Source: Oscillospiraceae bacterium (GTDB taxonomy: Bacteria > Bacillota > Clostridia > Oscillospirales > Oscillospiraceae). Taken from it: a stretch of DNA of 35,549 nucleotides. Below, piece after piece: positions 1 to 35,549 of this stretch. The notes beneath the pieces are model-generated. The model had not been told where the DNA came from. It searched no databases and was given only the letters and a program-made list of their open reading frames with translations. The translations under genes and the position numbers were made by a program. The stretch lies in assembly GCA_016292255.1 (NCBI GenBank), contig JAEEZZ010000145.1, forward strand, positions 1-35,549, written 5' to 3'. Positions within the stretch are counted from its first letter, which is position 1. Every line of letters starts with the position of its first letter.

Positions 1-75
1 ACTTATCCTACCTTCTATGCAGTCCTGTGCAATCTGTATCTTTTCTTCTGGTGTTATTGTTTTTCTTCGTGACAT
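1..75 (-). CDS. IS3-type transposase OrfA, N-terminal fragment running off the window
   Basis: The 25 visible codons read MSRRKTITPEEKIQIAQDC and onward, which resembles the helix-turn-helix start of IS3-family OrfA proteins that bind the element's ends. A ribosome binding site (GGGGGAG) lies just upstream of the ATG at 75. The gene continues beyond base 1, so its completeness cannot be judged. Its codons (AGA, ATA, AAA) are much more AT-rich than those of the neighbouring genes, which fits a mobile gene acquired from elsewhere. The family call rests on a short N-terminus and is moderately sure. Confidence 0.6.
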   Translation of the reverse strand, partial: MSRRKTITPEEKIQIAQDCIEGRIS

Positions 76-141
76 GATAATGCTCCCCCTATGATGACAG
101 TGATTTGTTATTTCACTGTCTCTCATAGAGGGAGCATATCA
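76..141 (-). mobile_element. Left end of the IS3-type element with a nested hairpin
   Basis: Bases 80-94 (ATGCTCCCCCTATGA) pair with 123-137 with one mismatch, and inside them GACAGTGA (96-103) pairs with TCACTGTC (113-120). Together they form a long two-part stem-loop between the transposase start and the probable element boundary near 141. Beyond that the sequence becomes host-like, 36 bases before the stop of the zinc-ribbon gene. The exact boundary and any target duplication cannot be fixed because the other end lies outside the window. Confidence 0.5.
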
Positions 142-177
142 TCTTCCGCAGCGGGATCTTTTTGTGGATCGGGATCG

Positions 178-1221
178 CTATTCGCCCTGCCTCTGCTTGA
201 CGCCGGTGCAGAACCGGCCCAGCAGCAGGGAGCCGAAGATCAGCGTCAGCCCCAGGACGCACAGGGGCAGGTAAAGCATCAGGAGCATCGTGGTCGTTTT
301 CTCCGTCAGCAGCGTGTAGGCGCTGACGCCGAGCCAGATCACGCCTCTGAGGAAGCTGAACGCCGCCACGGGCGGGATCTTCCAGCGCGTGGGCTCGTCA
401 AAGCGGAGCATTCCGCCGGCCATGGAGAACACCGCTGTCAGCATGGTGAAGCGGATCGTGTCGAACACAAAGATCACGACCAAAACCACCATCCGCAGAT
501 TGTTTTCCCCGAGGAACCTGGCGATCACATGGGAAAGGCCGATGTGCATTCCCGCGCCGGAGCCGGCCAGCCCGATGGAATAGAAGAGGGTGTTGGAGAA
601 ATCAACATCCAGCAGCATCAGCGCCATCCCGGCGGCTGAAATGACGGCAAGCAGCAGGAAAAGCTTCCGGCCCACACGGGCGAAGGACAGAAAGCTGTTG
701 AACCAGCCCACGTCGTAGTTGGGCTTCTTGCGGCTGTGGGCCGAGCAGAAAAGCGACCACATGGAAACCGACAGCCACAGCGCCATGCCGATGTGGATAA
801 AGCAGGAGATCAGAAAGATCGTACGGCCGATCTTGTCATTGGAAAAGTAGGAGTCGAAGTTGTTGGCCAGGAGCTTCTGGGTAGTGCCGAGGCTGGCTGC
901 GCCGAGGGTGAAGCCGATCCCGCCGGCGTACAGGGTCGCCAGGATGGAACAAAAGAGCATCAACGGCGATTTTGCCAGCTTCCGAATGAACCTGGCCACC
1001 GGCAGCTCGCTGTCGTCAGCTGTTTCGTCGCTCCAGCGGGCGAACTCGTCCACCCACTGGCTGTCATTGCCGCGATCCGGCGCATTGCCGGGAAAGGGGC
1101 GGCCCCGATCAGGCTCCTGCGACCGGGTCTGGGCGTCAGCCTGCGGCGCGGCGGAATGAACCGTACCGCAAAAGGGGCATCTCTCCCCCGTCGTTTCGCC
1201 GCCGCAGTTGGGACATATCAT
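178..1221 (-). CDS. Zinc-ribbon polytopic membrane protein (paralogue 1)
   Basis: This 347-residue protein starts with a zinc ribbon of two CxxC knuckles (MICPNCGG, then CPFCG at about residues 15-19). An acidic, disordered-looking linker runs to about residue 80. At least six hydrophobic segments follow, beginning SPLMLFCSILATLY, and the protein ends in a basic tail, VKQRQGE. The ATG at 1221 has an AGGAGAG site upstream. Only 25 bases separate it from the upstream paralogue's stop, so the two are probably cotranscribed. The cytoplasmic zinc ribbon with a membrane domain is clear, but the function is unknown. Similar zinc-ribbon-plus-membrane proteins are common in Clostridia and usually uncharacterised. 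Confidence 0.85.
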   Translation of the reverse strand: MICPNCGGETTGERCPFCGTVHSAAPQADAQTRSQEPDRGRPFPGNAPDRGNDSQWVDEFARWSDETADDSELPVARFIRKLAKSPLMLFCSILATLYAGGIGFTLGAASLGTTQKLLANNFDSYFSNDKIGRTIFLISCFIHIGMALWLSVSMWSLFCSAHSRKKPNYDVGWFNSFLSFARVGRKLFLLLAVISAAGMALMLLDVDFSNTLFYSIGLAGSGAGMHIGLSHVIARFLGENNLRMVVLVVIFVFDTIRFTMLTAVFSMAGGMLRFDEPTRWKIPPVAAFSFLRGVIWLGVSAYTLLTEKTTTMLLMLYLPLCVLGLTLIFGSLLLGRFCTGVKQRQGE

Positions 1222-1246
1222 AGATGGAATCTCTCCTATTCAAGCG

Positions 1247-2377
1247 TCAGTTGGGGTTGTACTGCATGACACCCTTCCGAACCCCGAGGCGCCGCATGGC
1301 GGAGCGGAATTGGAACAGAGTGATGGCAAAGCAAAGGGTGGATACAGCGCTCACGATCGTGATGATCCCGTAGAAGATCGCAAGGGTCTTGTTCATGTTC
1401 AACAGTGCCATGGTTTCCCGCAGCTCCGCAAAAACACGGATGCCGTTGATCACGCCGCCCACTGCGGCGAGGATCGTGAACACGCCCACGAAGACGGAGA
1501 CCCGGTCGTCCGGCATTCCCGTGCGGATGACCCGCTTGGCCGTATTGATGCTCTTGATGATCTTGGCCATGTAGATCAACCCCAGGATCACGACCAGGAT
1601 CATCACGCCCAGGAAGATATAGAGGAAGGTTCGCGGGTCGCTGCTGACGGAGGGGAACTGATAGCCGGCGCGGACCAGAATGTTGTTGAGCTGATTGACG
1701 GAGGTCTGGAAGAATTCGCTGTATTTCTTGGAGGCGATGAGCATGATCATCAGCACCACAATGAGCACCAGCGCGAGGCTCACAAACACCAGACCGATGA
1801 TGTAGATCACCTTGAAGAAGGTCAGCCCGCCGGTACCTATGCGCTCTTTGGTCTTATTGGCGGCGGAGGCAAAGATGCTCCAAAGGGCGGTCACGGTCGC
1901 CACGGACAGCAGGATGCTCAGGAAGGTGCCCACGATATTGCCGATGATCTGGCCCTGCATGGAGCTTCTCTTGTAGTAATCCAGGTAGTCAAAATAGATC
2001 CCCAGATTTTTGATGTTTATGTAGGTGGAAAACAGGAAGCCGACTGTGTAGAGCAGCAGCGCCAAAAGAAACGCGGGAGAAGTGGCCACCTTGCGGAGCG
2101 CCTGAATGGCCGGGGACTGACCGAGCGCGCCGGCGGGAGCGCCCTGATAGGGGGTCGCCGGCCGGTTGGGCATATAGCCCTGGTTGGGGGCATATCCCGG
2201 ATTTTGGTTCTGGTTGTAGGCAAAGCCGGGGTTGTACGGTTGGTTGGACGCGTATTCCCGGTTCTGCTGGTTGACCGGATTGGCTGCCTGGGGCGCGGCG
2301 GCTTCCGTGTTCAGCTTAGCGCCGCAGAAGGGACAGAATTTACCCGAGGTCTCTCGACCGCATTGTGGACAAATCAT
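1247..2377 (-). CDS. Zinc-ribbon polytopic membrane protein (paralogue 2)
   Basis: This 376-residue protein begins MICPQCGRETSGKFCPFCG, a four-cysteine zinc ribbon. A linker rich in Asn, Gln, Pro, Tyr and Gly runs to about residue 100 (repeated N-P-G-Y/F-A-type units), followed by about six membrane segments. The start at 2377 is chosen over an upstream in-frame ATG at 2437 because AAGGAGG lies 9 bases before it and the paralogues start in the same way. The upstream ATG also falls inside the promoter. It is the first gene of a likely two-gene unit with paralogue 1. Function unknown. The linker composition suggests self-association or an unstructured tether. Confidence 0.87.
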   Translation of the reverse strand: MICPQCGRETSGKFCPFCGAKLNTEAAAPQAANPVNQQNREYASNQPYNPGFAYNQNQNPGYAPNQGYMPNRPATPYQGAPAGALGQSPAIQALRKVATSPAFLLALLLYTVGFLFSTYINIKNLGIYFDYLDYYKRSSMQGQIIGNIVGTFLSILLSVATVTALWSIFASAANKTKERIGTGGLTFFKVIYIIGLVFVSLALVLIVVLMIMLIASKKYSEFFQTSVNQLNNILVRAGYQFPSVSSDPRTFLYIFLGVMILVVILGLIYMAKIIKSINTAKRVIRTGMPDDRVSVFVGVFTILAAVGGVINGIRVFAELRETMALLNMNKTLAIFYGIITIVSAVSTLCFAITLFQFRSAMRRLGVRKGVMQYNPN

Positions 2378-2408
2378 TCCTGATTTCCTCCTTTTCTTGG
2401 ATAATTCG

Positions 2409-2437
2409 ATTATATATGTATTTTTTTCGCTTGTCAA
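2409..2437 (-). promoter_or_regulatory. Perfect-consensus SigmaA promoter of zinc-ribbon paralogue 2
   Basis: On the minus strand TTGACA (2432-2437) and TATAAT (2409-2414) are separated by exactly 17 bases, and the start codon is at 2377. Both hexamers match consensus completely. Confidence 0.85.
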
Positions 2438-2524
2438 TGATCTTCCGCGATATTAGTGGATAATTCTTCAACTCGATGCATGGATATCAGATGCCGCGCC
2501 GCAGACGGCGGGTTCCGGCCCGGG

Positions 2525-3685
2525 TCATTCGCCCTGAAGCCGGCGGATCCCGGCGGCGTCCCGGAACAGGAGCACGGAGAGCAGGCACGACGCAAGCCCC
2601 GTGACCAGGAACGAGCTGATCTGCAGGATGCCGTCAAATTGGAAGTGATCTCCGTATTCCGCCAGCATATAGATCCCGCCCGCAAGGAGCACCAGGCCCC
2701 GGAGAAGGGTCAGCACGGCTGCCGGGACCACCCGCCTCTGCTGGGGGCCGCCGTAGCGAAGCATCCGAACGGAGGTGGCGCACACGGTGGTGAGCAGGGA
2801 GCTTCTGGCCGCGGCCAGGAGCAGCAGGCCGCTGAGGAAGGCCAGGGTCAGCGTGGTATGCTTGGTGAACAGCACCGTGACGGCCTGGAATCCGGCGTGG
2901 GTCGCGCAGCTCAGCGTCAGAGACAGGGTCCCGTAGGAAAAGCTGTTGGTTTCGACCTCCACAATATCCATCGCCAGGGAGAGCATCGCGGCAAAGGCGG
3001 GCAGGAAGAGGAGCAAGCCCCGGATGCGGGTATAGCTCTTGCAGAACTGCAGCCCGGAGCAGCTCATGGCAAGCCTGTACCGCCCCACCGCCGACCCGAT
3101 AAGCCTCCACACCGCGGCCAGCAGCCAGGCCGCCATGATCGCATGGGCGAAGGCGGTGACAATGCTGATGATGTTGGCGATCTTCTGGGCGGTGCTGTAA
3201 TACTTGTAGTGATCTCCGATCTCCCCGATCAGATGTACGATCTCCTTGCCGCAGAGATAGCACATACTCAGCGCATAAAGGCTGGCCAGAATGGCGCAGA
3301 TCAGCATGATCGTCGAGCCTGCCAGCCGCATCAGAAGCTGCCCGCCGGGGGACTGCCCTGTCGCCCAGGCAGGAATGTCCTGATAAACGCCCGTCTCCTG
3401 CCTGCCCGGATTGTAGCCCTGGCTCGGCACATAGCCCGGGAAAGCATACTGGCCGGGGGCGCTGCCCTGCCGGAAGCTCTGCTGGGCGTTGATCTGCCGG
3501 TAGACGTGCTCCCGATTCTGGGGATATTCCAGGCTTTGCCTGTCATTCCGGTTTTGGGCACGGCGACGGCGGGAAGGCCTGCCCTGCCCGGTCCCGGGGT
3601 CGGAAGCGGGCTGCGCGCTCAGTCTTGTGCCGCAGCCGGGGCAAAAATTTCCTGTGGCCTGGCGGCCGCAGTTCGGACAAGTCAT
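2525..3685 (-). CDS. Zinc-ribbon polytopic membrane protein (paralogue 3)
   Basis: This 386-residue protein starts MTCPNCGRQATGNFCPGCG, a four-cysteine zinc ribbon. A Gln/Pro/Gly/Tyr-rich linker runs to about residue 115, followed by about six membrane segments. It ends RRLQGE, close to the tail of paralogue 1 (KQRQGE), so 1 and 3 are closer to each other than either is to 2. AGGAGGAGAT precedes the ATG at 3685. It has its own promoter and a 147-base gap before paralogue 2, so it can be transcribed independently. Function unknown. A cytoplasmic zinc ribbon tethered to a membrane domain suggests a sensing or scaffolding role, but that is inference only. Confidence 0.87.
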   Translation of the reverse strand: MTCPNCGRQATGNFCPGCGTRLSAQPASDPGTGQGRPSRRRRAQNRNDRQSLEYPQNREHVYRQINAQQSFRQGSAPGQYAFPGYVPSQGYNPGRQETGVYQDIPAWATGQSPGGQLLMRLAGSTIMLICAILASLYALSMCYLCGKEIVHLIGEIGDHYKYYSTAQKIANIISIVTAFAHAIMAAWLLAAVWRLIGSAVGRYRLAMSCSGLQFCKSYTRIRGLLLFLPAFAAMLSLAMDIVEVETNSFSYGTLSLTLSCATHAGFQAVTVLFTKHTTLTLAFLSGLLLLAAARSSLLTTVCATSVRMLRYGGPQQRRVVPAAVLTLLRGLVLLAGGIYMLAEYGDHFQFDGILQISSFLVTGLASCLLSVLLFRDAAGIRRLQGE

Positions 3686-3718
3686 GCCTGGATCTCCTCC
3701 TTTGTTTCAGATACTTTC

Positions 3719-3747
3719 ATTATAGGGAATGCCCTCCCGATTGTCAA
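3719..3747 (-). promoter_or_regulatory. Perfect-consensus SigmaA promoter of zinc-ribbon paralogue 3
   Basis: TTGACA (3742-3747) and TATAAT (3719-3724) on the minus strand have a 17-base spacer. The promoter is back-to-back with the ribU riboswitch promoter, 20 bases away on the other strand. Confidence 0.85.
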
Positions 3748-3766
3748 CAACTCCCGGAAAAAACAC

Positions 3767-3795
3767 TTGCATTTATCCAAGTTCCATTGTATAAT
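3767..3795 (+). promoter_or_regulatory. SigmaA promoter driving the FMN riboswitch and ribU
   Basis: TTGCAT (3767-3772), a 17-base spacer and TATAAT (3790-3795) lie about 25 bases before the first riboswitch helix. Confidence 0.8.
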
Positions 3796-3818
3796 ACTCC
3801 AGAACTGAATCCAGTATT

Positions 3819-3925
3819 TCTTCAGGGCAGGGTGCGATTCCCGACCGGCGGTGAGAGCCCGCGAGCCTTTGGGCAGACCCGGTGGAACTCCGGAGCCGAC
3901 AGTACAGTCTGGATGGAAGAAGAAG
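3819..3925 (+). ncRNA. FMN riboswitch (RFN element)
   Basis: The conserved RFN blocks are all present in order: CAGGGCAGGGTG, CCCGACCGGCGGT, GAGCCCGCGAGC, GCAGACCCGGTG, AACTCCGGAGCCGACAG and TACAGTCTGGATG. This RNA binds flavin mononucleotide and, in Firmicutes, switches off downstream riboflavin genes. Here it precedes ribU, so high FMN should reduce riboflavin uptake. The terminator hairpin after it (3949-3982) supports transcriptional control. Confidence 0.95.
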
Positions 3926-3948
3926 CTGTTCATTGCACGTCAATGGGT

Positions 3949-3982
3949 ATGCCTGAAGATCTACCGTCTTCAGGCATTCTTT
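3949..3982 (+). terminator. Riboswitch-controlled intrinsic terminator upstream of ribU
   Basis: ATGCCTGAAGA (3949-3959) pairs perfectly with TCTTCAGGCAT (3967-3977) around a 7-base loop, followed by TCTTT. It lies between the FMN aptamer and the ribU ribosome binding site, the usual place for the expression platform. Confidence 0.85.
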
Positions 3983-3999
3983 ACACGGAGGTAATCAAA

Positions 4000-4698
4000 T
4001 TGAGAGCAACAACGCAGTTTATCCTGATCTGTTTTTCCGTCGTGGCAGGGCTGCTGCTCCTGGCCGGTCTGTATGAGCACTTTTTCTGCAAGGACCGGCT
4101 GCGGCTGTCCTCGTCCAAGTACATCACCACGGTAGCTGTTTCCGCCGCCCTGGCGGGGCTGCTCATGCTGCTGGAGCTTCCCCTGGTGTTCCTGGCCCCG
4201 GATTTCTACAAGGTCGATCTTTCGGAGCTGCCGGTGCTGATCTGCTCCTTCTACCTGGGGCCGGTGGCAGGCATTCTGACCGAGTTCCTGAAAATCATGA
4301 TCAAGCTGGTGCTGAAGCCGTCCACCACCGCTTTCGTGGGCGAGCTGGCGAACTTCTCCATCGGCTGCGCCATCGTCCTGCCCGCGTCCATGATCTATCA
4401 CCGCATCCGGACGAAGGGCGGCGCTGTGGCGGGGATGATCGTCGGCACCCTGGTCATGGCAATCTTCGGCAGTCTGTTCAACGCGGTCTACCTGCTGCCC
4501 GCCTACTCCGAAATGTACCACTGGCCCCTGCAGGCCATCGTGGCCAAGGGAACGGAGATCAACAGCCACATCACCGGCGTCTATTCCTTCGTTCTGCTGG
4601 CGGTTGCGCCGCTGAATCTGATCAAGGGTACGGTGGTCAGCATTCTGACCTTCCTGCTCTACAAGCGCATCCGGCCCATCATGTTCAAGCGAAGCTGA
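4000..4698 (+). CDS. ribU: Riboflavin transporter RibU, ECF S component
   Basis: This 232-residue membrane protein is the substrate-binding S component of an energy-coupling-factor transporter that imports riboflavin. The FMN riboswitch directly upstream and the conserved run VLICSFYLGPVAGILTEFLK, then FVGELANF, support RibU. About six hydrophobic helices are visible. The start is the TTG at 4000, with GGAGGT 7 bases upstream (3987-3992); no ATG is well placed. An extra N-terminal helix precedes the core, slightly longer than is typical. The ECF energising components are not in the window, which is normal because they are shared by several S components. A strong terminator follows. Confidence 0.92.
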   Translation: MRATTQFILICFSVVAGLLLLAGLYEHFFCKDRLRLSSSKYITTVAVSAALAGLLMLLELPLVFLAPDFYKVDLSELPVLICSFYLGPVAGILTEFLKIMIKLVLKPSTTAFVGELANFSIGCAIVLPASMIYHRIRTKGGAVAGMIVGTLVMAIFGSLFNAVYLLPAYSEMYHWPLQAIVAKGTEINSHITGVYSFVLLAVAPLNLIKGTVVSILTFLLYKRIRPIMFKRS

Positions 4699-4707
4699 AT
4701 ACACAAC

Positions 4708-4743
4708 AAAAACAGCGTGCGGTTTCCGGCCGCACGCTGTTTT
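4708..4743. terminator. Bidirectional terminator between ribU and argS
   Basis: AACAGCGTGCGG pairs with CCGCACGCTGTT around a 7-base loop, with an A run on one side and a T run on the other. It can therefore serve the convergent genes ribU and argS. Confidence 0.9.
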
Positions 4744-4751
4744 GCTGTTTG

Positions 4752-6506
4752 TTACATTTTCTCCGGGGCCTCGAAGCCCAGCAGATCGATGCAGGTCTCC
4801 AGGACCCGCTTGGTGAGGCCGATCAGGGCGATATAGCCCTTCTGCTTTTCGGCGTCCTCCTCGGTGAGGATGCGGGTCTCGTGGTAGAACTTGTTGGCGA
4901 AGCCCGCCAGCTCGTAGATATAGGCGCAGATGGCGTTGGGGGCGCAGTCCCGGTAGGCCAGCTCCAGGGCGTCGGGCAGCCGGGTCAGAGCCAGCATCAG
5001 ATCCTTGGCCTCCGGGGTCTCCGGGGCCGTGATGGGCAGCTCCTCCCAGGCGCCGTAGCGGCCCAGGATGGACTTAATCCGCACGATGGTGTAAAGGATA
5101 TAGGGGCCGGTGTTGCCCTCGAAGGCCGCAAAGCGATCCATGTCAAAGATATAGTCCTTGGTGGGGGCGTTCATCAGATCGCCGTATTTCAGCGCGGCCA
5201 GGGCGATCTTGGCGGTGGTGTCGGCCACGTCGTCGCCGGTGACCAGCGTGTTCTCCTCCACCTTGGCCCGGACGAAGTCGGTGATCTCGTTGGTCAGGGT
5301 CTCCAGCCGCATTGCGCCGCCCGCGCGGGTCTTGAAGGGCTTGCCGTCCTTGCCGTTCATGGTGCCGTAGCCAATGTGGCGCAGCTCTGTCTCCGGCTGC
5401 ACCAGGCCCGCCTTCCGGGCGGCCCGGAAGACCTGCTCGAAGTGGAGGCTCTGGCGCTTGTCCACCACATAGAGGATGCGGTCGGGCTTCCAGGTCTCCA
5501 TCCGCTGGCGGATGGTGGCCAGGTCGGTGGTGGCGTAGAGGGTAGCGCCGTCGGACTTCATAATGATGCAGGGCGGCACCTCCTTGGTGTCTGTGGGCTC
5601 CTGCACCTCGATGACCTGAGCGCCCTCGCTCTCCACCAGCAGGCCGCTCTGCCGCATCTCCTCCAGCATGGGGGGGATGTAGGGCTGGGCGTCGCTCTCT
5701 CCCAGCCAGACCTCAAAGCTGACCCCCAGCTTGTCGTAGTTCTTCCGCAGATCCGCCTTGGAGACAGCCATAATGTGTTTCCAGAGGGCCATATAGCCGG
5801 GTCTTCCCTGCTGGAGCTCGTAGGTGGCGTCGTGGGCTCTGCGGGCAAAGGCCTCGTCCTCCTTGGAGCGGGCGGAGGCGGCAGGATAGATCCGTTCCAG
5901 ATCCGAGATGGTAAAGGGAGGCTCCGCGGGGTATTCGCCGGTGTAGGCCTCGTCAAAGTAGCACAGCTCCGGCTGCTGATCCTGCAGGGCGGCGATCACC
6001 AGGCCCATTTGCAGGCCCCAGTCTCCCAGATGGGTGTCGCCCACGGTCTCGTTGCCGAAGAAGTGCTGGATCCGCTTGATGCTCTCGCCGATGATGGCAG
6101 AGCGCAGATGGCCGATGTGCAGGGGCTTGGCCACGTTGGCGCCGCCGTAGTCCACCACCACGGTGCCCGCCTTGGGATCCCGGGCCACGCCGAAGCGGGG
6201 CGCGGTGCGGGTCTGCTCCAGGTATTTTGCCAGGAAGGCCGGAGCCAGCCGCAGATTCAGAAAGCCCGGCGCAGCGGCCTGCACCTCGGAGAAGGCCGCG
6301 TCGTCTCTCAGCTGTACGGCCACGTCGTTCGCGATCTGGATGGGGGCCTTGTGATAGGCCTTGGCCGCGGGCATGGCGCCGTTGCACTGGTATTCGCACA
6401 GGTCGGGGCGGTTGGAGACCGTCACCCGCCCGTAGGAGGATTCATACCCGGCCGCCAAAAACGCGGAGCTTACGTGTTCGGAAATAATCGTGAGTAGTTT
6501 GTCCAT
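4752..6506 (-). CDS. argS: Arginyl-tRNA synthetase
   Basis: This 584-residue class I synthetase attaches arginine to tRNA-Arg. The HIGH motif is at residues 130-133 in NVAKPLHIGHLRSAI. The N-terminal tRNA-recognition domain has the conserved RPDL and QCNGAM segments. The C-terminal anticodon-binding domain ends with the family-typical LGFEAPEKM. The KMSK-type loop is degenerate (around GKPFKTRAGG), as is common in this enzyme. The start at 6506 is within 35 bases of a TATAAT box. It is a stand-alone gene bounded by a terminator. A tRNA substrate gene, tRNA-Arg(ACG), lies at 15341-15417. Confidence 0.97.
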   Translation of the reverse strand: MDKLLTIISEHVSSAFLAAGYESSYGRVTVSNRPDLCEYQCNGAMPAAKAYHKAPIQIANDVAVQLRDDAAFSEVQAAAPGFLNLRLAPAFLAKYLEQTRTAPRFGVARDPKAGTVVVDYGGANVAKPLHIGHLRSAIIGESIKRIQHFFGNETVGDTHLGDWGLQMGLVIAALQDQQPELCYFDEAYTGEYPAEPPFTISDLERIYPAASARSKEDEAFARRAHDATYELQQGRPGYMALWKHIMAVSKADLRKNYDKLGVSFEVWLGESDAQPYIPPMLEEMRQSGLLVESEGAQVIEVQEPTDTKEVPPCIIMKSDGATLYATTDLATIRQRMETWKPDRILYVVDKRQSLHFEQVFRAARKAGLVQPETELRHIGYGTMNGKDGKPFKTRAGGAMRLETLTNEITDFVRAKVEENTLVTGDDVADTTAKIALAALKYGDLMNAPTKDYIFDMDRFAAFEGNTGPYILYTIVRIKSILGRYGAWEELPITAPETPEAKDLMLALTRLPDALELAYRDCAPNAICAYIYELAGFANKFYHETRILTEEDAEKQKGYIALIGLTKRVLETCIDLLGFEAPEKM

Positions 6507-6538
6507 TTATATCACCCGGTTTTCGAAATTTACAATAT

Positions 6539-6567
6539 ATTATAGCAGAAAGCCGGGGAAAAGTAAA
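6539..6567 (-). promoter_or_regulatory. SigmaA-type promoter of argS
   Basis: TTTACT (6562-6567), a 17-base spacer and TATAAT (6539-6544) on the minus strand precede the argS start at 6506. Confidence 0.65.
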
Positions 6568-6573
6568 GGATTT

Positions 6574-6623
6574 TATAGCAGCCTTGCATTGCCTTCTCTA
6601 TAGCAGCCTTGCATTGCCTTCCC
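6574..6623. repeat. Two tandem copies of a 25-base sequence
   Basis: TATAGCAGCCTTGCATTGCC plus five more bases occurs at 6574-6598 and again at 6599-6623. The core AGCAGCCTTGC also occurs at the 3' end of spmB (6789-6799), on the far side of the adjacent inverted-repeat element, so the copies may derive from that gene end by insertion or slippage. Confidence 0.8.
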
Positions 6624-6782
6624 CCTGGGGGGAAGGTGGCATCCGGCGTCTCACGGAAGCCGGATGACGGATGAGGGGGTGTCTCGATGAACGGACGCCA
6701 TCGACGAAGCACTCAGGGCAACCGGCTCCACCTCATCCGCCCCAGTGTGCGCACTGGGGCACCTTCCCCTCAAGGGGAAGGC
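6616..6782. mobile_element. MITE-like inverted-repeat element with nested hairpins
   Basis: The left end (GCCTTCCCCCTGGGGGGAAGG, 6616-6636) and the right end (CCTTCCCCTCAAGGGGAAGG, in 6762-6781) are inverted copies and are each a hairpin. Inside, GGATGAGG and CCTCATCC also pair, and CCCCAGTGTGCGCACTGGGG (6740-6759) is a further palindrome. No open reading frame of its own is credible. From memory, elements with this GGAAGGTG...GGATGAGG plan are common between genes in gut Clostridia. It sits between argS and spmB. Confidence 0.75.
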
Positions 6783-6785
6783 TTG

Positions 6786-7292
6786 TCACAGCAGCCTTGC
6801 CGTCAGGGCCGCGGCGGCGAAGCCGGTCAGATCCGCGATCAGGGCGGCAGGGATGGCGTAGCGGGTCTTCTTGACCCCTGCGGCAGCAAAGTACACCGAG
6901 ATGGTATAGAAGGTCGTCTCGGTGCTGCCCAGCATGATCGCGGCGGTGCGGCCGATGAGGGAGTCCGGCCCGTGGGCTGCCATCAGCTCCGCTCCCAACG
7001 CCAGGGCGGCGCTGCCCGACAGGGGGCGGATCAGCACCAGGGGCAGGGTCTCCGGCGGCAGGCCCAGCCAGGCCGCCGCAGGCCGCAAAAAACAGGTCAG
7101 CGCCTCCATGGCCCCGCTGGCGCGCAGCAGCTCCACCGCCGTCAGCAGCATCACCAGGGCGGGCAGGATGGTCTTGACCAGCTCCAGCCCCCGCCTCCCG
7201 CCCTCCAGCAGGGCGTCGTACACATTCGCCCCCCGGCCCAGGGCCAGACCGGAAACCGCAAGCAGCAGGGCCGGGATCAGATATGCTGTCAT
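6786..7292 (-). CDS. spmB: Spore maturation protein B
   Basis: This 168-residue membrane protein belongs to the nucleoside-recognition (Gate) family. With SpmA it is needed for spore core dehydration and heat resistance. Recognisable segments are LVKTILPALVMLLTAVE, the IRPLSGSAALALG loop and GSTETTFYTISVYF, all typical of SpmB. The start at 7292 is preferred to an ATG seven codons earlier because AGGAAG is correctly spaced from it. In Bacillus, spmA and spmB are adjacent and transcribed in the mother cell. The same order is kept here, but an inverted-repeat element now separates the two genes. Confidence 0.93.
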   Translation of the reverse strand: MTAYLIPALLLAVSGLALGRGANVYDALLEGGRRGLELVKTILPALVMLLTAVELLRASGAMEALTCFLRPAAAWLGLPPETLPLVLIRPLSGSAALALGAELMAAHGPDSLIGRTAAIMLGSTETTFYTISVYFAAAGVKKTRYAIPAALIADLTGFAAAALTARLL

Positions 7293-7313
7293 ATCGCCGC
7301 TTCCTTTCCGCAT

Positions 7314-7448
7314 CGAAACGCAAAACGAAAAACAGAAAACGAAAAACTAAGGTATTTTTCAATTCTTCGAATTGAAAAATCATTTTATTTCGTCCCGCAG
7401 GGACACCTCAATTTTTCGTTTTGCGTTCTACGTTTTTCGTTTTTCTCA
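7314..7448. mobile_element. Heptamer-armed inverted-repeat element between spmA and spmB
   Basis: The left arm (7314-7352) is a run of 7-base units such as CAAAACG, AAAAACA, GAAAACG and AAAAACT. The right arm (7406-7448) is the inverted counterpart, with units ATTTTTC, GTTTTGC, GTTCTAC and GTTTTTC. Between them is a palindrome, TTTTTCAATTC with GAATTGAAAAA. The spmA stop codon lies inside the element, so its tail is encoded by it. No protein of its own is encoded. Confidence 0.75.
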
Positions 7449-8017
7449 CAACAATCCTGCAGCCCCCATGCGGCTAACAATCCTGCGGAAACGGACAAGA
7501 CCGAGGTCACCCACACCGCCGGGAGGATATCGAAGGGTGAGGCTGACCCCAGGCTGGCCCGCAGGGCCGCCACGGTGCTGGGCAGCAGCTGGATGGACGC
7601 GGTATTCATCACCACCAGGCGGCACATCTCGTCCGTTGCCGTGTCGCTGCCCGCAAGGCGCTGCATCCGGCGGACGGCTTCGATCCCAAGGGGCGTGGCC
7701 GCGCTGCCCAAGCCCAGCAGATTGGCGGTGACGTTGCCGCTGAGGGCTCCCATGGTCAAAGGATCCCGGCGGGCGCTGGGATAGAGCCGCCCCAACACCG
7801 GCGACAGGAGCCGGGCCAGGGCGGCCTGCAGCCCGGCGCGCTCCAGCACCGCCGCGAAGCCGCTCCACAGGCAAAGGCTCCCCGTCAGGGAGACGCAGAG
7901 GCTCACCGCCTTCCCTGCTCCCTCCATGGCCGCCCGGCCCAGATCCCCGGCCCCGTTCAGCGACCCGCAGAGCAGGGAGAGCCCCAGCATCCCCACCCAG
8001 ATCCAGCTCATGGCCAT
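7385..8017 (-). CDS. spmA: Spore maturation protein A, C-terminus supplied by a repeat element
   Basis: This 210-residue partner of SpmB is a membrane protein of the same nucleoside-recognition family. Diagnostic segments are GKAVSLCVSLTGSLCLWSG, GALSGNVTANLLGLGSAATP and MNTASIQLLPSTVAALRA. The normal protein should end near AWGLQDCC. The last roughly 20 residues (NEKRRTQNEKLRCPCGTK) are translated from the heptamer element at 7314-7448, so the tail is an acquired extension. The start is the ATG at 8017 or the in-frame ATG at 8011, after a GGTGAGG site. A SigE-like promoter lies directly upstream, which fits mother-cell expression. Confidence 0.93.
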   Translation of the reverse strand: MAMSWIWVGMLGLSLLCGSLNGAGDLGRAAMEGAGKAVSLCVSLTGSLCLWSGFAAVLERAGLQAALARLLSPVLGRLYPSARRDPLTMGALSGNVTANLLGLGSAATPLGIEAVRRMQRLAGSDTATDEMCRLVVMNTASIQLLPSTVAALRASLGSASPFDILPAVWVTSVLSVSAGLLAAWGLQDCCEKNEKRRTQNEKLRCPCGTK

Positions 8018-8035
8018 AGCCTCACCCCCTGGGCA

Positions 8036-8064
8036 AGCCTATGCCCCCGGGGCGGGCAATATGC
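8036..8064 (-). promoter_or_regulatory. Candidate SigE (mother-cell) promoter of spmA
   Basis: On the minus strand GCATATT (8058-8064), a 14-base spacer and CATAGGCT (8036-8043) match the Bacillus SigE pattern (KMATATT, 14-15 bases, CATACAMT). The -35 is exact. The -10 keeps CATA and the final T. The start codon follows 19 bases later. Known SigE control of spmA in Bacillus supports this. Confidence 0.6.
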
Positions 8065-8124
8065 GAGCGCCGAGCCGGCAGGCCGAAGCTTTCCGATTTT
8101 TGTGTGGCATTTTTGCGAAGCCTG

Positions 8125-8133
8125 TGGTATAAT
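8125..8133 (+). promoter_or_regulatory. Extended -10 promoter of the TetR gene
   Basis: TGGTATAAT is a perfect TATAAT with the upstream TGn extension. No convincing -35 box is seen 17 bases upstream, which is usual for extended -10 promoters. The start codon is at 8170. Confidence 0.6.
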
Positions 8134-8169
8134 ATGATGCGGTATGGAAGCGACGGATGGAGGTGCCCC

Positions 8170-8727
8170 ATGGTAAACAGAACGAAGGACGCGATCAAGC
8201 AGACCTTTCTGGAGCTGCTGAATGAAAAGCCCCTGAACCAGATCACGGTGAAGATGATCGTGGAGCAGTGCGGCATCAACCGAAACTCTTTCTACTATCA
8301 CTATCAGGATCTGCCTGCGGTGATCGAGGAGACGGTCCGCGAGGAGGCCGACCGGATCATGCGGGAGTATCCGAGCATTGAGTCCATCGACATTGCGCTG
8401 CAGGCCGCGGTGGATTTTGCCGCGAAGAACCGGCGCGCCATCCTGCACATCTACAATTCCGTGAACCGGGATATTTTCGAACGCTACCTCTGGCAGGTCT
8501 GCGAGTACGTGGTGAGCAACTACGGCCACACCGCCTTCCGGGATCTGAAAATCGCCGCCCAGGATCGGGATCTGATCGGCCGCTTCTACGTCTGCGAATG
8601 CTTCGGCGTGGTGCTGGACTGGCTGGATCACCGCATGGAGCCCGACGTCCACGCCCAGGTCACCCGCATCTGCACCCTCCAGCGGGGCATGATCGAGGAG
8701 ATGGCAAGGCGGAGCGTTGCGGAATAA
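8170..8727 (+). CDS. TetR/AcrR-family transcriptional regulator
   Basis: This 185-residue protein has a TetR-type helix-turn-helix in its first 50 residues: TKDAIKQTFLELL, then ITVKMIVEQCGINRNSFYYHY, where NRNSFYYHYQD is the recognition-helix signature. The C-terminal two-thirds is a variable helical ligand or dimerisation domain. The ATG at 8170 follows GGAGGT by 6 bases. It lies just upstream of an MMPL exporter and its lipoprotein partner on the same strand, so it probably controls that module in response to an exported compound. The inducer is unknown. The 47-base palindrome after the gene might be a terminator or a binding site. Confidence 0.9.
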   Translation: MVNRTKDAIKQTFLELLNEKPLNQITVKMIVEQCGINRNSFYYHYQDLPAVIEETVREEADRIMREYPSIESIDIALQAAVDFAAKNRRAILHIYNSVNRDIFERYLWQVCEYVVSNYGHTAFRDLKIAAQDRDLIGRFYVCECFGVVLDWLDHRMEPDVHAQVTRICTLQRGMIEEMARRSVAE

Positions 8728-8739
8728 AAAGGGCTTTGG

Positions 8740-8786
8740 GCAAAGCGCCGCCCGTGTCTGAATTTCAGACACGGGCGGCGCTTTGC
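8740..8786. repeat. 47-base perfect palindrome between the TetR and MMPL genes
   Basis: Two perfect 23-base arms flank a single T at 8763. The left arm starts GCAAAGCGCCGCC and the right arm ends GGCGGCGCTTTGC. As RNA it would form a very stable GC-rich hairpin. No clean T run follows on the plus strand (ATATTTCG), so it is a poor textbook terminator, though it may still attenuate transcription from tetR into the exporter gene. Confidence 0.85.
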
Positions 8787-8840
8787 ATATTTCGAATTCT
8801 CCCGGGCGGGCGTATATTGGTGACAACAGGAGGCGTGATT

Positions 8841-10934
8841 ATGAAACAACAAATTTCCATGCGGCTGGCCCGAGGCGTGGTCAAATGCCGCATCCCGATC
8901 CTGATCCTGGCCGTGCTGCTGATGATCCCGGCAGTGTTCGGCTACGCCAACACCCGCGTCAACTATGATATGCTGACCTACCTGCCCAAGGATATGGAAA
9001 CCGTGGTGGGGCAGGATCTGCTGATGCAGGACTTCGGCAAGGGAGCCTTCTCCTTCCTGATCGTGGAGGATATGCCGGAAAAAGACGTGTCCGCCCTGCG
9101 GGAAAAGCTCCAGACCGTAGACCACGTTGAAACGGTTTTGTGGTACGACTCCGTGGCGGATCTCTCCATTCCCATGGAGCTGCTGCCGGAAAAGGTCTAC
9201 AAGGCCTTCAACGCGGACAACGCCACCATGCTGGCCATCTTCTTTGACAGCTCCACATCCGCCGACGTGACCATGGACGCCATCCGCGAGATCCGCTCCA
9301 TCGCCGGGAAGCAGTGCTTCGTTTCCGGTATGTCGGCGCTGGTCACCGACCTGAAGGATCTGTGCGAAAAGGAGGAGCCCATCTACGTTGCCATCGCCGT
9401 GCTCATGGCTCTGGCGGCCATGCTCCTGCTGCTGGACAGCTGGCTGGTGCCCTTCGTGTTCCTGGCGTCCATCGGCGTGATGATCCTGCTGAACCTGGGC
9501 TCCAACTACTTCCTGGGTGAGATCTCCTACATTACCAAGGCCCTGTCCGCGGTGCTGCAGCTGGCCGTGACCATGGACTACTCCATCTTCCTCTGGCACA
9601 GCTACAACGAGCAGCTGCAACGGGAATCCGACCGGGGCGAGGCAATGGCCAACGCCATCCATGCCACCTTCACCAGTGTGCTGGGCAGCTCCATTACAAC
9701 AGTGGCCGGCTTTATCGCCCTGTGCTTCATGTCCTTTACCATGGGCCGTGACCTGGGCATTGTGATGGCCAAGGGCGTGATCCTGGGCGTGCTGGGCAGC
9801 GTGACCGTGCTGCCGGCCATGATCCTGGTGCTCGACAAGCCCCTGCAAAAGACCAAGCACCGGGCCTTGATCCCCAACATGGAAAAGCCTGCGGGCTGGA
9901 TCGTCAAAATCTTCCCGGTTTTTCTGATCCTGTTCGCAATTCTGATCCCCCCCGCCTGGATCGGTTATGAAAAGACCAACTCCGAGGTCTACTACGACAT
10001 GGGCGAGTGCCTGCCCCAGGACATGGAGTTCGTCACCGCCAACAACAAGCTGCGGGACAACTTCGACGTGGCCTCCACCCACATGGTGCTGGCGGACGCA
10101 AAGCTGCCGGCCAAGGACGTGCGCGCCATGACAAAGGAAATGGAGCAGGTCGACGGCGTGAAATACGTGCTGGGGCTGGAATCCGTGCTGGGCTCCGCCA
10201 TCCCCGAGGAGCTGCTGCCGGAGAAGGTCAGCTCCGTGCTCAAGAGCGAGAATTGGCAGCTGATTCTGATCAATTCCTCCTACCGTGTGGCCAGCGACAA
10301 CGTGAACGCGCAGATCGACGCGCTGAACGGGATCCTCAAGAAATACGATCCCAACGGGATGCTGATCGGCGAGGCCCCCTGCATGAAGGACATGATCGAG
10401 ACCACGGATCACGACTTCCAGGTGGTCAATCTGATCTCCATTCTGGCGATCTTCCTCATCATCGCCGTGGTGGAAAAGAGCCTGACGCTGCCGGTCATTC
10501 TGATCACGGTCATCGAGGCCGCCATCTTCGTCAATCTGGGCCTGCCCCACTACCTGGGCCAGAGCCTGCCCTTCATCGCCCCGATCTGCATCAGCACGAT
10601 CCAGCTGGGCGCCACGGTGGACTACGCCATTCTGATGACCACCCGCTACAAGCAGGAGCGCATCGGCGGCGCTGACAGGCGCACTGCGGTAAAGACCGCC
10701 TTGGCTACGTCCATCCCGTCCATTATTGTTTCCGGCATGGGCCTCTTTGCCGCCACCTTCGGCGTGGCCCTGTATTCGGACATCGACATCGTGGGCTCCA
10801 TGTGTATGCTGCTGGCCCGCGGCGCCATCATCAGTATCTTTATGGTAATCTTTGCGCTGCCCGCGCTGCTTCTGCTCTGCGACAAGCTCATCTGCAGCAC
10901 CACGGTGGGTATGCGTCATATCGAAAACCGTTGA
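8841..10934 (+). CDS. MMPL/RND-superfamily exporter
   Basis: This 697-residue membrane protein has the duplicated RND plan. Each half has one helix, an extracellular domain of about 150-180 residues, and then five helices. The two conserved MMPL Asp-Tyr motifs are present in helix 4 of each half: TMDYSIFLWHSY and TVDYAILMTTRY. The aspartates carry protons in this family. The extracellular domains are visible duplicates of each other (DMLTYLPKDME versus DMGECLPQDME; ELLPEKVYKAF versus ELLPEKVSSVL). The start at 8841 has AGGAGG upstream. Family members export lipids, siderophores or peptides. The substrate here is unknown. The gene is 21 bases upstream of its lipoprotein partner. Confidence 0.93.
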   Translation: MKQQISMRLARGVVKCRIPILILAVLLMIPAVFGYANTRVNYDMLTYLPKDMETVVGQDLLMQDFGKGAFSFLIVEDMPEKDVSALREKLQTVDHVETVLWYDSVADLSIPMELLPEKVYKAFNADNATMLAIFFDSSTSADVTMDAIREIRSIAGKQCFVSGMSALVTDLKDLCEKEEPIYVAIAVLMALAAMLLLLDSWLVPFVFLASIGVMILLNLGSNYFLGEISYITKALSAVLQLAVTMDYSIFLWHSYNEQLQRESDRGEAMANAIHATFTSVLGSSITTVAGFIALCFMSFTMGRDLGIVMAKGVILGVLGSVTVLPAMILVLDKPLQKTKHRALIPNMEKPAGWIVKIFPVFLILFAILIPPAWIGYEKTNSEVYYDMGECLPQDMEFVTANNKLRDNFDVASTHMVLADAKLPAKDVRAMTKEMEQVDGVKYVLGLESVLGSAIPEELLPEKVSSVLKSENWQLILINSSYRVASDNVNAQIDALNGILKKYDPNGMLIGEAPCMKDMIETTDHDFQVVNLISILAIFLIIAVVEKSLTLPVILITVIEAAIFVNLGLPHYLGQSLPFIAPICISTIQLGATVDYAILMTTRYKQERIGGADRRTAVKTALATSIPSIIVSGMGLFAATFGVALYSDIDIVGSMCMLLARGAIISIFMVIFALPALLLLCDKLICSTTVGMRHIENR

Positions 10935-10955
10935 ATCGTAAGGAGGTTTTTCAAA

Positions 10956-13691
10956 ATGAAAGGGCAATGGAAAAAACTGACCTGCGGCCTGCTGTGCCTG
11001 ACCATGCTGAGCGGATGCGCGGCGGCCGGCCTGCAGCAAAGCAGCGCCGATCCGGCGGAAGCCGCGGCGCAGACAACTGTGAACTATGAGACCCCCGCCA
11101 CCCGGGTCGTATCCGGCACGGAGGGAAAGGATGAAACGGTCTACGTTCTGACCGACGCCGCCGGCGCGGTGCAGAGCGTCATTGTGAGCGATCGGCTGGG
11201 CAACCCGGAGGGACGTGCGACCATTCACGACGTCTCCGACCTCACCGACATCGAAAACGTGGACGGCAGCGAGACCTTCACCCAGGACGGCAGCAGCCTG
11301 ACCTGGAACGCCGCCGGCAACGCGATCTCCTATCGGGGCGTTTCCCGGAAGACGCCCCCCGTCACCATGAAGGTGCGCTACTTCCTGGACGGGGCGGAGC
11401 TCTCCGCCGCGGACATCGCCGGGAAAAGCGGCCACGTCACCATCCGGTATGAGTTCAGCAACAACGAGAAGAAAACCGTTTCCATCGACGGCAAGCAGGA
11501 GACCCTCTGCGTCCCCTTTGCCGTGCTGACCGGCCTGATGCTGGATAGCGAGCACTTCTCCGACGTCACCGTTTCCAACGGCAAGCTGATCAACGACGGC
11601 AGCCGCACCTTTGCGGTGGGTCTGGCCTTCCCGGGCCTGCAGGAGGATCTGGCTCTGGCGGAGGAAAAGCTGGAGCTGCCCAGCGCGGTGGAGATCACCG
11701 CAGAGGTCACGGACTTCACCCTTGGCATGGGCCTCACCCTGGTGACCAACGAGCCCTTCAACGCCATGGATCCCGACAAGCTGACCCAGCGGGTGGACGC
11801 CGAGGGGCTGGAGGGCTCTATGGATCAGCTGGCGGAGGGCATGAATCAGCTTCTGGACGGCTCCTCCGCCCTCTGCAACGGCCTTTGCACCCTTCTGGAA
11901 AAATCCAACGAGCTGTCTGCCGGCGTTGACGCCCTGGCGGAAGGCGCTCTGAAGCTAAAAAACGGCAGCCTTGAGCTGGCGGGCGGCGCAGGGACGCTGG
12001 CTGCCGGCGCGCAGGATCTGAACACCGGGGCCGGAACCCTGGCCGACGGCGCCCAGACCCTGGCCGGCGGCGCGGACAAATTGGCCGCCGGCGCTGCCTC
12101 TCTGAATGAAGGGACTGCCGCCGTGTCCTCCGGTGCCTCCGCTCTGAGCGCCGGCGCGAATGAACTGGCCGACGGCGCCCAGGCGCTGGCCAACGGCCTT
12201 GCCGAGCTGGATGCCAACAGCGCCGCGCTGAGCGGCGGCGCGCTGCAGGTGTTCAACACCCTGCTTGCAACAGCCCAAACCCAGATCACCGCCGCAGGGC
12301 TGGACTGCCCCACCCTGACGGTGTCCAACTACGCAGAGGTGCTGAACGCCCTCATCGCCTCCCTGGACGAGGACGCGGTGTACCAGAGAGCCCTGGAAGC
12401 CGTCACCGCAGCAGTGGAAGCAAAGCGGGATGAGATCACCGCCCTGGTCACCGCAGCCGTGCGGGAGCAGGTGGAGGGCCAGGTCACCGCAGCGGTGCGG
12501 GAAAACGTGGAAGCCCAGGTCACCGCAGCGGTGCGGGAGCAGCTCCGTCCCCAGGTGGTGGCCGCTGTCCGGGCCCAGGTTCGGGCGCAGGTAGAGGCCG
12601 CCGTGCGGGAAAACGTGACTGCCCAGGTGGTCCTGGCCGCCACCGGCCTGGATATGGACAGCTACAACGCCGCCGTTGCCGCGGGTCAGATCAGCGAGGA
12701 GGTCCAGGCCGCCATCCAGGCCCAGATCGAAGCGCAGATGGCCAGCGAGAGCGTGCAGCAGACCATTGAGACCCAGACCGACGCCCAGATGCACAGCGAT
12801 GCCGTCCTGGAGACCATTGAGCAGCAGCTCGAGCTGGTGATGAGCGGCGCGGAGGCCCAGGGGGCCATCGCCGCGGCAGTCGATCAGCAGATGCAGAGCG
12901 AGCAGGTGCAGCAGACCGTGGCCGCCCTGGTGGAGCAGCAGATGAACTCCCAGGAGATCCAGGCTGTGATCGCCCAGAACGTGGAGGCGCAGATCCAAAA
13001 GGCCATTGCCGATACGATGGCCGGCCCCGAGGTGCAGGCCCAGCTGGCTGCCGCCTCCGAGGGCGCCCAGAGGATCATCGCTCTGAAAACCTCCCTGGAC
13101 AGCTACAACGCCTTCTACCTGGGGCTGGTCGCCTATACCAACGGCGTCAGCACTGCGGCTGCAGGGGCCAAGAAGCTGGCCGCCGGAACGGAAGCCCTGA
13201 AATCCGGCGCGTATGAGCTGTCCTCCGGTGCCTCCGCCCTGGCAGAGGGAGCCCTCGCCTTCGACGCCGGCGCCAAGGAGCTGGCCGGCGGTGCCGACCG
13301 CCTGGCCGCCGGTGCGCTGAGCCTGGCGGACGGAAGCGGCAAGCTGGCCTCCGGCGCGGCTGCGCTGCGCTCCGGCGCGGACACTCTTGCCAACGGTCAA
13401 GCCTCGCTCTATGACGGCATTGCCAAGCTGCAGGCCGCGATGCCTGCCCTGAAGGACGGCGTGACCCAGCTCCGCGACGGCGCGATGGCCCTCTCCGACG
13501 GACTGCAGACCTTCTACGACAAAGGCATCTCCAAGCTTCTGACGGCCGTGGAAGGCAAGCTTCCCGCGCTGCTTGACCGGCTGCGTGCGATCAGCTCCGT
13601 GTCCAACGCCTACCAGAGCTTCACCGGTCTCTCCCAGGATATGACCGGTACGGTGAAGTTCATCTACCGCACCGAGGAGATCAACAACTGA
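10956..13691 (+). CDS. Large lipoprotein with Leu-Gly heptad repeats and two other repeat blocks
   Basis: This 911-residue protein begins with a lipoprotein signal whose lipobox is LSGC (Cys21). A globular domain runs to about residue 285. Heptad repeats of the X-X-X-Leu-X-X-Gly type (ADGAQTLAGGADKLAAG) follow at roughly 295-425 and return at roughly 730-860. Between them are five 12-residue units (VTAAVREQVEGQ and variants, 498-557) and five 17-residue units starting with Met (MQSEQVQQTVAALVEQQ and variants, 595-679), all likely long helices. No C-terminal membrane segment is seen, unlike YhgE/Pip proteins with similar heptads. It is probably a surface-anchored rod working with the MMPL exporter. 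AAGGAGG precedes the ATG. Confidence 0.88.
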   Translation: MKGQWKKLTCGLLCLTMLSGCAAAGLQQSSADPAEAAAQTTVNYETPATRVVSGTEGKDETVYVLTDAAGAVQSVIVSDRLGNPEGRATIHDVSDLTDIENVDGSETFTQDGSSLTWNAAGNAISYRGVSRKTPPVTMKVRYFLDGAELSAADIAGKSGHVTIRYEFSNNEKKTVSIDGKQETLCVPFAVLTGLMLDSEHFSDVTVSNGKLINDGSRTFAVGLAFPGLQEDLALAEEKLELPSAVEITAEVTDFTLGMGLTLVTNEPFNAMDPDKLTQRVDAEGLEGSMDQLAEGMNQLLDGSSALCNGLCTLLEKSNELSAGVDALAEGALKLKNGSLELAGGAGTLAAGAQDLNTGAGTLADGAQTLAGGADKLAAGAASLNEGTAAVSSGASALSAGANELADGAQALANGLAELDANSAALSGGALQVFNTLLATAQTQITAAGLDCPTLTVSNYAEVLNALIASLDEDAVYQRALEAVTAAVEAKRDEITALVTAAVREQVEGQVTAAVRENVEAQVTAAVREQLRPQVVAAVRAQVRAQVEAAVRENVTAQVVLAATGLDMDSYNAAVAAGQISEEVQAAIQAQIEAQMASESVQQTIETQTDAQMHSDAVLETIEQQLELVMSGAEAQGAIAAAVDQQMQSEQVQQTVAALVEQQMNSQEIQAVIAQNVEAQIQKAIADTMAGPEVQAQLAAASEGAQRIIALKTSLDSYNAFYLGLVAYTNGVSTAAAGAKKLAAGTEALKSGAYELSSGASALAEGALAFDAGAKELAGGADRLAAGALSLADGSGKLASGAAALRSGADTLANGQASLYDGIAKLQAAMPALKDGVTQLRDGAMALSDGLQTFYDKGISKLLTAVEGKLPALLDRLRAISSVSNAYQSFTGLSQDMTGTVKFIYRTEEINN

Positions 13692-13699
13692 TCCTCGGA

Positions 13700-13750
13700 A
13701 AAAAGCGAAAAAGCAGGCAGCCCTGATCTCAGGACTGCCTGCGCTTTTTC
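13700..13750. terminator. Bidirectional terminator after the heptad lipoprotein
   Basis: GCAGGCAG (13713-13720) pairs with CTGCCTGC (13735-13742), extended by the flanking CCTGATCTCAGG. There is an A-rich flank on one side and CTTTTT on the other. It can also end the minus-strand gene at 13850-14203. Confidence 0.85.
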
Positions 13751-13849
13751 TATGATTGAGGTCTCGCCCGGCTCAGGCTTCCGGCCGACGTTTTGCCGCC
13801 CTGGGCCAAGGCACTACTACCCCTCTGTATGGATTGAAAAATGCCGCGA

Positions 13850-14203
13850 TTATTTTCTGGTGTGCACCGTCCACTTGGAAAGCTTCATGCTGTTGATACC
13901 TTCGGCGATCATTTCCGTCGCCTTCATCAGGAACGGCTTATTGTAGTGGTAGAGGGTCAGCTCCCAGCGTCCCATAATGTCACAGTAGTCGAATTCGATC
14001 TTTCCTCTGTAGCCGTCGCGATACACGATCTCCAACTGATCATGCACTTCCTCCATGACAGACTTCATTGTCTTTCTGTCCTGCATTCGGTTGATCATAC
14101 TCGAGGTAATCATATCACTATGACTCAGGAACCAGTCGATGAAGGTATTGACCTTCTTTTCGTCCACTTCTTCGCTGAGTTCTGTTTTACTAAAAAGACC
14201 CAT
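13850..14203 (-). CDS. Small cytosolic protein of unknown function
   Basis: This 117-residue protein begins MGLFSKTELSEEVDEKK and is mostly charged, with no signal peptide, membrane segment or cysteine pair typical of a known family. A central stretch (KTMKSVMEEVHDQLEIVYRDGYRGKIEFDY) looks helical then strand-like, and the C-terminus is basic. I do not recognise it. The start at 14203 is preferred to an upstream in-frame ATG because AAAGGTGG lies 8 bases before it and because the -35 box overlaps the upstream ATG. It has its own good SigmaA promoter and lies in a locally AT-rich pocket next to the acetyltransferase gene, so it may have been acquired horizontally. Confidence 0.7.
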   Translation of the reverse strand: MGLFSKTELSEEVDEKKVNTFIDWFLSHSDMITSSMINRMQDRKTMKSVMEEVHDQLEIVYRDGYRGKIEFDYCDIMGRWELTLYHYNKPFLMKATEMIAEGINSMKLSKWTVHTRK

Positions 14204-14243
14204 GTTTCGCGCCACCTTTCTGCGTGCTTTAATCACTGTGACA

Positions 14244-14272
14244 ATTATACAACAGGGGGTAGAGAAAATCAA
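14244..14272 (-). promoter_or_regulatory. SigmaA promoter of the 117-residue protein gene
   Basis: TTGATT (14267-14272), a 17-base spacer and TATAAT (14244-14249) on the minus strand lie about 40 bases before the start codon. Confidence 0.75.
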
Positions 14273-14473
14273 TCATTAATATTAAAAATAACTGTTTTAT
14301 ATTAAACTTTTGTTAAATATGACAAAAAATGACAAAAAATTTGATCTTCTCATGCATAAAGTCGGTTCCAAAATGCTTCGTTTTTGAATAAATTATGAAC
14401 AAATAATCGCGTTATCGCATTTCCAGCTTTTCGATGTCGTTCGTCCAGCCCCGGAACCCGGCAGCGGCAGGGA

Positions 14474-15142
14474 TCATGGGGTCGATGTTGACGGCTGTCT
14501 GACAAAAGCTTGGATCTCCCGCTCCAGAAGGCGGAAAACATTTGCGACCAGATAACCGTCGGCGATCGCGTGATTCATGCGGACGGTAAGCGGCATCATC
14601 CATCTGCCGTTCTCTTCCCGATATCTGCCCCAGTTGACAATGGGAGGGAAATACAAATACCCATCCGGCAGCTCAATGTGAAGCGCATCATAGGAAAGCC
14701 AGGAAATATAGGACGCATCAAACCAATTCGGATACTTCTTACCGTCGAAGGTGTAATCACGGGTTTTCTTGGCCGCTTCCAGATCCGCAAGGGCGTTCTG
14801 ATAGAAGGTGCTGTAATCCTCGCAATACAGGGAGTGAACGGTGGTGCAGGTCTCCGTGTCCTCATGGAACACGTAATGACAGGGATGGATCACGTCATAG
14901 CAGATCAGCTCATCCGAGCGATAGAGATAATCCATTTTATAATCGTCCCGCGAGTTCAGCGTCTTGGAAAGAAGGTACAAAAAATTCAGATAAAACTTCG
15001 TATCCGTCTTTTTGGAGAACGCCACAAGCTCGGTAACATCTATCCTGGCGGTCATAGACGTCGAGCACTTGCAGTCCTCTGTGAAATGGCGGTAAACGCC
15101 TTTTCTGTAATATGTTTCCTTGTCAATAACCCTGTAATTCAT
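14474..15142 (-). CDS. Chloramphenicol acetyltransferase-like O-acetyltransferase
   Basis: This 222-residue protein has the type A chloramphenicol acetyltransferase fold signatures: STSMTARIDVT near residue 30, the SYISWLSYDALH segment near 144-155 (usually with Pro before Trp, here Ser), and the catalytic motif NHAIADGY with His191 and Asp195. The family transfers acetyl from acetyl-CoA to a hydroxyl group. Many distant members in Clostridia have no proven resistance role, so actual chloramphenicol activity is uncertain. Length is close to the usual 210-220. GGTGGAG precedes the ATG at 15142, and a TATAAT box lies near 15170-15178. Codons are more AT-rich than in the neighbours, hinting at transfer. 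Confidence 0.85.
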   Translation of the reverse strand: MNYRVIDKETYYRKGVYRHFTEDCKCSTSMTARIDVTELVAFSKKTDTKFYLNFLYLLSKTLNSRDDYKMDYLYRSDELICYDVIHPCHYVFHEDTETCTTVHSLYCEDYSTFYQNALADLEAAKKTRDYTFDGKKYPNWFDASYISWLSYDALHIELPDGYLYFPPIVNWGRYREENGRWMMPLTVRMNHAIADGYLVANVFRLLEREIQAFVRQPSTSTP

Positions 15143-15300
15143 TGTTCTCCACCGAATAATATAATCTCCTGCAATGATTATACCCGGTAATTGTGAATTT
15201 TTCTACCATTCGGAGCAAGAAAGCACCCGAAAATGTGCAGAAGCTTTCCCGAAGGGAATGCCGAATCTCCCTGCGCGGGAATGTCACTCGCCCCAGGCAA

Positions 15301-15340
15301 TAAAAAGAAAGATCCCGCTGCAAGTGCAACAGGATCTTTC
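15301..15340 (-). terminator. Terminator of tRNA-Arg
   Basis: On the minus strand GAAAGATCCTGTTGCA pairs with TGCAGCGGGATCTTTC (two mismatched positions), then TTTTTA. It starts immediately after the encoded CCA end. Confidence 0.88.
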
Positions 15341-15417
15341 TGGTACGCCGGAAGGGACTCGAACCCCCGACCTACTGGTTCGTAGCCAGTCACTCTATCC
15401 AACTGAGCTACCGGCGC
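15341..15417 (-). tRNA. tRNA-Arg (anticodon ACG)
   Basis: A full cloverleaf is visible on the minus strand: acceptor GCGCCGG pairing with CCGGCGT, D arm GCTCAGTTGGATAGAG, anticodon stem ACTGG/CCAGT around loop CTACGAA (anticodon ACG), T arm GGGGGTTCGAGTCCC, and an encoded CCA. First pair is G-U. The A at position 34 is the known target of TadA, whose gene is at 29380-29865. Confidence 0.95.
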
Positions 15418-15442
15418 ATACCACGCTTTCAAGCGCTCAATC

Positions 15443-15471
15443 ATAATAGCACAGCTTTTCGGAAAATGCAA
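15443..15471 (-). promoter_or_regulatory. SigmaA promoter of tRNA-Arg
   Basis: TTGCAT (15466-15471), a 17-base spacer and TATTAT (15443-15448) on the minus strand lie 26 bases before the tRNA. Confidence 0.75.
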
Positions 15472-15573
15472 GCATTATTTTTGAAAAATGGGAAGAATTT
15501 GAAAAAACGCAAAACAGCGGGCGATCAGCCGGCGGGCAGACAGCAAACCGGCAGCAAGGAAAGCAGCGGGCGC

Positions 15574-17619
<2,046 letters not shown>

Positions 17620-17659
17620 GGATCGAGCCTCCTTGGGTCAGAATCCTTTCATTATATAT

Positions 17660-17688
17660 ATTATAGCAGAAAATGTCCTGCGAAGCAA
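17660..17688 (-). promoter_or_regulatory. SigmaA promoter of recG
   Basis: TTGCTT (17683-17688), a 17-base spacer and TATAAT (17660-17665) on the minus strand. Confidence 0.75.
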
Positions 17689-17841
17689 ATGGAAATGCGT
17701 CTTTCCCCCAAAGGAAGTGGGGGCTGTTTAGACATTCTCTCCCGTTTGCTCAAAAATCAGATATTTCGGCCCAGATGCCTATTCCCTCCGGCCCCCACGG
17801 GCGCTATACTTGCATCGAAGAACGAAAAGGGGGCACAACTC

Positions 17842-18432
17842 ATGCATACTCGTTCCACAACGCCCATGTGGGCCGCGAAGGTGGGCTATCTGCTCAGCGC
17901 GGCCGCGCTGATCGCCCTGGGCGGCCGGATGCTCTTTTCCCCACAGATCGCCGCCGAGGCCTTCGTGACGCTGCTGGGCATTCTGACCGCGGTGTTCGGC
18001 GCGGTGAAGCTTCTGGGCTATTTTTCCAAGGACCTCTACCGTCTGGCCTTTGAGCAGGATCTGCACGGCGGGATCCTGCTGCTCCTGCTGGGCGGGATGC
18101 TTCTGATCCGGCCCGAGACCGGCACCGTGTTCTTCTGCGTTGTGTTCGGCTGCCTGATCGTGCTGGACGGGATCCTGAAGCTCCAGATCGCCCAGGAATC
18201 CAGGCGCTTTGGCATCCGCAGCTGGTGGCTGCTGGCAGCAGAGGGCGCGCTGGCCGCTGTGCTCGGCGCGCTGCTGATCTTCCGGCCCTTCGAGAGCGCC
18301 GCCGCGCTGACGGTGCTGTTCGGGCTGAGCCTGCTCTGCGAGGGGCTGCTCAATCTCAGCGTCGCGCTGACCACGGTGAAGATCGTAAAAAATCAGCTCC
18401 CGGACGAGCCTGGGGACGGAAAGGGACGGTAA
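17842..18432 (+). CDS. DUF308/HdeD-like membrane protein
   Basis: This 196-residue protein has six closely packed hydrophobic segments in three pairs (AAKVGYLLSAAALIALGG, AFVTLLGILTAVFGAVKLL, GGILLLLLGGMLLIRPETG, VFGCLIVLDGILKLQIA and so on). The glycine-rich hairpins and RPETG/RPFES turns are typical of the DUF308 (HdeD) family. Family members are linked to acid resistance in enterics but have no set role in Clostridia. The start at 17842 follows AAGGGGG. It is the only plus-strand gene between recG and rpmB. No strong promoter is obvious; TATACT at about 17806 could be a -10. A heptamer-armed element begins 21 bases after the stop. Confidence 0.82.
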   Translation: MHTRSTTPMWAAKVGYLLSAAALIALGGRMLFSPQIAAEAFVTLLGILTAVFGAVKLLGYFSKDLYRLAFEQDLHGGILLLLLGGMLLIRPETGTVFFCVVFGCLIVLDGILKLQIAQESRRFGIRSWWLLAAEGALAAVLGALLIFRPFESAAALTVLFGLSLLCEGLLNLSVALTTVKIVKNQLPDEPGDGKGR

Positions 18433-18453
18433 GCCCGTCCCAGCGTGTCAAAA

Positions 18454-18680
18454 AAGTTGAAAGTTGAAAATTGAGAATTGAAAGTTGTGGTATCGTTCAA
18501 ATTGCCATTTGACCGATGAGAAGAAAAGTGGAGAATTCCAGCTCAATTATCCCTTTTGTTGTGTATCTCAGGTCAAAAAAGCGGAAAGAGCCTGTTTCGC
18601 AGCTTAGATTTCCTTTTTTTAAATGGCAATTTAAAAAACCCCTTCATTTTCAACTTTCAACTTTCAATTCTCAATTCTAC
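18454..18680. mobile_element. Heptamer-armed inverted-repeat element downstream of the DUF308 gene
   Basis: The left arm (18454-18488) is a run of AGTTGAA, AATTGAG and AATTGAA units. The right arm (18647-18680) is its inverted copy. A second inverted pair further in, AAATTGCCATTT (18499-18510) against AAATGGCAATTT (18621-18632), ties the arms to one element of about 227 bases. The interior carries no convincing reading frame. It fills most of the 388-base gap between the DUF308 gene and rpmB. Confidence 0.8.
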
Positions 18681-18746
18681 CTGCATCCGGGAAAAATGAA
18701 TGCGGGAAGCTCTTTGACAGTCTGGGACAGGAACCCCGTCCCTTTT

Positions 18747-18780
18747 CCTTTTGGCACGAAAAACCTTTTGGCACGAAAAA
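18747..18780. repeat. Perfect 17-base tandem duplication
   Basis: CCTTTTGGCACGAAAAA occurs at 18747-18763 and again at 18764-18780. The second copy supplies the A run that forms the T tract of the rpmB terminator on the minus strand. Confidence 0.85.
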
Positions 18781-18803
18781 AGCAGTGTGCTCTCGCACAC
18801 TGC
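18775..18803 (-). terminator. Terminator of rpmB
   Basis: GCAGTGTGC and GCACACTGC form a 9-pair stem with a 4-base loop (18782-18803), followed on the minus strand by TTTTTT. Confidence 0.9.
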
Positions 18804-18820
18804 TGATTTCTGCATCGTTA

Positions 18821-19009
18821 TCAGATAGCCCGCTCAACCTTGTTGGAGCGGAGACATCTCGTACAAACGTATACATGGCGGGGAGTACCGTCGACGATCG
18901 CCTTGACGCGCTTGACATTGGGCTTCCACATTCTGTTGGCACGTCTGTGGGAGTGGGAGACCTTGATACCGAAAGTCACGCCCTTGCCGCAAATATCGCA
19001 CTTAGCCAT
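18821..19009 (-). CDS. rpmB: Large-subunit ribosomal protein bL28
   Basis: This 62-residue protein of the 50S subunit begins MAKCDICGKGVTFG and contains SHSHRRANRMWKPNVK, the family signature. It is the zinc-binding (C+) form, with four cysteines in two CxxC pairs (CDIC and CTRC). In many bacteria a C- form replaces this under zinc shortage; no second copy is in the window. The start at 19009 follows GGAGGT by 7 bases. It is a single gene with its own promoter and terminator. Confidence 0.96.
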   Translation of the reverse strand: MAKCDICGKGVTFGIKVSHSHRRANRMWKPNVKRVKAIVDGTPRHVYVCTRCLRSNKVERAI

Positions 19010-19073
19010 CAGCTGCACCTCCAATCCATCGGTGATATTACGCAAACGGGTTGCGCTTAACGCATCGGGCTAT

Positions 19074-19102
19074 ATGATAGCAGATGAAAGCGAAAAAAGC
19101 AA
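19074..19102 (-). promoter_or_regulatory. Promoter of rpmB
   Basis: TTGCTT (19097-19102), a 17-base spacer and TATCAT (19074-19079) on the minus strand. Confidence 0.6.
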
Positions 19103-19139
19103 GAGGAAATTACATTTTTTTCAAAATTTTTTCTAAGTC

Positions 19140-19168
19140 TTGTCTTGAGCCTCCGAATTTGGTATAAT
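19140..19168 (+). promoter_or_regulatory. Promoter of hprK
   Basis: TTGTCT (19140-19145), a 17-base spacer and TATAAT (19163-19168), with a TGG extension before the -10. Confidence 0.75.
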
Positions 19169-19219
19169 AATAGGTACGGCGCGCGGTGCGCACCACATTA
19201 TTTTTCACGGAGGACGGCC

Positions 19220-20155
19220 ATGAACAATCGAAGCGTTCCGCTCAGACAGCTGGTGGAGGAATTCAAGCTCTCCATCGCCTACCAGTCCACGGACTACGAC
19301 ACGATCTGCGTGGAGGTGGACGAGGTCTCCCGCCCCGGTCTGCCCCTGACCGGCTTTTTTGAACACTTTGAGCGTCTGCGCGTGGAGGTGCTCGGCTACG
19401 TGGAGATGACCTTTCTGGAGGATCAGACGCCGGAAAAGCGCCTGGAGATCTTTGACCGGCTCTTTGCCTACCGGATCCCCGCGCTGGTGATCTCCCGGGG
19501 GCAGCAGCCCCATCCCGAGTGCATCGACATGGCAAAAAAGCACAACATCACCATCCTGCTGGCCCAGGAGACCACCTCCTACGTGATTTCCAATCTGATC
19601 TCCTATCTGAAAAGCGCCCTGGCCCCCCGCATCACCCGCCACGGCGTGCTGATGGAGGTCTACGGCGAGGGCATCTTCATCACCGGCGAAAGCGGCATCG
19701 GCAAATCCGAGACCGCCGTGGAGCTGCTCAAGCGCGGCCACCGGCTGATCGCCGACGACGCCGTGGTGCTGAAAATGACCTCCTCCTCCCAGCTCACCGG
19801 CAGCGCCCCCAGCCTGATCCGCAACTACATCGAGCTGCGGGGCATCGGCGTCATCAACGTGGCGAACCTCTTCGGCATGGGCGCTGTCAAGGAAGAAGCG
19901 GTGGTCAACCTGGTGGTGAACATCGTGCCCTGGGAGGCCGGCAAGCACTACGACCGCATGGGTCTGGAGGATCAGACCGTGGATCTGCTGGGGGTGAAGC
20001 TCCCCTGTGTGACCATCCCCGTCAGCCCCGGGCGGAATCTGGCTGTGATCCTGGAGGTGGCCGCCATGAACAACCGCCAAAAGCGCCTGGGCTACAACGC
20101 GGCGCTGGAGCTGAGCCAGCAGCTGGACCGGCACTTCGATCATATCTCCAGATAA
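19220..20155 (+). CDS. hprK: HPr kinase/phosphorylase
   Basis: This 311-residue enzyme phosphorylates Ser46 of HPr, and removes that phosphate, linking sugar uptake to carbon catabolite repression in Firmicutes. The P-loop GESGIGKS is at 156-163, the conserved His is in RHGVL at 141, and Asp179-Asp180 follow in LIADDAVV. The family signature ELRGIGVINVANLFGMGAV is near 203-221. Length is normal. The ATG at 19220 follows GGAGGA. Its partner HPr is not in the window. Many genomes follow hprK with lgt; here the next gene is rpsF with its own promoter, and the only Lgt-like gene in the window is at 26338, beside a zinc-ribbon gene. Confidence 0.97.
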   Translation: MNNRSVPLRQLVEEFKLSIAYQSTDYDTICVEVDEVSRPGLPLTGFFEHFERLRVEVLGYVEMTFLEDQTPEKRLEIFDRLFAYRIPALVISRGQQPHPECIDMAKKHNITILLAQETTSYVISNLISYLKSALAPRITRHGVLMEVYGEGIFITGESGIGKSETAVELLKRGHRLIADDAVVLKMTSSSQLTGSAPSLIRNYIELRGIGVINVANLFGMGAVKEEAVVNLVVNIVPWEAGKHYDRMGLEDQTVDLLGVKLPCVTIPVSPGRNLAVILEVAAMNNRQKRLGYNAALELSQQLDRHFDHISR

Positions 20156-20189
20156 CCGCAGAAAATCTCCCGATCAACGCAGAAAACAC

Positions 20190-20218
20190 TTGACAATCGT
20201 CGGGTTTTCGTGTAGTAT
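20190..20218 (+). promoter_or_regulatory. Promoter of the rpsF-ssb-rpsR operon
   Basis: TTGACA (20190-20195), a 17-base spacer and TAGTAT (20213-20218), 83 bases before rpsF. Confidence 0.75.
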
Positions 20219-20221
20219 ATA

Positions 20222-20290
20222 TCAGCCTGCGAGCTGCAGGCAAAATCCCCTTGCCGCTGAGGGATTCAGCGGCCGAAAGACCAAAAGGAG
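20222..20290 (+). promoter_or_regulatory. Structured leader of rpsF, candidate S6:S18 autoregulatory site
   Basis: Two perfect hairpins are visible: GCCTGC/GCAGGC (20225-20241) and CCGCTGA/TCAGCGG (20254-20272), followed by CCGAAAGACC before the ribosome binding site. Leaders of this operon are known to bind the S6:S18 complex in several bacteria. That this one does so is inferred from position and structure only. Confidence 0.4.
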
Positions 20291-20300
20291 GTGCAAACAA

Positions 20301-20597
20301 ATGGCAAAGATTTCCGCGAAGTACGAGGTTCTTTACATCATCGATCCCGATCTGGGCGAAGAAGGTATTGCAGCGCTCGTGGAGAAATTCAAGGCATTGG
20401 TTGAGGCAGAGGGTACCCTGACCAACATTGAGGAGTGGGGCAAGCGTCGGCTGGCCTACCTCATCAACGACAAGCCCGAGGGCTACTACGTTCTCATGAA
20501 CATCGAGAGCAAGCCCGAGCTTCCCGCTGAGCTCGACCGCGTGTTCAAGATCACCGAAGGCATCATGCGTTCTCTGATCACTGTTGTAGAGGAGTAA
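20301..20597 (+). CDS. rpsF: Small-subunit ribosomal protein bS6
   Basis: This 98-residue protein of the 30S platform pairs with bS18. Conserved parts are YEVLYIIDPDLGEE at the N-terminus, WGKRRLAYLINDKPEGYYVLMN in the middle, and FKITEGIMRSLI. The start at 20301 follows AAGGAGGTG. It is first in the classical rpsF-ssb-rpsR order, and its stop is only 8 bases before ssb, so translation is probably coupled. Confidence 0.97.
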   Translation: MAKISAKYEVLYIIDPDLGEEGIAALVEKFKALVEAEGTLTNIEEWGKRRLAYLINDKPEGYYVLMNIESKPELPAELDRVFKITEGIMRSLITVVEE

Positions 20598-20605
20598 GAT
20601 ATCGG

Positions 20606-21154
20606 ATGCTCAATCACATCGTTCTCATGGGTCGTCTGACCCGTGACCCGGAGCTCCGGCGCACCCAGTCCGGCGTTCCCGTTGTGTCCTTCTCTCTGGC
20701 GGTGGACCACGACGTCCCCAACAAAGAGACCGGCGAGCGTGGCGTGGACTTCATCGACATCGTCGCCTGGCGGCAGACCGCGGAGTTCGTCAACAAGTTC
20801 TTCTCCAAGGGCCGCATGGCAGTCGTCTCCGGGCGGCTTCAGATCCGCAGCTGGACGGACAACACCGGCAACAAGCGCCGCGCCGCTGAGGTCGTAGCAG
20901 ACAACGTCTACTTCGGCGATTCCAAGCGCGACGGCGACGGCACCGGCTCCTACAACGGCAGCAGCTATGCCGGCGGCAACAACAGCAATTATGCCGGCGG
21001 CAACGGCAATTTCGCCGGCGGCAGCAACAACGGCTATGGTTACAACAATGGCCGACCCTACAACGACAGCTACAACGCCCCCGCGGCTCCGGCCGCCCCC
21101 GCAGCGTCTGATTTTGCGATGCTGGAGGACGAAGACAGTGAACTGCCGTTCTGA
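20606..21154 (+). CDS. ssb: Single-stranded DNA-binding protein
   Basis: This 182-residue protein coats single-stranded DNA in replication and repair. The N-terminal OB fold (about residues 1-105) begins MLNHIVLMGRLTRDPELRRT and contains SFSLAVDH and FIDIVAWRQTAEFVNKFF. A long Gly/Asn/Tyr-rich disordered linker follows, and the acidic tail ends DSELPF, the partner-docking tip typical of SSB. The linker contains repeated YAGGN-type units. The ribosome binding site lies inside the 3' end of rpsF (GAGGAG). Confidence 0.97.
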   Translation: MLNHIVLMGRLTRDPELRRTQSGVPVVSFSLAVDHDVPNKETGERGVDFIDIVAWRQTAEFVNKFFSKGRMAVVSGRLQIRSWTDNTGNKRRAAEVVADNVYFGDSKRDGDGTGSYNGSSYAGGNNSNYAGGNGNFAGGSNNGYGYNNGRPYNDSYNAPAAPAAPAASDFAMLEDEDSELPF

Positions 21155-21203
21155 TTTGAATTTTTCCGCAAGACTGAAATACTGAAAGAAGGAGGATCCT
21201 CTC

Positions 21204-21440
21204 ATGGCGAATGAAACCAGAGTCAGACCCCACAAGCGCAAGAAGGTTTGCCTGTTCTGCGTGGATAAGGTCACCAGCATTGACTATAAGGACACCGCGA
21301 AGCTGAAGCGCTTCACTTCCGAGCGCGGCAAGATCCTGCCCCGCCGTACCACCGGCACCTGCGCTGCACATCAGCGTCAGCTCACCGTGGCCATCAAGCG
21401 CGCCCGTCAGATCGCTCTGCTCCCCTACGTGGAAGACTGA
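21204..21440 (+). CDS. rpsR: Small-subunit ribosomal protein bS18
   Basis: This 78-residue 30S protein, the partner of bS6, contains [21 protein letters not shown] and the conserved end [11 protein letters not shown]. The N-terminal CxxC is a zinc-type remnant common in Firmicutes S18. AAGGAGG precedes the ATG. It is last in the operon, directly followed by a strong terminator. Confidence 0.97.
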
Positions 21441-21452
21441 TCCAAACTGCCA

Positions 21453-21487
21453 ACCGCCTTCGGCAAGCCTGCCGGAGGCGGTTTTTT
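21453..21487 (+). terminator. Terminator of the rpsF-ssb-rpsR operon
   Basis: ACCGCCTTCGGCA pairs with TGCCGGAGGCGGT, with one mismatch, followed by TTTTTT. Confidence 0.9.
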
Positions 21488-21540
21488 CGCAAAAAACATC
21501 GGAGCCTGCCCCATGGGCGGCTCCGATGCTTTTTTCATTG

Positions 21541-22338
21541 TTACGGCGTCTCCACGCGGATATCGCCGCTGACGGTCTCCACCCGGCAGGGATCTGCGGC
21601 GGCGCGGTTGTTGGGGACGGTCACCTCGCCGGAGGTGGTGGAGGTGCTGACGGCCTTCTCCGTCAGCAGCGTCGCCGTCACGTCGCCGCTGATGGTCTCC
21701 AGATCCAGCTGCCCTGCGTCGCAGGCCTCCAGAACGATCTCGCCGCTGGTGGCTTCGCAGCGGATCTCGCCCGCAGTCACCCGAACCAGGTGCTGGTCAC
21801 CGGAGACGCTGGACAGGGTGAGCAGATCGGGGCTCATTTCGGAAACGCTGATATTACCGCTGACCGTTTCCAGCTCCAGCTTTTCCGCCGAAAGGCCGGG
21901 CTTCAGGCTGAGCTCGCCGCTGACCGTCTGCACGTTGACGGTCTGATAGACCGCCTCGGGCAGGTAAATCGTGGTGGTCCCCAGGTCTCCGCCCACGGAG
22001 CCGATGGAGATCAGCCCCAGGTTTTTCTTGGTCCTGCGCTCCAGGGTGAGGGTGCCGTTCTTCACATAGATCTCCAGGGGCTCCCGCTCCGTCTGGGAAT
22101 AGACGATCCTGCATACCCCGTCCTCGGCGGCCCGGAGCTCCACGTCCGCGGAGATCTCGTCGATCACGATCCGGTCAAAGGCCTCCTCGACGACCTGTTC
22201 CTTCTGCTCCGCCTTCTCAAAGGCCTTTGCCGTGGGCAGGAAGCTGCCGCTTCTGGACGCCCCCACGACCCAAAGGCCGATGCCCACCACCAGCAGCACA
22301 GAGGCTGCAAATACCGTAATTCTCAATGCCTTGCTCAT
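21541..22338 (-). CDS. DUF4097-type beta-helix envelope protein
   Basis: This 265-residue protein has one N-terminal membrane segment (ITVFAASVLLVVGIGLWVVG). A repetitive beta-rich domain follows, in which the phrase V/I-SGD/E/N-hydrophobic recurs about every 17-22 residues (TVSGELSL, TVSGNISV, SVSGDQHL, TSGEIVLE, TISGDVTA, TSGEVTV, TVSGDIRV). This is the DUF4097 pattern, a probable beta-solenoid outside the membrane. It is last in the padR-DUF1700-DUF4097 operon, and its ATG overlaps the previous stop by 4 bases. The function of the family is unknown. The start at 22338 follows GGGGGAG. Confidence 0.85.
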   Translation of the reverse strand: MSKALRITVFAASVLLVVGIGLWVVGASRSGSFLPTAKAFEKAEQKEQVVEEAFDRIVIDEISADVELRAAEDGVCRIVYSQTEREPLEIYVKNGTLTLERRTKKNLGLISIGSVGGDLGTTTIYLPEAVYQTVNVQTVSGELSLKPGLSAEKLELETVSGNISVSEMSPDLLTLSSVSGDQHLVRVTAGEIRCEATSGEIVLEACDAGQLDLETISGDVTATLLTEKAVSTSTTSGEVTVPNNRAAADPCRVETVSGDIRVETP

Positions 22339-22922
22339 ACGATCTCCCCCATTCTGTTCTGTTCCGATCTTTTCAGAAAGCATTTCCGGACCAGCGCGGA
22401 AATGCCCTTCGCACAGCGAACGCCAAGGCCCCATCCGGCAATCCCCAGCAGGGTGCCCAGGCCGATCAGGGTCATGACGATCCCCGCGATCATCAGCGGG
22501 TCGCCCTCTCCGTAAAGCACCACGGCAACGCTGCTGATGGCCACGGCAACGCCGGTGACCAGCACGGCGAACAGCACCGCGAACACCGTAACGATAAGGC
22601 TGAAGCCCACCGCGCAGGCCGCGATCATCAGCGGCAGCCACACCGGCGCGCCCAGGATCAGCAGGGCGAGCTCCCAGCCCCGCAGGCTGCGCTTGGGCCG
22701 GACCCGCTCCTTCACCAGGGTGGTCAGCGGGACCTCGTCCAGGATCTGCCGGGCGATCTCCTCCGGGCTTCCCAGCTCCGCGATGGCCTCCTCCTCCGAG
22801 GCGCCGTCCTCCATGCGGTCGAGGATCATGCCGCGGTAGTCCTCCACGCAGCGCTCCCGCTCCGCCTCAGGCAGGGCCTGGAGCCGCAGGCGCAGCGTCT
22901 GCAAAAAAATCTCTTGATTCAT
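22335..22922 (-). CDS. DUF1700/HAAS-domain membrane protein
   Basis: This 195-residue protein starts with a helical HAAS-type domain (residues 1-70: LRLRLQALPEAERERCVEDY, then EEEAIAELGSPEEIARQIL). Several membrane helices (LALLILGAPVWLPLMIAA and following) and a basic tail come next. HAAS domains often interact with PadR-type regulators, and this gene directly follows padR with a 4-base overlap (22919-22922), so it may modulate that regulator at the membrane. It also overlaps the DUF4097 start by 4 bases, so the three genes are translationally coupled. Confidence 0.87.
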   Translation of the reverse strand: MNQEIFLQTLRLRLQALPEAERERCVEDYRGMILDRMEDGASEEEAIAELGSPEEIARQILDEVPLTTLVKERVRPKRSLRGWELALLILGAPVWLPLMIAACAVGFSLIVTVFAVLFAVLVTGVAVAISSVAVVLYGEGDPLMIAGIVMTLIGLGTLLGIAGWGLGVRCAKGISALVRKCFLKRSEQNRMGEIV

Positions 22923-23236
22923 TCCGAAATCCCCCTGTTCACAATATAATCGTGGATCGCCTGCAGCTCCTTCCAATCTGTGAGGAACTGCGACAGTCGC
23001 TGTCGCCCTTGGGGCGTGATGTGGTAATACTTTCGGAGTCTGCCGTTGTGCTCCGCCGAGCGTACGCTCAGGCAGTCAGCCGACTCCAATCGCCGCAGGA
23101 TCGGATACAGCGTGGACTCTGAGAGTTCCACATAGGGCTGCATATCCTTGATGATCTGGTAGCCGTAGGAGTCCTCCTGCTCGATGGCGGCAAGCACGCA
23201 AACGTCGAGCAGACCGCGTTTCAGTTGAACGTCCAT
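22919..23236 (-). CDS. PadR-family transcriptional regulator
   Basis: This 105-residue winged-helix protein has the PadR signature: LLDVCVLAAIEQEDSYGYQI, then SESTLYPILRRLE (recognition helix) and YYHITPQGRQRL (wing). It is the short PadR type without a long C-terminal domain. The start at 23236 is preferred over an ATG 12 codons earlier because AGGGGG is properly spaced. It heads an operon with DUF1700 and DUF4097 genes and probably represses its own promoter through the inverted repeats overlapping the -10. The inducer is unknown. Confidence 0.92.
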   Translation of the reverse strand: MDVQLKRGLLDVCVLAAIEQEDSYGYQIIKDMQPYVELSESTLYPILRRLESADCLSVRSAEHNGRLRKYYHITPQGRQRLSQFLTDWKELQAIHDYIVNRGISE

Positions 23237-23258
23237 GTTCGATACCCCCTTACGCGTT

Positions 23259-23289
23259 ATACTATACGTCACACAGTATGATATGTCAA
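23259..23289 (-). promoter_or_regulatory. padR operon promoter with candidate PadR operator
   Basis: TTGACA (23284-23289), a 17-base spacer and TATAGT (23261-23266) on the minus strand. Overlapping inverted repeats ATACT (23259-23263)/AGTAT (23275-23279) and ATAC (23264-23267)/GTAT (23276-23279) cover the -10 and the spacer. PadR-family proteins typically bind ATAC/GTAT-type dyads at their own promoter. Confidence 0.7.
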
Positions 23290-23370
23290 GTAGTATTTTT
23301 CATTTTTTATGTTAGTTGCAATTTGGGGACCCGGAAAACACAATCACACGATGCGCTGTTCGTACCGGGC

Positions 23371-23577
23371 AATAGGCACCAGGCATCAGGCATCAGGCAC
23401 CGCTTATAGAGGACAGCGCCATCGAAGCCCCACACCCCGTTCGATGGTGCTTTCATATCAGAGGTAATCCAAATAGTGTAATCGCTCAGTATGATCGCAG
23501 TGACCGCTGAACAGTTTCCGAACGGGGCAAATACCCACAGGAACAGACGCAGTTGCAGGCGGTGCCTGATGCCTGAA
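23371..23577. mobile_element. Heptamer-armed inverted-repeat element in the 528-base gap before the giant zinc-ribbon gene
   Basis: The left arm has units GGCACCA, GGCATCA, GGCATCA and GGCACCG (23375-23402). The right arm (23560-23577) reads CGGTGCC, TGATGCC and TGA, its inverted copy. Inside, CCATCGAA (23419-23426) pairs with TTCGATGG (23440-23447). No coding potential is seen. The rest of the gap holds only the two flanking promoters. Confidence 0.7.
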
Positions 23578-23707
23578 CTCGAAGAGTCACGGAGTATGCC
23601 TATTCACTGATGCCTCCGTCGGCGTAATTGTTTTTTTGATTAACAAGTCTCACTTTGCGACTAATGCCAAAATTTTTTCGTCACGCCCTCCGGAGTGCCT
23701 GGGTATC

Positions 23708-23737
23708 TTGACATTTTCCCTTGCTTTCCTATATAAT
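23708..23737 (+). promoter_or_regulatory. Perfect-consensus SigmaA promoter of the giant zinc-ribbon gene
   Basis: TTGACA (23708-23713) and TATAAT (23732-23737) with an 18-base spacer, 28 bases before the start codon. Confidence 0.82.
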
Positions 23738-23765
23738 GAAACTACCATGAAAGGAGGAATGAGCT

Positions 23766-26336
23766 ATGTTCTGTCCCAAATGCGGCAAGCAGGTCTCGGA
23801 GGGGGCGGTATTCTGCAATTTCTGCGGCAAACCGCTGAACCGGGCCCAGCAGCCGCCTGCCCAACAGCCCCAGGCGCAGTACCGACAGCCGCCTGCTCCG
23901 CAGGCACGGCAGCAGGCCCAACCCCGGCAGCCCAATCCACAGGTTTCCTACCGGCAACCCCAATCCTCCTATCCCCAGGCTCCGGCCCGGCAGCCGAAAA
24001 AGAGCCACACGGGGCTGATCGTCACGCTGATCGTTCTGCTGCTGGCGGCAGGAACTGTGCTGACCCTGTTTCTGACCGGCGTGATCGGCAAAAAGGGCGG
24101 GGAGAGCCTGGAAAGCAAGCCCTCCAACGAGCCGGGGGTGACCCAGCCCTCCGTGCCCCAGATGCCCACCGACCCGGACAAGATCGAATCTCTCTCCGCG
24201 GTGGCGGAGAACCCCACCGTGCAGAGCAAAACCGGCGTGGAGGTCACCCTGTCCCCCTTCCTGTTTGACTACACGGAGGACGAGAGCCCGGTCACCATCA
24301 GCGACCTGGGCACCGAGACCGCGGACAACGGCGACTGGAAGCAGTCCGTCTACGACGTGGATCTGGGCGGGCAGCATGAGCTGGACGCGTGGATCGACAT
24401 CCGTATCCCCTATGACGCCTCCTTCCTCGAGCCGGGAGAGGACGCGGCCCAGTGCGTGGCCGCCCGCTACTTCAACGAGGAGACCGGCGAATGGGACGAC
24501 GACGTGCTCTACGACGTGGACACCCAGGCCGGCTGCGTCGTCATCCACACCGACCACTGCTCCAAGTTCGCCAGCTTCACGGTCCGCAAGGCCGGTATGC
24601 GCTCGGCCTACATCAGCAGCGTCACCGTGGATCTGGAAAGTCTGAGCCAGCTGGTGGATCTGCAGAAGTCCGCTGCGGCCATGTCGGAGTACGCGGAAAA
24701 CGGCGGCTCCTACGGCCAGAACTGCTACCAGCTGGGGGAGCTGGCCATGCAGAGCTTCTTTGAGGACGTGCTGCTCCAGTCCGCCAACCAGGGCAACGAC
24801 GTGGTGGGCAACGTGGGCAACGCCCTACAGCTCTCGGACGTGTTCTTTTTCACCGAGAAATACGCCAAGGCCAACGAGACCTTCTGGAAGCGGATGAGCC
24901 AGGTGGGCCTGGCCCTGGGCGCCATCAACCTGGGCGTGGAGATCATGAAGCCCAACAAGACCGACGGCGAGATCATGAACATCTACAAGGACGCGGGCCT
25001 GTACGCCCTGAACGTCGTGGGCGACACGGCGATGGGCACCGCCCTGGTGGGCGTGACCCTGCTGGACAAGTCCATCCAGTCCTTCGGCGAGGCCGCCAGA
25101 GGCTACGTGGCGGAGCGGATGGAGAACTGCTACCTCTACTACAACGAGAAGGCCAACTTCGGCCAGCACCACGCCCGCACCTCCAAGGAGTGGCGGCAGA
25201 TCGTGGCCGACTGCGTCAAGGCCTCCGAGGGCGACGAGGACAGCTTCCGCACCATGCTGGAAAACAACATCGACGAATACGCCCGCCGCTTCTTCGCCCT
25301 TCCGGAGGACACCAAGTACGAGATCCAGAGCGAATTTGCCGAGCACTTCTCCGGCGGCCGTCTGGGCGTCCTCACCAAGGCGGAGGAGGAGGCTCTGATC
25401 TCCCGCTACAAGGAGCGGATGTATCAGCGTCTGTCCGGTGCGATCCTCAAGGAGATGCAGAACGAGTACCTCCGCAAGATCCAGGCGAAGCTCCAGAAGG
25501 CGATGAACGAGGTCAAGAACGAGCTCAACCAGCTTGCCACCATCGAGCTCTACGAGGAGCTGAAGGAGGACGAAAAGCCCGCCTACGCCGGCTACTTCTT
25601 CCGCTTCGCCCCCCTGTCCAAGGATGCCGAGGCCCACAAGGATTCCTGGACGGATAAGCTGGACAAGGACGGCAAGGCCTCGGTCAAGGTGCGGGTGATC
25701 GCCTACATTCTGGCCGGGATGCCCGACCGGGTTGACCTGTATCAGACGGAAAAGGATCTGGAGGAAAACAAGCTTGCCTTCTCGGTGAAGGTCAAATTTG
25801 CCTACCCCAAAACGGAAGTCCCGCTGATCGGCGAGCAGTATCCCACCCTGGAGGAGATCGTGGGCTACTACCAGGACGGAATGCTCACCGTGGAGGATTT
25901 TTACATTCCCCAGGAGCTGCTGGACGCCATGAAGGCCGCCAAGGAAAACAGCGAGAGCGAAGACGGCGAGGGCTGCGATATCAACATCGACCCCAACGAA
26001 GTCATCGGGCAGTCCCGGTCGCTCCCCTTCACCCTGGAGCAGTCCGGCCCGGACGGTGCGATCATGCGCTTTGAGTCCGGCGACGAGGACGGAAACTTCC
26101 TGGCTGACCGTGTGATCCATTACGACGATAAGACCGGCGTCCTGCTGCTGGAGCCCTTCACGATGGATTCCGAGGGCGAGCAGGCGACTGTCAGCATGAC
26201 CCTCAACTGCGTCTATGCCGACGAGGCCCACAGCGGCGTCCGGGTCTCCGGCCAGCTCATTGAGGAGTTCGGCGGCGAATACGCGGGCATTCGCATCGTG
26301 ATCGGCATCAGCGGCAGCAAGCCTCTGGAAAGCTGA
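23766..26336 (+). CDS. Giant zinc-ribbon membrane-anchored protein
   Basis: This 856-residue protein starts with a zinc ribbon (MFCPKCGKQ, then CNFCGKPL). A Gln/Pro/Tyr linker runs to about residue 80 and a single membrane segment lies at about 83-105 (GLIVTLIVLLLAAGTVLTLF). Beyond it is a roughly 740-residue extracytoplasmic part with no family I recognise: an initial beta-like domain (to about 285), a long helical middle (about 285-600, Glu/Lys-rich, e.g. EMQNEYLRKIQAKLQKAM) and a C-terminal domain. GPI- or cell-wall-sorting motifs are absent. AAAGGAGG precedes the ATG. The next gene begins 1 base after the stop, so the two are coupled. Function unknown. Confidence 0.85.
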   Translation: MFCPKCGKQVSEGAVFCNFCGKPLNRAQQPPAQQPQAQYRQPPAPQARQQAQPRQPNPQVSYRQPQSSYPQAPARQPKKSHTGLIVTLIVLLLAAGTVLTLFLTGVIGKKGGESLESKPSNEPGVTQPSVPQMPTDPDKIESLSAVAENPTVQSKTGVEVTLSPFLFDYTEDESPVTISDLGTETADNGDWKQSVYDVDLGGQHELDAWIDIRIPYDASFLEPGEDAAQCVAARYFNEETGEWDDDVLYDVDTQAGCVVIHTDHCSKFASFTVRKAGMRSAYISSVTVDLESLSQLVDLQKSAAAMSEYAENGGSYGQNCYQLGELAMQSFFEDVLLQSANQGNDVVGNVGNALQLSDVFFFTEKYAKANETFWKRMSQVGLALGAINLGVEIMKPNKTDGEIMNIYKDAGLYALNVVGDTAMGTALVGVTLLDKSIQSFGEAARGYVAERMENCYLYYNEKANFGQHHARTSKEWRQIVADCVKASEGDEDSFRTMLENNIDEYARRFFALPEDTKYEIQSEFAEHFSGGRLGVLTKAEEEALISRYKERMYQRLSGAILKEMQNEYLRKIQAKLQKAMNEVKNELNQLATIELYEELKEDEKPAYAGYFFRFAPLSKDAEAHKDSWTDKLDKDGKASVKVRVIAYILAGMPDRVDLYQTEKDLEENKLAFSVKVKFAYPKTEVPLIGEQYPTLEEIVGYYQDGMLTVEDFYIPQELLDAMKAAKENSESEDGEGCDINIDPNEVIGQSRSLPFTLEQSGPDGAIMRFESGDEDGNFLADRVIHYDDKTGVLLLEPFTMDSEGEQATVSMTLNCVYADEAHSGVRVSGQLIEEFGGEYAGIRIVIGISGSKPLES

Positions 26337-26337
26337 G

Positions 26338-27093
26338 ATGCTGCCGGAGATTACCCTGCTCAGTCTGAAGCTGAGAAGCTATTCCCTGTGTGCAGCCGTG
26401 GCGGCGCTGGTCTGCGCCGCCACGGTGTGGGCCCCTCTGCGCCGCTGCGGCTACACCCGCCGGGCCGCCCTCCTGTCGCTGCTGGCGATGGCCGCAGCCT
26501 TTCTGATCGGGGCCCGGCTGTGGAACGTGGCGATCTATCCGGAGGCCTACGGGCCCCAGCGGCCCTGGTACAGCCCGCGGATGGTCGGTCTGAGCCTCTA
26601 CGGCGGGATCGCCGGAGCCGCGGCTGCCCTGCTGGTCTCTACGCGGCTGGCGGGGGCAAAGCCCCTGGCCGTGCTGGACGCCTTTGTGCTCCCCTTTGCC
26701 CTGGCCTTCTGTATCGCCCGGGTGGGCTGCTTTTTGAACGGCTGCTGCGGGGGGATTAAAACGAATCTGCCCTGGGGCGTGGTCTTTCCCTCCGACGCCG
26801 GGCTGATGCCCCGGGCGCTGTTCAGCTTCCCTGCCCCGGCCGTCCATCCCACCCAGCTCTATGAGCTGGTCCTGGCCCTGGCAGGCCTCCCGATCTGCCG
26901 CCGCCGGGCAAGAGACAAGCGCCCCGGCGGCCTGTTCTTCTGCTACGCCGCCTGGTTCAGCGCCCTGCGGCTGCTGATCCTGCCCCTTCGCTCCCTGCCC
27001 TACCCCGGCTGGGTGAGCTATGGGCTCTACCCGGCCCTGTACCTGTGCTGTATCTTCCTCGCCCTGTGGGGCGCAAGGCGCAGGCGGGCGTAA
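26338..27093 (+). CDS. Lgt-family (prolipoprotein diacylglyceryl transferase-like) membrane protein
   Basis: This 251-residue protein with about seven membrane segments resembles Lgt, which adds diacylglycerol to the lipobox cysteine of lipoproteins. Seen here: LYGGIAGA (Y88 where true Lgt has the catalytic His), ARVGCFLNGCCGG (R128, N134) against the Lgt signature, and HPTQLYE at 170-176. The Cys-rich signature and the missing His suggest a divergent paralogue rather than the housekeeping enzyme. Its ATG is 1 base after the stop of the giant zinc-ribbon gene, so it probably acts with that protein. Whether it has transferase activity is unknown. Confidence 0.8.
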   Translation: MLPEITLLSLKLRSYSLCAAVAALVCAATVWAPLRRCGYTRRAALLSLLAMAAAFLIGARLWNVAIYPEAYGPQRPWYSPRMVGLSLYGGIAGAAAALLVSTRLAGAKPLAVLDAFVLPFALAFCIARVGCFLNGCCGGIKTNLPWGVVFPSDAGLMPRALFSFPAPAVHPTQLYELVLALAGLPICRRRARDKRPGGLFFCYAAWFSALRLLILPLRSLPYPGWVSYGLYPALYLCCIFLALWGARRRRA

Positions 27094-27117
27094 TGGGCGG
27101 CAGCCGTGCCGCACACA

Positions 27118-27168
27118 GAAAAACAAGCTGAGAAAACGGTCCTTTGACCCTTTCTCAGCTTGTTTTTT
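27118..27168 (+). terminator. Terminator after the Lgt-like gene
   Basis: AACAAGCTGAGAAA pairs with TTTCTCAGCTTGTT across a 16-base loop, followed by TTTT. The A run on the other side could also serve the minus strand. Confidence 0.85.
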
Positions 27169-27223
27169 GCACAGCTTCGCCCCGGTGGGAGCAGCTTCGC
27201 CGGCCCGGGCCCCTGCGGGCGCC

Positions 27224-27961
27224 TCAGCGGACGTCGTAATAGAACTGATCCGCAGCTTCCCGATCCTTTCCGGTGAAGATCCGCTTGGTCAGCGCGCGGT
27301 TTTTGATCAGATACCAGTCTCCGAACTCGTCGAATTTTCGGGCGGAGGTCAGCACCTGGGACCGTTTCAGCGTTCCGTATTTCCGGCCCGATTGTTTGCC
27401 GTATTTCTTCAGCCGGGCAGCAAAATCCATATCCTCCAGGCTCACCAGGCTCTCGTTGAAGCCGCCGATGGCCTCAAAGTCCCGCTTGCGGAACCAGAAC
27501 ATGGCGCCGCTGAGGTAGCCGCCGTTGCGGAGCATGATCGGCAGCAGCTTGACCGCCACGTACAGCGCCGAGCAGGCCATTCCCAGGGACATCCGGTCAA
27601 ATTTGACGTTGGTTCCTCCGCCGATATAGCGCCCGCCGTCCAGCTTTTCCCCGATCTCCGCCAGGGCTTCCTTCCCCATCCGGCTGTCCGCGTCGATGGT
27701 CACCACGATCTCCCCTCTGGCCGCTCTGGCCCCCGTGTTCCGGATGGCCGCGATGCACTTGTCGTCGTTGACCAGCACCCTGGCGCCGCCGCGCTCGGCG
27801 ATGGCAGCGGTTTGATCGGTGCATCGGTTGGCGACCACGAGGATCTCCACCGTCTCCGGCCCAACCGTCCGGGCGGCCTGATGGATGGAATCCAGGCATT
27901 TCCCGATATATTGGGCCTCGTTATGGGCGGGAATGACCACCGAGTATTTGACCTTTTCCAT
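27224..27961 (-). CDS. Family 2 glycosyltransferase
   Basis: This 245-residue GT-A enzyme starts YSVVIPAHNEAQYIGKCLDS, the classic family 2 opening. It has the DxD metal site in TIDADSRMG and the acceptor-site ED in SLEDMDFAARLKKYG. It most likely transfers a sugar from a nucleotide donor in cell-envelope or exopolysaccharide synthesis; the substrate is not predictable. No transmembrane segment is evident, so it is cytosolic or peripheral. The start at 27961 is chosen over an ATG 15 codons earlier because AGGAGG lies 7 bases before it. It follows rpoD in the same direction but a terminator separates them, and no clear promoter of its own is seen. Confidence 0.92.
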   Translation of the reverse strand: MEKVKYSVVIPAHNEAQYIGKCLDSIHQAARTVGPETVEILVVANRCTDQTAAIAERGGARVLVNDDKCIAAIRNTGARAARGEIVVTIDADSRMGKEALAEIGEKLDGGRYIGGGTNVKFDRMSLGMACSALYVAVKLLPIMLRNGGYLSGAMFWFRKRDFEAIGGFNESLVSLEDMDFAARLKKYGKQSGRKYGTLKRSQVLTSARKFDEFGDWYLIKNRALTKRIFTGKDREAADQFYYDVR

Positions 27962-28010
27962 GGGTCTGCCTCCTCGACTCCGATTGACGTTTGCAGCTTT
28001 TCCCACCGGA

Positions 28011-28046
28011 TCAAAAACGCTGCCCGTGGGAAGGCGGGCAGCGTTC
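28011..28046 (-). terminator. Terminator of rpoD
   Basis: AACGCTGCCCG and CGGGCAGCGTT form an 11-pair stem on the minus strand, followed by TTTGA. Confidence 0.88.
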
Positions 28047-28051
28047 TTCGT

Positions 28052-29173
28052 TCAGCAATAGAAATCCTTGATCTTCTTGGCGCGGCTGGGGTGGCGGAGC
28101 TTGCGGATGGCTTTGTTCTCGATCTGGCGGATCCGCTCCCGGGTGACGCCGAACTTCTGGCCCACTTCCTCCAGGGTGTGGTTGCGGCCGTCGTACATTC
28201 CGAAGCGCATCTTCAGCACGTCGGCCTCCCGCTGGGTCAGAGTGCTCAGGATCTCTGCCAGGGCCTCGGCCAGCATGGTATTGGAGGTGGACTCGGCAGG
28301 GCCGGGGGTGTTGTCGTCCTCCACGAAGGAGCCGATGGTGGTGTCCTCCTCGTCGCCCACGGGGGTCTCCAGGGAGAGGGTGTCGGCCGCGGTGCGGTTG
28401 GCCTCGATGATCTTCTCAATGGGCAGGCCCAGCTCGTCTGCGATCTCCTCCAGGGTGGGCTCCCGGCCCAGCTCCTGCACCAGCTTGCGGTTGCAGCGGG
28501 TGGCCTTGTTGATGACCTCCACCATGTGGACCGGCACCCGGATGGTCCTGGCCTGGTCGGCAATGGCGCGGGTGATGGCCTGGCGGATCCACCAGGTGGC
28601 GTAGGTGGAGAACTTGTTGCCCTTGGTGTAGTCGAACTTATCCACGGCGCGGATCAGGCCGGTGTTGCCCTCCTGGATCAGATCCAGGATATGCAGGCCG
28701 CGGCCGGAGTATTTCTTCGCGATAGAAACCACCAGGCGAAGGTTGGCCTCCGTCAGCTTTTTCTTGGCTTCCTTATCCCCGGTGGAGACCTTCTGGGCCA
28801 GCTCCATCTCCTCCTCGGGAGAGAGCAGGGGCACCTGGCCGATCTCCTTTAAGTACATCCGTACGGGATCGTCGAGATTGTACTCCGCGGCGAGCTCCAC
28901 GGGGTCGATCATCTCTTCCTCCTCCAGGCCGGGCAGATCCAGAGGCGCGTCGTCGTCCAGATCCAGCTCAGCGCCGACGATCTGGATCCCCATGCCCTCC
29001 AGGGTCTCATAGATCATCTCGATCTGCTCCACGGTGCAGGGGATCTTCGACAGTTCGTTGTTCAACTCGCTGGCCAGGAGAACGCCTTCCTTTTTGCCCT
29101 TTGCAACAAGTGCGGTGATGGGGCCGGTTAACGCCTCAATAGCAGGGTTTGAATTCTTCTTTGCGGTAGACAT
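28052..29173 (-). CDS. rpoD: Primary sigma factor (SigmaA/RpoD)
   Basis: This 373-residue housekeeping sigma factor contains region 1.2 ([16 protein letters not shown]), region 2 ([19 protein letters not shown], then [18 protein letters not shown]), region 3 ([11 protein letters not shown]) and region 4 with the -35 helix-turn-helix [17 protein letters not shown]. The N-terminal region 1.1 is short, as in Firmicutes. The start at 29173 follows AAAGGAAG. A short upstream in-frame ATG at 29194 lacks a site. The promoters identified in this window are mostly of the kind this protein reads. It is divergent from tadA. Confidence 0.97.
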
Positions 29174-29250
29174 AATACACTTCCTTTGTATCATTCGAAA
29201 GGGTAACCCGTTTCGGCGCTGGGCAAACAGGCCCCCGGGAAATTCAACTC

Positions 29251-29279
29251 ATTATATTACAATCTTCCTTGCTTGGCAA
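29251..29279 (-). promoter_or_regulatory. Promoter of rpoD
   Basis: TTGCCA (29274-29279), a 17-base spacer and TATAAT (29251-29256) on the minus strand, 78 bases before the start. Confidence 0.78.
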
Positions 29280-29319
29280 GCCCTTTTCCGATTATTTTAC
29301 AATTTCTTTGCTTTTTCTC

Positions 29320-29348
29320 TTGTAAAACCGCTCGCCATGTATTAGGAT
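29320..29348 (+). promoter_or_regulatory. Candidate promoter of tadA
   Basis: TTGTAA (29320-29325), a 17-base spacer and TAGGAT (29343-29348), 31 bases before the TTG start. Confidence 0.5.
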
Positions 29349-29379
29349 AAATCAAGAACCCCCGGGAGGTGAAATTGCT

Positions 29380-29865
29380 TTGACTGACACAGATTTTATG
29401 CAGCGCGCCCTGGAGCTGGGGCGGCTGGCGGCAGCAGAGGGAGAGGTGCCCGTGGGCTGCGTGGTGACGCTGGGCGACCGGATCGTAGGCGAGGGCCGCA
29501 ACCGCCGGGAGACCGCCAAAAACGCCCTCTGCCACGCGGAGCTGGAGGCCATCGACGCCGCCTGCAAGGCCCTTGGGGGCTGGCGGCTCTGGGAATGCAC
29601 CCTCTACGTGACGCTGGAGCCCTGCCCCATGTGTGCCGGCGCCATTGTCAACGCCCGGATCCCGCGGGTGGTCTACGGAGCCGCCGACCCGAAAAACGGC
29701 TGCTGCGGCTCGGTGATCGATCTGTTTTCCCTGCCCTTCAACCACCGGCCCGAAATGCAGGGCGGGGTCCTGGAGGCGGACTGCGCTTCCCTGCTCAGCG
29801 AATTCTTTGAGCGCCTGCGGCTCCAGCGCCCCCGCAGAAGGCATTGGACCCGGGACGCAGAATGA
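29380..29865 (+). CDS. tadA: tRNA-specific adenosine deaminase TadA
   Basis: This 161-residue zinc deaminase converts A34 to inosine in the anticodon of tRNA-Arg(ACG). The zinc-ligand motifs are HAE (52-54) and PCPMC (81-85), with the catalytic Glu54. The conserved VVYGAADPKNGCCGSVIDL follows. The start is the TTG at 29380, placed 10 bases after GGGAGG; the first ATG, at 29398, is too far from that site. Its substrate tRNA gene is at 15341-15417 in this window. A strong terminator follows. Confidence 0.95.
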   Translation: MTDTDFMQRALELGRLAAAEGEVPVGCVVTLGDRIVGEGRNRRETAKNALCHAELEAIDAACKALGGWRLWECTLYVTLEPCPMCAGAIVNARIPRVVYGAADPKNGCCGSVIDLFSLPFNHRPEMQGGVLEADCASLLSEFFERLRLQRPRRRHWTRDAE

Positions 29866-29872
29866 AAAAGCA

Positions 29873-29905
29873 AAAAAAACGAGCTCCGGATCGGAGCTCG
29901 TTTTT
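29873..29905. terminator. Bidirectional terminator between tadA and the beta-lactamase-fold gene
   Basis: CGAGCTCCG (29880-29888) pairs with CGGAGCTCG (29892-29900) around a 3-base loop, with an A run before and a T run after. Confidence 0.9.
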
Positions 29906-29917
29906 GATTGCTGTTGT

Positions 29918-30895
29918 TTACTCGGCAAAGTACGGGGCTGTGAGCTTGATCAGCTCCGTGACCTTGTTCTTTGCGCCCTCGATGGTGACGGGGCCGTTGC
30001 AGACCACGCTGATCACAAAGCTGCGGTTGGCGTTCTGCACCACACCCATGGCGCAGACGCAGACGCTCGACTCCACATCCACCACAAAGCCGTAGCGCAG
30101 ATCCTCGCCCAGGAGGCCGGTCTCGATCTCCAGGCCATCCACAGGGGTCAGAAGGATCTCCAGCATCTGGCGGGAGGCTTCCTCGCTGACCAGCTCGCCG
30201 CGGCAGATCATGTTCAGCAGCTTGGCGGTCTGCTCCGCCTTGACGTAGTTCTTCTGGCTGCCGGAGCCGCTGAGGGAGCGGTTGAAGCCCAGCTGCAGGC
30301 CGTTGGCCACAGCAAAGGCCTTGACTGCCTCGCGTCCCTTGGAGGCGTCGCCGGAGCCGATGGTCTCGGTCAGCCGGTCGGCCGCGTAGGTATCGTCGGT
30401 ATTGATCATGGCCTTGACGTCGTCCAGCACCGAAGCAAGCTCCAGCTTGCCGTCGGCGGCCTGCTGGAACACCGTGCCCATAATAAACACCTGGGCCATG
30501 CGGTTCGCCGTCATCCAGTCTTCCCCGCGGCAGTTGACGGCGGAGCCGATCTCGGTGTTGAATGCGGGATCAATCACCATGACCTGCCACTCGCTGGTCA
30601 GACCCCGGAGGGATTCATCCAGCTCGCTCTTCAGCTGCGCGTCGTTGATGGGAGAAAGATCCTTCGGGGGCTGGGTGGGATGCTCGGTGGAAGGCACCGA
30701 CTCTGTGTTGTTCGGCGCTTCGCTGCCGCCCGGGAAGGGGTTGGTGGCATCCGTGCTGGCGATCTGGGGCGGCTCCGTGGTGGTGGTTTCGTTCTTGCTC
30801 TTTTGCGTCTTCAGGATCAGAATGCAAAGAACCGCGGCCAGGACAAGCATACCCATGGTAATGCCGAGGAAAATATCAGGTTTTTTTGTTTTCAT
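29918..30895 (-). CDS. Membrane-anchored class A beta-lactamase-fold protein lacking the catalytic residues
   Basis: This 325-residue protein has an N-terminal membrane anchor (about 9-29), a Thr/Pro/Ser-rich linker to about residue 85, and a domain with the layout of class A serine hydrolases. The usual motifs are degenerate: the SxxK position reads R132-M-A-Q135 (in NRMAQVFIMG), the SDN position reads T-D-D (166-168) in NTDDTYAADRL, and the KTG position reads R-Y-G. It should therefore not cleave beta-lactams and more likely binds peptidoglycan-like or another ligand outside the cell. The start at 30895 follows GGAGTGG. The fold assignment is inferred from motif order, so it is moderately sure. 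Confidence 0.75.
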   Translation of the reverse strand: MKTKKPDIFLGITMGMLVLAAVLCILILKTQKSKNETTTTEPPQIASTDATNPFPGGSEAPNNTESVPSTEHPTQPPKDLSPINDAQLKSELDESLRGLTSEWQVMVIDPAFNTEIGSAVNCRGEDWMTANRMAQVFIMGTVFQQAADGKLELASVLDDVKAMINTDDTYAADRLTETIGSGDASKGREAVKAFAVANGLQLGFNRSLSGSGSQKNYVKAEQTAKLLNMICRGELVSEEASRQMLEILLTPVDGLEIETGLLGEDLRYGFVVDVESSVCVCAMGVVQNANRSFVISVVCNGPVTIEGAKNKVTELIKLTAPYFAE

Positions 30896-31006
30896 GAAAG
30901 TACCACTCCATTCAGCTGGTTTTTCCTTCAAAATGCAGGGTAGTTCTACGCCGGACAAGTCCCGCATAGAGTCTGGGGAGATCGGTTCTTCCCCTTATTA
31001 GTATTC

Positions 31007-31035
31007 ATTCTATCACATAAACAGCCATTCGTCAA
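31007..31035 (-). promoter_or_regulatory. Promoter of the beta-lactamase-fold gene
   Basis: TTGACG (31030-31035), a 17-base spacer and TAGAAT (31007-31012) on the minus strand, within the upstream region of the divergent spoIID gene. Confidence 0.65.
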
Positions 31036-31060
31036 TGGTTTTCCAAAAACAGGAGGTAAA

Positions 31061-32083
31061 ATGCGTCAATCTGTTCTTGCTTCTCTGGCCGCGGCCCTGC
31101 TCTGGGCCTCCCTTGCGCTGCTGCTGCTTCCGGCCGGGCAGTCTGCTTCCGGCAGCGATCCGCTCCCCGCTCCCACCCGGGAGCCGGAGGCTGCAGCGAC
31201 CACGGAGTCCAGTGCGCCGCCCGCATCCGAGCTCTGCGCCGCCCCGGCGGAGCCGGCGGCCTTTGACACTGGCTGTCAGCTGGCCGTGCTGACCGAGGAC
31301 GGCGTGGTGCGGATGGATCTGGAGCGCTATCTCACCGGCGTACTGCTGGCGGAGATGCCCGTCTCCTTCGGCCGGGAGGCGCTGAAGGCCCAGGCCGTGG
31401 CGTCCAGGACCTACACGCTGAGCCGCTGCCGGAATCCGCGGCACACGGAGGCGGCGGTCTGCACCGATTCTCACTGCTGCCAGGCCTGGCGCGACCCGGC
31501 GGAGGCGGAGCCCGAGGCCCGGGCCCAGGCGGAGGCCGCCGTCCGGGACACGGACGGGCTGGTGCTTCTCTATCAAGGCAGGCTCATTGACGCCACGTTT
31601 TTCTCCTGCTCCGGCGGCAGGACGGAGGACGCGGCTGCGGTTTGGGGCAGCGAGCTGCCCTATCTCAAGGCAGTGGAGAGTCCGGGGGAGGAGGACGCGG
31701 CCCATTACACCGACGAGCTCCGGGTCTCCCTGGCGGATTTTCAGGCAAAGCTGGAGGCCCTGGATCATGAAGTGCAGCTTTCCGGCGATCCCTGCGCCTG
31801 GGCGGAAGCCGTGCAGTACACCGCCGGGGGCGGCGTGGCCTCCGTCACACTGGGCGGACGAGCCTTCCGGGGCACGGCCCTCCGCAAGGCGTTCGGCCTG
31901 CGCTCCACCGCCTTTTCGCTGTCGCTCTCAGCCGATGGCGTTGTGTTCACCACCCGGGGCAACGGCCACCGGGTGGGCATGAGCCAATACGGCGCCGCTG
32001 CCATGGCCCGGGCCGGGAACGACTTTGAGACCATACTCAAATGGTACTACAGCGGCGTGGAGCTGGCCCGCGCCGAGGAATAA
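31061..32083 (+). CDS. spoIID: SpoIID/LytB-domain protein, probable stage II sporulation protein D
   Basis: This 340-residue protein has an N-terminal membrane segment, a Pro/Ala/Glu linker to about residue 75, and a SpoIID lytic-transglycosylase domain. Conserved parts are LAEMPVSFGREALKAQAV (with the catalytic Glu), ASRTYTLSR and the C-terminal GHRVGMSQYGAAAMA. SpoIID cuts septal peptidoglycan during engulfment, together with SpoIIP and SpoIIM. AGGAGG precedes the ATG. In B. subtilis this gene is SigE-dependent; no strong SigE site is seen here, only a weak CATAAACA at 31016. A SpoIID paralogue such as LytB remains possible. Confidence 0.88.
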   Translation: MRQSVLASLAAALLWASLALLLLPAGQSASGSDPLPAPTREPEAAATTESSAPPASELCAAPAEPAAFDTGCQLAVLTEDGVVRMDLERYLTGVLLAEMPVSFGREALKAQAVASRTYTLSRCRNPRHTEAAVCTDSHCCQAWRDPAEAEPEARAQAEAAVRDTDGLVLLYQGRLIDATFFSCSGGRTEDAAAVWGSELPYLKAVESPGEEDAAHYTDELRVSLADFQAKLEALDHEVQLSGDPCAWAEAVQYTAGGGVASVTLGGRAFRGTALRKAFGLRSTAFSLSLSADGVVFTTRGNGHRVGMSQYGAAAMARAGNDFETILKWYYSGVELARAEE

Positions 32084-32099
32084 GAAACCCGGATCCGAG

Positions 32100-32146
32100 A
32101 ATAAAAGGGGTCTGCTCCGGAGTCGCTGACGACCCGGAACAGACCC
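32100..32146. terminator. Terminator between spoIID and the SLH gene
   Basis: GGGTCTGCTCCGG pairs with CCGGAACAGACCC, with one mismatch. On the minus strand it is followed by CTTTTATT, so it mainly ends the SLH gene, but it can also stop spoIID transcripts. Confidence 0.8.
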
Positions 32147-32181
32147 TTGATTATGCTGGATCGGGACAGATGCTTTTTGTC

Positions 32182-33486
32182 TCAGTCCTCAAGCAGAGAG
32201 GTCTTGTAGAGGAAGGTCATGATCTGCGCGCGGGTGCAGGTGTTGTTCACACCGAAGAGGCCGTCGCCCACGCCCTTGGTGATCCCGTTCTCCGCGGCCC
32301 AGAGGATCGACTTGAAGAACCAGTCGTTGGGCGTCACGTCGTCAAAGGGGCTCTCCGTCGAATTCGGTGCGGGCTTGCCCTCGGAGGCCCAGAGGAAGGT
32401 CATGGCCTGGGCGCGGGTGCAGCTCTGGCCCACGCCGAAGATGCCGCCGCCCATGCCGCTTGCGATCTTATTCTCCGAGGCCCACATAACAGCCTTGAAG
32501 AACCAGTCGTTGGGCGTCACGTCGCTGAAATTGCTTTCCGTTGTCTGGGGCTCCGGCTTGCCGTTGGCAGCCCAGAGGAAGGTCACGATCTGCTCGCGGG
32601 TGCAGTCGGCGTGGGGGGAGAAATGGGTATCATCCGTGCCCTTGGTCACAGGGGGCTTCTGGCTGATGGCCCACATCACGGGCTTGAAGAAGTAGTCTCC
32701 CGCCAGAACGTCCACGAAGGGATTCTCCTTCTTTGGGATCGTTTCTGTTTTGGTTTCGTGGCAGCGCCGGCAGCTATACATGATCGAGCCGTCGTCCAGG
32801 TAGGTCGCTTCCTGAAGCACCGTACCGTCGTCCCAGTCGTGCCCCAGCTTTGCGATGGTCTCCTCTCCTGCCAGTGCGCCGGTGCGGAGGCCCACATAGG
32901 CCTGTTTGCCTTCCGTGGTGCAGCCGGGCTCCTCAATGATCTGAATGGGTGCGGGCCAGACGTCGTCCTCTTTGGTCGCCACAAAGACGCCGTTCTCCAG
33001 CTTGACCGCGTAGACCACGAAGGCGTTCTCCTCGGATTCCTCGTCGGGAGCGGGGCGCATGGCGTCGTCCACGAAGGACAGGGGCGCGGTATGGGCGTCG
33101 GTGGCCTCCAGGCTGAATGTGCCGTTGCCGTTGCCGAACATCACGGTGTTGGCGCTTTCGGTGTTCAGGGTGATCTTGTAGTAGTTATGGCCGCGCATTT
33201 CAGTGCCCTCAGCCTCGGTCATGGGGCCGCCGGGATAGCCAAGATCCTCAGCAGTCTCCATCATACCGTCTCCGACGGCACCGTCGTAGCAGTAGACGTA
33301 CAGGCCATCCGTGTCCATCTCGTCCACAAAGTAGATGTCGATGTCCTCGGAGGTTTCCTCCGCCTCCCCATCTTCCCAAACGGGGGCGCCGATGCTCTCC
33401 TGTGCGGCAGCAGTCAGGCTCAGGCCGCTGAGCAGCGTAACGAGCATGGCAAGGATAAGGAGCATACTTACAGAGCGTTTGTTCAT
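32182..33486 (-). CDS. Secreted S-layer-homology (SLH) protein
   Basis: This 434-residue protein has a signal peptide (MNKRSVSMLLILAMLVTLLS, cleavage near AAAQE). An acidic N-terminal domain to about 190 contains a carbohydrate-binding-like or starch-binding-like stretch (IDIYFVDEMDTDGLYVYCYDG). A GHDWDDG...CRRCHETKTETI module follows, seen in many gut Firmicutes surface proteins. Three SLH repeats close the protein from about 245, including FSDVTPNDWFFKAVMWASEN and FDDVTPNDWFFKSILWAAEN. SLH domains hold proteins to pyruvylated wall polymers. The ATG follows GAGGAGG. The ligand is unknown. Confidence 0.9.
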   Translation of the reverse strand: MNKRSVSMLLILAMLVTLLSGLSLTAAAQESIGAPVWEDGEAEETSEDIDIYFVDEMDTDGLYVYCYDGAVGDGMMETAEDLGYPGGPMTEAEGTEMRGHNYYKITLNTESANTVMFGNGNGTFSLEATDAHTAPLSFVDDAMRPAPDEESEENAFVVYAVKLENGVFVATKEDDVWPAPIQIIEEPGCTTEGKQAYVGLRTGALAGEETIAKLGHDWDDGTVLQEATYLDDGSIMYSCRRCHETKTETIPKKENPFVDVLAGDYFFKPVMWAISQKPPVTKGTDDTHFSPHADCTREQIVTFLWAANGKPEPQTTESNFSDVTPNDWFFKAVMWASENKIASGMGGGIFGVGQSCTRAQAMTFLWASEGKPAPNSTESPFDDVTPNDWFFKSILWAAENGITKGVGDGLFGVNNTCTRAQIMTFLYKTSLLED

Positions 33487-33576
33487 AGCTGTTCCTCCTC
33501 AAGAGTGTGGTAATGGATCCCGGCAGCCTGGGGAAGCCGGAGGTCTGCCGCGGCAAACACGGCTTTTCCTTTTTCG

Positions 33577-33605
33577 ATTATACCAAAATCTCGCTCCTTT
33601 TTCAA
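33577..33605 (-). promoter_or_regulatory. Promoter of the SLH gene
   Basis: TTGAAA (33600-33605), a 17-base spacer and TATAAT (33577-33582), with TGG before the -10, on the minus strand. Confidence 0.75.
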
Positions 33606-33660
33606 TCCTTTTCTCCGATTTGCACAAATAATATCCCCGGTGCGCGCCCGCTCCCCCCGC

Positions 33661-33689
33661 ACATATCCCGGCGGCCCCGCGCATAGGAT
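33661..33689 (+). promoter_or_regulatory. Candidate SigE promoter of the ylmC-like gene
   Basis: ACATATC (33661-33667), a 14-base spacer and CATAGGAT (33682-33689) resemble the SigE pattern, with the same spacer length and CATAGGxT form as the spmA promoter at 8036-8064. Confidence 0.5.
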
Positions 33690-33709
33690 GAGAACCGGGA
33701 GGGATGATC

Positions 33710-33994
33710 ATGCCGCCATGCAGATATACGGATCTGAGATGCAAGGAAGTCATCAACGTCTGCGACGGGTGCCGGCTGGGCTGTGTCTGCGATGTGGAGG
33801 TGGAGCTCCCCGAGGGCCGGGTCTGCGCCATCTGGGTGCCGGGGCCCTGGCGCTGGCTGGGGCTCTTCGGTCACGACGGGTACTACCGCATTCCCTGGTC
33901 CTGCATCCGGCGCGCCGGAGACGACATCATTCTGGTGGACGTGGAGCTCTCCGGCTGCCGGGTGCGCCGGGAATGGCGGAGGCCACGAGGGTGA
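33710..33994 (+). CDS. YlmC/YmxH-family PRC-barrel sporulation protein
   Basis: This 94-residue protein contains LRCKEVINVCDGCRLGCVCDVEV, GRVCAIWVPG and DDIILVDVEL, which match the small PRC-barrel proteins YlmC and YmxH of sporulating Firmicutes. Their role is not settled. The start at 33710 is preferred to the ATG at 33704, because GGGAGGG ends right at 33703 and is only properly spaced from 33710. Unusually many cysteines (six, versus few in typical members) are present. The TGA stop (33992-33994) abuts the first unit of a heptamer repeat run. Confidence 0.85.
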   Translation: MPPCRYTDLRCKEVINVCDGCRLGCVCDVEVELPEGRVCAIWVPGPWRWLGLFGHDGYYRIPWSCIRRAGDDIILVDVELSGCRVRREWRRPRG

Positions 33995-34041
33995 ATGCAG
34001 AATGCAAAATGCAAAATGCAGAATGCAGAACGCAAAAAACA
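33993..34041. repeat. Tandem heptamer run after the ylmC-like gene
   Basis: Seven 7-base units follow one another: GAATGCA twice, AAATGCA twice, GAATGCA, GAACGCA and AAAAACA. No inverted second arm is found nearby, so this is a single arm or a remnant of the paired elements at 7314, 18454 and 23371. Confidence 0.85.
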
Positions 34042-34111
34042 TGAAAAAATAGCGGGAACAAATGCGGTTTTTCATCGTCTAACCCCCATCCAGATGAGGG
34101 AGGAATCATCC

Positions 34112-35125
34112 ATGAAAAAACGAATTTGCATTCTGCTTGCCGTTCTGATGCTGCTGGGCCTCAGCGCCTGCAAAGCCAATGAGGCGGCCGAAAAGACCCG
34201 CGGCGTATACGCCGAGACCTCCGCCCCCCAGCGCGTTGCGGAGTACGAGGTGAGCGACGACGTCTTCTACGGCAATGCTGCCTCCGGCGAAAACCTGAAT
34301 ACTTATTCCTATTATTCCCACAGCAAAAGCTACAACGAGACACCCGTGAGCGCGACCGACCGCAGCACCGAAACGCCCGCCGCGGAGACCGGCCGGAAGC
34401 TCATCCGCAAGATCAGCCTGATCGTGGAGACCGACGACTACCAGGCCTTTCTCGACGCCATCACCGCAAAGCTGTTGGCGCTGGGCGGATACATCGAAGA
34501 CATGGAGGCCAGCAACTCCGGCAGAACGCCCAGGGCGACCATCATCGTCCGCGTTCCCGCCGACCAGCTGAGCACCCTCACCGAGAGCGTCTCCGGCATC
34601 GGCAACGTCACCTACAAGCACGAATCCCAGCAGGACGTCACCCTGCAGTACGCGGACACCGAGAGCCACATCGCGGCCCTTCGCACGGAGCAGGATCGGC
34701 TGCTGCAGCTCCTGGGCCAGGCGGAAAACCTGTCTGAGATCCTGGAGATCGAAGACCGGATGACCTATGTGCGCTACCAGCTGGAGAGCTATGAGCGCTC
34801 CCTGCGGGCGCTGTCCAACCAGGTGGAGTACGCCACCGCTACCATTGAGGTCACCCAGGTGGAGGTCTTCACCCCCACCGAGGAGCCGGGCTATTGGGAG
34901 AACATCGGAAACGGGATCCTGGGCAGCTTAAAGGGTCTGTGGGAGTTCGTGACGGAGCTCTTCAGCGACTTCATCATCTTCCTGCCCTACCTGCTGCTGT
35001 TCCTGGGGATCCCGCTGATCGTGCTGATCGTTCTGATCAAGCGCTTCAAGCACAAGCGGCGTGAAAAGAAGGCCGCACGGCAGGCCCAGAGCGCTCCGGA
35101 CGACTCTGGGGAGCAGCCGCGCTGA
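34112..35125 (+). CDS. DUF4349 lipoprotein
   Basis: This 337-residue protein begins MKKRICILLAVLMLLGLSAC; LSAC is a lipobox with Cys at residue 20. The DUF4349 core includes KLIRKISLIVETDDYQAFL and ATIIVRVPADQLSTLTESV, followed by a coiled-coil-like helix (TYVRYQLESYERSLRALSNQ). A membrane segment near the C-terminus (FIIFLPYLLLFLGIPLIVLI) and a basic tail close the protein. It would thus be held by both lipid and helix. The ATG at 34112 follows GGGAGGA. It may be cotranscribed with the ylmC-like gene through the heptamer run. Function unknown. Confidence 0.9.
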   Translation: MKKRICILLAVLMLLGLSACKANEAAEKTRGVYAETSAPQRVAEYEVSDDVFYGNAASGENLNTYSYYSHSKSYNETPVSATDRSTETPAAETGRKLIRKISLIVETDDYQAFLDAITAKLLALGGYIEDMEASNSGRTPRATIIVRVPADQLSTLTESVSGIGNVTYKHESQQDVTLQYADTESHIAALRTEQDRLLQLLGQAENLSEILEIEDRMTYVRYQLESYERSLRALSNQVEYATATIEVTQVEVFTPTEEPGYWENIGNGILGSLKGLWEFVTELFSDFIIFLPYLLLFLGIPLIVLIVLIKRFKHKRREKKAARQAQSAPDDSGEQPR

Positions 35126-35167
35126 GCCCCCGGCTCGCCGCGCCCTTCCCCCGCGCTTCGACACATT

Positions 35168-35202
35168 CGGCAGCCCGCGGAAAAAACGCCCGCGGGCTGC
35201 CG
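35168..35202 (+). terminator. Terminator of the DUF4349 gene
   Basis: CGGCAGCCCGCGG pairs with CCGCGGGCTGCCG (9-base loop), followed at a short distance by T-rich sequence ending TTGATTTTTTC. Confidence 0.8.
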
Positions 35203-35251
35203 ATTATTCTTGATTTTTTCTTGATTTTTCCGCTTTTTCGCAAAAAAATGC

Positions 35252-35280
35252 TTGCAATCCGGGAGCCAATCATGTATAAT
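35252..35280 (+). promoter_or_regulatory. Promoter of rpsB
   Basis: TTGCAA (35252-35257), a 17-base spacer and TATAAT (35275-35280), 131 bases before the rpsB start. Confidence 0.75.
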
Positions 35281-35398
35281 GTGTCGGCACGGTGAATCAG
35301 CCGTGACACTGTAACTCACACACCCGGGGATTTTCGTCTGTGTGCCGCCTGGGGGCGGTCAGCCGAAAAGATGATCGGGGTGGAGGAAAAACAAAAAA
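35281..35398 (+). promoter_or_regulatory. Structured leader of rpsB
   Basis: Three hairpins are visible: CACGG/CCGTG (with flanking GTGT/ACAC, 35281-35309), CACACA/TGTGTG (35317-35344) and CCGCC/GGCGG (35345-35358). Leaders upstream of rpsB are autoregulatory in several bacteria; here that is inference from position and structure. Confidence 0.45.
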
Positions 35399-35411
35399 GG
35401 AGAATCACAAA

Positions 35412-35549
35412 ATGGCAGTCGTATCCATGAAGCAGCTGCTGGAAGCCGGTGTCCACTTCGGCCACCAGACCCGCCGCTGGAACCCCAAGATGGCGCAGTT
35501 CATCTACACCGAGCGCAATGGTATCTATATCATTGACCTCCAGAAGACC
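35412..35549 (+). CDS. rpsB: Small-subunit ribosomal protein uS2, N-terminal part (runs off the window)
   Basis: The 46 visible residues begin [20 protein letters not shown] and continue RRWNPKM and [15 protein letters not shown], the exact opening of uS2. This 30S protein is needed for subunit assembly and S1 binding. The ATG at 35412 follows AAGGAG. In most bacteria the next gene is tsf (elongation factor Ts); it would lie beyond the window. Confidence 0.97.

What the first reader, a model, noticed from the sequence alone, without database searches (positions are those of the whole stretch)
18454..18680. Inverted-repeat element with arms made of degenerate 7-base tandem units
Two arms of about 35 bases, built from AGTTGAA/AATTGAG-type heptamers, face each other across about 160 bases, with an inner inverted pair AAATTGCCATTT. 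Three other loci in this window (7314, 23371, 33993) have the same 7-base periodicity but a different heptamer. This looks like a family defined by unit length and inverted layout rather than by sequence. Heptamer tandem repeats are known in cyanobacteria (STRR); arms paired as here, with locus-specific heptamers, are not a plan I can assign to a described element. Transposition, copying by a polymerase with slippage, or an RNA structural role are all open.
Basis: partly seen in the sequence, partly recalled or inferred. Interest (0 to 1): 0.8.

Follow-up and report, generated by a model that had tools for sequence, protein, structure and literature searches.

The report
Heptamer-armed mobile element, gene-less copy
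This stretch looks like a gene-less copy of a widespread but little-noticed kind of bacterial mobile element, whose ends are mirror-image runs of 7-base units around a small gene until now known mainly from interrupted ribosomal RNA genes, and this could help explain why 7-base repeats are common in bacteria.

Summary
The window has six period-7 arrays (none in 100 shuffles) and inverted partners at all four loci. The element is one of ten copies of a ~284-bp family; the other nine are 83-97% identical.

The key is a gene. 23S rRNA intervening-sequence protein genes (IVP, PF05635) sit between inverted heptamer arms: a period-7 array lies within 200 nt in 51 of 71 IVP loci, against 4 and 6 of 71 in distant windows and 0 of 30 hprK flanks. 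Arms are inverted in 26 of 31. The genome has 12 IVP genes, and the window's four words recur around them. Hairpins inside the arms change sequence but keep their stems. Orthologous mutL-miaA and lysC-asd intervals are empty, carry an IVP element, or carry a gene-less one with another word.

So this is a non-autonomous IVP element. IVP as its mobility protein is inferred, untested: it is the only gene seen between arms, has invariant N/E/E residues, and neither reverse transcriptase nor Y1 transposase is always present. Precedents: Xanthomonas paired heptamers, Coxiella IVS heptamers.

The parts
18441..18724 (.). whole conserved unit of the repeated family (about 284 bp): non-autonomous heptamer-armed element
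   Evidence: alignment of 10 copies with flanks: conservation starts at CAGCGTGTCAAA and ends at TTTGACAGTCTG; both ends located; ten copies, this one included, covering 238 to 295 of the 295 query bases
18441..18452 (+). outer terminal inverted repeat, left, CAGNNTGTCAAA
   Evidence: with substitutions in several copies and not shared by all heptamer-armed elements
18453..18487 (+). left arm, 5 degenerate heptamers (AAAGTTG, AAAATTG, GAATTGA type)
   Evidence: (period 7, 5.0 copies)
18492..18517 (+). left inner hairpin ATCGTTCAAATTGCCATTTGACCGAT (one mismatch in the stem)
   Evidence: read; same core as the hairpin beside the IVP gene in L212
18615..18638 (-). right inner hairpin TTTTTTAAATGGCAATTTAAAAAA, loop the mirror image of the left one
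18646..18676 (-). right arm, 4.4 heptamers, inverted with respect to the left arm
   Evidence: one copy (L278) lacks exactly 7 nt here
18713..18724 (-). outer terminal inverted repeat, right, TTTGACANNCTG
   Evidence: not kept in copies L280 and L282
7316..7445 (.). second heptamer-armed element of the window (word AAACGAA; hairpin at 7354-7380)
   Evidence: same word beside the IVP gene in L208
23368..23576 (.). third heptamer-armed element (word CAGGCAT; inner CCCCGTTCGATGG and CGAACGGGG)
   Evidence: same word and same inner motifs around the IVP gene in L202 (by eye)
33993..34136 (.). fourth heptamer locus (word GAATGCA; only a 12-nt inverted partner, so the weakest of the four)
   Evidence: same word around the IVP gene in L213

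Best explanation
The window element is a non-autonomous (gene-less) copy of an IVP element. The full element is [heptamer arm]-[one gene, the four-helix-bundle IVP/S23p protein, PF05635/TIGR02436]-[inverted heptamer arm], in this genus often with a hairpin inside each arm. Shown: this layout, its recurrence across phyla, its presence/absence at orthologous sites, and words and hairpins shared between gene-bearing and gene-less copies in this genome. Inferred: IVP, the only gene seen between the arms, recognises the folded ends by shape and period (not by a fixed sequence) and drives their copying into new intergenic sites at the DNA level, using host replication and repair enzymes for synthesis. 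Also inferred: template switching within and between the mirror-image arms during that copying explains unit-wise gains and losses, both arms of an element sharing a word, and the turnover of words over time.
For: Adjacency: a period-7 array within 200 nt of the IVP gene in 51 of 71 loci (own 7/12, own phylum 23/29, named genomes of many phyla 21/30) against 4/71 and 6/71 in two sets of distant windows of the same loci; other periods 5-13 give 0-2 per group. Control gene hprK in relatives: 0 of 30. Arrays on both sides in 31 loci, inverted rather than direct in 26 (sign p 2e-4). Reverse direction: 40 of 43 searched genomes that hold a long A-word array carry IVP; inside the own phylum 3 of 3 other genomes with the A pattern, and 7 of 8 with it or its reversed form, carry IVP against 34 of 198. 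The window's words A, B, D and E recur around IVP genes L203, L213, L202 and L208 of the same genome (L203 by eye). Hairpins: 37 of 71 AT-rich hairpins (duplicates removed) lie within 40 nt of an array, a neighbourhood of 5% of the 635 kb scanned, in 20 distinct sequences. Insertion polymorphism in 23 genomes of the genus: mutL-miaA is 0-62 bp without remnant in 11 loci and holds a 477-bp IVP element in the own genome; lysC-asd is 15-16 bp in L341-L345, holds an IVP element in three loci, and gene-less elements with another word in L333 and L336. Protein: N44, E47 and E70 64/64, Q33 63/64; the same four invariant in 27 aligned. Unit-wise change: exact 7-nt loss in L278. Partial tandem copy of an element's left part in L247.
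Against: No transposition, no protein activity and no DNA or RNA binding was tested; PF05635 has no known catalytic domain. No target duplication was recognised. Of the own 12 IVP genes, 7 pass the array test; L203 shows arms only by eye, L205, L207 and L210 have longer hairpin-rich tandem units and L212 has octamers; L229 and L231 have 11-base units. Three of 43 array-bearing genomes lack IVP, and G194 has the reversed pattern without it. One of the 7 of 8 (G041) is below the family cut-off. In 5 of 31 loci the arrays agree at least as well in direct as in inverted orientation. The hprK control comes from relatives only and need not match IVP loci in intergenic length. The window's own family has an outer 12-nt inverted repeat that other heptamer elements lack, so it may have been amplified by something else. 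The own A-word IVP gene (L203) has an in-frame stop. Covarying hairpins could arise from template-switch mutation without selection; hairpins outside this genus were not scored.
Confidence: 0.62

Rival explanations
1. An ordinary MITE: the ~284-bp family is moved by a conventional transposase that recognises the outer CAGNNTGTCAAA ends; the heptamer arms and hairpins are only an IVP-derived passenger.
For: The outer 12-nt inverted repeat, with substitutions, bounds the conserved unit in most of 10 copies. The exact pattern occurs at both ends in the window, L038 and L046 and as unpaired sites in seven other stretches.
Against: Other heptamer-armed elements with the same hairpins (L031 12866-13090, L049 6906-7132, IVP elements) lack these ends on both sides. 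No transposase with such ends was met, but none was systematically sought. It does not explain the IVP link.
Confidence: 0.25
2. RNA-level element: the transcript folds on its arms, is cut by RNase III as in 23S intervening sequences, IVP binds the RNA, and a reverse transcriptase supplied in trans returns it to DNA.
For: Strong predicted RNA fold, z -4.6; Coxiella IVS cut by RNase III in vitro, site at the first heptamer (PMC4990558, passages); PF05635 resembles the Avd protein of diversity-generating retroelements (PMC10053308, passage; model hit far below cut-off for L202).
Against: No RVT_1 hit in 23 of 57 IVP-bearing genomes, including the single-contig genomes G094 and G138. 20 IVP loci scanned held no rRNA. 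The two ends are mirror images, which suits recognition of DNA ends.
Confidence: 0.12
3. Y1 (HUH/RAYT-like) transposase in trans acts on the hairpins, as for REP and IS200/IS605 elements.
For: Subterminal hairpins; Y1 hits in 41 of 57 IVP-bearing genomes, 3 weak ones in the own genome.
Against: 16 of 57 have no hit, 11 have neither Y1 nor RVT_1. The three own Y1 loci have no period-7 array within the 3.1-3.3 kb held. IS200/IS605 ends are asymmetric (recalled).
Confidence: 0.06
4. Neutral simple-sequence repeats: polymerase slippage favours 7-base units, and template switching makes inverted copies; no element.
For: Heptamer excess and a polymerase-footprint idea are in print (as cited in PMC4692102); unit-wise change is seen.
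Against: Does not predict adjacency to one gene family across phyla, conserved inner hairpins, ten dispersed copies, or presence/absence at orthologous sites.
Confidence: 0.05
5. Regulatory or terminator structure kept for the host (bidirectional terminator between convergent genes).
For: Several copies sit beside terminator-like hairpins (by eye); opposed neighbouring arrays are A-rich first and T-rich last in 17 of 19 pairs.
Against: Presence varies between sister species at the same interval; copies of 83-97% identity sit in unrelated flanks.
Confidence: 0.05

Closest known systems
23S rRNA intervening sequences (IVS) with an S23p/IVP gene (Coxiella; Leptospira and Brucella named in PMC4990558; also 16S and 23S insertions of CPR bacteria, PMC11270868, passage)
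   Same: same protein family; terminal inverted repeats that make a long stem; tandem heptamers with copy-number change in Coxiella
   Different: IVS lie inside rRNA genes; no Rfam rRNA match in the 20 IVP loci scanned. Inner mirror hairpins, many word families and gene-less copies are not mentioned in the passages seen.
Heptamer simple-sequence repeats: GGGAATC in Xanthomonas, GGGGA(C/T)T in Nostoc, TAACTGA in Beggiatoaceae, STRR in cyanobacteria
   Same: degenerate 7-base tandem units, mostly intergenic; in Xanthomonas 70 and 75 convergent inverted pairs (PMC4692102, section 10)
   Different: reported as repeats of unknown or suggested regulatory role (PMC4692102, sections 10 and 16; PMC4679880, passages); no link to an IVP gene in what I read
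MITEs
   Same: short, dispersed, inverted ends, gene-less copies of a larger element
   Different: arms vary in sequence from element to element and keep only period and mirror layout; no known transposase
Avd of diversity-generating retroelements
   Same: homologous four-helix bundle according to PMC10053308 (passage); NCBIfam Avd model hits L202 at 31 bits, cut-off 80
   Different: no reverse transcriptase gene was seen between arms, and 23 of 57 IVP genomes have no RVT_1 hit
REP/RAYT and IS200/IS605 elements
   Same: hairpins near the ends, intergenic spread
   Different: 16 of 57 IVP genomes have no Y1 hit; mirror-symmetric ends

Membership tests
MITE | short element with terminal inverted repeats and several dispersed copies | tested here: met
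   ten copies, the other nine at 83-97% to the window copy, inverted ends
MITE | target site duplication | tested here: inconclusive
   none recognised by eye in ten aligned copies with flanks
MITE | ends shared with an autonomous transposase-bearing element | tested here: inconclusive
   words and hairpins are shared with IVP-bearing elements; IVP is not a known transposase
IVP element (as defined in this report) | inverted heptamer arms next to PF05635 genes with the same word in the same genome | tested here: met
   words A, B, D, E of the window around L203, L213, L202, L208; array near the gene in 51 of 71 loci overall
23S rRNA IVS | location inside an rRNA gene | tested here: not met
   window element lies between a DUF308 gene and rpmB; Rfam finds no rRNA in the window nor in 20 of the IVP loci
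23S rRNA IVS | RNase III excision of the transcript | not testable with these tools
   only the predicted fold was computed
IS200/IS605 or REP/RAYT | Y1 transposase in the genome and beside related copies | tested here: not met
   3 weak Y1 hits in the own genome, none near an array; 16 of 57 IVP genomes have none
Diversity-generating retroelement | reverse transcriptase in the same genome | tested here: not met
   RVT_1 present in the own genome (2 matches) but no hit in 23 of 57 IVP genomes; template and variable repeats not sought
Cyanobacterial STRR and other heptamer repeats | degenerate 7-base tandem units in high number | tested here: met
   110 arrays at period 7 against 0-10 at periods 4-6, 8-13 and 15 in 396 kb; the sample was picked around A-word hits

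The most novel reading that the evidence does not exclude
IVP (PF05635) is itself the mobility enzyme of a new, very small class of DNA transposon: a ~120-residue four-helix bundle (pentameric in the solved relative described in PMC4990558) with a Q/N/E/E set that is invariant or nearly so, which recognises ends by shape, namely a period-7 array plus, here, a mirror hairpin, whatever the sequence. Interrupted rRNA genes (IVS), cyanobacterial and Xanthomonas heptamer repeats and the bacterial excess of heptamers would then be products of one element class.
Probability: 0.25. Interest if true: 0.95.

Novelty: categorically new. Interest (0 to 1): 0.85.

Why it matters
The excess of heptamer repeats in bacteria and the role and origin of rRNA intervening sequences are both described as unexplained in the papers seen (PMC4692102, PMC4990558). 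A shared element class makes both testable: one gene, one layout, precise predictions for any genome. It would also be a case where ends are recognised by period and shape rather than sequence, and it offers a possible reason why IVP was listed among CRISPR-associated proteins (figure legend of PMC10910872): its tandem arms might be mistaken for arrays.

Tried and rejected
Orthologous hprK-rpmB interval: rpmB lies beside hprK in many genus relatives, but sequence beyond the rpmB 3' end is not syntenic, so it could not show an empty site; mutL-miaA and lysC-asd were used instead. Rfam on the window: only an FMN riboswitch and a tRNA. Y1 transposase as partner: rejected as a general need. Reverse transcriptase: likewise. 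Both tests include draft genomes, where absence is weak. IVP inside rRNA: none in 20 of the loci. Avd by sequence profile in the PDB: not listed at E up to 10; 2rld and 2gsc are the clear relatives. Stop codons in every heptamer as a rule: considered and dropped, some words have none. The outer CAGNNTGTCAAA ends as a general feature: not shared by other elements. Literature searches; among the listings and the passages I opened, only PMC4990558 joins IVP and heptamers, within rRNA. I did not open most listed papers, five listings showed only part of the papers found, and most subscription journals are not in that library. The 40/43 against 35/199 comparison mixes phyla, so I rest on the within-phylum test and the adjacency test; the share of IVP in random Bacteroidota was not measured. 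The first hairpin count (90, 47 near) counted overlapping loci and odd loops twice; removes duplicates (71, 37 near).

Dropped rows: four IVP matches with in-frame stops (L203, L223, L233, L239) and three short or fragmentary ones (L228, L241, L242) were left out of the conservation count (64 aligned of 71); 27 were used for the profile. For some searches I gave 57 handles: own, 38 of the 43 genomes (left out: three without IVP, two with weaker IVP hits) and 18 of the 34 other IVP-bearing genomes. The IVP loci examined are the best match per genome that the tool returned, 29 of the 34 other genomes and 30 of 40. L349 (second half of a split asd) was left out.

Full report
CHECK. Period 7 is the only short period that stands out in the window, with none in 100 shuffles, and the arms are inverted with perfect and near-perfect stretches. 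The other three loci also have inverted partners, the one at 33993 only a 12-nt one. A sample of the genome (20 stretches chosen around A-word hits, plus the window; 396 kb) holds 80 period-7 arrays at the strict threshold against at most 6 at any other lag from 4 to 20 that is not a multiple of 7. At a looser threshold 46 of 110 arrays have an inverted partner within 600 nt, against 7 of 110 for a random place in the same stretch. The words form a small vocabulary: AGTTGAA, AATGCAA, TAATAAG, CAGGCAT, AAACGAA, TGACTGG and others.

THE FAMILY. The window element is one of ten copies covering 238 to 295 of 295 query bases, among 92 matches in the genome, most of them short matches to the arms. 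The alignment shows the conserved unit running from CAGCGTGTCAAA to TTTGACAGTCTG (with substitutions; right end not kept in L280 and L282), unrelated flanks, several terminator-like hairpins next to it (by eye), exact loss of 7 nt in the right arm of L278, and substitutions between heptamers in the left arm.

SPREAD. In the first 80 loci, opposed neighbouring arrays are A-rich first and T-rich last in 17 pairs and the reverse in 2; 10 neighbours have the same orientation.

THE GENE. One of these loci (L150) has arrays next to a reading frame that I recognised by eye as the 23S intervening-sequence protein. The own genome has 12 such genes; 14 control genomes have none. Their flanks carry inverted arms with the words of the window's elements: D in L202, C in L204, E in L208, B in L213, and A in L203, the last degenerate and seen by eye. 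The D-word pair also shares inner motifs with the window's element at 23368 (by eye). L212 has arms of octamers but the same hairpin core, CAAATTGCCATTTG, as the window element. In 199 genomes of the phylum 35 have the family, 32 over its cut-off. Of the 71 loci examined (12 own, 29 phylum, 30 from genomes of many phyla), 51 have a period-7 array within 200 nt, against 4 and 6 in distant windows and 0 of 30 hprK flanks in relatives. Arrays on both sides were found in 31 loci; by record titles and recalled taxonomy the 13 of them from named genomes span seven phyla. Loci tend to have their own word: GTGGAGA, GTAGCTG, AGTCAGG, ATGGGGC, CAGACCA and so on. Two loci have 11-base units.

GENOME-LEVEL TEST. 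40 of 43 searched genomes with the long A-word array carry the gene (45 handles given, 2 not held; misses G256, G258, G271). In the own phylum the A pattern occurs in 4 of 199 genomes, all with the gene. The reversed pattern, meant as a control but itself a heptamer array, occurs in 7 others than the own genome, 6 with the gene, one of them (G041) below the family cut-off. Together 7 of 8 against 34 of 198, hypergeometric p 2e-5.

ORTHOLOGOUS SITES. In 23 genomes of the genus (22 with a match each), mutL-miaA holds a 477-bp IVP element in the own genome, a 150-bp gene-less element with the word GTGAAGA and a hairpin in L311, an element with GAATGAAG arms in L325, remnants in L306, L307 and L309, a different one-gene insertion in L308, L313 and L317 (and apparently part of it in L315), 0-62 bp in 11 loci, and was not readable in L324. 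lysC-asd holds IVP elements, whole or shortened, in L327 (own), L328 and L329, a remnant in L330, gene-less elements with the word GACAAGT and the same or decayed hairpins the other way round in L333 and L336, other or mixed words in L334, L337 and L340, and 15-16 bp in L341-L345; the other intervals, L331, L332, L335, L338, L339 and L346-L348, are 19 to 228 bp, with a short TAATAAG-like array in L331 and a possible arm remnant in L338. So elements come and go, and the word changes while the hairpins stay. Whether this is repeated insertion at one site or turnover in place is not settled.

HAIRPINS. In 635 kb of loci of this genus, after removal of duplicates, 71 AT-rich hairpins with stems of at least 9 were found, 37 within 40 nt of an array, a neighbourhood of 5% of the sequence. 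They make 20 distinct sequences such as GTTTTTCAAATGGCAATTTGAAAAAC, ATCGTTCAAATGGCAATTTGAACGAT, TTTTGCAGATGGCAATCTGCAAAA and ATTTGCCAATTCGACGAATTGGCAAAT. Several of the 34 others are of the same type, apparently beside arrays too degenerate to pass (by eye). In the gene-less elements with two such hairpins the loop reads TGCN inward from either end, so the two ends are mirror images (by eye). Similar hairpins outside this genus were not scored.

THE PROTEIN. It is TIGR02436, four helix bundle protein, with solved relatives 2rld and 2gsc (XCC0516). In 64 aligned copies N44, E47 and E70 are invariant, Q33 63/64, S40 61/64, R36 56/64 with 6 K. Q33, R36, S40, N44 and E47 are spaced as one helix face. 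This is what an active site could look like, but a buried polar network would also fit.

PARTNERS. Of 57 IVP-bearing genomes 23 have no RVT_1 hit, 16 no Y1 hit and 11 neither, among them the single-contig genome G138. Absence in draft genomes is weak evidence, and elements may be relics.

MECHANISM. Shown: layout, adjacency, presence/absence, shared words and hairpins, unit-wise change. Inferred: IVP binds the folded ends and promotes copying at the DNA level with host enzymes. Template switching between mirror-image arms (a known kind of mutation at imperfect palindromes, recalled) would keep the arms of one element alike and let words drift. L247, where the left part of an IVP element is repeated and breaks off inside the gene, is what an abortive copy could leave. 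Not shown: movement, binding, catalysis.

STANDING. The protein, the heptamer excess and the paired heptamers of Xanthomonas were each known. In nine literature searches (listings, and passages or sections of six papers) I found none that joins them as one genome-wide element, though most subscription journals are not in that library. I rate the class as categorically new, with the reservation that 23S intervening sequences are probably its rRNA-borne members, so a stricter reader may call it a new variant of those.

Noticed in passing
L308, L313, L317 (mutL-miaA interval): A reading frame that looks by eye like a GIY-YIG endonuclease lies between long inverted repeats (TCATTGCGAGCCAGTGCGCAC type), apparently another one-gene element using the same intergenic site.
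   Followed up: no
L204 1876-3303 (-): The MutL reading frame of this genome carries B-word heptamer arrays in frame in its linker, read as QMQNAKCKMQN.
   Followed up: no
L205, L207, L210 (IVP loci of the own genome): IVP genes flanked by arrays of longer, hairpin-containing units (AAGTGATG, TATGAAGTA, AGTTAAGATT types) instead of heptamers; L212 has octamers, L229 and L231 have 11-base units.
   Followed up: partly
L247 1450-2060 (-): The left part of an IVP element is repeated in tandem and breaks off inside the gene at a heptamer, like an abortive copy.
   Followed up: partly
[quoted passage not shown] the tandem arms around IVP genes might have been counted as CRISPR arrays. Only the legend passage was seen.
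   Followed up: no
L044 3930-4320, L045 4640-6900: Heptamer arrays are embedded in mosaics of short GC-rich repeated modules (CCCGTAGGGGCGAGCACC, GTAGCGCGGGCTACCAGCCCGC) that recur.
   Followed up: no
L048 157-317 and 4531-4620: Very long CAGGCAT/CAGGGAT arrays, about 23 units in the first.
   Followed up: no
window 3814-3928: FMN riboswitch on the + strand.
   Followed up: no
window 32208-32605: 183-base tandem repeat, 2.2 copies, inside the reading frame with S-layer homology domains on the minus strand.
   Followed up: no
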